DNA from: Globomyces pollinis-pini
Lineage: Eukaryota > Chytridiomycota > Chytridiomycetes > Rhizophydiales > Globomycetaceae
Reading direction: 5' to 3'
NCBI GenBank assembly: GCA_025399215.1
Contig: MU621107.1
Span: 1-64,000, forward strand
DNA: 64,000 bases
The notes below the pieces were generated by a model. It did no database searches, was not told the DNA's origin, and saw only the letters and a program-made list of their open reading frames with translations. Numbering within the stretch: position 1 is the stretch's first letter; each line of letters starts with the position of its first letter. The translations under genes were made by a program, and so were the position numbers. Shown here one piece after another: positions 1 to 64,000 of the stretch.

Positions 1-282
1 GGTTGGTCGATTGAGCAATCAGTGGAACTTTTGAAGAAATACTTGACCCTGAATGACAGCGAAATAGTTTCCGAAGTAAAGCGTTATTGTGCTATGCCTG
101 GACAAGCTTTAGCATACAAGGTTGGGGAACTAAAGATCCGTGAATTACGTGCATATGCAGAGAAAGAATTGGGAGAAAAGTTCCATATTGGAGACTTCCA
201 TGATTTGGTACTTAACAGCGGTAGCGTTCCATTAGATGTATTAGAATTCAATGTTAAGAATTGGGTATCCAACTTGTCATAG
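1..282 (+). CDS. DUF885 family protein, C-terminal fragment
   Basis: The window opens inside this gene; the frame is already open at base 1 and ends at TAG 280-282. The visible 93 residues carry the conserved C-terminal blocks of DUF885 proteins: PGQALAYKVGELKIRELR and, further on, GDFHDLVLNSGSVPLDVLE. DUF885 proteins are metalloprotease-like in fold and common in bacteria and some fungi. Their substrate is not established, so no function is inferred here. No intron falls in the visible part. A perfect 20-bp tandem duplication begins on the base after the stop codon. Confidence 0.75.
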   Translation, partial: GWSIEQSVELLKKYLTLNDSEIVSEVKRYCAMPGQALAYKVGELKIRELRAYAEKELGEKFHIGDFHDLVLNSGSVPLDVLEFNVKNWVSNLS

Positions 283-322
283 ATCTAAATAGAATCATTT
301 GTATCTAAATAGAATCATTTGT
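283..322. repeat. perfect 2 x 20 bp tandem duplication
   Basis: Two identical 20-bp copies (283-302 and 303-322) lie head to tail, starting on the base after the stop codon of the DUF885 gene. It looks like a recent replication-slippage duplication in the 3' untranslated region. No function is inferred. Confidence 0.9.
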
Positions 323-747
323 AACAATTACATTTTAAGCACCGCATATTGTTTAATATTACTGTGTTTCTTACCAATTGTTGAAAGACGGATATATCAG
401 TTACACATAAACTGAGAGCTCAAGTAGAGCACCAAAACTTTGGTTAGGTTTGTAATGACTCATTAGATATAGTAATGAGTGTAATTATTGATGTATAATT
501 CTGATTTACTGAAGACCATCAAATATCGATGCGACAAATTTGAACAATATTACTTTAACAGAGACTCTATTACAGTGTAAAATTCAAAATGGACATTGAA
601 TTATTCGGTCAAAGCTTACTTGAATTTTAGCTTTCTAGACTGATAAAAGTCTAATTTAAGTTGGGCATTTCTGACCTGTTCAAAGTCTAATTTAAGTTTA
701 GCATTAAAGTTTAAATGAAATCATTATAAAAAAGGAAACCCAGAGCG
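323..747. other. non-coding stretch with a 17-bp direct repeat
   Basis: No convincing coding sequence is visible. A perfect 17-bp direct repeat, AAAGTCTAATTTAAGTT, occurs at 646-662 and 682-698. The stretch leads into degenerate coding-like sequence at about 748-1478. Confidence 0.6.
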
Positions 748-1478
748 ATGGCTTTAACCATCAACCTATTGGAAAAGGATCTATGTGAAAGCGTCGGGAG
801 TTCTCTCAAATAAGAAGCGGCAAATGCTGGTGGAACTCCAACATGAAGAAAGCCAAGATCAACATGACAGAATTCAAAAAGAAATTGAAAACTTAGAAAC
901 AGAAACGGGGGGGCTGCTATCTGGAAAAATCGCTGAATAGCTCAAAATCTATAATGCTATTAAGGCAAAGCGCGTAGCAGAAATCGAAAAAATGAACGCA
1001 GCTTTACCCTTTAAAAAATTGAAAGTAAGTTTTTATTATTTAAAATTAGGTTATCCATAATCAATGTGAAGATCTACCGGCTATAAACCGGTCCTTCGAA
1101 CCATTTATCTATTTTGCAGATCTTCAAACAGCTGTTGAATCATGCTTTCTCGGGTACAGTTGCATATTAAAACTCCCGGTTACTCCTGGTATTGTTGGGA
1201 GCCAAGAGGAGCTAATGTTTGCTTACTTGGAGAAGATTGAAGAGGCACCCATCTTCAATCTTGAAGTACAGCTAATAAAAAGAGCCGAGACGAAGCGGAA
1301 GAGATCTGATAACCATGAAATTGATTCAACTTTGGATCTGACCGTTTCGCGAAGAACTGACCGTGGGAAACACGGGGAAATTGAGCTTTTTGACGCTGCT
1401 GTCAAGGTATTTGATGTTTTTTTTCTTATAAAAGGAATTTGGCTGTGGGAAATGGAGGCAGGTTTCCAATATGATTGA
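748..1478 (+). pseudogene. degenerate coding-like sequence, charged helical protein remnant
   Basis: An ATG at 748 opens a short frame that stops early. The frame that follows, about 808-1025, reads as a charged, Glu/Lys-rich helix (RQMLVELQHEESQDQHD and onward) but holds an in-frame TAG at 938-940. A candidate intron starts at GTAAGT (1026) and ends at a CAG near 1118. The next exon reads DLQTAVESCFLGYS, then MFAYLEKIEEAPIFNLEVQ, and runs to the stop at 1476-1478. I recognise no family. The single internal stop, the unusually long putative intron and the neighbouring inverted repeats suggest a decayed gene or mobile-element remnant, not an intact gene. Confidence 0.35.
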
Positions 1479-1533
1479 AACCAGGGACATTGGTCAAGTC
1501 CGAAAATTTTCTCAAACGATTCTTGGTCGTAGG

Positions 1534-1626
1534 TACAAGCCTGCTCTAATCTTGTCGGAGGGATATTTGAACTTTGCTGTTGGGATCAATCAAATATCCC
1601 TCCGACACGATTAGAGCAGGCTTGTA
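1534..1626. repeat. 37-bp inverted repeat, one mismatch, 19-nt loop
   Basis: The left arm (1534-1570) and right arm (1590-1626) are reverse complements over 37 bp with one mismatch, separated by a 19-nt loop. The arms contain TCGGAGGGATATTTGA on the left and its complement on the right. A hairpin this long is far beyond chance. It could be the core of a foldback or MITE-like element, or a transcribed hairpin. Confidence 0.9.
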
Positions 1627-1756
1627 TCTTGTGATTGATTCATAATTTCGAGTGTGATATCTTTAGTTGTGATTGATTCAATACTTGTATATAATACTAT
1701 TTGGCTCTAATTAAGGATTAAAGTGTGATTGTCAGGTTGTTAGTCTGTGTTTTCGG

Positions 1757-1821
1757 CCTTTTTGAGTCCCTTTGAGGCAGTTTTACGGACACTTTTCGAC
1801 CTCAAAAGGGACGCAAAAAGG
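1757..1821. repeat. imperfect inverted repeat, about 21 bp arms
   Basis: The arm at 1757-1777 (CCTTTTTGAGTCCCTTTGAGG) pairs with 1800-1821, which differs by one inserted A and one base change, leaving a loop of about 22 nt. It lies 130 bp from the 37-bp inverted repeat. Between the two, the 13-bp motif TGTGATTGATTCA occurs twice (near 1630 and 1668). Together these make 1.5-1.83 kb a repeat-rich island. Confidence 0.75.
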
Positions 1822-1886
1822 CACTTTTCACTCAAGAAAATTTTATCAAGACCAGTTTAGGTATTTGAGTTCTAGTTGATTTGTAG

Positions 1887-2306
1887 ATGTCGGATGGAAA
1901 GATATTCTGTGAAGACTACTACATGTTGCCATATCTTCTCATTGCTTGGCATCAATCTATAAAGCACAATATGAATGAAAGAATTATGGCCTGGAGAATG
2001 TAGAAGTTAAATTGCGATACACTAATCCTCTTACAACATGTCCAAATGCAATCTCAAATCTTTAGACTTGTAGAACATATCTTGATTAACCTAGGAGCTT
2101 TTGAATCATCTAACTTGAAACTGATTGATTACACTGTTACTGAATCATATAAAACTTGGGTTGAAGATCAGAATAATTTGATTCAAAACTTTGGATGGCT
2201 ACCAGAGAATATCATGATTTTTGATAAAGAATTGGATAACAGCTTAAGGTCTAAAGTGTGGACAAGAATATTCATTTGGTTTCTTAATTTAAAGATGCAT
2301 ATCTGA
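1887..2306 (+). pseudogene. unknown protein, reading frame broken by one TAG
   Basis: From ATG 1887 a single frame runs to the stop at 2304-2306, interrupted only by TAG at 2001-2003. The part before the stop contains MSDGKIFCEDYYMLPYLLIA. The part after contains IFRLVEHILINLGAFESSN and WVEDQNNLIQNFGWLPEN. The length of the frame argues that it was coding. No intron with acceptable GT and AG ends removes the TAG. I do not recognise the family. It may be a recent pseudogene, a sequencing error, or a gene starting at the internal ATG 2046 (86 residues). Confidence 0.4.
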
Positions 2307-2521
2307 CTACGTAATATTCAGCTGATCCAATTAATGAAAGGGTGGCCATTATTCATGTTTAAATTGAATAGAAATTCCAATCGTTAACATTGGAACTATT
2401 TATCCAGCCAAATTTACACATTATCAGGAACTTTGTTTAACTAACTAGAATCCTCAGACTCACTTTTTAACAAAAGTCATGAGAAAATAATCTTTAATAA
2501 AATGAAATGAATGTCCATAAG

Positions 2522-4041
2522 TTAAATTGATTGCTGTAATGTTTTGACATGACTTGGGATGTAGTAGAGCACCTCTGTACGAATTACATATTTAGCTTCT
2601 CCATAACCATCATCATCTGTCTTCAATACTGGAGATCCCTCGTGCAATAAACTACCAATAGTATCTCCATGTGGAAATACTAAAACATCTCCCTGGAATG
2701 GACAAATAGGAAGTGCATCTAGTACACCAACTTTCTAAAAATGTTGGATGAAATTAAAATTACCTCACTAGGCGTAAAGAATGTAGTAGCACCCCCCTTG
2801 AAATTGTCATTTAACCGAATAAGAAAAGTCAACTTAGACCAACGTTCACCAAAGGCATCATAAACATAATCACCATCAGCAGTTAAACCACTGCCAGGCC
2901 ATGCTCCATCAATATGTGGCCCTAAAATTATTATCTATATTTTTACTGTAAATTGAACCAGGTGTATAGCGGTAGCATCTCCATCGGGCATTCAAGCCAG
3001 CAATACCTGCATTTTGTATCTCCTGAGGCAAAAAACTTTTGCAACTAATTGTTTAGTCAATTGATAATACCGTGAATATATAGTATTAAGCAATTCATCA
3101 TCAGCCAACCAGAAAAAGTTATGTGCTAAAACTGATACTAAGTCTTTCGCTGACCCTCCAACAGGAGTGTCTGGGGTGAATCCTATAGTTTCCGCCTATA
3201 TATGAGATTGGATTTCATACCGCGGATATCATATCATTACATTCAGAAGGTGTAAGGACGTTTGAGATGACAAAGGCTCCTGGTAAATTAGGAACATCTG
3301 TTCTTGAAATAGTCAAATTATGTTTTGATGTATCGATAGTATTTGGTTCTGATGTATATAAAATCATGTCGTGTAGATTAGGTGGTCTTCTTTCTGCTCC
3401 AGATTCCTGGTAGATAACCCTAAACTTTGATTTCCATGTTTCATTGATTTCAAATTCTTTTAATAATTGCTTTGGTGCCTTATCATTATTTGGAATCCAT
3501 GGTAAAAGATAGTTCAGTGGGTTATCGTCAGTGATAGATTTTCCAGATAGTAAATCCGGACTTGTAGTTCTCAAAATGGAATCAAGCACTTTCAAAACCA
3601 TTGGATTTGTAGCTTGCGAGTCAGGATCAGATGCTGCATCACAATCCCTAACCCAGCGTTGTAATGCACCTAGTTTGGGTTTTATACCATTTTCTCTCAT
3701 AGACTCCAATTCATACAATGCATCCTTCCACCTAAACATTGAATGATCAATCTCGGCATTTACCTTCCATCTCTGAGAGCATCAGAAACTCTTCCAACAG
3801 GTGTCGTACCTTTGTTAACAAAAATTTCATGTAACAAAGTTCGAAGTAGTTTGTACTTTGGAAGATTCAAAGAATCCGAGGCCTTTAGTTTGATAAGAGT
3901 TTCCATTGTTATTTGTAAGTTAAAATCCTCATCTTCCTCGATATTATCCAATTGAATTTCTGGGGACTCTTTCAATAACAATTCCTGATGCTGATTATTC
4001 AACTTCAGTTTCTGGTTTTGTTTTTTCTTCTTGCTTTCCAT
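2522..4041 (-). CDS. 2-oxoglutarate/Fe(II)-dependent oxygenase (prolyl-4-hydroxylase-like)
   Basis: This encodes 460 residues over six exons with introns of 32, 25, 26, 25 and 29 nt; the spliced length is an exact multiple of three. The N-terminal third is Lys/Glu-rich, followed by a conserved block (WKDALYELESMRENGIKP, then ALQRWVRDCDAAS) seen upstream of the oxygenase domain in related proteins. The C-terminal dioxygenase core shows the iron-binding HxD in GPHIDGAWPGSG, the distal His in LLHEGSPV, and a following Arg (YVIRTEVLYY) placed to bind 2-oxoglutarate. No signal peptide is visible, so it probably hydroxylates an intracellular substrate, which is unknown. Start: the only ATG heading the open frame. 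Confidence 0.8.
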
Positions 4042-4350
4042 TAACTATCAGTAAATACCTCAATTTCCCCATTTGAATGTGAAAGAAACAAAAAATGGGA
4101 AACTGTTTCAAAGAATTTGAATTGACTGTCAGAGGTTTTATTGTATCGGAGAGACATTCAAGATAAACTTCACTATTAAATCTACTTGTACCCTAAATAA
4201 TTGAACCATGAATTTTATAGTGGAATTCATTTTATTGAACTATTACCAAGAGTTCAATAAGAGTCTCTTAGATATATATTATGATACTACCAGTATCTAA
4301 TAAATACTTATTTCTCTCCGTTGTTTGTCCGAAAAATATCTACCATTCAA
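4042..4350. other. divergent intergenic region
   Basis: About 309 bp between two divergent genes (2OG oxygenase and RAD54B). It must hold both promoters. It is AT-rich with no recognisable element beyond T- and A-runs. Confidence 0.6.
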
Positions 4351-7300
4351 ATGAGAAAATCAAATGCACCATCACAAAGAAAAGGTCTAACTCCATTCAT
4401 ACAGAAAGATAAATCAGAAACTAATCAGAAATTCAATAATGCTCTTTCATCTTCTAGTAATTCAAACATGTGGAATGTGGTCTTTCGGAGGAGACAATTC
4501 AAAAAAGTATCAATAAACTTGTTATAATTCTAGCATAAAACATGGGAAAATGATGGTAATCAGTAATACCTTTGAATATGATAGGATACTTGCTTATTGG
4601 AGATTCTCTATGGACGTTACTAAACGAATCAAAAGAGATGTATTAGTATATCCCTAAATTTAGTATGTGCAAAACTGCCGCTATATCACAATCTATAAGC
4701 GAATCAGATAATTTTCAAGTTGGGCCATATGAAGTTGAAGTTAGTCCAATTCACGTAACTCTGATCTTAGTGTGTATCAGAAACCATCGAAACTCAATAT
4801 CCCATCAAATCTCCATCAAATAAATCGAATAATACGAAAAAGGATACTGCAGAAAAGGATGAAAATTCAAATCCAATAACACTATTCCAAGTCGTGTACC
4901 GCAAACCTCAGCTCAAGAAAGTATAAAATCAAATATTTTGTTAATTTTCAAAGCATACGACTTGGGATAATGATGGTCTATTATATCAAAGTGGTGAATC
5001 ATTGAAATTAGTCAATTTGAAAGGAAAAATGTACTATTTCATTCTAATGTACAGTATATTTGAATGCAAATATAATGGAAACAAAATTGTAGTGGGGGAT
5101 GAAATTAAGCTCGAAGGGAAAGAGATTCGAGTATATCATACTACTCTTTGACTTACAAAAATAGATTAATGAGATTTTGAACGGTGATAATACATGCAAT
5201 ATTTCAGACAATCCGATCGGCTCTTATAAGACATCAACATCACAATCCGTAAAGCAACGTGTTTTATATTCTTCAATTCATGACCCTTTGAAGGAAAATG
5301 CAATTCTATTTAACAGGCCAACTTTTGGCGACGAGGGTGATATAATAGATGTAGTATTAGATCCTCTTGTTGGACGTAAACTGATTCTTTAGCTGATACT
5401 AGGACAAATGAGACAACATCAAATAGAAGGAGTAAAGTTTCTTTATGATTGCCTCATGGGTTTCAAAGGTAGCATTAATTATTGTTTTTTCATTGAACAG
5501 GTAATGGTGGCTACGGTGCAATATTGGCAGATGAAATGGGACTGGGGAAGACGTTACAGAGCATTTCTTTAGTATGGACACTCATGAGTACAAGATTGAC
5601 AAATTTCTAATCATAGAGCAAACTCCGTTTAGAAACTCTCCTCCTCCAGTTAAAAGAAGTACTCTTTTCGACTAATTTCAGCGTTGATTGTTTGTCCTGC
5701 CTCATTGATAGACAATTGGAAAAATGAATTTCATAAATGGCTTGGGAGTATTCGAATCAATGGTTGGTGGTCAAAATGATTTATATTAGTTTGTACTGTT
5801 GATGCAAATACAACATCTATCCAATCGTTTTTTACTGGAAGAGCAAATCATATTTTGATAATTGGATACGAGAAGCTAAAACGATTTCAAACAAGTCTTG
5901 TAGAAGGTTCTATAGATCTTTGTATATGTGATGAGGGTATACATGTTATCTAATGTTACTCTAGGTCACAGATTGAAAAATGGCAATCTTCAAGCAATTC
6001 AAATTTTGCAAAAATTACGAACTAGAAGACGACTTATATTAACTGGGACTCCAATACAAAATGATCTAACAGAATTCTACCATTTAGTGAATTTTGTTAA
6101 TCCTGGTAAATTTACCTGTTTAATCTCTAATGTGAAGGAGTTCTAGGTGATCAGTTTAGTTTCAAAGTATTCCTTTTCCGATTAAACGTTTTGTAGTCTA
6201 CCTATGAAACAGTCATATCTAACAGTAGATCGTCAGAGTGTAGTCCTTATCAAAAGCAATTGGGTGACTTGAAGTTGGCAGAAGTAAGACAAATTAATTA
6301 ACAAATTAAAAGCTGATAGATTTGACAAAGACATTTTCCCTTCGTAGAACAAATGACATCAATCAGCAATTTCTACCAAAAAAATCCGAGTTTGTTGTGT
6401 TTTTAAAACTTCAACCAGAACAACAACAACTCTATGAAGAAAAAATATTGGAAATTGGAGATATAAACAGCGATAACAATGTTCTTTCTCAAATAGTTTC
6501 TTTGCGTCAAGCAGCAAGCTACACTCCCAGTGGTTCTGAAGATGATATATTACAAATTTTTGAAATGAGTTCTAAATTTCGGTTTATTGCACAATTTTTA
6601 AAGTCGTTAAAGAATGTGGGAAGCGAGAAAGTAATGATTTAATCTTTTATATTAGGTTGTTATTGTATCACATTGGACGAAAACATTGGACTTGATTGAA
6701 AAGTATTGCACAGTAAAAGGCCTTGGATGTCTTAGGTTAGATGGTTCAATAGCTACTGCTAAACGGCAACCGTAATGCCTAAAATCTAAATCTAGACTTG
6801 TGGATCAATTTAATTTGCCAAATAGTGAACACCGATGTTTTCTATTAAGCAGTAAAGCTGGGGGAGTGGGTCTTAACTTGGTTGGTGCTTCCAGATTAAT
6901 CTTATTTGATATTGATTGGAATCCTAGTATTGACAAGCAGGGTATTATCTAGATATTAATCATTCTTTATAGCAATGGCTAGAATTTGGAGAGATGGGCA
7001 AACAAAACCAGTCTTTATTTATCGATTATTAAGCACTGGTACCATTGAAGGTATGTGTAAATGTAAGCATAACACTCTCTAGAAAGAATATTTCACAGAC
7101 AATTATATAAATGTGATTTATCTTCATCCATGTTAGATAACCAAGTCATTTCAACTTCATTTTCAAAAGAAGATTTAAAAGATCTATTTTCATTCATGCC
7201 CAACACACTCAGCATCATTCATGATCTGTTGAAATGTAAATGCATTACGGTATTCTTACATATGTAACGATATAGAAATCTGAGCGTGAATCTGGACACT

Positions 7301-7436
7301 TGAGCAGCTCATTTGAACAGTTAACAGAATGGGGTGATCATGTTTTATTAGAGACAACAAAATTATGTGAGTTTATAACCTTGATAAGTAAATCCGAATC
7401 ACTTCAGATTTAACCGCAGTTAATATATATAAATGA
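4351..7436 (+). CDS. RAD54B: RAD54B-type SNF2 DNA translocase
   Basis: A Swi2/Snf2 ATPase of roughly 900 residues in many small exons. The N-terminus carries two copies of the RAD54B signature in which a Trp is followed by KKHKTW-like residues ([16 protein letters not shown] and [18 protein letters not shown]), each split by an intron at the same place. The helicase core shows [19 protein letters not shown], Walker [13 protein letters not shown], motif [45 protein letters not shown] and [21 protein letters not shown]54B proteins remodel RAD51-DNA complexes during homologous recombination in the nucleus. Introns are 23-41 nt. The ATG at 4351 is chosen because it heads the conserved N-terminus. 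The stop (7434-7436) lies two bases from the stop of the convergent neighbour. Confidence 0.88.
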
Positions 7437-7438
7437 TT

Positions 7439-8980
7439 TTATTCTTGCGATCGATTCATATGTATTTGATTCCTAAATGATCTTGAAGAAACTCTGAGAG
7501 AATTTAATCCTGAAGGATTGTTGAAGTCACCCCATGTTGTTGCAATGTTTAATGTGTTTGTAGGAGGTGCTGTATCGATAAGTTTATTGGATGATGTTTG
7601 CTTCGTCATTAGAAATGTTCCTTGTTGGACTGGAATTCTTGCTGCGCGAAACCCATAAGCTGATAACTTTTTTGGGATGCGTCTAGAAGGTGTTGAGGGT
7701 GATTTTAACGCACTCTGGTCCAACAGCCATGGGGTGTCAGCCTTATGATTAGATGTGACTAATGTTGTAAATATTAGTGACTGTAGATTTGTTGATGAAT
7801 TATTAGTTTCAATTGCAGGATGGGACTCTATTGATTTTTTTTCTGATGTGGGAGGCTGGGAGTTTGAGGGAGCAGATACACCTTTTATTACCCCCCATGT
7901 GCCATTGTCTGATAAAGAGTAACATGATGGTGAACTTATCAGAGGCAAAGTAGTTCTACTACCTCCAACTTCGGCCGTTTTTGCTCTAGAGAGACGGTTG
8001 GTAGTAATGGTATCAGACTCGGCAGTTCGATAGTACTTTTTTCCTGTAAGTACCGTCATTCCCAATGACTGAGTTGTCATATTCTGTTTAGATTTTAATG
8101 GAGACGCAGAAAAGCATAATTTTTTCCTCAGTTGTTGGATTTTGTTTAGACTTCCACTGGGTTTTTCAGGTTCAGTTTCTTGCTTAGTGGTTGTGGAGTC
8201 AAATTGAACCTGAGATTTATCTTGCTCGGTTTTGCTATTATGGCTAGAAAATGGAATCATAAGTAATTCTGGAGTATCTAGAAGGGATATTTGTTCTATG
8301 GGCAATTCTAGTAAGTCTTCCTTTTCCCTGTCATTGATTCCCGAAAAATGAAGAGTAATATCTTTATCCATATCTTCTTCAAATTCTAACTCTTGTGTTG
8401 GTATATTTTTAATGTCACTTTTTCTACCCTGTTCCGTTTGTGGTCGAGATAACCGCTTTCGACTATATGGACGTTTTTTTGCTTGTACCGGAGGTGGTAC
8501 ATCTGGAGTATTGTTAATTTCATCACAAGACAAGTATTTGTAAGAGACACAATTTGATTCAATCAACATTTTACTGATGGAGTTTTCTGAAGCATCCTCA
8601 TCCCAACCAGTGATATCATCAAAAAAGTTTGCATATGGATCTTGAAATGAGTGTCCTCCTCGTATCAACTCTGAATAGATTGATGGCTCTTCTTTAGCAT
8701 CATTCGTGTCCTGGTATACAACTGAATTAGACACCATTGGAGGTGGACGAGGTTTTAGTGGTAATGGTGAACCTGATAGTATAACATTATTTGATTTTTT
8801 AAATCGATTTATATATCCTTCTTTAGAATCTGTCTCTGGACATTGCGTGTTTAATGGCATTGTGTGACTGACTTTCTTGGTTTTTCTAAAATCCAATGTA
8901 TGAAAAGCTGCTAGAGGAAATGCCAGTGGATTATTGATTAAAAGTTCTGTATTAGCTCCTTCGATTTCTTTTATATTCAT
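7439..8980 (-). CDS. unknown, largely disordered 513-residue protein
   Basis: A single uninterrupted exon, unusual in this intron-rich window. The protein is Ser/Thr/Pro-rich with short basic and proline-rich patches (PLPLKPRPPPM at about residues 74-84, then PPPVQAKKRPYSRKRLSR near 165). Acidic segments such as EFEEDMDKDITLHF lie in the middle. No catalytic or membrane motif is visible. The composition suggests a regulatory or scaffold protein with possible nuclear localisation signals, but this is only inference. Its stop is two bases from that of RAD54B, so the two 3' ends must overlap as transcripts. Confidence 0.7.
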   Translation of the reverse strand: MNIKEIEGANTELLINNPLAFPLAAFHTLDFRKTKKVSHTMPLNTQCPETDSKEGYINRFKKSNNVILSGSPLPLKPRPPPMVSNSVVYQDTNDAKEEPSIYSELIRGGHSFQDPYANFFDDITGWDEDASENSISKMLIESNCVSYKYLSCDEINNTPDVPPPVQAKKRPYSRKRLSRPQTEQGRKSDIKNIPTQELEFEEDMDKDITLHFSGINDREKEDLLELPIEQISLLDTPELLMIPFSSHNSKTEQDKSQVQFDSTTTKQETEPEKPSGSLNKIQQLRKKLCFSASPLKSKQNMTTQSLGMTVLTGKKYYRTAESDTITTNRLSRAKTAEVGGSRTTLPLISSPSCYSLSDNGTWGVIKGVSAPSNSQPPTSEKKSIESHPAIETNNSSTNLQSLIFTTLVTSNHKADTPWLLDQSALKSPSTPSRRIPKKLSAYGFRAARIPVQQGTFLMTKQTSSNKLIDTAPPTNTLNIATTWGDFNNPSGLNSLRVSSRSFRNQIHMNRSQE

Positions 8981-9328
8981 AGGAATTACACTTTTTGAGC
9001 GTTGTTTGTGTGAAGTTAATCAATAAACAATCCACATTGTTTGAAGTTTTTAATTCTTGACGAAGATACAAATAGAAAAAGGAACCGATTATTTGAATGA
9101 TAAATTTCATTTCAACTGTTGTAATTGATAATTGTCGCGATGCAAGTACTGATGGTGCTCATTGAATTAGTTAATGATGATCAAATGTAACGATTTGTTT
9201 ATATCCAGGATTTCCATGTTTCTAGTTCCTCAACTTGTCTCGGTACAGATGTTTTAAGCATTCAATTCTTGAGATCCATTTCAATTAACACTGAAATTGA
9301 AGTGTTCAAAATAGTTTGAATTTTTTGA
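8981..9328. other. divergent intergenic region
   Basis: About 350 bp between the divergent 513-residue gene and REX1B. I see no coding sequence, RNA gene or repeat in it. It presumably holds both promoters. Confidence 0.55.
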
Positions 9329-9862
9329 ATGATATCAACAGACCCACTTCAACTAACACCCTACGATATAGCTCTTCTATTCTGTGAACTTCAAGGGAAA
9401 AGAACCTCAGTATTCAAGGATTTTGATCAAGGATTTCTACTGTTCATTAACAAAGAAGCTACAGAATCTCAATTTAAACAGTTGGTTCAAATAGTTACCA
9501 AGCATTTCGTCAGTATTTCAAATGAAGTAAATTGTTATATTACTAAAACAGCAGATTAAGGAAGCCATGAACTTATTGGAGGATAAATCCCATACTGTCG
9601 CAAAACATATCCAAAAGATTCAAGAACTAGAAAAATCTAAACTCAAATATGTATTTGGACACTTACTAAGTTGAAATAGACGGTTGAATATCAAACCTTA
9701 CAGACGGAAACTATTTTTGGAGATCGTGACATGGAGAATGAGTCTTCCCAAGCCAAACTAAAGTAAGTACTATGAACTTAACGCCTTAGAATTACTGAAT
9801 TAATTGAATCTATCAATGAAGAAATGGAAGCATTGCATTGCTTCATGGCAGATGAACTTTGA
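9329..9862 (+). CDS. REX1BD: REX1B-like DNA-repair protein
   Basis: A 147-residue protein from four exons (introns 34, 29 and 27 nt; spliced length divisible by three). The N-terminal block, CELQGKRTSVFKDFDQGFL followed by FKQLVQIVTKHFVSISNEE, matches the Required-for-excision-1-B family. It is followed by the helical HIQKIQELEKSKLKYTVEYQ and a C-terminal helix IESINEEMEALHCFM. Family members in algae are linked to excision repair; the biochemical role is not known. The ATG at 9329 precedes the conserved block directly. Confidence 0.68.
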
Positions 9863-10007
9863 TTATAATAAACTTTAGTAACCAACTCGCTTATCTAATT
9901 AAAACTTACCCAATGATTGATTAGAAGTTGTGGTCATTGTCAGTGATATTCTATGCGATTATTGATTACATTTTGGTAACCAGGGAGATTTTTCCCCAAT
10001 ATTCTCA

Positions 10008-10378
10008 ATGTCTGCCATTCCTGCACATACAATTGGAACCTTGTGCGTAATCGGAGGTGTAATTGGATACGCTAAAAGCTCATCTATTGGTAAGGTATTG
10101 GTTGATTAATGTGTAGCTTCTTTGGTAGCTGGTGTTGCATTTGGATCCTTATACGGATACTCTACGTATCGCTTATTTATCAATTAACCTTGACTAGATA
10201 TTTGATGTCTGCAAATAATACAATGGGCATTAAAGTAGCTGCTATGACATCTGGAGTACTTTTGTCTGTTATGGGACCAAAAGCATTGAAGACTGCGAAA
10301 CCAGTGTCAGTGCTGTTGACCATACTTTCTCTTATTGGATCTGGATATTACGGAAAGGCTTGGTGGAATATGCATTGA
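10008..10378 (+). CDS. TMEM14 family small membrane protein
   Basis: A 103-residue protein from three exons (introns 27 and 32 nt; spliced length divisible by three). Four hydrophobic, Gly-rich segments follow one another: TIGTLCVIGGVIGYAKSSS, LVAGVAFGSLYGYSTY, MGIKVAAMTSGVLLSVMG and a final VLLTILSLIGSGYYG. This is the Tmemb_14 pattern. Family members sit in mitochondrial or ER membranes; human TMEM14C helps porphyrin handling, but that role cannot be transferred here. The splice joining TYLMSANNTMG restores the family sequence. Confidence 0.8.
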
Positions 10379-10538
10379 TTTTACCCAATATAATGATTCA
10401 CTCTGATACTCTTGTTAATTCTCAATGGCTATTTCTCCTTAATTCCATTACTCTGAATCCAACTGATTCAATATCTCTTGGTTAACTAAATGATGATAGT
10501 CATTTCATTGTGCACCTTTTGTTTTTTCCATTTCTACA

Positions 10539-11879
10539 ATGACAGACTTTCAAGGAATACCCCATTCACAGAAACAGAAGAGAAGAGAGGAGAGAGTGAG
10601 AGAATATCAATTATTTCGATTCATTGACAATCATAAAGGATTCAATTTGGATTCCGTTAAAAATGTATATTCCAACTTATTTTGATTCTACTGATAGGTA
10701 TTTACCAAACAATAATTTAATTCCAATTTTAAATTAGGAAATTAACAATATTTACCAAACTGGAAATTATTTTAAATTGTTCAATTTCGATCAAACTTAC
10801 TTTCCTTCTTATGAACATAGGCAATTGCGGCATTTATTGAGTTGTCCAAAACCTTCTAATGTTATATATACTCATTTCAATACTGTTAATTGTTGGAATT
10901 CTTTCACAAATACCCATACAGTTTTACTGGATTTACATGATCAAGTGGCATGTAGTAGAATAACTAGCATATCTGCTCTAAATGATCTTTTGGTGATCGG
11001 AGGTATTGAATTTATGGATTAAATCTGAATTGGTTAGGTTTCAGTGCAGATTTCTTATTAAAACGTTTGGATGCTTCAGATGAACCCATCATAAATGGTA
11101 CTATTGCTGATAGTTCCAGAGCAATTACAAACCACCTCAAACTCTCAAACTCTAGAAACAGAGGTATAATCTTTTGTAGTTTACGAACTGTAGGTCCTCA
11201 GTGCATCGTATCCAGTAATGACGACAAGCTACGTATTGTAGATTTGGAAAGATTGAAAACTATCAATGAATTTTCATTGTCTTGGGCGCCAAATGTAAAT
11301 GAATTGATTGATAATGTGTAGTGTTCAACACAAAGTCCTGATGGTCGGTTAATATGTGTAGTGGGAGACAGCAATGATTCTTTATTAATTGCCCCCGAAT
11401 CAGGAAAATGTAGATGAATGATCTTCTAAACTGTTGATGTAGGTGTAGGAAAGTTAACTGGTCACTGTGATTATACATTTGCCTGTGATTGGTTATCCTC
11501 CGGAAATGTGATTGCTACAGGCGGTCAAGATATGACCACCAGACTTTATGATACCAGAAGGATGGGGAGTCCCTTTTTTGTGTTTCAAGCAACAATGGGC
11601 CCTGTGAGGTCCTTAACATTCAGTCCTGATGGACAATTTCTGCTCATGGCTGAATCAGCAGACTACATTCAAGTGATTGATATGAAAAGATTGGAGAATC
11701 CTCAGGTATTTGATTTCTTTGGTGAGATTTCTGGTACAAGTTGGAGTCCAAATAGTGATGTTTTTTATGTAGGAAATTCTGGTAAAATGTCTTTTCGCAA
11801 ACTAAACTTAGCACCGAGATATGGCGGTATAATTGAGTATAAGAAGAGAAATATAATTCACGAATATGGTCTTATCTAA
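10539..11879 (+). CDS. WD40-repeat protein
   Basis: A 390-residue protein (introns 73, 35, 27 and 33 nt; spliced length divisible by three). The N-terminus MTDFQGIPHSQKQKRREERV and the block CPKPSNVIYTHFNTVNCWNSF resemble an uncharacterised family of fungal and plant WD40 proteins. WD repeats follow: VSSNDDKLRIVDLERLK, GHCDYTFACDWLSSGNVIA followed by GGQDMTTRLYDTRRM, and SLTFSPDGQFLLMAESADY. No catalytic domain is present, so it is probably a scaffold with unknown partners. The first intron is a two-unit tandem intron, listed separately; ATG 10539 is needed to read into the next exon in frame. Confidence 0.75.
10665..10737 (+). other. two-unit tandem intron (33 + 40 nt) in the WD40 gene
   Basis: The 73-nt intron splits into two complete GT-AG units. 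The first ends CTACTGATAG and the second starts GTATTTACC immediately after. Removing both keeps the frame from SVKN into EINNIYQTG. Removing only one introduces stops. Confidence 0.75.
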
Positions 11880-12057
11880 TTTTTGGAGTGTATCAAATTT
11901 ATCTTTTTTGATTCCCGCTTTGCTCCAGATGAAGAAGACAATGGATTTGGATGTAAGCTGCAATATTATACAAGGCATACATGGCATTCCATTGCATCTT
12001 AATAAAGCTACATGATTCTTGACCACTTGATAATTTTTTTTTACAATCTTCAGAGAC

Positions 12058-13073
12058 ATGCTAGTACGTCAACTCTTACAACCTCAGCACCGTAGATGGA
12101 CTTTTCAATTGATGAAATTGAAATACTCTACAAAAGTGAATGTTTCTTTTATTGCTAAATTGCGAAAAGAAACAGAATGTACTATTTCCAAAGCAAAAGA
12201 AGCATTAGGAAATACCAATAATGATTACGATTTAGCATTACAATGGCTGAAAGATGATTTGGCAGAGTCAGCATTAAAGAAATCCGAAAAATTAAGTAAT
12301 CGTGTGACAGTTGAAGGACTTGTTGGAATTTATACACATCCAATGGGGATCAGTGGGTCTTTGGTTGAATTAAACTGTGAAACTGATTTTGTTGCCAAAG
12401 CAAGGTAACCATTTTCTATCTTATCTTTTTTAGTTTATTTGTGAATTTAGTTTCTAAAGTCACTAAAACTGTATCTCTGTTTGAAACTGGTGACAATACA
12501 AGTCATAATTGGATTAAACCTGTTGATATAGCGTCATTGTTACAACGAAACTTGGTCGATTCTGAACAAGTTGAAACAGTACAAGAATCTTGTAGAGGTG
12601 TGATTGGAAAACTGGGTGAAAATATTCAAATTCGACGTGGAATTGTTGCTCATCAAGATGGTCAGTCTAATTTGATTATTGGAGGTTATGCTCATGCTGC
12701 AGGACAAGTTTTACCACCTGGTTTAGGTCGATTGGGCAGTATTGTGGTTTTGGAAGCATCCGAAAATCTTCAAAATAACCAACGTGAAGTATTAGCTACA
12801 TTTGCCAATAAGTTAGCTCAGCATATCTCTGGATTTAACCCCTCTTCAATTGACTTGAAAGAAGGTGTAACTGAAGAATATGCATTATTAGAACAATCTT
12901 ATTTATTTGGAGGTGGCTCTGTTCGTGAAGTATTGGAATCAACTGGCTCAAAGTTAAACGTCAAATTGTCTGTCAAAGAATTCCAGCGTCTCGAATGTGG
13001 TGAAGGATTGGAAAAGAAGTCTGATAATTTTGCAGAAGAAGTTCGTGCACAAATTAAAGCTATTGAGAAATAA
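12058..13073 (+). CDS. TSF1: mitochondrial translation elongation factor Ts
   Basis: A 328-residue protein from two exons with one 29-nt intron. A basic, Arg-rich N-terminus (MLVRQLLQPQHRRWTFQLMK) looks like a mitochondrial presequence. The UBA-like N-domain follows with the EF-Ts signature (FIAKLRKETECTISKAKEAL and ALQWLKDDL). The core contains LVELNCETDFVAKA, which continues across the intron into SLFVNLVSKV. The end holds FGGGSVREVLESTGSKLNV. EF-Ts recycles EF-Tu by nucleotide exchange in the mitochondrial matrix. The intron falls inside the conserved ETDFVA block, confirming the splice. Confidence 0.92.
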
Positions 13074-13264
13074 AGACGAGATGATAATTATAAATGCAGT
13101 TGAATCTAGAATTGTCTGTTATGAACCGTTGGTTTAGATTTGAATCCTGTAAACAACCACTGATGGTTTATGAATTCTGTAAACAACCTCTGATACGCTG
13201 AAAGATTTAATTAAAAGACCAAAATTGTAAAGGTGATGAAAATGATAATTTATGTGACATTTTT

Positions 13265-13852
13265 TTAATTATCCTTGAGTTGCAAGTTACGAGTTGCAGA
13301 AGGGATTTGAACTTTCATTCCATCCAATTCTTTTGTCATACAGATTTGACAACCTAATCGAGAACTGAAATCATTAATTAAAACAAAAATTACGTTTCTG
13401 TCAAACCAAAAGCTAAATCCAACATATCATTCTCTTCATCACTTGGTTCTTCCAATTTATCATAATACTCTTGGTCTAAAATAAGATGACAAGTGGAGCA
13501 GGCTAAAGAACCTTCACATGCACCTAAAAATAAACCAAGTTTGGATGTTAACCTTCTAATTCAATTTCATGGTGATGTGCAATATCCAATAAATTCGAAC
13601 CAGGTTTTACAGATACTGTGATGGATTCTTTTTCAGGAGTAATATAAGTGATAGATAATCTTTGGTTACTAAATATTCAATAGTTACTTTTCTTTTTCGG
13701 ATGGTTTTTCTAGTTTGGCATGACACAGGACTGAAAACTGTTAGCGTTATGATTCACATACTTGATGATGAATTGAAAGTCCGGATTCGTGATTGATTCA
13801 TCTGTCTTCCCAATGGAATTGCCCTTCTTGTGAATCTAATTAAATTGAACAT
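13265..13852 (-). CDS. YAH1: mitochondrial adrenodoxin-type [2Fe-2S] ferredoxin
   Basis: A 156-residue protein in five exons (introns 31, 28, 29 and 29 nt; spliced length divisible by three). The N-terminus [17 protein letters not shown] is a mitochondrial presequence type. The ferredoxin domain shows [20 protein letters not shown] and [16 protein letters not shown], with cluster cysteines in [10 protein letters not shown] and the fourth in RLGCQIC. The acidic loop [12 protein letters not shown] is typical of adrenodoxins. These ferredoxins supply electrons for Fe-S cluster assembly and haem A or ubiquinone synthesis in the matrix. An internal ATG further upstream leads to an early stop, so 13852 is chosen. 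Confidence 0.92.
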
Positions 13853-14026
13853 CAAAAAAAGAAAACATTTTTGTCCTCAATTTCAATCGGTATCAAAGAA
13901 CTCTGGAATGCAGATGGGACTCTAATTCAAGGTTATGGAGAATTGATCCCTTAAGAAATTTACATTTTTTGGTAACGAAGATTCAATGTGAATTGGATGG
14001 GTTTATTCTTAAAAAATATTCGGTTT

Positions 14027-15555
14027 TCACTTTTCTGGTTCTTGTAACTCAAGGTCATTTAGTCCAAAATTTTCATTTTGTTCCCAGGTTCTCTCATAGC
14101 TTTCAAACTTCATGTTTGGATCTGGATCAGGGGCATATGGATTCTGCAAGTGAGAATTAGCCAATGGATCATCCAAAATCAATTGCACAGGGAAGGATTC
14201 ACCATCGAGAATCTACCAAGATACATTAACCAAAATTCATTACCTTTTGTAATTTACCCAAAAATTCTTTGAATTTTCCCTTAGAATCAGATTCAGCTGA
14301 ATCTCCAGATAAGAAGTTGAATCTTCCGTCTAACTCTTCTTTAACCTATTATATTAATTGGGTTTAAAAAACTCACTTGACTCAATAATCCTTCAATTGT
14401 TGTAAACCTGCCTCCAAGAGTACCAGTAGATAGTTCAAGTCCAATTTCAGGAATTTGTAATCCACATGATTCCGACTATCATAAGATGTTAATATTCAAA
14501 CCTTGAGTATATCACGACTAAGATCATCCATTTCAGTCATTAATAGGGTGATTTTTTGACCAACAGGTGAAATTGCACTTCCAGATTTGACTTCATTCGA
14601 TTTATATCCACATTGGTCACAGTCAGTTGCCATAATAATCACTTCCTATAACATTAATAAATGATGTATTACTTTGAAATGTGGAATATCAAGCATATGC
14701 ATTCTTGTCTCGGATGGAGCATTACATCCTATTCAAAAGTAAGATTTTTTAGATTGCTTACGAGAACAGTTTCCTGGAAATCTATGAACTTGTTCTTTTA
14801 GGTCAAATTCTTCGAAATTCTCTTCTTCTTCATGGTCTGGGTTTAATCCAATAGCAGCATTCTGCTCACGGGTTCGTTTATAATTCTTTATGGTGATTTG
14901 AGGATCAGCTTTTGGCGCACAAAGATTCTCAATATAACTGTTTCCGGTAGGATCATCAATAGAAATTGTAAAATGGCGTTCATTATCATACATTTGTTGC
15001 AAAATTGTAATGATTCCTTCAATTTGTTCATACAACTCTGGATGTTGAAGCTAACACATAAATCAACATCAAACATTACCATTCTAGCGGATTGGTCTTG
15101 CTTAAGACCATCAATTGCACGACTTACCAATCCATCAACTGTTGATAAAACACCACGTTGTGATGTCGATGGAATTTCGAAATCCATTTCTTCAAATCGA
15201 ACTGTTGCCCATTCAGATTTCACAATCTGACGATTTAAATCTGCTTGAGACTTGATAGTACAGGTTTGATGAACACCATGAACTTGAAAAGTGGAAGCAG
15301 ATTGAATTTCATTATTCTTAAAACCACAATGAGGACATTCAAATGCCATTAAAACAACTTCTCTGAAATGAGGAATTTTGGTAAGAAGTAGTTTGGTAAC
15401 TCCCTAAGGAATAGAATTAAAAATCAAATGAATACATTATCATGACAATTCATACATAAGGAGTCCATTTCAGTGATACTCTGAGATCCATCAATATTTT
15501 CAAACAGTGGTTCAGTAGTCCTAAGTTCAGAATTGATTTCTTTTGTTTCTGTCAT
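14027..15555 (-). CDS. ZPR1: zinc finger protein ZPR1
   Basis: ZPR1 with both halves of its duplicated structure. The first zinc finger begins CMNCHDNGVTKLLLTKIPHF and ends CPHCG; the second reads CSRCNAPSETRMHMLDIPHF, ending CDQCG. Each is followed by its alpha/beta domain (SQRGVLSTVDGLVSRAIDGL and IGLELSTGTLGGRFTTIEGL), with conserved LDDPLANS and ERTWEQNE near the end. ZPR1 assists folding of translation factor eEF1A and shuttles between cytoplasm and nucleus. Nine or so introns of 24-34 nt interrupt it. The ATG at 15555 lies shortly before the first finger. Confidence 0.95.
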
Positions 15556-15679
15556 TAAAAATAGTTTAAAAATTAATTTTTTTTTTCCACTTTCTTCTAT
15601 ACAATTCTATGGATTGAAAATGATGGAATTTGATATAAAAAGACGATTTATTAAATTAAACAATTAAGATTAAGCAACT

Positions 15680-16996
15680 TCAGAGAATCATAAAGTAAAT
15701 CATAGACATTAATATACTCATCATTGGAGATGTACAAGATGCTCCTGATTTACTATAATCAACCACTTCTCCTGTTAATCCAGCATTTTGACTCGTAGTA
15801 CTATTAGCTTCAACAAAAAAACCTTCCACTTGTTGGAAATCTGTTTTAAATGCTTGGAGAATGTTTGGTTTAAGGGTAATGGCAAAATCTCGATGAGTAA
15901 CACCTTCGTGTTTTACAATTTCAAATATGCTATACAGTTTGATTTTCGGATACAGGTTCAAATACGTCGCATTGGTTAAAAACTGTCTCCACCACGCTTG
16001 CTTTATGGCAAGTTCTCCAGGACCGACAGATATTGTTGAATTTGTATGGAATGCGGCTGCGGTTTCTGCAATCATCATTGGTTTGTTAAGCTTAACTGCA
16101 TAATCAGTGTAAAAATCCGATCTGTTGGTAAAAAACGTATGAAATTGGTCTGGTATAGGTAATACGTTATCAATCCAAGGCCATTTTGTTCCAAAGTGAT
16201 ACACCGACATTCCAACCCAATCAACCTCATCGTCACCCTAATCATTTAATAGACTGGTTAGTTACGGGATAAAATGGAGCATATGGATCATCACCAGCAT
16301 CAAGTTTACCATTTTTGTTCGTATCCATTAAAGCCATATCTGCACGGGAAATGACTTGTCCACGTATTGGGTATGGATCTATCAAATTAGTACATAAACC
16401 ATCTTACATCCATTTCCACTTGAAGGGGCCCATACCATAGCTGTTAAAGGTGCATTCTTCTTTAACGCAACGCGCACTTTCTTCCATAAAGCAATAAACA
16501 TTGTTGGACGTTGGCCCCATTGATTCCAATTACTAGAATAAATTTGCTTGTAACTTTACCCATTCATCTCTGGTCCAAATCGTAATAAAACTCGTCGCCC
16601 TCTTTCATTCATTTTACCACATTGTAATGCTAAATGTTCAATATGCGCATCCGTGATTGATTCTGGAGAAGGTTTTGGAAATACAGTTAAATAAACGATT
16701 GCATCAGTATTGGTTTGTTCAATCTATTTTTAGTTACCAGAATATTTTATAACCTGTTCAATGGGAAAGGTGAACTCTTTCTCCCCTACAGGAAGATTTT
16801 GACCATATTGGAACCCAGACGGTTTGAACCCCAAGCGATCAATGAATTTTTGAGGTCGATCACCATCTCTTCCATCCGTTTGTAACCAAGGCATAAAGTA
16901 GGCTTTACCATCTGGTGGTTCGTTCAACGAAGTTACCGCGCGATTAATTGATGCACTAAAAGAAAATGTGTTTAAAGCCAATGAATGAACAAGCAT
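15680..16996 (-). CDS. secreted or anchored GH26-type glycoside hydrolase
   Basis: Glycosidase with the family 26 layout. The start MLVHSLALNTFSFSASINRA is a weak signal peptide candidate. Later blocks are RVLLRFGPEMNG (with the acid/base Glu), NWNQWGQRPTMFIALWKKVR, VWAPSSGNGYPYPIRG, DWVGMSVYHFG and PMMIAETAAAFH (candidate nucleophile Glu). The C-terminus ends in a hydrophobic tail (MMSILMSMIYFMIL) after a small-residue stretch, as in GPI-anchored proteins. GH26 enzymes mostly cleave beta-mannans; the true substrate cannot be read from sequence. Introns are short, and a 29-nt intron splits the GNGYPYP block. It lies just downstream of the GH16 gene on the same strand. Confidence 0.75.
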
Positions 16997-17178
16997 TTAA
17001 TTAATTGAATTGTTTAATTGTTGAGACTTATTTGTGATCTTGTTTTTAAGTCAGCCTCGTCGGAGTTAGATTAAATATTCGATCATTATAAACACTGAAG
17101 TACAGCCATTCCGATCAAACAGATCTTATTGTATAGTAATGGTAAGGTGGGTTAGACATAAAAATGTATATTTAAAGT

Positions 17179-18306
17179 TTAACATGCTGTTACTTTAGCA
17201 TATGCTATAATCATTTCAAGACTGCGAACATCATTAGGAACGGGTTTACTAAAACCAGGTTGGATCGCATAATTGAAAACAAAGCCGAATGGATTTTGAT
17301 CGTAAGGCCAACTATTCGTTGCAAAATTGTTTGGAGCAGAATATTGGTTGTTGAATTTCCCATTACAATAGAAGCGAATCACCTTATCAGTTACTTCTAC
17401 AGCAACTTTATTCCACTTTGTTACATCCATCTTGCAATTGGGAAATCCTTTTGCGTTGGCAGCATGAAAATCTTGAAAATGGAGAGATTGTGGAGTATGC
17501 GATCCTCCGCCAAAACCAGTATTATACTCAAAAATATCAATTTCTCCATGTAGAGGCCAATTGAAATTTTTCCCTTCTTCTTGAGGTAACATCCAAATTG
17601 CTGGGAAAGCACCATCTGAAGCTTTATCCAGTCGGAATTTAATTTCTGCCCGAAAGTTTTTCCAGCCCTGTTTGGTTCTGATTCTTGCTGATGTCCATTT
17701 ACCATCCTTTTTAATTGCCTTGATGTGCAACTTTTTTCCTTTGGTAAATATGTTTTCTGGATTGTTCGGATAACTTTGGATTTCACCATTTGCGACCACA
17801 TCTTCTCGATAATAACCGTCACCCAACCCTTTGGAAAAATCTGTGCGAAACAAGAGCTTTCCGTTTGGGTTGCACTTTCCTTCCCCGCGATTTCCATCAT
17901 CTTTTTCTGGCTTATCTTTTTTTGGTTTGTCCTCCTTTGGTTTATCTCCTTTTGGTTTATCTTTCTTTGGCTTGTCTTTCTTTGGTTTGTCTTTCTTTGG
18001 TTTATCCTTCTTTGGTTTGTCTTTCTTTGGTTTATCCTTCTTTGGCTTGTCTTTCTTCGGTTTGTCTTCATCTTTTTTCGGTTTATCTTTCCCATGTTTT
18101 CCCTTGTATACCATCCAATCATCATCATCATCACCATCTTCATCATCTTTATCGTCAGATTCTTCTTTAGCAGCATAATGGTTATGTTTTCTGTTTGAGT
18201 AATGCATATGAGAGACAGGTTTATAATCATATAAGCTTAGTTCATCTTGATATCTAGTTGACGCAAGCCCCACTGATAGACTCCAGATCAAAAGCAACTT
18301 CAACAT
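17179..18306 (-). CDS. secreted GH16 beta-glucanase/transglycosylase with Lys-rich stalk
   Basis: One intronless exon. I choose the ATG at 18306, which gives a clean signal peptide (MLKLLLIWSLSVGLAS); the frame is open to another ATG at 18369, which would add 21 mostly polar residues before it. After the signal comes an acidic patch (EESDDKDDEDGDDDDD), then about a dozen KPKKD pentapeptide repeats, then the GH16 domain. The catalytic motif HGEIDIFEYN has the E-x-D-x-x-E arrangement. Conserved FPAIWMLPQEEG, SLHFQDFHAAN and the closing FVFNYAIQPGFS are present. GH16 enzymes of fungi cut or re-link wall beta-1,3-glucans. The basic stalk may tether the enzyme to acidic wall polymers, which is inference. 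Confidence 0.88.
   Translation of the reverse strand: MLKLLLIWSLSVGLASTRYQDELSLYDYKPVSHMHYSNRKHNHYAAKEESDDKDDEDGDDDDDWMVYKGKHGKDKPKKDEDKPKKDKPKKDKPKKDKPKKDKPKKDKPKKDKPKKDKPKGDKPKEDKPKKDKPEKDDGNRGEGKCNPNGKLLFRTDFSKGLGDGYYREDVVANGEIQSYPNNPENIFTKGKKLHIKAIKKDGKWTSARIRTKQGWKNFRAEIKFRLDKASDGAFPAIWMLPQEEGKNFNWPLHGEIDIFEYNTGFGGGSHTPQSLHFQDFHAANAKGFPNCKMDVTKWNKVAVEVTDKVIRFYCNGKFNNQYSAPNNFATNSWPYDQNPFGFVFNYAIQPGFSKPVPNDVRSLEMIIAYAKVTAC
17925..18090. repeat. 15-bp tandem repeats encoding KPKKD
   Basis: Imperfect 15-bp units read on the minus strand as KPKKD, with KPKGD and KPKED variants. Synonymous differences between units show that the array is not freshly duplicated. It forms the stalk of the GH16 protein. 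The antisense frames (SFFGLSFFGLS and similar) are shadows. Confidence 0.9.
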
Positions 18307-18369
18307 TATAGAGAGAAATGAGAGAGGAGAGAAAGATCTTATGTGAGGGGAACTTCGCCAGCGAACCAA

Positions 18370-18691
18370 ACATCAGTGTAGGCAAAGAATGATAAGTTTG
18401 ATTGAATAAGCAGATGATTAAAATCAATTGAAGTCAGGATTAATTCAACAATTTTTATAATTGTTATAATAGCATCGTTTTGTATAATGCAATCATACCA
18501 ATAGTACATACAACCACGTAAAACTACATTATGTACAGGTCAATACATTTCTTTAAGTAATTGCATTCTTATTCCAATTGAAATCCAATTTGAATTCATT
18601 ATTCAATTCAAAAGATTATTTTACCGATTATCAGTCACAGTCACAGATGTCTAAACATGTGATGATGGATAGAAATCTTCCCTAAAATAAA
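18370..18691. other. divergent intergenic region
   Basis: About 320 bp between the divergent GH16 and PEX5 genes. No coding sequence or RNA gene is apparent. It is presumably a shared promoter region. Confidence 0.55.
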
Positions 18692-21120
18692 ATGGATTGT
18701 GGTCCTTCAAATCCTTTAGCAAAATTAAATAATCATCTGCATGATGGTCCAATGATGAAGGTTGTTAAATATTTTATCATTTCTAACTAGTAGGATAAAT
18801 TGGCTTTTACAAATTCAAAGGGAGTTCATTCAAAGGTTTACTTGTTTAAATTCTGATCATACAGTTTGCTGATGAGTTCTTTCATGAAGGTCCTAGTCAC
18901 TTTATAAATAATAAGTCTCAATTGGAGCAGGATATTTCACATTCCCAGTTAAATCTCGCTAGTTTATCGTTATCCAATGGTCCTACTAACTTACAAACCT
19001 CTGATTGGTCTCAAGAATTTCAAATGCAACATCCAGGATCTTCTAACCATATTGAACAAAGTCATTTCGAGTCTGCTTTTGCTGCATCTTCCACTCCTAA
19101 TTGGGCAATGGAATTTCAATCTCAACAAATGCCAATGATAGATGATCACCCTCATTTACAACAAAATTTTGAAGATGCGTTTGAGCAAGCAAAAGGTTGT
19201 TTATGTACATTTCTATTTAACCTTCAATTTTGAATTCTTCAAAAGTTTGTCATTAATTTTTTTTAGAATCTTTAGCATGGGAAGCAGAATTTAATCAGAA
19301 CACAACGAATTGGGCTGGAGAATTTGAGCAACAACAAAACACGGTTGCGGTAGACGATAAAGATGCATTGGCAAAAACAGCTGGAATACTTGCTGGAATT
19401 GTATCCAGTTCAGCAAACCCCAAGTTTAAATCATCTCAATTTTTAAGTATGATGGAGCAGTTACGTGATAAAGAAATTGCAATTGAAGGCGATAAAGTAG
19501 TACAACAAATTCAACCTGCAACTTCTTTTGCAAACGAATTCTTAAAAGAAAACGGAAATAGCTTGGCAAATGAATTTACAACAGAGTTTATCAAAGGAAA
19601 TCAAAACAACTTCACCAATGAGTTTTTAGAACAAGAAGGTACATCATCAAATACCACCCAAATGATGCCTCCTTTGCCAGATTCCAGAAGTTTGGCACAG
19701 CAGTTTTTGGGAAATAATGGCCAGTCTTTGAATTGGGAAGAACAGTTCAATATGCAGTCTGTTGATTACCATCAAAGTGTGGTATCTGACCAGGAGAGGG
19801 TAAAGGAAAGTCATAGAGATCAGTCACCGCCAAGAAATTGGGCTCAAGAGTTTAAAAATGTTGAGCAAACAGCAGAGTCTAAGGATAGTCTTGATTGGGC
19901 CCACCAATTTGCTGGAGATGTCTCCCATGACATGGATTGGGCCCTTCAATTCAGAAATCAGGGAATGGAGGGGGCTTCTAATGATTGGTATGGGTGATTG
20001 CTAATCTTAGGGAAAAAATATTTGATAATAAATTAACCGAAAATGATACTTTGGCGGCCAACACCTTTAATGCAACTAATGAAGATCCCAGAATTAGAAA
20101 CTATCCATTTACGCAGAATAATGTATATAATTCGTACACGATGGAGCAGTTGCTTTCGCCTGATTTACAATCAAATTTGACAGAATCGATTTTGGCATAT
20201 GAAGCTGTTGTGCAAAAAGATCCATCAAATTCGAATGCATGGTTGGAATTAGGCAAGCGTCAACAGGAAAATGAAAATGATTTTGCAGCAATAGCTGCAC
20301 TTCGTAAAGCTATTGAATCGAACCCAAATCAAATTGATGCATACTTAACAATTGCAGTGTCATACTCCAATGAGAATTTTTCAAATGAAGCTTATCAGTC
20401 TTTGAATGACTGGCTTAATCACAACGCAAAATATTCTCACATTCCATCTACATTCACACAAATTAGCTCCACCATGGAGCGCCATGATGTTTTAGTCCAG
20501 AGATACCTACAGGCAGCAATTAGCCAACCTGGTCACAATTTTGATCCAGATGTTCAATCGGCACTAGGAATATTGTTCAATATTGGCATGGAGTATAACA
20601 AAGCTGTTGATTGCTTTCAGGCGGCATTATCAACCGCTCCTGGTGATTTCCAGTTGTGGAATCGACTAGGGTAATATCTTTATGTTTATGTGTAGAGCTA
20701 CTCTTGCAAATTCTGGAGAATCAGAAAAGGCCATTGATGCATATTTTAATGCTCTACAAATCAATCCATCTTATATTAGAGCACGTTATAATTTGGCAAT
20801 TGCCAGCATGCAAATGGGACAATACCAGGTATGAATTACAAGAATATTTACATGTCAGGAAGCAGCTGGGTATCTGCTAGGAGCTCTTGCAATCCAGGAA
20901 CGTAATATTGAGCATGTCTCGAAAAAGAATTCAGATAACCTTCAATCAATGCATTCGATTCATTTGGACCAATCAGAGGGAGTTTGGAATGCTTTGCGCA
21001 TGCTAATGAGCTCATATTGTAAGTGAAGTTAGTTATTAAGTATTAGTGCGTAGAGATGATTTGTCAAACGCATGTGATGCTCGAGACTTGAATTCTTTTA
21101 GGGGCGAATTCGATTTCTAA
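18692..21120 (+). CDS. PEX5: peroxisomal import receptor PEX5
   Basis: Cargo receptor for PTS1 proteins. The N-terminus MDCGPSNPLAKLNNHLHDG carries the conserved Cys (residue 3) that is monoubiquitinated for export from the peroxisome membrane. The middle is rich in WxxxF motifs that bind PEX14: WSQEF, WAMEF, WEAEF, WAGEF, WEEQF, WAQEF, WAHQF and WALQF. Between them are Trp-less copies such as FANEF, LANEF and FTNEF. The C-terminal half is TPR repeats (SNAWLELGKRQQENENDF, WNRLGATLANSGESEKAIDA, ARYNLAIASMQMGQY). It ends RRDDLSNACDARDLNSF, then RGEFDF. Introns are mostly 23-33 nt; one of about 71 nt lies near 19196-19266. Confidence 0.94.
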
Positions 21121-21217
21121 GAACAATTGTAATATGTACCAACTAATATAAAGTTATACGCTTATACTGTCTGTTTGTTTATATTTAAGTAATTTACAAG
21201 AATTGAAGTACCAAATC

Positions 21218-22271
21218 CTATTGATTAAATGATGAAAGTATGTCCAGTGATCCGATAAATAACTTAGCAGTACGCAGTTCGTTCGGTTGGTCCAGTCTTT
21301 GTACTGAAAATTCTACAACTTTATAGACAATCCCATCAGAGTTTTCGCAAGATAGAATGTTCTCTTCATCTACTGGAGTTCCTGATAATAGTGCAGCATG
21401 ATAATGCAATGTATCAATTGACTTTGTAAAGTACAATCTTTTATTTGGGACAGCATGCCAATACTGACCAAGTGCTGGCTTTGTGGTAGGGTAATTATCC
21501 CTATTTGAAGTCATATTGGAGTTGGAGACTGCAATGTTGACTAATATAATCGGAATGTGAAATTTGGTTGCAAGTTGGCGAAGTAAATCCTTCAGTGTAT
21601 GCAATATCTTGTATCCTACCAGAATTTTTAAATGATAATTGAAGTACCATTCGATTGACCTGGTCCTAGCAATGGTGACAATATAGATCCAATTGAATCA
21701 ATAATAATCAGACTCAAACTTAAAGTTTTATCCTAGTTTTAATGTGAATTTGTATTACTTCTAATATGTTGTACATCAGATCAAATAATTCATAGATTTC
21801 AAAACATTCCTCAATAATGATATTGTTCAATACTTCTGTAACACACTAATAAGGTAAACAGACAATAATCATACCACACTGGATCTTGAGTTTTTGAATG
21901 TATCTGAATGGTTATATAACTCTGCACATCTGTCATAAATAAAATTCTAATACCTTTGAGCAGAAAAGGCACATCCAGAGTCGATGAACAAAACAGGTTC
22001 ATTTGGACGACTGTGAGCAACCTGGAGGGTAGTGAAATGGGACAACTGTGATTTCCCACAACCAGATGGACCAGCGAATTCAATTAAATCCCCTGGTTGT
22101 ATTCCATCAAGTAACTGGTCAATACTGATATTTAGAATACCCCAAAAATTACCATTCACATCCCGTTGAAATTGGTATACCATATTGAAAAGGAATCGGT
22201 TCTTTTCGTGGTTCTGTCTCAGATATTACATTATTTGATAGTCTATGATTTGTCCGATCCGCTCTTTGCAT
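21218..22271 (-). CDS. RAD51D: RAD51 paralogue, RAD51D-like
   Basis: A 304-residue RecA-fold ATPase in six exons (introns 28, 24, 29, 26 and 32 nt; spliced length divisible by three). It shows IPISTGCECIDQLLDGI, Walker A GPSGCGKSQLS, Walker B LSLIIIDSIGSILSPLLG, and VNIAVSNSN with a following KPALGQYWHAVPNKRL, the region typical of RAD51D and related paralogues. There is no N-terminal helix-hairpin-helix domain of the length seen in RAD51. RAD51 paralogues help load RAD51 filaments in recombination. Assignment to the D subgroup rests on motif flavour; RAD57 or XRCC2 types are possible. The start is 62 bp from the divergent HELLS gene. Confidence 0.7.
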
Positions 22272-22333
22272 TCTGAATTGTCAGAGTATTTGTCCAGAAT
22301 TAAAGGTGGAAAAGTTTACTCCAGAGACAGAAA
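22272..22333. promoter_or_regulatory. 62-bp divergent promoter, RAD51D-like/HELLS
   Basis: The two start codons are separated by only 62 bp, so both genes must share a compact bidirectional promoter. No sequence box is recognised within it. Confidence 0.5.
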
Positions 22334-24684
<2,351 letters not shown>

Positions 24685-24731
24685 TAATATAAAAGCCAGA
24701 AATTTCTCTTTTGTGTATATTATTCGTTGTT

Positions 24732-25778
24732 TCACGGGTGATTGTAGCATTCTGTTTGATGGGTGGATAAATATTTGTAAATTTCAGTATCGATCAGCGT
24801 CCAGATTACCTCTTTTCGTAAATTGTGCGCCAACGATTTTGAAGATTGACGAAATATCATCCGCATGTATTCAAATATGAATCTGGAAATTATCCTAGCC
24901 TTGAGTGACTCAAAATGTAATTGTTTCCTAAAATCTTCTGCAACCGGATTCAATTCTAATATAGACAATTCAACATTGTTGTTTGGCGTAGTGAAATAAG
25001 GTCCCATTTCTTTTTTAATTGAAGTGCACTGTGGATTCAATATCTCAAACCAGTGTTTAGCCGCCTAAGGTATTAAAGATGACGGATACCCTTGTATTAA
25101 AGGTTAAAAAATCTTCATCCGTTATGTCAATGATTGAATTGTACATGTGTCTAAATGAATGAAGTCGTACCAACTGCGCAGCATGAGTCGGGTAATATTC
25201 GCAATATTTCAAGTGTACCAATGGGACGAATCCTAAAGGTTTTTTAATACTACTTATTAGACTAATTAAAGTACCAAAATGTAGCTCTTGTTTTCAAACT
25301 ACTGTTAGATAAAGTATAGTTACACGTATATATAATTCATTATTGTATTGGAACAATTGGGATGAGATAGGAAAGATTTAACGATGTCTAAACTGGTGAT
25401 TATCTCTTTAGCTAATGCTCTTTGTTCCCCTTCCAACTGCAATAAGTCAAGGTAAATGGACATTTCAGTCACATAACAGGTGTTTAGAAACTTCAAAAAC
25501 CTCCGGTTGTTCGTTTCGCACATCCAGTCAATCCATAACTTGAAATGCGAACCAAATAGGTCTTCAAAGAGATATAGATTGGATGTTATCATTGTACTTA
25601 AGATATTTGAGAAGGTGTCAAAAGTTATGGTGGGATCGTAGATCTAACAGCTTTAATTTCAATGTCGAAAAACCATTGATATCAATTGAATTGCTTCAGA
25701 ACCATACGAAGGCAGACCCGAATAGCCCGGAAGGGAAGAATTGGGTGAATTGGATGAAGCAGGATCACAGTTGGACAT
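24732..25778 (-). CDS. unknown protein, helical, 315 residues
   Basis: Reconstructed from five exons (introns 30, 22, 22 and 25 nt); the spliced length is divisible by three, supporting it as real. The N-terminus is Ser/Pro-rich (MSNCDPASSNSPNSSLPGYS). A helical region follows: LFEDLFGSHFKLWIDWMCE, then RRFLKFLNTCYVTEMSIYLD, LVHLKYCEYYPTHAAQLVRL and IISRFIFEYMRMIFRQ. The phrase LFEDLFG and the alternating helices faintly recall RGS domains, but I cannot confirm this. No catalytic, zinc or clear membrane segment is seen. It runs convergent to HELLS. Confidence 0.6.
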
Positions 25779-26197
25779 GAAAGGATGAAATTGCGTGAAT
25801 TTTGGATTTAAACTTTTCCGGAATCAGGTGGGTCTTTTAAAGCGATTGCTAAGAGAACAGCCAGTTTAAAACCAGATAAACATTCAGATGCAATAGGTCA
25901 CTCTCATACTGTAAAACCTAATTCCGAATGAATAGAGTAAAGTTTTTTAAACCAGTAGAAGAGAAGTGTCCAATTCAATGGCATTATATATAAAATCTCA
26001 CGCTGGCATTAGTCTTATTTAGGTATTTAAATTTAGGTCAATTTAGGTGCTTGTTTGATATATTGAACAGAGTCCAATTGTAGTTACAACATTGATTCAG
26101 AATTTCTTTAGTCTTCCTGACTACTAGTTTCCCGTTCATGTCAATCATATGAGTTTTTAAAAGAGATGGAGATGAATGTTAAGAATTTTCACTCACC
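25779..26197. other. intergenic region with a weak antisense exon candidate
   Basis: About 420 bp between a minus-strand and a plus-strand gene. On the plus strand, ATG 25785 followed by a 32-nt candidate intron and an exon up to TGA 25929-25931 would encode 34 residues (SFKAIAKRTASLKPDKHSD). Its coding-like composition is notable, but there is no family support. The rest shows no feature. Confidence 0.3.
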
Positions 26198-27645
26198 ATG
26201 GATGTCTTCTTGAGTACATTCCTGTCAGAAACCAATGATTTGGAAGTTGCTTATAGAACCAAAAAAGAGGAATTACGAACGGATTTTGTCTTTCAACTGG
26301 GTAGGAAACACTATTTCACTTATACGTAGTTCAAACTAGAAAAATGATTTTGCCTTTTGATTTGATTCCATCTCCATCAGCACTTGTAAATGCTCAGTCT
26401 ATTGTATCTTCGATTCCTAAAGGAGCTATCAAAACTTTAGCAATATCTAGAGACAATGTATTGCATTACAAACAGTTCGTGGAGACATTTTTAAGTCATC
26501 AAACCGAAGTCAATCATATCGAAATTGAAACTATTAATAAGTCTGCTATTGATATACTTTTGTCAAACTTTTCATCAAAGTGTCTGACCATATCGTTATG
26601 GCAACATGAATCAATGGATTTAGAGACTTTAGAGGCATTCAAGAGTCTGATAGTGAAACAGAAATTATTAAAATTAGAGCTTCAGGATGTCGCATTCACA
26701 GAGGAAATGGAGAGCACCTTTTTCAGTTTATTAAGTTGCGCTATTGAACTGGAAATACTAGATTTCTCCTTTTTAACATTCTCAGAAAAAGTTTGCAAAG
26801 ATATGAATCAATATTTACTGAATAATCGAAGTCTGCGGTCGTTAAACATTAATGGTTGTACGTTGGAGAACATTGGTCAATTATTTAGTGGACTATCAGG
26901 ACACCAATCGATTGAAAATTTGTCTATCGTAGATACGCTGGATGACGAACTTGATTCAGATCTGGAAGTATTAGCCATCTGTAAGTTTCTTGAATGTTCA
27001 GCATCATTAAAGAGTTTAACATTAAAGGGAAATTTCTTTACAGATGCACACTTTGCAAAGATAATCACATCATTATCATTGAATGAATCACTGGAGCGGG
27101 TGCAATTAGGGTCTTTAGAAGAGTTAGAACCAAAAGAACTGATAACCAAGTCTTTAATTCACGTCATCAAACACAACAAATTTTTATACAAATTGTCAAT
27201 TCAGCCATTCAACTTTGATGAGAAGCAATTGAATGATATTTGCATATCACTATCAGAAAATACCACTCTTCGACACTTTGAGATTGACGATTCCAAGGCT
27301 CCGTTAGCACTGTTTAAAACCCAAAATTACGCTTTGATTAGTCTGCGTGGAATGGGGAGCAGAGAACATATCTGTAGTCGAACGCAATTGAAATGTATTG
27401 CTGATAAAGATCATTTAGCCAGAGACACAGTATTATGTGGACGACAATTGGCTTTATTACCACTATCAGTTGAAATTAAGAGGCATATCTTAAACTATAT
27501 GGGATCATGTGCCTTCTCATTGGATATCAATGCAATCGCACAAGTACTTTTTAATCGAAAAACTTTGGGGTGTCTACCATACGATCTACCATTCACTGCA
27601 AGGAATTTGATAATCTCCTGTTATCGTCTCAAAAACGTTAAATAA
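26198..27645 (+). CDS. leucine-rich-repeat protein with F-box-like C-terminus
   Basis: A 472-residue protein with one 29-nt intron; the spliced length is divisible by three. The intron joins DFVFQL to VQTRKMILPFDLIPS. Leucine-rich repeats of the ribonuclease-inhibitor type run through the middle: LELQDVAFTEEMESTFFSLL, LRSLNINGCTLENIGQLFSG, SLKSLTLKGNFFTDAHFAKI and TLRHFEIDD. Near the C-terminus, LPLSVEIKRHILNYMGS resembles an F-box helix pair, although F-boxes normally precede the repeats. It may be a binding scaffold or an unusual ubiquitin-ligase adaptor; both are inference. Confidence 0.68.
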
Positions 27646-28064
27646 ATTGTATGGTTCTCTACATTTAGTAAGTTGCCACTTAATCGAGTTTAGGATACAG
27701 AGTTGAGGCTTACAGTGTGATTCCGAGCGGACACTGAAATGACTACCACAAATGAAGCCCTGTGATTCCATGCAGGGGGTAAAGTGGCATTGATTTTGTA
27801 CAACAGCAAGAAGTGGCTTCATCAGAAGAGGAGCTAAAATGTTATCAAGTTTCCTAATATTTTCCGAATACCACTGGACATCTCGAAGTATGTCTTGGTG
27901 TCTGTAGCTGTATATCTCTTGTACTGATTTATGAATGCTTTGAAGTTGGGTGTTTGTATGACTGTGTGGGTGCACAAAAATGTCAATCGACTGGGGGGGG
28001 AGGTTTGGGGCTTTTATGGCGGTTGTTTCAGATATTTCATTTTGTTATATAACCAGGTTTGGTG
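27646..28064. other. intergenic region, possible minus-strand small ORF
   Basis: A minus-strand frame from 27975 to 27586 (129 residues, several Cys and His) covers this region and overlaps the end of the LRR gene by 60 bp. It has no recognised motif and I do not accept it as a gene. A run of eight G lies near 27993-28000. Confidence 0.3.
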
Positions 28065-28370
28065 ATGGACCGAATCATGTCCTCAAATTTATATCAGAAA
28101 CTTTCGGAAATAGATCAACTGCTGAAGTCTCTACCCACAGACGAGAAACAACCGGATACCACAACTGCTTTTATGAAAACAAAGCAACATATTAAACTCA
28201 GTATAGAGCAGTTCAAAGCACAGTCTACTTCTACCTGTCCTATCACCAAATCCCCATTCACTAGACGGTCTGCTCATTTACTATATAATTTACCAGAATT
28301 GGATGAAGAATCTCTATCATCATGTGAACTGGATAAAACCATGAGGGACAGTGGAGTTTTTTTAGAATAA
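28065..28370 (+). CDS. unknown small protein
   Basis: An open frame of 101 residues (MDRIMSSNLYQKLSEIDQLL at the start). It is hydrophilic and helical, with KTKQHIKLSIEQFKAQS, CPITKSPFTRRSAHL and an acidic end LPELDEESLSSCELD. No family is recognised. A CAG at 28055 just upstream could be a splice acceptor, so an extra 5' exon is possible. Confidence 0.5.
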   Translation: MDRIMSSNLYQKLSEIDQLLKSLPTDEKQPDTTTAFMKTKQHIKLSIEQFKAQSTSTCPITKSPFTRRSAHLLYNLPELDEESLSSCELDKTMRDSGVFLE

Positions 28371-28566
28371 TTGTCTGAATTAGTACCTAATAAATTGTAT
28401 TATTGTATAGTATTATTGCTACTTTATTGTAGTGTTTACATGATGTTTAAACTATAACTTTTCTTTTATTGGATTAAGAATGCTGATAACTCTCTGACGT
28501 TCATAACAATGACTCAAATTAGTTGTTTTTATTCATTGCTATTGGTGTTCAATCTGGAGCATTTGG

Positions 28567-28880
28567 TTAGATAGATTTACCACAGTCCAACTTCACAAAA
28601 ACCCCAGTTTTACACTCAATCAGAGCAAATGGTTTGGGCTCATTTAAATGACGGGCTTTTGTAATCTGTTCAAATGAAGAACCATCGAAAAGCTCATGAG
28701 GAGAAAGGGTGAATTTCAAGTTTACCAATTCGCCAGTTTCCACAACCAACCATGTCTCTTCCTACACGTTCGGACCAAGCGTTTTGTTAGGATGAAACAA
28801 TGTTTGAAGATTTCCATGTTTCGTTTCAAGTGGACAATCAATAATTCCTTTGTTCTTTTCTATTTAAAACCAAGTCTTGT
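28567..28880 (-). CDS. unknown small protein, 5' end unresolved
   Basis: The 3' exon (28567-28752) reads EETWLVVETGELVNLKFTLS, then HELFDGSSFEQITKARHLNE and FALIECKTGVFVKLDCGKSI, a coding-like run ending at TAA. Upstream, the same frame reads KHGNLQTLFHPNKTLGPNV directly before a TAG. Either a short intron ending at that TAG is removed or the frame is broken. A 37-nt candidate intron with a CCTAAC branch-like motif ends there but leaves the frame without a start. The family is unknown. Confidence 0.35.
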
Positions 28881-28901
28881 TTCTAAAATCCAACATATTT
28901 C

Positions 28902-29162
28902 ATGTCAAAATCAGACTCAAATTCGCTGTATAAAAGGAGAAAACTGGGTGTTAATCCCTTAAAACTTTATATACCTGATCCCTCTCTACGAACTTGTAAA
29001 AACAATACACTGAACTCTGCACACAAAAAGATTTCCACAAAAACTCCTGGCATGGCTTCGCCATATAAGTCTGTTTATAATGACCAAAGAAAATCTTGGA
29101 ATAGTATAATGAACATGATGGATAAACTCCTGGTAGATCTTAATGATGAAAATAAACTATAG
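28902..29162 (+). CDS. unknown small basic protein
   Basis: An 86-residue open frame starting MSKSDSNSLYKRRKLGVNPL. It has a basic KRRK patch, a Ser/Thr/Lys-rich middle (HKKISTKTPGMASPYKSVY) and a helical acidic end (SWNSIMNMMDKLLVDLNDEN). No family is recognised. The KRRK patch may be a nuclear localisation signal. It lies divergent from the preceding minus-strand gene. Confidence 0.5.
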   Translation: MSKSDSNSLYKRRKLGVNPLKLYIPDPSLRTCKNNTLNSAHKKISTKTPGMASPYKSVYNDQRKSWNSIMNMMDKLLVDLNDENKL

Positions 29163-29367
29163 TAATTATAATTATTAAAACTACTGTATGGTATAATATT
29201 CGCTTAAGATGGTAAATGGTCACATAATGCAGTGTACACCTACACCAAACAATTCCGAACACATACTGATGACTATGACATTTCCCCCTGAGAAGAAATA
29301 CATCATTCAATGCCAAGGAAGCATAATCTTTACAGTTTATTAAACAAAACAAAAACAAGGCATCAGG

Positions 29368-31081
29368 CTATTTTAATGCTGCAGAGAAAGTTCGATGTGC
29401 ATCTTCATTGTGACAACTATTTGTATCTAAATCCATTAAGTAGCAAATGAACGTTGCATCAACCCTTTCGTTAAGCACAAAACACTTACGTAGTCTCGAT
29501 GACATGCGTCAAAACACCCATGATATAGTATGGAATAATTGTTGCAACTAGTGCAGTGATCCATTCACCACCACTAGACAATAATGATACTGAACTCCAG
29601 AAACAACTCAATCCAATCAGAGAAGATACAAAAAGCTTTCCCATAAAGGACATCAGTCTGGAAATACTGGAAGTTAAAAGTCCTAAAACTAAGTTTCTTC
29701 GAAACAGTCTCGTGCATTGATACCCAGAAACGAGGTATGTCTCTCCAGTCAAGCCAACATGTACAAGGGTATAGGAGGAAAAGTTGTTCAAAATATCTGA
29801 CATAAGACCGATAATTAAGGAGACCAAGGAGTGAGATAAAAACGCTTTGGAACCAAATCGCTATAAAGTCAATTGTACTGTCTTACCTCAATCTGCCTGA
29901 TCAAGAACTGGAGACAACGAATAATTCCAAGTAGCAAAGAAGCAATTGCAATTGTTCCAAATGATCTGCACGATACATATTTGAAATGCCACCAGGTTTG
30001 ATCTGAAGTTATACAGACATCATATCTGCCCAATTAGACACGCAACGATACCTGTCAAAATACCATTCCCCAACTACAGATGACACCGTAACCTTCTCAA
30101 TGTTCTGAAAAATGGCGGATGTCCCTGTACATCAGCAAGATATTTGAATTTACAAAAATACATCACTAGGAAAAAAAATACAACCCAAGGTCCAGTATTC
30201 TGAAGTTCAATGGTAATCTGATTGTCTTTTGAAATAAGGGATCCATGTAAAAAGATATGTGAAAACAACCATAACCAAAATACTGAAAAAATGATATGTG
30301 CAATGGTCAAGCAAGCCGACAAGAGAAACATACTAGGATTTGCCTTCAAAATATCGGTTGAAAGCTATATTGTTTAGTTGTATGAAAAAATACTTCCACG
30401 ATCTTCACCATTGTACCAGCAAGCTGTCGATTTTTTATAGTGATCCAAGTTGTATATAACCCACCAATGAACCCTAAGAGTGATATAGATGCAAGCGCAT
30501 TGAATTCGAAGCTGCTCATTGGTGCATGATATCCCCAAACCAATTTACTAAATGTAAAAAGAAACAAAAGCAAGAGGGATATTGGTAAACATACACCAGT
30601 CAACAGTATAATAGTCTAAATGATTAATAACAATTCATTACACTTGAAAATGTCGAAAGTAAATAGATCCAAATAATAGATCCAATAATAGACAATATAG
30701 TTAAGCTTGCCAATGTGCCTAAACTATTAAATAAACCTATTTACCATATATTTGACTGAATACATAAAATAATGATTTAGAGAAGGACAAATCGGTTGGC
30801 TTGGTATAGACTTCGATAAAACCAATGACAACCAAAAATAAGAAAGCCACCAAATAAAGGAATGAAAATGCAATATCAGAGAAAGGCCTATGCTCTGGTT
30901 TGACGTATACGGAGGGAATAGAAGTTGAATCTTCACCAGTGGGTAACAAGTGTTCAAACATTGGATCAGTTGAATTTGATTCCAGATCACTATCATGTCC
31001 TGTTGGTAAAATCCATTGTGGATTATTTGTTGAATCAGAAATGGTTGGAGGAAGTGGAAAGTCCAATTGAATATTTGGCAT
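29368..31081 (-). CDS. PNS1: choline-transporter-like (CTL/Pns1) membrane protein
   Basis: A polytopic membrane protein. The Ser/Thr/Pro-rich N-terminus starts MPNIQLDFPLPPTISDSTN, and the first membrane span is SDIAFSFLYLVAFLFLVVIG. The CTL signature YSFQPIF is split by an intron. Further spans include FLLSACLTIAHIIFSVFWLW, GPWVVFFFLVMYFCKF and GEWITALVATIIPYYIMG. The last exon reads TVDATFICYLMDLDTNSCHN, the usual C-terminal cytosolic motif of the family. CTL proteins move choline or ethanolamine in higher eukaryotes; the role of fungal Pns1 is unsettled. The ATG at 31081 heads the polar N-tail; introns are 21-35 nt. Confidence 0.85.
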
Positions 31082-31169
31082 CTTTTTGAAACTTCAGGGA
31101 AGCCTCAAAGAACGTTATCATGGTGTATCACAAGCACAGACTCAACAGACAAAACGATTAAACGGAGGA

Positions 31170-31379
31170 NNNNNNNNNNNNNNNNNNNNNNNNNNNNNNN
31201 NNNNNNNNNNNNNNNNNNNNNNNNNNNNNNNNNNNNNNNNNNNNNNNNNNNNNNNNNNNNNNNNNNNNNNNNNNNNNNNNNNNNNNNNNNNNNNNNNNNN
31301 NNNNNNNNNNNNNNNNNNNNNNNNNNNNNNNNNNNNNNNNNNNNNNNNNNNNNNNNNNNNNNNNNNNNNNNNNNNNNNN
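31170..31379. other. assembly gap (210 N)
   Basis: A run of N that removes the 5' part of the CorA gene and its promoter. Its true length is unknown; frames drawn across it are meaningless. Confidence 0.99.
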
Positions 31380-31961
31380 ATATAACGAACAAGTACCTTC
31401 CTGTACTTCGCAGCCTGGAAGCTGAAATTGAAGTTATTGAAGATTTGGTGTCAATTCTGCGTGCTTGTGATCAATCAGATATGTTACAGCGTATCTCTTT
31501 AGCTCGAAAAGGAGTCAGTAAATTGGCAAGATTGGTTAATAGCAAACCGGAATTGATCAAACAAATTGGGTTAAGAATGAGAGCTTCTAACCAAGAGAGT
31601 ACTTTGGATAAGCTAATGTTTAGTAATGTTCTACATGGAAGATGCATTTGACCATGCCTACACAATGAAGCAAGATATCACACAGTTTGACGTTGGATTA
31701 AATCGATCACATTCACATTACTTGGCACAAATATCTATAGAAATTACCCAGGCATCAAATCGAGGAAATGAGTTGACAACTAAGATGACGGTATTGGCAA
31801 GTATATTAGTCCCTTTAAATGTTATAACTGGGTTATGGGGAATGAATGTTAATGTACCTGGCCAAAGCAATAAGGATGATTATATGTGGTTCTTCGGTAT
31901 CTTAAGTTCTATGGCACTTATTGCAATTGTTATGGGAAACTTAATCAAAAGATTGATGTAG
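31380..31961 (+). CDS. CorA/ALR-type Mg2+ transporter, 5' end lost in gap
   Basis: C-terminal part of a CorA superfamily magnesium channel. The cytosolic helices read YLPVLRSLEAEIEVIEDLVS and KGVSKLARLVNSKPELIKQI. A 25-nt intron follows NQE, then FYMEDAFDHAYTMKQDITQF and RSHSHYLAQISIEI, a pattern of the fungal ALR branch. Two membrane helices frame the diagnostic GMN: MTVLASILVPLNVITGLW, GMNVNVPGQ, then WFFGILSSMALIAIVMG. ALR proteins sit in the plasma or vacuolar membrane and import Mg2+. It ends at TAG 31959-31961. Confidence 0.85.
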
Positions 31962-32153
31962 ATAGCAATAAAATGGAACCATTATGCCTAACTTGGCCAG
32001 ATAACTTCAAGTTCGCGTAAGCAAGTCTCTATTTATTTCATATCGAGATCCTTTAATATATCAAATATTTTGTTCAACTTTTTACTACAGAATTCTTCAT
32101 TTTGATTTCAGTCCCAAATTGAAAATTTTCACCCTTGTTTTACCCTTGCTAAA

Positions 32154-33246
32154 ATGTCACTAAATCAAGGTAACAATCATCAAATAGTCTAATTGAATAG
32201 GTATAGAATTTGATATTGATATATAGGTATGTATCGTAGATTAGTATTTATTTAAAGGTTGGTGTTCATCTGGTTAATTTCTTAGGTATTCAACCATTTG
32301 AAGTTAAACGATAGGTATACATTATCGTTTCTCATCATCAGCTGTTACTTTATGTGAGCAATTACGAAAAGAATTCGCAAATCCAAATCAAAATGACAAA
32401 ACCATCAAGACTTTGAAAGAATTAAAATTATTATTGGCAAATTTGGGATTATTATTACCAAACACTAAAGACCAAAAAGAATTATTACTAGTTCGAGAAA
32501 CGATTGAAATGGGAGCTTTATTGGCTGTCAGAACTCACGATGTGAACGCATTTGAGAGATATATTGCACAACTATTCACATTTTACAGAGATTATAAGTA
32601 ACATCGTGATGATTGTGATTTACATTAGAAATGCTATTCCGGAATCTCCTCGTATGTATATGCTGTTAGGATTGAATCTACTTCGATTATTATCTCAAAC
32701 TAGACTCTCTGAGTTTCACACTCTACTAGAAACCATTGGATCAACAAATCTAAAGAATTTGTATATTCAACATCCTGTTCAAATCGAACAAGCATTAATG
32801 GAAGGTTCTTACAACAAGGTTTGCTCAAATGGTTTAACACTTAGGTTCATACTGTATTTTAACTGTCAAGGTTTGGAATTCCAAAATCAATGTCCCCGCT
32901 CCAGAATACAGCTTTTTCATGGATACGTTGATGGGAACTATCAGGTAACACCGGCGTTGTTTTGAATTTCAGAAACGAAATCGCCAGCTGTAGTGAAAGA
33001 GCATATGAGTATCTCCCCCTTGCAGATGCATCTACCCTTCTCTACTTGGAAAATCAAGACCAAATGCTATCCTTTTGCCAACAGGTATGGTTGGGTTTGT
33101 GCTGAAATTAGCGTGGTTGGAATGTAGATTTAAAAACATCAAGAATTAATTTTGTTTCTGGTGACGCAACTGGCCACTTTATCCCTACTCATGACGTTAT
33201 TCACAATGTGTTATCTTATGCCCAAGAGTTGGAGCGAATTGTCTAA
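32154..33246 (+). CDS. RPN12: 26S proteasome regulatory subunit RPN12 (PSMD8)
   Basis: A 260-residue protein; the spliced length is divisible by three with introns of 172, 31, 52, 28 and 27 nt. The first exon encodes only MSLNQ plus one base. The protein continues [19 protein letters not shown], with [34 protein letters not shown], then the PCI region [40 protein letters not shown] and finally [23 protein letters not shown]12 is a lid subunit that helps join lid and base. The 172- and 52-nt introns are tandem arrays of mini-introns, listed separately. Confidence 0.9.
32170..32341 (+). other. six-unit tandem mini-intron array in RPN12
   Basis: Six abutting GT-AG units: 32170-32200 (31 nt), 32201-32226 (26), 32227-32257 (31), 32258-32285 (28), 32286-32314 (29) and 32315-32341 (27). 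Each of the five internal borders is AG|GT with no base between units. Every unit has the length of an ordinary intron of this genome. Removing all 172 nt joins the G of exon 1 to CT of exon 2 (Ala) and keeps the RPN12 frame. Confidence 0.85.
32819..32870 (+). other. two-unit tandem mini-intron (26 + 26 nt) in RPN12
   Basis: Units 32819-32844 and 32845-32870 each run GT to AG and meet at TTAG|GTTC. Splicing out both joins SYNK to [13 protein letters not shown], the conserved RPN12 sequence. Confidence 0.8.
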
Positions 33247-33633
33247 TATTTTCTGATGCAAAAGAAATATAGTTGTCTAATGACTTAATTTAATTTTGAT
33301 TGAGTTACCATTGAGATGCTGCCAGATGGTGTCTGTGTGTCAACCACTTCACGGGCCGCTATTGAAACTGGCCAAAGTTCTTCAAAGAAGGTATCTTACT
33401 CTAAAAAGTGACTTATTTTGTATGGATTTTGAAAGTAACAGTTGCAGTCCTGCTTACGTACAGATATATAGACAGTTTTTCTTTTGCGTTGTCATCCAAT
33501 GAGGTAAAACCACATGGATCAAACACTTTGATCTGCCAAAACCAGCCAATTCCAGCGTGCATTTTGTAGCATGCATACGGTAATGCTTTGGCAATTTACT
33601 TTAAAAGGAGTTCTGTTCCATGAGATTTGAGAA
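33247..33633. other. intergenic region, no supported gene
   Basis: About 390 bp. A plus-strand stretch near 33316-33390 (MLPDGVCVSTTSRAAIETGQ) looks mildly coding, and VAVLLTYRYIDSFSFAL near 33445-33495 could be a second exon. I could not join them into a convincing gene. The 3' half is presumably the M28 peptidase promoter. Confidence 0.35.
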
Positions 33634-34722
33634 ATGAAGTTTTTGGCTCTAGTCGCAGTTCTTATAGTTCAAGTATTTTGTACTGCACCACCACCAGAAT
33701 TCGTGAAATCTACAAAAGGATGGTTAAAAGCCGATGCCGCAATGAAAGCTGGTAGAGTTCAAGCAGTACCATCAGCATCCAAATTCCCTAGTGCATTGGC
33801 ACAACAGCCACTTGTGAATGATCTGATCAGTTCCATTAGTCAAGATTCGATTCAAGGGTTTGTAAACAAGTTGACACAGTTTCCAGAAAGACATTATCAA
33901 TCTCAAAATGGTGTTGATTCTGCAAAATGGTTGTTTGATCAAGCAACTGCGTTACAATCTGTAATTTCTCCTGATACTGTCTTGACAGTTCGTTTCTTCA
34001 ATCATACCCAATGGAAGCAACCGTCTGTTATTGTGCGCTTGGAACCGAAGAAACTCCCAGCAGCCAGTGACATTGTGATTATTGGTGCTCACTTTGATAC
34101 ATTAACCTATGTAAAAGGTACTCGAAGATTATACAAAGGTGGTGCTGGTAACAATCCAGGAGCTGACGACTGTGCTAGTGGGGCATCTATTGTGTACGAA
34201 ACTCTCCGAGTTCTTGCAACAAAGAAGTTCATCCCTTACCGACCGCTAGAATTTCATTGGTATGCAGCTGAAGAAGTTGGTTTAAAGGGTTCGGATGCTA
34301 TTGCCAAAGACTATTCAACACGTAAAGTATCAGTTTTTACTTATTTGAATTTGGATCAATCTGGATATCTTCCTGCTGGAGTTACCGAAAGTATTGGGGT
34401 CATGACCGACTATGTATCTGACGCTGCCACTGCTTTCTTAAAATTGACTCTTGAAGCATATACAACTGTACCTAAGAAAAATATTGTGAATACTGCATGT
34501 GGTTACGCTTGCACAGATCATGCTAGTTGGCATGCGTATGGATTTAATGCTGCACTTGCAGCTGAAAGTACCTTTGAAAAGTCCTTCACATATAATGATC
34601 AAGTAAATGCTGATGGTAGTTTCTTGGACACTGTTTCTGTATTAAACTACGGTCATATCACTCAATTTATTCGTAACTCGATTGGTTACTTGGTGGAATT
34701 GAGTCTTACTGGAAGTCAATAG
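33634..34722 (+). CDS. secreted M28 aminopeptidase (leucine aminopeptidase type)
   Basis: A 362-residue intronless gene. The signal peptide is MKFLALVAVLIVQVFCTAPP. The zinc-peptidase core has the expected ligands in order: H153 (AHFDT), D178 (ADDCASG), the catalytic and metal Glu pair E213/E214 (AAEEVG), D241 (NLDQSG) and H296 (CTDHASW). Cys289 and Cys293 (CGYAC) match the conserved disulphide of Aeromonas-type aminopeptidases. Such enzymes trim N-terminal residues, often Leu, from extracellular peptides. No transmembrane segment follows, so it is probably secreted for nutrition or host-protein digestion. Confidence 0.9.
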   Translation: MKFLALVAVLIVQVFCTAPPPEFVKSTKGWLKADAAMKAGRVQAVPSASKFPSALAQQPLVNDLISSISQDSIQGFVNKLTQFPERHYQSQNGVDSAKWLFDQATALQSVISPDTVLTVRFFNHTQWKQPSVIVRLEPKKLPAASDIVIIGAHFDTLTYVKGTRRLYKGGAGNNPGADDCASGASIVYETLRVLATKKFIPYRPLEFHWYAAEEVGLKGSDAIAKDYSTRKVSVFTYLNLDQSGYLPAGVTESIGVMTDYVSDAATAFLKLTLEAYTTVPKKNIVNTACGYACTDHASWHAYGFNAALAAESTFEKSFTYNDQVNADGSFLDTVSVLNYGHITQFIRNSIGYLVELSLTGSQ

Positions 34723-34892
34723 TTAAACAATAAAAAGATTTTAGAACCGTAAAACTTCCAATGGTTTAGTAAGTGATCAATTCCACATTCAAACTAAGCA
34801 GGTCTAGTATGGTAAAGAAGTCAATGTTCTTGATTGAATGTTGTATCCTGAATAAGCTTTTTTTTTCTTTTTTTTTTCTACATTCAATCGAC

Positions 34893-35897
34893 ATGAATTC
34901 AGAATTTGCACAGAAGAACATGGCCAAGTATGGATGGCAGAAAGGAAAAGGACTTGGAAAAAATAATGGTATTTAAGATTACCTATTTTAATGACTTAGA
35001 TGGTATCAGTAAAAATATATCTGTTGGAATCAAAAACAATAAGGATGGGGTAATACAAATACCCAATTAATTATTCAATTAGTTAGGAGCTAAAGCGGAT
35101 GAATGGTCGTTTGAATGGTGGTAAGAATAATTATTAGAGGTGTTAATCATTTAGGGATCATGTCTTCAATAAAGCAACTGCAAACATAAAAGTGGAACAA
35201 AATGACGAAGGGGACGTATCTTTCTCAAAAGACGCTGAACCAAAAGCTGTAGAAAAAAAACTTTTGTATGGAGCATTTGTAAAAGCTGGGTAAATAGTTA
35301 TGGTTTAATATCAGTGATAAAACAGATGCAGCAGAAGAAAAGAAGAATTATTGTATCAAAGTAACAGACGAAGAGCTGTTTGCTGCTTGTGAAGGTCGTA
35401 CTGCAAGAAAGGGAGCTCGAGGAGAACAAACTGGTAAACTGAAGAGGGCTGCGGACTTTGATACTTGTCTGAAAATTAAACTGGATGATACTCAAGAGGT
35501 AGATGTTAAAAAGCATAAAAAGCGTGTGCGCGACACTCTTGACAGCGATAGTGATGAGGGAGTCAAATCTGCCAAGAAGTCAAAGAAGATGAAGAAAGAA
35601 AAGAAAGACGGAAAAACCAGTGATAAGAGTGTAATGGAGGAAGTTAGTAAAGTAAAGAAGTCAAAGAAAAAGAACAAAGATGATGTGAAAGAGAAAGAAT
35701 CGTTAGTTACGATTGCAATTGTTAAATCTAAGAAATCAAAGAAGGATAAGAATGTTGAAGACGTCAAAAAGAATTCAAAAAAGAGCAAAAAGTCAAAGAA
35801 AGATCACACAATTGATGATACCAAAGAAAAGAAGACCAAAAAGGTTGAAATTGGGGATAAAAAGAAAAAGGACAAAAAATCAAAGAAGATAGAGTAG
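34893..35897 (+). CDS. GPATCH4: G-patch protein, GPATCH4/TMA23-like
   Basis: A 293-residue protein (introns 31, 33, 34 and 25 nt; spliced length divisible by three). The G-patch is N-terminal: AQKNMAKYGWQKGKGLGKNN followed by DGISKNISVGIKNNKDG. The block LGAKADEWSFEWWDHVFNK, then LLYGAFVKAG, is typical of GPATCH4. The C-terminus is a long Lys/Ser-rich tail of KKSKK repeats, as in nucleolar members of this family. G-patches activate DEAH helicases; GPATCH4 and TMA23 are nucleolar and linked to ribosome biogenesis. The ATG at 34893 begins the G-patch directly after a T-rich tract. Confidence 0.85.
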
Positions 35898-36226
35898 TGA
35901 TCGGTGATGAGAATGATTAATGTGCTGTCTTGTATAATACACAAGTTTTGATATTTATACGAATAGTAATATACAATGTACGAAATCGATCTTTTGAGCA
36001 TTTAATTGTAGATATTTTTAATCCAAAGAGGGTGAAGGATATCAGACCATTGTCCTTTACGAATAAAAGCATAGCTCAGTGGTGAAATATCTGAACAACA
36101 AAGAAAAAGTAATCCAGTTCGAAGACAAAGAAATAGCAATGATTGTATCGAATATATTTCAATTCATCAGAATTAGAATAATCCAGTTAGATTCCAACAC
36201 CGTTTAAATTATTTTCCCTACCAAAA
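35898..36226. other. convergent intergenic region
   Basis: About 330 bp between convergent genes. A/B-box-like words of a tRNA occur near 36071-36125, but no cloverleaf can be drawn. No gene is supported. Confidence 0.5.
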
Positions 36227-36477
36227 TCAATAAAAAACTTTTACTCGGTCAATCATTTGCTTTGCATAGCCAAAGCCTCCAAGAGTACCAACAAGAGTCA
36301 AAGTAACGGTGGTGAATACGATGAGTTTGTCAGACGGATAACGTCCATAAATTGGGTTGTTACTAGGAGCAGCCAAGAAGACTCGTGCTTGATTGATTCT
36401 TGCTCTGCGTGCTGTTTGGTTAGCAACAGATTCTCACCTGCTTCTCCAGCAGTTACTAATTTCTTGAAAAATGACAT
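36227..36477 (-). CDS. small single-pass membrane protein, COX7A-like candidate
   Basis: A 74-residue protein from two exons with a 26-nt intron. A short basic N-terminus (MSFFKKLVTAGEAARRARIN) is followed by FLAAPSNNPIYGRYPSDK. One hydrophobic helix, LIVFTTVTLTLVGTLGGFGY, precedes AKQMIDRVKVFY. Size, basic N-end, a single helix and the NPIYGR phrase resemble small inner-membrane subunits such as cytochrome c oxidase 7A. A small ATP-synthase subunit is an alternative. It was missed by simple ORF length because of the intron. Confidence 0.55.
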
Positions 36478-36595
36478 GAGAACTTATGGGCAAAAAATTC
36501 CTGAGTGAAAATTTGTCAACATGATGTTTCAAAACTAAAGAAATGCAAGAAGAAATGTTCGAATAGTAATAATAAAATAGTTTATAATAAGATGC

Positions 36596-39500
36596 TTATC
36601 TACGTAGTAATGGACCATCTGCAGCTTTTCGAAATGGTGATAGCCTTGACCATACGTTAGTATGTTGACGAACTGTTGGTCTAGCAATGTTCATACTGGC
36701 CCTATGTTCCTGTGAATCAGAAAATAATGGCTGGGGTTTGGAAAATCCTGTATCTTGGGTTTTCCTTGGTGGAACACTATCTAAACTAGTTACTCGACAA
36801 TTCTCTTCCAATTCCAACTTTTCACCTTCTTCATTTACGATATCCAAATTATTACGATTCATTTTTCTATCATCCTGTTTTCCAACTATGCCTCCGTATT
36901 GAAGTGTTGGAAGGACTTCGTTCCATTCGTTTGGTGTCAAAACAAAACTACCCGCGGTGAGAACGTTTGGAATGGTTGCAAGATTATCCGATGGTATCTT
37001 TTTCGTTAAAGAAGTTAGACGAGCATTGGTTTTCTGTGATTCTTCTAAATTGGCTTCCAATTGTGTGATTTTGGCTCTCTGTTGCTCAACATGATGTCGT
37101 AGTTTATCAAAATGAGTTGCATAATTTCCAAAAGGTAGATAATATCCGATTTCTTTTTTCAATTCTTCGATGTATCTTGAATCGTATTCAGTTTTCTTCT
37201 TCAACAACATATGCATCTTTTCCTTTTCCTTTTCTTTTTGCAGATTTTCAAACAAATGTACCTCTTTCAACCCATTAGGAGTTGATATAGCTTTACGTAA
37301 AGGTGGCTTGACTAATGTATTCGAGAAGCGTTTGGTATATTTGGATTGTAATTTTGGTTTGGTCACGGTCCGTTTTAACTTTGATTCCAAGCGATCTCGT
37401 TCGAGGGCTAAATGTACAATGTAGTATCTATAGACTCGCAGAAGATCATCATTTCCAAAATAATCTGCCCTCTCTTTCAATTTTTCAAATTGCATTTTAA
37501 CCAGGTCGAGCTGATCTCTTTGTTCCAAAAATTTTAATTCCAAAGTGCAAAACAGTTTTTCTAGTTTATGCAGCCATAACAAATATTTTTCATGGTGATT
37601 AATATCAGTATGGTGTAAGATAGAGGATCGAAACCTGTCTAAATACTTCAGTAATCTAGTATGGTATCTAGAAGTCGGATGATCTTGTATATGCGGGTAC
37701 GGATTAAGAACACCATCTTTCTCTTGGCCATTAGTTACTGGATTTATCTCCGTAGTGGTCACTGTGACTTGGACATGCCCTTGCTTTCCAGATGATATAC
37801 TTATATGGGTTTCCGACGTTCGTCCAACGGAAGGCTCGTATTTGGCATAATCATGGTCATTAATCAGGTTGGACATAATTGGATCAGGCTGGGTTGTTGA
37901 ATTGTGTACCCCTTGAGAATAGCTGGTGGGGTTGTTATACACGTTTGGAATAGGATTTGTTTGATGGCTGGTTGTGTCTAAAATCAATGGCACTTCAGAA
38001 CTACTCATTATACTTCTTGTTGGTATCTCTCTTGCAGTACCTACGGTAAATTAGAAATAGTAAGTTTACCTTGTTCTTCAATATATTCACAGTTTTTAAC
38101 TTTGGCCTTTTCCTCAGAACTTTCCACCAGCTGATGACCCTCATGAATGTTCTTGATTTGATCAAAATCTTCTAAAATTAAATTTGGGTCTGCCTCTAGC
38201 CTCGTTCGATCATTTTCTAGTTTAGCTAAAGTTTCAAACATCTTCAATGAGTTCTTGCTTGCGTGTTTCCGAATAAACTTTCGCGATGGCATCACATGGT
38301 TAGAGTCAACAGAACGAGAGAAAGATTCAAATGCTTGAACTCTATCTTTAACTATAGATTTTTCATTGTCTGTTAGTAAATCCAATACTTTTGCATTGGA
38401 AAAATCAATTGTTTGTGTTGAATTGTGATTGAAAAGTTTTGACTGTGATTTCCATATGGCCAGGAGCATATCCTCATTAAGTGGCTCGGTTTGTGCAGCA
38501 TTGCTAGTATTTGATTCATTTTGCTTCTGCAGAAACTGATTTTCAATGTGAGCAATTTCTTGACGTAGCATCATATTCTCTCTGATGGTTTCTGTCAGTT
38601 TCAAAACTACATTTTGTTGCAAATATGACTGCGTAGTTGATAATGCAGCAATATCCAATGCTTTCAAATCATCAGCTTTAACAGAACGGTCTAAACTAAG
38701 ACAACTTGACTCCAAAGTATTACGCATGTCCAAAGATTCGGATTTGAGTCTTTGTATATCATTCTGCATTGAACAGATTTCTAGTCTATAGTTTGTTTCT
38801 TGTTGAGATACAATAGAAGGGTTTTCCGGCAAGCCTCTTTGTAATCCATCATCATTCTCTAATGCAATTGGCATTTCGCTTTGCGTCAGTTTGACTTCTG
38901 CTTGCAACCGTTCATTTTCTTTTCGAAGGTCATTAATAGTATCATTTAGAGTATTTATAGCTTTGGATGAACTTTCTCGCAAAGATTCGTATGTTTCTAA
39001 TGCCAAGTTTCTTTCTTTCATCCCTTCATTTAGAGACTTTTCAAACGCTGTAGTTAAAGACTTAATTTCGGACTCTGTAGATTGCTGCAGTAGAGTATAT
39101 TTCTCTTCAATTTCGGTAATCTTACTACTAGACTCTAAAAGAAGCAGCTTTTCTTTTTTCAAGAGCTCTTTCATTTGATTGTCGTGTGAAGAATACATGG
39201 TGTTTTTTTCGGTTTCATGTTGAGTTTGAACTAAATCCAGTTCTGTGGAAAGTTTCACAACCCGCTGCTTAAGTTCATACACTTCATCCTTCCATGTCTG
39301 TTCTACCTCTGCTAATCTTTGCATCTGTGTACGTTTCGACTCAGCAATTTCAATTTCCTTTGTTTTCTTTAATTCTTCCAAAACTAGCTCCTGAGACTTC
39401 TTTAATGATATCAATTCATTTTCATACACCACAATTTGAGCTCTTTGGCTGTCAACTACCTTTTCCAACGATTCTTTCTGGTGGTTCCATGTAGATTCAT

Positions 39501-42500
39501 TGTGTAAAATCTGGTCACTCATGCTTTGCCTTTCATTAAGGAGTTGGTCAATTTGTTCCCGTAGATCTTTGATAGTATTATCAAGCGATAACTTCACCAA
39601 TGTGTGGCTTTCCGTGATTTGCTTTAATCTTTCAACCATTGAACGTTCAGATAGTTTCAAAGTCGCTAATCTCCCCGACATTTCATGAGATTCCATTTCT
39701 TCAGTGACCCTTTGCAAGTCTGAGATTGCAGAATGAGTTTCCATAACGTCCCGTTTAAGATCCGAAACTTGATTATTTGAAGATATCAATGTTTCAGTTA
39801 AAATCGAAATTTGACTTTGCAAATCTTCGACTGTTTCATTATGAGAAATTATCAAACCAGACAATCCCTCTTTGTTTTCCTTTAACGATTTTGTGGTAAC
39901 CTCAAGTTGGTCCGACTTTTCTTGAAGCGATTTATGGGTAGCTTCATGTATGGTTCTTAAATCAACCAATTCGCTTTTAAGACTTTCCACTTTGGAAAGA
40001 AATAAGTCACTCGATTCCTTCATAGATATCTGTAGATTTTGGTTTTTGCCGAAAATATCCTGAATAGATAAGTTTAATGAACTTATTTCAGCATTCAATT
40101 GACTTTTCTCATCATTTAGATCTTTAATGATCTAGAAATTAATAATGTTGCCAGTTTACTTCTTGCAATTCAAGTTTCTCGTCCTCAAGTGCAAGGCGCT
40201 TTACATTAGCAGACTTTAACCTGGATTCTAAGTCTTCAGTGGAGGCCTTCAGTTTAGTCATATCGTCAATAAGAGCTCTCTCTTTTACATCTGCAGAATC
40301 ACTTTTGGTTTGTTGAATCAATTCATTCAATCTTTTGATTTCAACTTTGCAGTTACTTAAATCTGCCCCTGAAGTAATCAATTGATTCTCTGTTGCCATT
40401 TGTTTCTAGTGTAAGAAAATTGACATGAATACTTTTTTTGATGATATTACTAGTTTTTCCAGTTCATCTCGGCGTTGCGTTGTGGAGATTAGTTTCAAGT
40501 TACAGGCATCCAGATTAGCTTTTAATGATTCATTGGTAATCTTAATTGTATTCAACTGATTTAATTTGTCCTCTAATATGGTTGCTTTTGATTTAAAATT
40601 CTCTAATTCTACTTCCAAACCCTCAATTACCACCTTCTTATTTTGTAAATCTTCAACTTGTTTGGACATAGTATCTTTCATTGTTATGTTATCCTTCTGA
40701 GAAATTGCCAACCTACTCCGCTCTATTGTAAGCTGTTCTGAAAGTTCGCTGTTGTGCTAACGTTTAACTCAAATGGCAGCTTACGATTTTCTCTTGCTGC
40801 AATTGCTCTTTTATGAAAGTTAAGTCTTCCTTTGCTTGCTCTAATACTCGAGTAAGTGATCCATGTTGCTCTCCCATTGCAGCCTGTGATACTGTGAGTT
40901 TGGTTTCCATTTCGCTTATATATTGCTTGCAGCTGATTAATTCTTCAACTAGTTTTTCTCGCTCCTTCGAAAATTCTTGATGAATGAAGTCATGTAACTA
41001 ATGTTTAAAAACAAGAAACAAACCAAATTCTCTTCCAACATGCGATTTTTGACTCGGCTAAATGAAGCTTTCGTTAATGTGCCATCTTCAACAGCTGGTA
41101 CTTTATATTGTGGTATGTTGATAGCACCTCGTTCGAAGGTAGAATCTTTGATTTTATCTGACACATCCGCATATGATCTTAGCTTTTCGGTTAATCCAGA
41201 AGAATCGGCCCTGGACAATATGTCTGTGGAGGCATTAGAATTTCTACGTGCCATATGGCCATCATTCGACATGGAACTTATTGATGCTCTATCTAACGAA
41301 AACGAGTTATTGCTGAGTCTCTTTAGTCGAGGGATTCTTGACACACTAACGTCAGAGATTTGATCCGAAAATTCTGTTGGTGTACGCAGATATTTCATGT
41401 CTTCCGTTTCTTTAACTCTGCCTTCTAACTCTCCAACTGTCATCTTATAATTTTCTAATGCTTTGGACAAGGTCAATTGGGTTTCTTCAAGGTATAAATT
41501 TCTAATCTTCAACTGATCCCGCTCTTCAATTAATTTTTGATTAGCGGCTGACATTTCATGGTATAGTTGTGACTGGAAGTCGATTTTTGAAGCTAGATTA
41601 ACATCTCTGGTTGGTTCATTCGATATCACAGATTCTTCTAGGATCTTCAATGAGTTCATGGCTCTCTTCAACTTTTCCTGACTTTTCAGCAAATCAAACT
41701 CTTTTAATTTAATGACTTCTTTAGCGCTATCACTCTCTTCTCGAATTTGAAGTGATCTCTTTTCGCTTTCAACCAATTCAAGGGATTTCGTCTCAAGAAT
41801 AGATCGAAGTGCCTTATTCTGTGATTGCAATGAGCGAACAGTAATATTGCCAAGTTCTAACTTTAAAGCTTCAGTGTCGTCTAAAACTTCCCTACTAGAT
41901 CCGGCTTCGAGTTGTACTAATTTTGATTTGTAGTATTTTGCAGCTCTGGTCATTTCTCGGAGTTGCAATTCGAGGTTTAAGTGATTCATAAAGTCTTTTG
42001 TAACCTCCGTTTCAAAAGATATCCCACTCTGATCCCAAGGAATACTTGATGAAGAAGCAGCTCGTTGTAATTTTGCCATGGTGAAGCTATTATCTAAACT
42101 CTCTGTACTTGATTTTAGATGTAAAGATGCATTTGAAGGTTTTAAAGAGTTTAGATATCCTGACCTTAAAATGGTTAGCTCAGTAGACATATAATCCCGC
42201 TCTGTTTCTAGTTGCTGGTTTCTTTCAATTTGGTGTTGCAGTTCTAGTTTAAGGTAGTTGTCACCTTCAAATTCCTTTAACGTAACTGCTTCCGCTAAAC
42301 GACTCTCGAGTAACACTATTTTTGACTGCAATAAATTCAATTCTTCTTTTGAAGATTCCAGTTCAATATTTAGTGGTTTTGCATTTTGGTTCAGGTCAGA
42401 TTTAAGCATATTACAAGTCTCCAAGACTAACAAATTGTCTTCAAACTTATTTTCAAAATCAAATATACATCCAATGATCTGATTCTTAAATTTTCTAAAA

Positions 42501-43204
42501 TATTAGACATGTTTAGAAAGTGGAAGGAGTCGTTGAAGTAATTCAGATTCACTATGATGAATTGACTTACGTTGAATCACTTTCATAGAGTAAACCGGTA
42601 TAATCATCATGGCTATTTTGAATGATATTGTTTATCTTCTGTACTTGATTCATGTCCTTTTCAACTTTTAGAACGAAAACATTCAATCTACTGCTTCTGA
42701 TTTCGTGTTGACCTTTAATTGAGTCCCATGAAGTAGTGGAGCAGTCTAAGCATACTGCCAGAGGATTTGACATGTCTGCGCTATACATTGAAGTGACTGA
42801 CTTTGCAAGATCTAAGGAATCTAACTCATTCCAAGTTGGATTTGTTTCTTTCAGGAGTGTTTTCTCCCCCAAGAAATCATATACAGTCTGATCATTTTTC
42901 CAACCAAGGACACAGTATTTACAATCTTGGCCATTCGATAACAGTTGTAAGAAAATATCATGGAACAAATCTACAACATCAACTTTTAAATCACAGTACC
43001 ATAGCAAAACTTATTATCCTTTTCTGAATGCTACGGATGAAATAAAGAAACACATACCATCAAAAAGATATTGGTATTATCCGCATTTACAATTGGTTTC
43101 TGTATAACATCATCCAAAGTGAATTTAAATTTATCGTTCAACACAATGCTATTTCCCTTGATTCTTTCGTCTGGTAGTTTGGCCAGCAATAACACTGCAT
43201 TCAT
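36596..43204 (-). CDS. 2,121-residue coiled-coil protein with degenerate kinesin motor domain
   Basis: I join ten exons (introns 27, 17, 19, 24, 26, 28, 45, 28 and 29 nt, 5' to 3'); the spliced length is exactly 2,122 codons. The N-terminal 290 or so residues align with the course of a kinesin motor: VLNDKFKFTLDDV, KFCYVDVVDLFHDIFLQLLS, then YESDSTESELLQRLLPLSKH and IIGCIFDFENKFEDNLLVLE. The last two mirror the kinesin YRDSKLTRLLQDSLGG and TLMIACVSP. The P-loop GQTGSGKT is replaced by GWKNDQTVYD, and no SSRSH or DLAGSE is found. About 1,300 residues of coiled coil follow, then a C-terminal part (from about residue 1650) starting MSSSEVPLILDTT, entered in frame through the 29-nt intron near 38042-38070. 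It is probably an ATPase-dead microtubule-binding or adaptor protein. Confidence 0.68.
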
Positions 43205-43345
43205 TTCTCAGTACTGAATCTGAATGTTAAACTACTATTCAAACATTGTCAGACGAGGTGCCACTACCAAGTCCACAAGCCTCTACTTTACAGTATTTTT
43301 TTTATTGCAAGGAATGACGAAATTTTGGATTGGAGAAACGAAGTT

Positions 43346-45353
43346 TTAGAACTTGGGAAGTCCATACTGCGATGATAACCAATTCATTGTATGTTGATCG
43401 GTTACCGGATTAGAAACAGAATTTTGGCTGACATTTGTAAGGATATTCTTTGGTTCAAACGGATTGAAATTGACCGCAGGTATCTTATTTGTCTTACCGA
43501 CTGTGTATTCTCTGGAGTTTCGATATGTTGATCCTACCCATTGGCTGGGATGAATTTCAGGCAAATGAATGGGGGAGTCTAAAAACTTTGCCAAGTAGTT
43601 TTCATCCCCAGTCAAGTAATTATCATTTAGCCTTTGCTTGAGTGGTTGCTGTGGAATTGCATGGTTTTCCCATCGCTTGATGTTCCTTCGGAAATTCCCT
43701 TGAGTAGATGACCCTTCGTTAACGAAATCGGAGCGATTGGTTGGCTTTCCTGCCTTTGAATATATTTCACAACAAAACTGTTCAAGTACTGCGAAATGTT
43801 GTTGCAGGGTTGTATATCTACCATTAGAATCATCAGAAGAAACCTGGCTTTCACTGCTTCCAAATCTTTCTCCATTAATTTATACTCACTCCATAGTTTG
43901 TTGTATGAATCAACAGTTTGTGCTAATTTCCTTTCAGATAAGGTCAGATTTTGGAGAGCCTCCTTTAGTTTCGATTCACCAAGGATATTTGAAGTCTGAA
44001 ATGTAGCCCCTGAGATCAAGTTTGGTCTGCTTGGTGTACTTGGCCATACAGGTTTGGATCTTTCGATAGAAGTAATGGAGTCTATCATTTTCTGTGTCAC
44101 ACCACCCTCTTCTTCTTCGGGTGTATACACATATCTCAACAGATCTTTGGGACATTGCATTTGCTAATCGTCAATTATGATTCAATACTGCGGTAGTGAG
44201 AACCATCAGTTTTTGCTTCTCACGTTATTGTTAAGTTAGTTTACCTTTTCGGTGAACAGTGGGACACACAATGCTGCTCTGATTACTCGATCTATCACAC
44301 CATTATAATCTTTGTTATTCGTTGACTTGGCTGCCTCAACAGCAACTGTTATTATTAGAGATTGAGGAGATTTACGTTTCACCATTTCGAATATATGATC
44401 ACGTTGAATGGTAGATATCGAAGTCGGATTGTACCAAGACACTTTGGATAATATAGATATGATGGTTTCAAATGGGCGTTCTACACATTTATACAACCGA
44501 CCAGGAATGCGGCTCTGCTGTTAATGAACTTATTTACACGTATTGTTCGACTTGTATTCAATAAGCTTGCTATTTCTTCACGAGTAACAAAAGTTCCACC
44601 TGAAGTTTGAGTTGAAAATCATAAATAACCAATTTCAATATCAGGCAATTCACCTTCTTTCACATAATACTTCGGAAATCGAAAGGGTTACACTTCAGAT
44701 GAATTACAATGCTCTGTTAAGTTCCGCTTGAGTAGACTTTTCTGTGTATATTCTTCTTTCTCTCAATATCAATTTATGTTTAATTGATATTGCATATTTG
44801 TAAGACTCATTAGTTGGAAATTCAACATAACTAATATCAGTACAATATTACAAACCATTCATTCAGAGTCTTGCCAGTGTTTCTGTCCATTATTATATGT
44901 ACGCACTCAGTGAAGTATGGGTAGTGGTGGCCATGAGGGATCAAAATCTCTGGGAATAAGTCATGAATCTCGGCAATAGTTGTGTCCTAAAAATGAGTAA
45001 TGAGACCTACCCATGGAATTCCTTTTAATTTCAGTACAGGAAAGGTGGAAGAATTTGGAGGTCTTGGTCTTGATTCAAAAAGTGTCTCAAGGGCAGATTT
45101 TTTGGGATCTAGCGAAGAATCTTCATCTTGAGCAGCGGAAGCAACAATATTCAAGTTAATATCTGGTGAATTATTCAAAGCTATGGTGTTGAAAATGGGA
45201 TTTCTCTCCAATGGGTGGTAATCACCAGGTAGACTTCTTGGAATCTCATAATCAGATAATCCTAAGAATTAAATACATTATCAGACTTGAGGAGACACTT
45301 TGATTAGACCTGGCCAAGAGAGATCTTGGTGGAAATGGTCCGGTGAAGTCCAT
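43346..45353 (-). CDS. RRM-type RNA-binding protein
   Basis: Multi-exon gene with introns of about 20-30 nt. The start is MDFTGPFPPRSLLAR, then YEIPRSLPGDYHPLERNPIF. An RRM-like domain begins VLKLKGIPWDTTIAEIHDLF and continues RNTGKTLNECYVEFPTNESY. A second segment reads RIPGRLYKCVERPFETIISI and LSKVSWYNPTS, a phrase found after the first RRM of a fungal RNA-binding family. The C-terminal third is Asn/Ser/Pro-rich and disordered, with KARYTTLQQHFAVLEQFCCE, entered through a 26-nt intron, and TVDSYNKLW upstream. The junction near 44690-44650 is not settled. RNA target and role are unknown. It is divergent from the giant coiled-coil gene. Confidence 0.62.
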
Positions 45354-45651
45354 TGAAGAAAAATCTCTGGAGACAAAATGAACACAAACAAATTATGATT
45401 AATCACACATGCTCAATTAACGTGAGTTTAGAGGTTTTAGAATACAGTCTTAGATATTATCTTCGAATGCTAATTAATATGAGCTACTTATGATCACTAG
45501 AATTCCAGAATGTCTATTTATTGAAAACTAGTTACCTATCAATACCTAATTATGCTTTAATTATCGTATACAATAAAGGCGTTTGATATGTTATTGTGAG
45601 TAGAACACGTAAAACAAATAAAAACACGAACATTTCTTCAATCAGAAGCTT
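45354..45651. other. divergent intergenic region
   Basis: About 300 bp between the RRM gene and the giant coiled-coil gene. It is very AT-rich, with no recognised element, and presumably holds both promoters. Confidence 0.5.
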
Positions 45652-48600
45652 ATGGCGTCTGTTGGGAACAGTGAGAAGCTTGATGACAATAATATCTCGA
45701 ACAGTATTAACAATTCAAATACAATTAGTGTAAAGATACCTTCATTAACCCCTCTGTAGAGAAGATTACAAGTCCAAGCAGACATTATATCTGATATTGA
45801 ATCGATAGGCGACGAAGAGGAAGTTAGCTCTAACCATGGAAAAACATTGCTTGAAAATATACGGCAGCAGAAATGGGACCAGCCTAATAGTTTATCTAGT
45901 ATTCCAGACGTATATTCTACCGAAAGGAATAACCAAGAATATGATGTGTCAGAATCACAAAACAATGAATCAGACTCGGATTCAGAGCCAATTGAGTTAA
46001 ACTCATTGCCAAGCAATGAATATTTGAACAAAGCAAAAGATACCGTACAAGTAGTTAAACTTAAATCAAATACTGACGAGCTGAAATCACCAACTGCAGA
46101 ATCCGATCTAAATAGCAAGCGTTCACAATCTCAAAGGAAATACACGAAGTTGAATTATCAATATTTCATCGAGCAAAATAATATTGACACTCTTGGTAAA
46201 GATTTACTCGCAGAACCCAAGTTTACCAATGATCATTTTCTTTACTTTATCAATTCAAATCAGTTAGAGGTAGATGTGGGATCAAAACCAAAAAAGAAGA
46301 AATACACGCTTTCAAACTTGGATTTATTTCTTGGTACAGATGAAAACCCCACTGCATCTTCGGTTTCAAGCATTGATCCAGACGAAGAATCAGTGATTGC
46401 AGTTAATCAAAGTGTGCGACGACGAAAAAGCTCAGCGCATAGTGATAATGATGATGATTTAGAAGAGTTTAATGACATTCAATCTGCCAATCCAGATGAT
46501 GAATTACCATTGGAACTCGACTCAGAACTAATTAAAAGACCAACTGTAAAGGTTTCCAAGGATAAGAGTAGAGCTGGTGTTCATTCAGATATTGCTAAAC
46601 TGCTAACTCAAGACGAAAACGAAACCCCGAAGAACAACATCCCAAGACTGGGAGTAAAATCTAGCAAATATTATAACGATCATATCAAACATCTTGAAAA
46701 GCGTATTAAAGATGAGCGACAAATTAGGGAGAAACAGCAAATTTTAATTCAAAAGATGGTGCAACGAGTGGATGATTTGGAAAAAATTATAGAGGGACCT
46801 ATAAATCAATCTGCCTTAAATCTTAGTTCCAATGTTGACCTCTCTAAACCTACCAAACTAAATACCACATTGTTGAAAATGGAAAATGAGGAGCTTACTG
46901 CCAGAGTTGATGCTAAACAACTTGAACTGGAAAAATATATTGAAAATTCTAATTTCAATAGCTCACAAGTTCAGAGTTTAAGAGTTGATTTGGAAGATTT
47001 AGAAGAAACAGTGGAGTATCAACAGGAAGAAATTTTAACACTGAGACAACTGAACAAAGATTTACAATTGAAAGTCGAAAGCAATCAAGAATTCAAGAAT
47101 GTGACTCCAGGAAAAGACAGTCAACAAAATATAGCCGTTTCCGACCAAGAGAGGAATATGGATCTTCAAAAAATTAGTGGTCTTGAAAAAGTAATATCTT
47201 TACTGCAAGACGAGAATAGAGCAATTACAGACAGTTTAAGATTAGCTAATATTGAAGTATCAGATTTGAAAAAAACGACTGAAGATTCCATTAATGTCAA
47301 AGAATCGGCTGAATTACTAAAATCTTTAATTTGCAGTCTTGCAAAATTCTCCAATCAATCAGTTTCTTCAAGTCAAAAATCCGAGAATGAGAATGAAGTG
47401 AAAAAGATTTGGGCAACAGCCAACAAGTCACAAAATGATTTAGTGAAGGAAGCAATAACTAGTTTAATGGAAAATATAAAGAAAATGGGTGAGTATCAAG
47501 AATACAAAGTACTCATAGAGTCTCAAGTTACCCACCTTCGAGAAAAGTTAAAAATATCAGAAAGCGATTACAGAGAAGAACTTGATAAGCTCACATCACA
47601 AATTAACGTATTGGAAAAAAATGTAACAAATCAACAGCCTCAAGTGTTGCAATTACAAAGTATGGAAAAACAAATGGTAGAGTTGAAAAATATTGTTATG
47701 GAGCAACAAGAAAAATTAGATGATGCTGCAGAAGAAAAACGACTGAAGGAGTTTAAAATAATGGAATTGGAAAAGCGTTTGATGGAAACTAATGCAACTC
47801 AGCAACTACAAGAAAAGATACTGCTCAATGAAATGGAAATTAAGCAATTAAGAGAGCAAGTGAAGCTGATGTCAAGCCGTGATGCTGAGATGGCAAATAT
47901 TAAATCTAATATCCAGAGAGAGAAGGATATGTTACAACAAGAAATCGTTGATCTTCAAAGCACTATTGATTCGCTATATTCCAAAATTGCTCAATCCAAA
48001 TCTGCAGCTGCAGCCAAAGAATCCGAATTTGAAGAAATTCGAATGAACTTGGAAGAGGAGCTGCACCTGATGCGCGAGAAACAAAAGAACAAAGGAAAAG
48101 TAGTTGAAGAAGACCCCTCAAAGACTCTAACTTTATCAAATTCATTGCAAGAAGCGAAAAAGGAATTACAAGAACTGAGAACGACATTCAAAACTGAAAC
48201 AGACAATCATTTAGTCTTAAAATCCCACTTGGAGAGTGAACTGCAGTCCGCTCAGTCTAAGATAAAAGAAATTACAGTAGAGTTTGATTTACTCTCATCC
48301 AATCATAAAGAGACTCTAAAATTAATGGAAAAGTTGAAGTTAGACACCGCCTCAGAGTTGGCAGAATCGAATTCAGAATTGGGTGAAAAATTCACAGCTG
48401 TGCTAGTGGAATTGGATGCTGAACGGAAGAATTCGCAAGGGATTTTCCAAAAATACGAAAAATTGAAAATCGAAACAGAAAAATGTGAAATGTTTTTTGA
48501 TTCAATTGGTAAACGTTTTGATGTATTATTGCAAGAAAGCGAACAAATAAATGGTAAATTCGCATTTAAATAATATCTAACCAATAGATCCAAAATTAAA

Positions 48601-51600
48601 TCACCTTGACTATCCCACAGGCGACCATACGAAGTTGTCCAAGCAACAGATTCTGATTGAGAATAAAATAAATGAAATTTCCAGTTTCATTTCAAAAAAA
48701 TCGTCGGAGCTTGCTAATATGCATAAGAATTACAGCCAATTGCAAGAATCATTATCGCAAAGTCAGAACGACACCGAATCAAAAGAGTATTGCAATTTAA
48801 AGTTAATTTTAGGTTTGTATTGAAGGACAATAATCAGAAGTTATCTATTTTACAATCAGAATTAGAAGGTCTGGAGTCTAAAAATACCACTTTGGCCAAT
48901 AAATTACACGAAGAGGAACGAAAGCACATTGAATGTCAAAAATTAAAGGATTCTTTTGTTAGAGAACTGGAAACAGTTAAATGGAATTTAGCTGACCGTG
49001 AAAATGTGAACGCTTCCTGTAAGGATCGAATAGAGACGCTTGAGACTGAACTAGAAAAACTGAATAATGAAGCCAAACAAAGCGATTCAAAACTAAAAAA
49101 AATTGATACAGAGTTAATTTCTAAGGAACAAAAGATTCTGAGCTTTGAAAAGCAGTTAGAACAGTTTTCTTCATTGAAAAATCAGCTAGGTGTTCTGGAA
49201 GCTGAAATAATGGAAAAGAATCAGATAGTGGCAAAACTAAACTTGGAAAATAGTAAAATGTTTTCAAGATGCCAATCGACAGAAGAATCGCACATTGCAT
49301 TAAAACAAAAATATAAGTTAGAAAGTCAGCTGCATGAGTAATTCTTTGCCAAACTCACGTATAGATCACAAATTAGCGATTTGAAGAGCCAGAATGCGAA
49401 ACTTGTCAGTGAAATTGACAATCTCATGCTGCAGATACGAGATTTCGAAAGTCAGAATCAAAGAGACGAAAAAATCATTCGTGAAATGAAATCTCAAAGG
49501 GATATGAATATGATGGAGCTAAGTGAATTACAAAGCAAGCTTGAAGAAACACAAAAATCGATCGTCTTGACCAAAAAGAAGAATGATTTATTGGAATCTG
49601 AAATCATCGATTTAAATCATCAAAGGATTGAGATTGAAAACAAGTTTAAAAGGCATTTGAGTGAACACAACCAAAAAATGGAAGATTCGATAGCCCTTCA
49701 TGCCAAGTCAGAGCAAGAAATTGAAACCAAGCAAGCTCATATAAATAGCTTAAAGCGTCAATTGAATGACCAGGAAATTGCAAGCAAGAATACACAATCT
49801 GAGCTGTACCACGAATTGAAGAAATCTACTGAAAAGAAAATATCTGAACTAAATGATGCGCTAGAAGTTGCCAATACGGCCCGCTCAAACTTTGAAAAGG
49901 CTTTATTAGAAGAGCGACAAAAGTATACCCAGAACAAACAGCGATTGGAGCTAGAGATAACTGCTGTTAAAAATCAACTCAATATGGTGGATGTTGATGC
50001 AAAACTAGCGGAACAAAATCAACTGTTTGAAAAGGTGAAAAAATCGTTAGAGAATGACATACTTGCCATACAGCGAAACAAAGAGTAACTCGATATTTGA
50101 AACTGACCTTAGTAATGAGTCACGAGAATATCAACATCAGCAAAACATTTTAAGGAAGCAGTTTGAGAATAGTGAAAATTTGAACAATGAATTGGAGATT
50201 AAAATTAAAAGTCTGGAAAAGGCTAACCGCGACTACAAAGTAAAGGAAGAGTCTCAAATGGAAGAGCTTTTATCACTTCACGAGACGTTAGATGCAGTAC
50301 GCCTTAATGAACAGTTCTTGAAGAATTCAGTTGCTCAAAAGTTGACAACCATTGAATTGACAAATAACGACTTGAAGAAGCTGGACCTTAAGTTTCACGA
50401 GATTCAGACGGCCTATAAAGAAGCAGCAAGACGGGTAGAGGAGCTAGAACATGAGCTCAAAATGGAAAAAGCAAATATCGCTTCATTTGAAAGAATAAGA
50501 TCTGAACATTCCGAAACAATATTACACATGGAGGATGAAATCTTAAAACACAAAGAAAGTTTAGAGAAATTGCGCATTTCAAATAGGACCATGGAAAAAT
50601 CTATTGATGAAGAAAGACAGCAATTTAATCAGTCAAAGATTAGATATGATGCCGAGCTTTCTAATCTCCGAAATCAAATCCTAACGTTGAACAAAGATCA
50701 TGAAAATTCCGACCAAATCAAACACTTTGAGAATATTAAATGCAACTTAGAAGACCAATGCTTTCAACTGCAAGGAAAAATCAAGTCATTAAATGTCAAA
50801 GTCATTCAATTAGAGGAAGAAAATAGAACTGCAAACACAGAAATTCAGAGATTGAAGAGCACAAATAATCAATTAAAGGAGTCTAATGAAGTGCTCTACA
50901 ATAAAATGTCGACCTCGGATCAGAAGGCATTCCAACGATTCAGCCATTTAACTGAAGAGAGAGAAGAGTTAGTTGAAGAAAAGATAAAGCTAGAATATGA
51001 CCAATCGTCTCTAGTTCAAAAGTTAAGGGATTCACAGCGAGACTTAAGCAAATTACAAGTGGAGTTAGAAGCTGCTAAGAAGTCAATCCACCAGTTGAAT
51101 GAATCGAAAGACACATTAGAAAGAAGGTTGAAAGACAGCAATTCTTTACTAGAGTATTTGATTTAGTTACTAACCTGCTTAGGCTAAGGGAAAAGGAGTA
51201 CAAACAGTTCAGGATTGATACCAATGCTCAAATAATATCTAGAGAGTGTGCGGTGGTAGAATTTCAATCCAAGCTAACTCATGATGATAAACAACTGAGA
51301 AGTTCACAGTTAGAAAAAGAAGAAATTGAAGAGAAACTGAATGCAATGATTAAGAAATTAGAGATTTCAGATAAAAATGTTGCTGAAAAGACTAAAAAAC
51401 TCGTCCAACTGCAGCAAGAACTGGATGACGAAATAAACAATTCCAGATTTGCAGCGAACACAGTAAAGGGTCTTAACAAAGATATAGAACAGAAATCTAA
51501 TGAAATAACTACTCTAAATGAAACCATTACAAAATTGACAAACCAGATCAAAACAAAAGAGTTTTCAATTAGAGAATTAGAGACAAAAATACTCAGCAGA

Positions 51601-53388
51601 GATCAAGAAGGCCATGCAGAGCTTCTCATACATTATCAAAGTCAAATTGCGTCCAACAAAGATACGATCATGGAGCTGAAAGGAAAGCTTCAAGATCAAA
51701 AATTTGAGAGCAATCAACAGCTAAAAAGTCTGAACATTCTTCAAAACTCTTTAACCGAAAAGCATAACATTGAAATGAAAAAGATTAAAGAGACTGTTAT
51801 GGAATTGGAAGAAATTATCCGCAATGATACACAGTTGAAAAATTCAGAGATAGATGGAAAACTGAAAGAGATAGCAACGTTAAAACAGGATAGAGATATT
51901 CTTAAGGGTAAACTCTCGGAGCATGCAGATCAAAATCCTCTAGAATTGTTGAAGAGAATATGTAAAAAGAATATCGAACGGGCAAATGGATACAATAGAA
52001 TCATTCATGATTGGCTTAAAGTTTATAATCAAACGGCAACAGACTTTGAATCCAATTCTGAATTTTCAATTGACGATATTTCAGTTGCATTCAAAAGAAA
52101 AAAGAAAATGGTTTTGGAACGTATAAGTTGTCTAAATGCTTTAATTGAAAAGTTCAATTTCAGTACAGGGGAAGATAAAATGATGTGTCTTGATTACAAA
52201 TTGAACAAAAATTCATCGGAGGCTATCCAAGCATTCCTTGATGCCAATGAGTTGCAAGCAAATGGTTGGAATTCAATTCTTTCGACGATACAAGCAAATC
52301 TTTCTGATTTTAACACCTATTACTCCAGAATTCAAACTGAACTTCAGCGCAATGTTCATGGTTTGGTTCTGAATTATCAACATACAAATGATGAATTGAC
52401 GAATCAAATACAGGTGTTCAAGTCGAAAAATGGTGTTTTACAAAAAGCATTAAACTCCAGAGAGGGAATTGAGATTGTGGATGAAGGTAATCAAACTATT
52501 GATAATCCTTTAGAAATTCAAACACAGCAGAATGAGCCAATTAGGGGAGTTAATAGTCACCAAGTAGCAAAGCTTCAAAATGAGGTTTTGAGACTTAAAT
52601 TCAAGCTTCAACTAGTGGAACGTGATGTTGGAAATGAACGTCATCAGATTCAAGTGGAACGTATGGCATTCAATGAAACTGAAAGAGAAAATAATGTTTT
52701 GATAGACAAATTGCAATTAATAACCAAAGAGAACGAAAAGGTCTCTCGAAAGTTAGAAAGTTTGTTAGTTGAACAAATGAAGCTGGACTTACAACTGCAA
52801 AACAGTGAAAAATGCTTACAGCAAAAAGATTCAATGATACGTCAAATTAACATGGATCTGGAACTATCAAACGAGGAAAAAAAGACAATGAAACGGGATT
52901 TAGAGAAGCTGGAACGAGACTATACAAATTTGGCAAGAGAAAATATTAAATTTGTCAAAGATATAGAAGTTTTAAAATTTGCTGAATCTGAAGAGTCCAA
53001 GATTTTACACCCTGATATTGTCATGAAATTTAATGCGATGGAGGCAGAGATAGCAAAATTAATGAATTATCAAGCAGAACTAATCAAAGCATTGAATTCC
53101 AAACCAACTTCCAATGTCAAAGAGCTAAAAGCCACCATAGCCAAATTAAAATCGGAGTTGCGCTTGGCAGAAAAGAATGCTATCGCTGTTCAGGAAAAAC
53201 TGAAAAGTTACTTTAACAAAGAATTGGAATCAATTTTACTATCATTTGATAAACAAATGAAAGAGAGAGATCGCAATGATGAAGAACGAGTAAAGAATGA
53301 AGCATTATTACGAGCTTCATACGAAAAGCGCATTAAATCCTTAAACAAGAGAGTTTCAAGGTTATCTTCTGGTATTCAAGAAAAGTAA
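45652..53388 (+). CDS. 2,520-residue coiled-coil protein
   Basis: Seven exons separated by introns of 30, 34, 26, 27, 28 and 29 nt; the spliced length is exactly 2,521 codons. The first 300 residues are Ser/Asp/Asn-rich and disordered (MASVGNSEKLDDNNISNSIN; SDNDDDLEEFND). From about residue 340 (YYNDHIKHLEKRIKDERQIR) nearly the whole protein is heptad-rich coiled coil. One less helical segment lies near residues 2030-2170 (LELLKRICKKNIERANGYNR, IIHDWLKVYN). No motor, GRIP, PACT or membrane anchor is recognised. The size and form fit a spindle-pole, centrosomal or Golgi tether scaffold; all are inference. Confidence 0.8.
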
Positions 53389-53452
53389 TTCAATATAAAA
53401 TACATTCATTTGTAAATCAACTTTGCAATATTGAGAGGTTTATTTTTAATCT

Positions 53453-56400
53453 TTACACCACATCCCATGCAGGTTTTCGTGGACCAATCAAGAAAACACA
53501 ATCGCCGGTTCGGATTATTAATGATGGAGTTGGCTTTAAGATGACATACTGGAAGCGCTTTTCTTCACTCTCTAACGACTGACGATATAATCCCAGAGGA
53601 ATACATTTATACTGCTGAATCAATAGCGAAAATAATGTGCCAAATGGGAGTCCTACGAACCGATCGTCAACTGGAAGTGGAACTTGATAAAATTGACCAG
53701 TACAACTTGTTGGTGTTTCTTGAGCTCCTTCTGTTCCGTTGAATAAAAATAACTAGAATTAAAACATACAGATTACCTTCAAAACTGCCAAGAGATTATG
53801 CTCATAATACGCTTGACACAAAATGGAGTGAAACATACTCTGGGAAAACACATGTCCACCACAGAAAGCCGGAATTATATTTTGCAAATGCATTTGTGTA
53901 ACATTACTGGCATTAACAGTTGGCTGTTTAAACGTAGCATTGCCAATTAGTTTCATGTTTTGATTGTGAATGAATTCAACTATGACAAAATTTTCATCGT
54001 CAGAGCATAATGCCTGGATATTAAGAAGTGATAATAAAGCGGTGGAATCAACAGAGCGATGGCTTGTGTTTTCCAAATATGGGTCTGCAAATACCACCGT
54101 TCGAGAAGCTTCGCTGACTTTTGCTTTCCTCAAATCTCTTCGGAGTAATGGTGTTCCAATAATATAGTAAATATAATTGTATTCTTCCAATAAAGCCCAG
54201 TCTTCTGGATCGGGTGGTGATGTACAAAGAACCACAATAGGTGTCAATGGATCTTTTTGGCGATAGGGAGCGATAAAGTATGCCAATGTTATGGGGAATG
54301 ACATAGCTAAACCACAGTATAACACCTATGCTTTGTAAGAAGGTCTGATAAACTGTTACATGCTTAGTTACGGATTCCGGAAGTGTATAACCCGGCTTAT
54401 AGGAAGGTTCATTGCTGTCTGGAGATAAGACAGTTGTATCCAATGCCATTAGCGGCGCAATCCAGCTATCAAAAGCCCCTTTACTCTTCTTGACTGATGA
54501 TTTGGAATCACTATCCTTTCCTAAGGACGTAGAGGTTCCATTACTACTAGTTCCGCATATTTGTGCTGCACTAGGGGCTTCGGCTTCAACGTTTTGTGAA
54601 TTCTTTCTTGCCGGTATCACCGTGAAGTCAGACTGCATTGGTTTTTTGCCTTTTCCATTTGAAGAATCGACTACAGGGAGTTGTTCCAGTGATTCAAATT
54701 GAGATTTATCAGTTCTGCTAATCGATCGTAGAGATTTCTTTTCTGAACTTGTGAAATGCTTCATTGCCTTTGCAAAATGGAGGTTTATTTGTTCATTGTT
54801 CCAAAATGAGAGATTGTGTATGTCATGGTGAATATCATCAAACTTAAACCGTGCGACTTGCCTAGCGGTTGCACTCTGATCTGTAATCACATATGCTCTT
54901 TCTCCTCCTCTCAAGACCCTATCTTGGGGATTAAAGACAATCCGTTGATTCGCTCCAAAGGTGCCATCTTCTGTTTCCACCGTATCTAAACCGAGCGCAA
55001 AAAGAATCACACCGAAGTGCTTAAAAACAGCTATTGCAGCATCTCCAAATTTGATGTTTTGATAAGTTTCGCTCAATTTGATTTCATATAATTCCATTAC
55101 GGCTCCATTAAGATATTCCCGTATCCATTCTTTATCACCATAAGACTGTAAATCACCGCCTGTTTTCTCGGAAATAGAATTGGTCAGTAAATAGAGAAGA
55201 GTTGAAAATCCAGGAGCCAAGCAGCTTTGCGCAGCCATCCCTTTCAATTAGTACATTATTGTAACTTACCCAGTTTAAATTCGTCAATACAAAGAATATG
55301 ATCAGCTACATTTAACATAAAAACTCGATACCTAATCCTTCAAGATGAGTCTTATTTCTTGGAAGTAAGATTTGTGCATAAATAATTAGTTTCGGTTGAA
55401 ATTTTCTCAAAGCCTATTGTTAGATTTGTTGAAATATAAAATACTAAGCATCTCATGACGGTCTTGGAGTCTTCTTCAACTGGTGATACATCAGAAACTT
55501 TACTTGAAAGTATAAATGCAGCAACTGCATTCTCTGCTTTTACTTTTTTCAAAGCTTTGAAAGATATTGCACTGCCTTTCACATATTGAACCCTTTGAGA
55601 GTAAACTGGATCATGTAATAATGCTTCAAGTTCCGCGCTTGGTTCATCTGGTGCTAATATAACAATTTTTGTAGTGAGGGTTAATGTTCCATGATCCGAA
55701 GAGAAAAATTCCCTTAGAAACCCTCGCAAAGAAACAATTTCCAAGTTACCAATAAGTAAAGCATGTTGCTGCCGACCAATAGACTCGTAAGGAATAGCAT
55801 ACTTCGATACATTACTCATAAGTGCTAGAAGTTCACTCAGTTGCGCTGGGATGTATATTGCACCAACGACCATCACTCTAACATCAGATCTGTTTTCAAG
55901 TTACCCCAGTGTGATCATTCTACTTAGATTATTATCAGGCACAATCTGAGTGCTCAAACCAGAAGTGCTTGACACTACGATTGTATAGAAAATATCACCG
56001 TAGCTTAGATCATAATACTTTTGAACTTTGTACAAGCAAATGTGAACCCAAGCAGCGACAATTGCTAGAGTGCTTGTGATTGTGAGTCCAATCAAAACTG
56101 CCTTTTGTGTGATTGGAGATTTTGTGAAACTATGCTTTCTACAAATATTTAAGAAATTCAGACGGAACGTACCCCACTTTAAAACACCTCGATAGTGATT
56201 CATGTAATCTAATATTAGCATTATCGATTACCGCCAAAATCGAAATGGATACAAAAACACAACGACACCACCTGGTTACAATTAAAACACAAATATATAC
56301 CTTCCAGAAAAGTATGCATAACTAAAGTATACAAGCGTGACGGAAAAGCAAGAGACAACAGTAAAGGCGGCCCATAAAGACTTCAACAACTCTAAAACGT

Positions 56401-56853
56401 TCAACGTGAAATAAAGCCTTGGTAGCCATTGGAATAATAGTACCATAGCCAGAATAAAGTCAATATCTTCGAATATTTGTGGTGGGGGAGGAGGGGCGGT
56501 TGGAGTTTCTCTTGGCCCCATACTATATACAGTCAAAATGATATATTCGACCACAAATAATGTATTGATGAAAGCATCAAACAAATCCCACCTGCATATC
56601 AAATGGGCAACTTTAAATTACCAAAATAAATAGGAAGTACTATCCAGCCAATAAATACTAGGAAAACATTAAACAATCAGAGATACTATTGTAAGCGTGT
56701 TTGCTCAAACACAGATAATTCCACTTCCAAATTCTCATCTGAATGATCCCAGTTCACGTCCATCATTGAAGATTCATCTAGTAGCGGTTGTGATTCTGAG
56801 CGAGATGCAGTTCTTTGGTGAATGGCTTTGCGGATTGTTTTCCTGGCAAACAT
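53453..56853 (-). CDS. Slo/BK-type potassium-channel homologue with aberrant pore
   Basis: A 1,044-residue protein in eleven exons (introns 19-31 nt; spliced length divisible by three). Membrane helices include WWDLFDAFINTLFVVEYIIL and FILAMVLLFQWLPRLYFTLN. An S4-S5-like YRGVLKWGTFRLNFLNI precedes S5 AVLIGLTITSTLAIVAAWVH. Cytosolic RCK domains follow: HALLIGNLEIVSLRGFLREF, then HILCIDEFKLGMAAQSCLAP and GFSTLLYLLTNS, the Slo hallmark; RCK2 ends YKCIPLGLYRQ. The pore loop reads YTIVVSSTSGLSTQIVPDNN, so TSGLS stands where TVGYG is expected. The Asp-rich calcium bowl is also absent before IIPAFCGGHVFSQSMF. Potassium selectivity and calcium sensing are therefore doubtful. Confidence 0.8.
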
Positions 56854-57115
56854 AAAAGAAAGAAAGACTCCGCAAAATTGAGTGAAATCAGTCTTTGATG
56901 ATGCTTGATTACTGCACGATAATGATAGTAAATTGAAATGAGAAATGGTTGGGGTTAGTAGCTGATGAATAAAGGCCCAAGTTGATCAGAGCTATTGCGT
57001 CTTTCTGGTGGTAATCCTTTGTAATATAAACACTTGGAGTTATATTCAATAGTTAAATAGTTACAATTGTTTAGAATTTAAGCTTGATTTTTCTTTAACT
57101 TGGTTCAGACAACTG
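56854..57115. other. divergent intergenic region
   Basis: About 260 bp between the divergent channel and kinesin-10 genes, with no feature beyond AT-rich tracts. Confidence 0.5.
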
Positions 57116-59405
57116 ATGGCCGATACAAAAAATCAACCAGTTCAAGTACTAGTTCGTATTCGACCAAACAGTGGAACATCTTGTCTTTCGGTTCTCTCAG
57201 ATTGTCAGATTGATGTAAAGAATCCTCGCAATGCCAACGAAACAATCACATATTCGTAATGCTAATCTTGTTTTATATTTTATAGATTCAACAAAGTTTT
57301 TAACCAGCAATCTAAGCAGGTAAGATGATGATTAGATTAATACTTTATTAGTCGGATGTGTTTTCACAAATTGTACCCATAATTGATGAAGTTATCAAAG
57401 GTAGAAATGCTACAAGTATCAGCGTATTTACATTGAATATTAGTATTTGCATATGGACAAACTGGCTCTGGTATAAGTTTCTATATTCTGAATAACAACA
57501 GGGAAAACTCATACAATGAATGGATCAGATTTAGATAACGATCCAGGAATTATTCCAAGAACAATTGAAACACTGTTAGAATTAAAGGCAAAGAATAAAA
57601 GCACCACAATTGAAGCGTCCTATCTCGAAATTTACAACGAAAAGATATTCGACTTACTGGACACAACAACCAGAACGGTTTATCAGAACTACAACTAATT
57701 GATATATAGAAACCGAACACTTTAGAGCTTAGGGAAACAGCAGGAAAAGAAATTGTAGTATCCGGAATCACAACTGTATCTATATCAACCATCAACGACT
57801 TTAAAAAATACCATCAGTTAATATGCATATCCTAACGTTCTCAGAACAGCGTTAAATAAGCGCTCCACTGCATCTACAAATTTAAATGAGCATTCTTCCA
57901 GATCACATTTCATTTTACAACTTTTGGTTTTATATTTTTCACTCTTATTCTTTAGATAAAGACCACCTCTGAAAACAGAAAAAGTAGACTTAGTTCAAAA
58001 CTTCATTTGATTGATTTGGTACGCATTGATAGATTAACCACTTTGTGTTCGTAGGCAGGAAGCGAAGACAACAAAAGAACAGGTATTGCTTTGAAATTTA
58101 ATTTAACTTCATGAATAGGTAAGCAACATTCACTCATTTTAAGGAAACTCTGGTGCAAGAATGAATGAAAGTTGTGCTATCAATAAATCTCTATTTGTTT
58201 TGGGACAGGTAATAGTATTACTTTGATATAACATAAATAGGTTGTAGAAGGTATGCAGCATTTTATTGTTTAACGTCAAAGGTAACGACACGTTTGCTTA
58301 ATTTTAGGTCTGAATAAAAACAACAGTAGGATTCCCTATCGGCAAGCTGAATTATTATTTTAATAATAGTGATTCCAAAGTCACGCGATTTTTACAGGAT
58401 TCACTTGGTGGTAATGCGATTGGTCTTATGATTGCTTGCTGCTCTCCGACGGAAGTAACAGTACCACGTTTAATTTACTATTAGGAAAATTATGTTGACA
58501 CATACAACACGTTAAATTTTGCTACAAAGTCTTCTCTGATTAAAAATGTGGTGCAAGTTAATGAAATCATCAGTTAATTATTGCTTTATTGATTCTATTA
58601 GTTAAGAAAGATGATACAAATTCCAGAAAAGATGCGCTAAAAGAATGGAGGTCGAAGCAGAAAAAACCATCGTTACCACCTCCGAAGCGTGCTCGAAGAA
58701 GCGATGAATCCAGAATTTCTGCAGTTTCCATTGATTCAAGTTATGAAAATGATGACAGTCGTCTGTCTGGTGAATTTTTACACTCTAAACAACTCCCGAA
58801 AAGAGTTAAGTCCAGCAACACGGAGCAAAATATGTCTATCAATTCAATGCTGCAGTTGCTGCTTCCAACACTAGCAGAGCAAGTGCAAGAGCGAATTTGT
58901 CCACAATTAAATGATATTAATCAAAGGCTGAACAAAGTAGAGAGTAAAGCACCACTAAAGAAACAAAACACCATGTAAATTTAGTCCTTAACAATTAGTG
59001 GTTCAATATCCTCCACAGATCAACAAATGTACGCTCTTTTGTTCCATTAACTTTCAAATTAGTTTAAAGCAAAAACTACAAATTGTGAATAGGAAGCTTT
59101 TAAAAACAAGCGACAAAGAGAATACATCATTAGAGCCCTCATCATCAAACCCAAAAGCTACCAGTGAAATAAATCATGTTGACCAGTTGAAAGAATCAAC
59201 CACAAAATCCTTGCTAGAATTGATCAACAATGGAACCTTAAAAGATTTAATGAAAATGAAAATGATTGGCAAGAAACGTGCAGAAGCAATTTTGGAATCT
59301 AGAACGCTTAATGGTCAGTTTGAGACCCTATCTGATTTGAGTCGCGCAAAGCTATCTGAATCCCAAATATCAAGCATATTTAGAGTATGTATACTTAAGT
59401 TGTAA
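57116..59405 (+). CDS. KIF22: kinesin-10 (KIF22/Kid-like) with C-terminal hairpin-helix DNA-binding motif
   Basis: A true kinesin with the motor at the N-terminus. It shows QPVQVLVRIRPNSGTS, the P-loop FAYGQTGSGKTHTMNG, SYLEIYNEKIFDLL, switch I NEHSSRSHF, switch II HLIDLAGSED, YRDSKVTRFLQDSLGGNA and NTLNFATKSSLIKN. A basic, Ser-rich middle follows (WRSKQKKPSLPPPKRARRSD). The C-terminus has LLELINNGTLKDLMKMKMIG, KKRAEAILESR, then LSRAKLSESQISSIF, a helix-hairpin-helix fold as in KIF22. Such kinesins push chromosome arms along spindle microtubules. At least 14 short introns occur, including two tandem introns, a 10-nt exon and one GC-AG intron. Confidence 0.88.
58083..58143 (+). other. two-unit tandem mini-intron (36 + 25 nt) in kinesin-10
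   Basis: Units 58083-58118 and 58119-58143 meet at AATAG|GTAAG. Removing both joins NKRTG to NSGARMNESCAINKSL, the conserved kinesin sequence after switch II. Confidence 0.8.
58241..58307 (+). other. 10-nt micro-exon followed by a two-unit tandem mini-intron (31 + 26 nt)
   Basis: Exon GTTGTAGAAG (58241-58250) lies between a 32-nt intron (58209-58240) and two abutting units, 58251-58281 and 58282-58307, that meet at AAAG|GTAAC. The result reads LGQVVEGLNKNNSRIPYR, matching kinesins. Confidence 0.75.
58342..58369 (+). other. 28-nt GC-AG intron in kinesin-10
   Basis: A GCAAG donor and TAATAG acceptor are needed to join IPYR to DSKVTRFLQDSLGG, the invariant kinesin motif. No GT donor gives this frame. 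It is the only GC-AG intron I found in the window. Confidence 0.75.
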
Positions 59406-59504
59406 CACTAGGCTAATATGGATATCTGATTGTAATAATGGTGGCTTGAATTAACATGAATAAAGGACAAACAATTTATTATATAATATTAGTAAAATAG
59501 GCCT

Positions 59505-61526
59505 TCAACTTGACTGTTTTTGATAATGAACGTAACCTAGTAACTCATCCGCTGCTCGTCTCGCAGCATCCCGACCACTCAAAATTGCACCTATTGGAAT
59601 ATTACCCTTCAAAACTATTTACCTTCAACAGTGCCAGGCTTGTTTAATGACATCTGTTCCCCTGCCCAGCATAGTCTTTTTGAGTCTAATCGCAAATCAC
59701 GGAATGCATCTGGATTTCCACCCGCTTTCAAATATACACTTGAACCCCTACTAAAGATATCCGAGGACCAACGAGTAACAACACTTTCTATAGGTAGTGG
59801 TAATGGCTGTTCATTGGGAAAGACCATTGCTAGTCTCATCATGATCTTATTTATAATGGAACTGTCCGGTTGCTTTTCCAAAGTTTCTGCAGCCAGACCA
59901 GATGTATAAACAACCAAACATGGTAATTGAGTTGACGAATACATGTTTTCAACCAAGAAGAATTTTCCTCTAGATGAAAATAGACTTTCTTTCTCATTTG
60001 GAGAACTAAGTAAACCAAATTTTTCGGTATGTAATGGCCAAAAAATTCTTGGGAACACTAGGCATATCTTATTCACGACCCCCATAGCAAGCTGGTTCAT
60101 AGCTATAGATTTACGTGAGGGTAGTCTTGGAATGAACTTTATGTTTTCTTCAGTTAGACTACTTAATGGAACAGCAAATATCTAAAATTAATAATCTATT
60201 TTTACTGCCACTGATCCTTCAATAATACCTCTTGAGTGAGTTACTTCTATACTGTTTTGTTTTAATTGAATACTTTCCACTCTATGCGCACAACGAATAT
60301 CTATTGGAGACAATCCATTCTCATCTATTCCATAAGCCAAAGCATGAGTTAATTGACTAAAACCCCCTGGTACAAACATTTGCGGAGTTTTAGGTTTCAA
60401 TAGGCTCAAAAGAGTTGGAGATTCAATTGATAAACTATTAAGTGGAGCTCTTAATTTAAATTCAAGCTACAATAGTCAATTACGATACTTAGCATACATA
60501 CCATGCCAATATGCCAGTTTAAAAGTCTGATGTGCTCAGCTCTAAGTTTTCCAAACACTGGATTCTGCTGAATGATATTGTCTAGCAATTTTCCCACTGA
60601 AGGGAGTCCAATAGTTTCTTTATCTGATTTTCCCATCATGTCAAAGGACCGCTTATCATTTGATCGTCTTTTGTTTATATCACTTAGGAGTGTCTCGATT
60701 TTTGAATAGAGTTCTGCGAAAATTTCATCTGCTAAATTCTTTGCTGCATCGAGACTCTCATGATCCACCCGATATCCGTCTGAATCGTAGATGATTAATG
60801 ATTTTGAATCATAAATAGAAGGAACATCTTTAACTTCTATTTGAAGTTGTTGTAACATGAGATCAGTATGGGGTTCTTTCCCTATATATGATGGTCCTAC
60901 TAATTAGATGCAAATAAATAACCAAAATCTACAACTGAAGTTGTATCATTCCACTTGCTATGCAATGGAAACGTAAAGACTCTACGAGTCAATAAAAAAC
61001 GTGAACCAAGTACCTTCCTCCTATTCTCTGTCTTCCTTCCAATATAATTATCCTAGGGATTTGCGCACCTGGTTGATTTTGATAAATGTTTACTAACTCT
61101 CGAGCTGCAGTTAATCCAGATAGTCCACCTGTACATAAAATTCGATTGCCAAAAACCTCCAATTATAATCACAGATTTAGTTTGATCAATACTATGTGGA
61201 ATAACAGATTTTAGGACCCCATAATTAATAAAACGAAATCGATCCAAGAAATTAAATGCAGTTATTGTTGTTTGTTCATCCAATTCATTAACGCTTAAAG
61301 AAGGAATCGTTAATGCTTTTGATTTGATGATTGAGAAAGAAGTTAATTGATTTTTGAAGTATCGATGCCAGATGGTTATGAATGAATTCCTAGCTAGTAT
61401 ATAATCAGAGATCAAAGCTAAATTAGGAAAATACTCGATTTCAATGATTGATAGAGCATCAACTGGAATCATGAAAGAAGATAATATCGACTGATCGACA
61501 TCTGGGGAACTATTGGTAATGGTCAT
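59505..61526 (-). CDS. KDM1: SWIRM-amine oxidase, LSD1/KDM1-like
   Basis: A SWIRM domain at the N-terminus (IEIEYFPNLALISDYILARN, then FITIWHRYFKNQLTSFSI and ITAFNFLDRFRFINYGVLKS) is followed by an FAD-dependent amine oxidase. The dinucleotide-binding motif is VIIIGGGLSGLTAAREL, completed across a 28-nt intron. Later come RIIILEGRQRIGGRVFTFPL, NWHIGMLEFKLRAPLNSLSI, MFVPGGFSQLTHALAYGID, VVTRWSSDIFSRGSSVYL and the FAD-binding end LCWAGEQMSLNKPGTVEGAI. LSD1 proteins demethylate mono- and dimethyl-lysine of histone H3. Without a long tower insertion visible, partner choice is uncertain. I choose ATG 61526; it lies 138 bp from the divergent NMT gene. The 3' end converges with kinesin-10, 99 bp apart. 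Confidence 0.83.
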
Positions 61527-61664
61527 GACTTCAAAACAAAAAAGGTAAACTTTCACCAGATCTTCATGTTTCCTAAACAATTATCATGCAACTATTTTAG
61601 TAATGAACTTTAATGTAGAAACTATAAGAAACCTTTTTAAATCCTTTAAATTTCTTTTTTATTG

Positions 61665-62815
61665 ATGACATTTTGGGAACACCAACCTGTACAGAAAGTT
61701 AGGATTCCATTGGAAATTGGTACCATTATACAACTTACAGACTTGGATTTGAAACCCCAAAATATTGAAGGATTCAATTGTACCATTCTTGATCTAAATG
61801 ATGAAGTACAATTAACTGAATTACATTTACTTTTACTGCATCACTATGTATCACATTCACAATCTGGTATCAAGTTAAATTACTCAAAAGAGTTCATAAA
61901 ATGGTATCGCTATTCATTCATTTTTAACTTGGATTTTAGGTCTCTTATGATACCTGGATATAACAAAGAATTTCATATTGCTCTGAGAGACTTGAAAACA
62001 AATTCAATGATTGGGTTTATTGGTGGAGTTCCTATTCATTGTGAAATTTGTACTTTGAAATTAAAGATAATGTCAGTCAATTTCTTATGTCTGCATAAGA
62101 ATGTTCGAAACATTGGATTGGCACCAAAATTGATCAACCATCTTGTCTGGAAGATGAGCAGATGCAATATTCATCAAGCAATTTATACTGGTGGGAAAGA
62201 AATTCATATGCCATTATTAGAGAGTCGGTAATATTAAACTCTAACTCTTGTAGTTATCATTATCGTACTTTAAACTCATTAGAGTACAAATCTGGTGCTT
62301 CAAAGTTGAGATCGCTCGAATTGAAAGATTGTGATCAAGTTCTACTCTTACTAACCAATTTTATGGGGAAGTACAAGTTGAAACACGTATTTTCAATTCA
62401 TGATATAATTCACTTATGCAAAGCACAAAATCATCCTAATCCATTTTTGTTTTCATATGTACAAGAAGTATATTTTGAATGCTATTAAATAGTTTAGGAT
62501 GAAAACCAAGAAATTAAGAGTTTCATATCTTTCTACTCGCTACCTTTATCCGTCACATATTTTAAACCAGTGTACTTGTATTACTATGCATATACAGATA
62601 ACGAAGTAAGTAACTTATCTGATATGATTCACGATGCTATGCATTTAGCCAAGAGTCTTGGATTTGACTCATTTAATGTCTTAGATGTGATGGATACGCA
62701 TTTGGTATTACAGTCATTGAAATTTCAAAAATCAGATCAGGTTTTGAAATACTTTTGCTATAATTTCCAAAGTCATATTTTGAATCCTAATCAATGTGGA
62801 CTATTGATCCCATGA
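61665..62815 (+). CDS. NMT1: glycylpeptide N-myristoyltransferase
   Basis: A 349-residue protein (introns 36, 26 and 39 nt; spliced length divisible by three). Family blocks in order: MTFWEHQPVQKV, NCTILDLNDEVQLTELHLLL with HHYVSHSQSG, WSLMIPGYNKEFHIALRD, INFLCLHK-like VNFLCLHKNVRNIGLAPKLI, RYHYRTLNSLEYKSG, then ISFYSLPLSVTYFK, FDSFNVLDVMDTHLVLQSLK and the end QCGLLIP. NMT transfers myristate from myristoyl-CoA to N-terminal Gly of proteins, using its own C-terminal carboxylate as base. The protein starts almost at the catalytic core, lacking the usual N-terminal ribosome-targeting extension. GGKEI stands where most members have TAG-containing sequence. Confidence 0.92.
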
Positions 62816-63028
62816 AACGGTATACGTTGTATTGAAAATGAATAAATTATCCAGAATTTAAGGAAACTTTGTGTTCCCTATGGTGGTGTGGAAATTGTGC
62901 TACGTTAATACCAGTAATCATTTGTTGTAATTAATTGATTTGAGTTTGGAAATCAAGCAATTCACATGTAACAACCATACATTAAAATTCAAAAAGAAAA
63001 AAATATTCACGATAGTGACGACAATGTT

Positions 63029-64000
63029 TTACTGTAAACTAATGTGAACATTATGTTTAACGACGTTTCCAGCAGGAAGCTGCTGATCCAAAATTACATT
63101 GCCTGAAACTTTACCAACGACATGGGATGACCTAATGCTGCCATCAGGCGCGATTGCAGTTTTCACTTGTGACGGTTTAATATCGGCGTTAGGATATCTT
63201 TGCTTCACTTGCTCCATTCCACGATTAACAGCTCTCATTGCGGCATCTTGGGGCAATCCTCGAGCATCAACAGTGATATCGGAAGCCATCAATTTCGGAT
63301 TGTTTAGAGTAGCTCGACCATCTCTGACTGCATTTTGATACTCCTTTCCAATCAATTCCTTGGCAGCTGAGTTGACCTTGATTTCCACACCTCCAGGCCC
63401 TTTGCGGTTTAATACCAAGTCACCATCAAGTAATTCGTTCACCATAAGACCTTGCTTAAATTCTTGAAGAGATTCAGCTAAATCTAAAGGAACGATGTTT
63501 CCATGTCTAATATCATTGACATGATTGCTAAAATTGTCAACTACTTGCTGAATAACAGCCTTTTCTGCGGCAATCTGAGCAGCCTGTTCAAAAACAGAAA
63601 ATGACGGAACTCCTCCACCAGTATTACTACCAGCGTTCCCCAATTGATTAGCAAGCAATCGCGGAACAGGTGGTGCTTGGGGAATTTTCTCTGCACCTAA
63701 TTGGTTCGCTCTTTGAGCAGCTTGTTCAAAAACAGAAAGCGATGGAACACCACCAGCAGCATTATTACCAGCATTGCCTAATTGGTCAGCAAGTATTCGC
63801 GGAACGGGGGGTGCCTGAGGTATGGCTCTCTCTGCCGCTAATTGGTTAGCTCTTTGGGCAGCTTGTTCAAAAACAGAAGGTGGAGGAGCTCCACTAGCAG
63901 CCTGGGCAGCATTATTTACAGCATTTGCCATTTGTTCGGTACTGAGCGGCGGAGCAGGAGGTGCTTTAGGGATTTGATTGACAAACTTTTTTCCTGCAAC
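63029..64000 (-). CDS. repeat protein, 5' end beyond the window
   Basis: The frame is open to the right edge; the visible part is 323 residues and ends at TAA 63029-63031. Three imperfect repeats of 46-47 residues each contain SVFEQAAQ, RANQL, IPQAPPVPR and LANQLGNAG. The C-terminal 190 residues are unique and globular-looking: EFKQGLMVNELLDGDLVLNR, ASDITVDARGLPQDAAMRAV, RYPNADIKPSQVKTAIAPDG and LPAGNVVKHNVHISLQ. Base composition is visibly richer in G and C than in neighbouring genes, and no introns are seen. I recognise no family. Transfer from a bacterium or a young surface or secreted protein are both possible. Confidence 0.6.
   Translation of the reverse strand, partial: VAGKKFVNQIPKAPPAPPLSTEQMANAVNNAAQAASGAPPPSVFEQAAQRANQLAAERAIPQAPPVPRILADQLGNAGNNAAGGVPSLSVFEQAAQRANQLGAEKIPQAPPVPRLLANQLGNAGSNTGGGVPSFSVFEQAAQIAAEKAVIQQVVDNFSNHVNDIRHGNIVPLDLAESLQEFKQGLMVNELLDGDLVLNRKGPGGVEIKVNSAAKELIGKEYQNAVRDGRATLNNPKLMASDITVDARGLPQDAAMRAVNRGMEQVKQRYPNADIKPSQVKTAIAPDGSIRSSHVVGKVSGNVILDQQLPAGNVVKHNVHISLQ

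Follow-up and report, generated by a model that had tools for sequence, protein, structure and literature searches.

A 172-nt stretch at the beginning of the RPN12 gene of Globomyces pollinis-pini reads as six complete ultrashort introns of the U2 type chained end to end, separated by exons of zero length, and this chain appears to be one of some hundreds in the genome; we assign this reading a probability of roughly 0.7. G. pollinis-pini is a rhizophydialean chytrid, whose assembly of 18.5 Mb consists of 459 contigs. Its genome was credited to Amses et al. (2022) in the accessible part of a 2026 paper (PMC13391722). The window, which is the whole 64-kb stretch of DNA analyzed in this study, is located on contig C18.

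The six-unit array of RPN12

The gene product matched PSMD8/RPN12 structures across almost its full length, and its best protein match (97%, 269 aa) was the deposited RPN12 model P0001 of G. pollinis-pini. The following RPN12 features were identified:

32154..32169, + strand: exon 1 (MSLNQ, phase 1), 16 nt; from the sequence and homologue alignment
32170..32200, + strand: six-unit array, unit 1, 31 nt, GTAACA...AATAG with a branch-like CTAAT; splice-site score at the 42nd percentile of single introns
32201..32226, + strand: six-unit array, unit 2, 26 nt; splice-site score at the 40th percentile of single introns
32227..32257, + strand: six-unit array, unit 3, 31 nt; splice-site score at the 71st percentile of single introns
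32258..32285, + strand: six-unit array, unit 4, 28 nt, GTTG start; splice-site score at the 21st percentile of single introns
32286..32314, + strand: six-unit array, unit 5, 29 nt; splice-site score at the 81st percentile of single introns
32315..32341, + strand: six-unit array, unit 6, 27 nt, in frame and stop-free; splice-site score at the 31st percentile of single introns, and homology
32342..32597, + strand: exon 2; gene finder and homologue alignment
32598..32628, + strand: single intron, 31 nt; gene finder and homology
32819..32844, + strand: second array, unit 1, 26 nt; gene finder and homology
32845..32870, + strand: second array, unit 2, 26 nt, weak score at the 1st percentile of single introns; gene finder and homology
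32945..32972, + strand: single intron, 28 nt; gene model
33085..33111, + strand: single intron, 27 nt; gene model, which ends at 33246

The six-unit array is preceded by ATGTCACTAAATCAAG of exon 1 and followed by CTGTTACTTTATG, and exon 2 opens with CTGTTACT. The first-pass annotation had described six GT...AG units of 31, 26, 31, 28, 29 and 27 nt with zero bases between them at 32170-32341, and this arrangement was reproduced letter for letter. Its statement that the units have the size of a normal intron in this genome also held, as the 617 single introns of at most 40 nt identified in this study averaged 28.5 nt (sd 2.9). There was exactly one decomposition of the 172 nt into units of 22–40 nt. 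The five AG|GT borders had been judged very unlikely to arise by chance; consistent with this, dinucleotide shuffling of the array interior gave no decomposable sequence in 20,000 trials. Among 1499 other 172-nt GT..AG stretches in a 264-kb sample of the genome, the only one that decomposed overlaps the array of a SEN1-like gene.

The same annotation had held that the whole 172 nt must be removed to keep the RPN12 frame, which proved too strict for unit 6. Given that unit 6 is 27 nt long and has no in-frame stop, removal of units 1–5 alone (145 nt) also keeps the frame. Removal of unit 6 is indicated instead by the nine extra residues that it would encode, which were absent from all 15 other homologues aligned (15 of the 119 other homologues listed; P0004, whose N-terminus is different and longer, was left out).

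Pairwise comparison showed that no two of the six units were alike, and revealed no trace of tandem duplication in this array. DNA searches with this array and with the C68 array described below returned self-matches only, and thus no alleles or paralogues with a different number of units. The RPN12 array was also considered as a structured RNA and rejected, as its fold was only somewhat better than those of shuffles (z −1.74; 11 of 200 shuffles were as good). A scan of the 64-kb window against Rfam at gathering thresholds gave no match.

The six-unit array is no lone oddity. The second array of RPN12 (26+26 nt) interrupts N-K|V-W, in which N, V and W do not vary among 17 aligned sequences, and two more arrays are found in a KIF22-like kinesin gene of the window. 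A weaker candidate pair was found upstream:

10665..10737, + strand: weaker candidate pair, 33+40 nt, with a non-AG exon context; gene finder
58083..58118, + strand: kinesin array A, unit 1, 36 nt, within DLAGSEDNKRT|GNSGARMNES; ungapped against KIF22 (6nje_A)
58119..58143, + strand: kinesin array A, unit 2, 25 nt; gene finder and KIF22 alignment
58251..58281, + strand: kinesin array B, unit 1, 31 nt, between VVEG and LNKNNSRIPYR; KIF22 alignment
58282..58307, + strand: kinesin array B, unit 2, 26 nt; KIF22 alignment

A third unit of kinesin array B (22 nt, 58308-58329) was dropped as a gene-finder miscall beside a GC-AG intron. This 28-nt GC-AG intron (58342-58369, PYR|DSKVTR) was read by eye, and its surroundings were miscalled by the finder, which admits GT only. 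Elsewhere in the window, 210 masked bases (N, 31170-31379) adjoin a CorA-like transporter reading frame.

Ordinary introns of the genome

Introns were identified with a semi-Markov gene finder that was trained on 264 kb (the window and 20 stretches of 10 kb) and that allows any exon length, including zero. It predicted 124 genes with 667 introns, of which 652 were at most 40 nt long, with a mode of 28 nt, and 15 were longer. The short introns have the features of ultrashort U2-type introns: GT-AG ends, a narrow length peak and a branch region near the 3′ end. A YTRAY motif was located near the 3′ end in 364 of the 617 single introns, 22 of 34 array units and three of the six units of the RPN12 six-unit array. 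Stop-free short introns were under-represented at lengths of 3n (28 of 178, vs. 160 of 474 at other lengths); this was counted over the short introns, as array units were too few to include. A similar deficit of stop-free 3n introns has been reported for Paramecium.

Nine of the 15 longer introns were 57–121 nt long, could not be split into AG|GT units and were plausible by the coding scores on both flanks. The other six (≥217 nt) may be gene-merging errors. A GTAAGT start was found in four of the nine introns of 57–121 nt vs. 20 of the 652 short ones, as if long and short introns formed two classes. One member of the 57–121 nt minority is an 84-nt intron (C3:8722-8805) that looks real and lies in a gene that we take to be KAP3. 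Introns of 60–120 nt can thus probably be removed in one step in this genome, which argues against size alone forcing stepwise splicing.

Recurrence of the arrays

Beside the 617 single short introns, the 264 kb contained 12 arrays of two to six units as called by the gene finder. In addition to the six units of RPN12, there were five units in a CLK kinase gene (C1), four in the SEN1-like gene (C1), three in a gene on C2 and eight pairs. The number of zero-length exons was 23 (22 without one miscall), while exons of lengths 1–20 nt numbered 12 combined. The array units (29.7 ± 3.2 nt) were slightly longer than the single introns (28.5 ± 2.9 nt; p 0.04). In a further 70 kb, analyzed with the previously trained model, one array, a pair, was found in 139 introns, and there was one zero-length exon vs. 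four of lengths 1–20 nt. Thus, the density of the arrays is uneven.

The whole genome was searched with the two-border pattern GTAW-N18..30-WAG|GTAW-N18..30-WAG|GTA, and with controls in which one or three bases were inserted at each border. There were 134+134 matches (two strands) at spacing zero, 6+6 at spacing 1 and 12+12 at spacing 3, which corresponds to a ~22-fold and 11-fold excess, respectively. The pattern read backwards gave 59+59 matches, many of them ATG-rich, so that the excess of forward over backward matches was only 268 to 118; backward controls of the spaced patterns (27+10 and 29+44) exceeded the spaced patterns themselves. In the sample, single WAG|GTAW borders were only 1.25 times commoner at spacing zero (198) than in spaced form (158 and 157), and AGGT was not over-represented (1520 seen vs. 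1717 expected). Border frequency therefore accounts for little of the excess.

The first 100 of the 268 matches collapsed to 80 places, 12 of which had overlapping matches. This scales to about 200 places, chance ones included, and the pattern touched only four of the 13 gene-finder arrays. Extrapolation of those 13 arrays from the 334 kb examined to the full 18.5 Mb gave about 700. Thus, as a rough estimate, the genome probably contains some hundreds of arrays, most of which are pairs. Eight pattern matches, a non-random set from near the beginning of the list, were checked. The gene finder called tandem introns at three of the eight places (L034, L038 and L039) and none at the other five. 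Of these five, three were read by eye as arrays that the finder had missed: L035 with five units, L036 (Sey1) with three and L040, presumably a kinase gene, with two. L033 and L037 were ambiguous.

Removal of whole arrays

Comparisons with homologous proteins suggested that the whole arrays are removed in the cases checked, which were the RPN12, kinesin, CLK, M48 protease, SAMHD1-like and Sey1 genes. Both kinesin array junctions fell in ungapped stretches of the alignment with KIF22 (6nje_A). The five CLK units lie within FLHDL|GLIHTDLKPEN, where the alignment with six CLK-like proteins, of which five are labelled as fungal, was ungapped. In the SAMHD1-like gene, five units of 27, 32, 30, 28 and 25 nt lie within YY|VYLGATHHRFEHS, and the alignment was also ungapped. 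Similarly, the two units of the M48 protease gene left no gap at NAFVMP|NGKIFVF. The three units of Sey1 lie within GKS|TLLN, and the middle one, of 33 nt, was kept as an exon by the gene finder. As the exons of the kinesin, SAMHD1-like and Sey1 genes were spliced by hand, their alignments test the reading and are not blind discoveries. The CLK gene model on C1 also showed an eight-residue insert around TTSKLTID relative to the six aligned proteins, which is probably a missed 24-nt intron. The deposited CLK protein was not among the best 120 matches of the protein search.

Deposited protein models could be compared with relatives at three arrays. P0001 agreed with homology at the 26+26 pair of RPN12, which is removed in it. 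At the six-unit array, P0001 removes the 145 nt of units 1–5 as a single intron and reads unit 6 as coding (GIHYRFSSS). At C68, the deposited model P0241 begins within unit 2, with units 3 and 4 retained as coding sequence and units 5–6 spliced out. The relatives contradicted both models: the hydrophobic N-terminus that P0241 derives from units 3 and 4 was absent from its nearest relative P0242, as the nine residues were from the RPN12 homologues. Given this conflict at two of three arrays, protein predictions of this fungus, and perhaps of related fungi, would include errors at these positions. If P0001 and P0241 were backed by RNA, these models would themselves be evidence for use of inner borders.

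Inner splice sites and a proposed order-free removal

The 5′ and 3′ scores of 22 inner borders did not differ from those of single introns (p 0.26 and 0.55, respectively), and they were higher than those of the 1520 AGGT sites in the sample taken together (p 3e-7 and 3e-9). Since the gene finder chooses by score, its arrays are biased towards strong inner sites. The RPN12 decomposition, which is unique and was found by its reader without scores, is set against this bias; its five inner borders alone also outscored the AGGT sites (p 0.016 and 3e-4). The RPN12 units share no common sequence, so that the chain looks old, and yet none of its borders has decayed. We read such intact borders between mutually unlike units as a result of selection for use.

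Together, unit length, inner-site strength, homology and recurrence provide good support for the RPN12 units being complete introns joined AG|GT, and this part of the earlier interpretation stood. That the units are spliced one by one, in what order, and how the RPN12 chain arose is what we infer; for removal, the unit-by-unit reading is the one that we favor from the sequence. Each unit (~24–36 nt) would have a 5′ splice site, a branch region and an AG of its own and would be recognized by intron definition, as single introns are. Excision of one unit would join exon 1, or the AG of the prior unit, to the GT of the next, and this rejoining of AG and GT would regenerate a working splice site. 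With a splice site regenerated at every removal, we propose that the chain could be cleared in any order and still yield one mRNA.

Alternative explanations for the arrays

AT-rich DNA with frequent GT and AG could yield apparent chains by chance. For individual two-unit arrays, 1–19% of shuffles decomposed, as did 2.5% for the three-unit array, and chance is possible for individual pairs, such as that at 10665-10737. However, five-unit and four-unit arrays were matched by three of 20,000 shuffles each and the six-unit array by none, and the genome-wide excess at spacing zero would not be expected. Chance is refuted for the long arrays, and as a general account it is hardly credible. It is also very improbable that units 1–5 of RPN12 form an intron and that unit 6 is coding, as deposited, or optionally retained. 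Unit 6 is annotated so in P0001 and is free of stops; nevertheless, its score is that of an ordinary intron, the aligned homologues lack its residues, and the same annotation gives C68 an N-terminus missing in P0242. Finally, the first GT could be joined to the last AG in one step, the inner AG|GT borders being unused relics of intron growth, which we regard as unlikely. Introns of 57–121 nt without inner AG|GT borders are predicted between coding exons in this genome, and the deposited models cut RPN12 units 1–5 and C68 units 5–6 as single introns, both in line with one-step removal. However, unused relics should decay, whereas the diverged RPN12 units have retained borders, lengths and scores like those of single introns. 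Moreover, the GTAAGT start that is frequent in the introns of 57–121 nt was found in none of the 12 gene-finder arrays and in one (C59) of four further arrays read. Against the favored reading stand the unsplit introns of 57–121 nt, the deposited models, the Sey1 unit kept as an exon, the weak unit at 32845-32870, the sparse 70 kb, the score bias of the finder and the limited excess over the backward pattern.

With regard to origin, which is separate from and compatible with the readings above, new introns might have been inserted repeatedly and independently into one AG|GT proto-splice site, without tandem duplication. We hold this as a tentative possibility with somewhat less than even odds. 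An exonic AG|GT context was found in five of 12 arrays vs. 28 of 617 single introns (Fisher p 2e-4), adjacent units of the RPN12, CLK, C59, C4 and C5 arrays were not alike at p<0.05, and the mean within-array similarity of the gene-finder arrays as a set was not above random (P 0.16; three of 42 pairs at p<0.05). On the other hand, a mobile intron predicts a dispersed family of near-identical copies, and none was found among the 652 short introns, in which a few pairs were partly alike. Independent insertion is also at odds with the likeness of adjacent units in the genome-wide list, where 14 of 92 pairs were above the 99th percentile of random-pair similarity, with 0.9 expected, and with the outright 27-nt tandem repeat at C68.

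Origin of the arrays

Tandem duplication was most apparent at C68. In this SDR gene, six 27-nt AG|GT units at C68:15877-16038 directly follow ATGG (locus C68:15873-16038, L029:573-738). Units 2–6 differed from each other at 1–7 positions (20–26 of 27 positions alike), while unit 1 was unrelated (13–14 differences). TRF detected a 27-nt period with 5.4 copies and 86% matches. GTAAAAGA opens both the first unit and the exon that follows the array. Units 2–6 are also in frame and stop-free and would encode a hydrophobic stretch.

Although C68 contributed four of the 92 adjacent pairs and four of the 14 similar ones, and C31 two of the 14, so that not all are independent, 10 of the 14 similar pairs lie outside C68. 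At least 10 identical bases before AG were found in four of the 92 pairs. Eight listed pairs were left out of the similarity count, of which three were at p<0.05. A resemblance to a duplicated exon was visible by eye at C68 and Sey1. Such an exon-duplication signature showed no clear excess in 601 single introns, with a weak hint among the 177 introns of the AG| subset (p 0.036 on the 5′ side).

These comparisons of unit sequences provide good support for multiplication by tandem duplication at loci other than RPN12. Thus, the earlier suggestion that introns multiply was partly borne out: duplication is evident elsewhere, as at C68, and is not visible in RPN12, and the exon context would also suit insertion at AG|GT. 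A chain would grow when a unit and its AG|GT border are duplicated in tandem or, possibly, through arrival of a new intron at an AG|GT junction. Both kinds of event would be silent in the mRNA and would leave a further AG|GT target. We give even odds to a broader reading, in which these introns behave as minisatellites, the intron and its AG|GT border duplicating in tandem into chains of up to six or more, each intron excised in its own splicing round through zero-length exons. If so, intron number per site would be a repeat count that changes fast and leaves no mark on the mRNA.

Comparison with known systems

The source sequence of a gained intron is usually invisible, and intron gain is a long-standing question. 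Given that one genome appears to contain arrays at several stages, ranging from similar copies (C68) to diverged chains (RPN12), all with exactly zero spacing, multiplication of introns may be directly traceable in it. The arrays also test how the spliceosome chooses partners among six GTs and six AGs in 172 nt, and whether pure intron definition can handle zero-length exons. Among the matches listed in the open-licence literature (titles and abstract openings), no description of chains of complete mini-introns was found.

Similar to the introns of Paramecium, which have a median of about 24–25 nt and are mostly <40 nt (PMC12862383, accessible text), those described here have a narrow length peak; the host, however, is a fungus and not a ciliate. 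The accessible main text of that paper contains neither "adjacent" nor "recursive", and its two instances of "tandem" carry a different meaning. In human UBC polyubiquitin, tandem AGGT sites are usable as 5′ or 3′ splice sites (PMC10809524, in part). The UBC units are coding ubiquitin monomers, whereas the units in this study are introns absent from the protein. Different from introner elements, which are dispersed families of near-identical introns, the 652 short introns form no such family.

The arrays resemble the ratchet points of recursive splicing in Drosophila and vertebrates, in that AG and GT abut at a zero-length exon inside the removed region, as in RPN12, and in that upstream removal would regenerate the 5′ splice site. 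Known ratchet points divide long introns into segments and, in Drosophila, depend on a cryptic RS-exon (PMC8605326, in part). Here, up to six complete introns of ~25–36 nt abut, and the RPN12 array is 172 nt in total, not a very long host intron. Similar to fungal stwintrons, several introns occupy one position and may be removed consecutively. In a stwintron, a splice element of the outer intron is split by the inner one, and the outer intron becomes functional only after the inner one has been removed (PMC5639578 and PMC9024468, in part). In contrast, the units in this study are complete and lie side by side, the RPN12 decomposition is unique, and every unit is bounded by a GT and an AG that score as ordinary sites, so that no donor, branch or acceptor is split.

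The closest likeness at C68 is to introns derived from tandem duplication, which reportedly include those of Hellsten 2011. In such cases, repeated AGGT-bounded segments create or extend introns and leave the protein unchanged, according to the parts available of PMC3443670, PMC4974935 and PMC3629103. For instance, 24-nt tandem repeats are found within introns of two Schizosaccharomyces genes, where one intron spans several repeats (PMC4974935, in part). With its 27-nt units, the C68 array looks to be the outcome of such an event, and the likeness extends to the 14 similar adjacent pairs, though not to RPN12. Different from these cases, however, each repeat in G. pollinis-pini is a complete intron in length and signals, many genes are involved, and many of the arrays are no longer repetitive.
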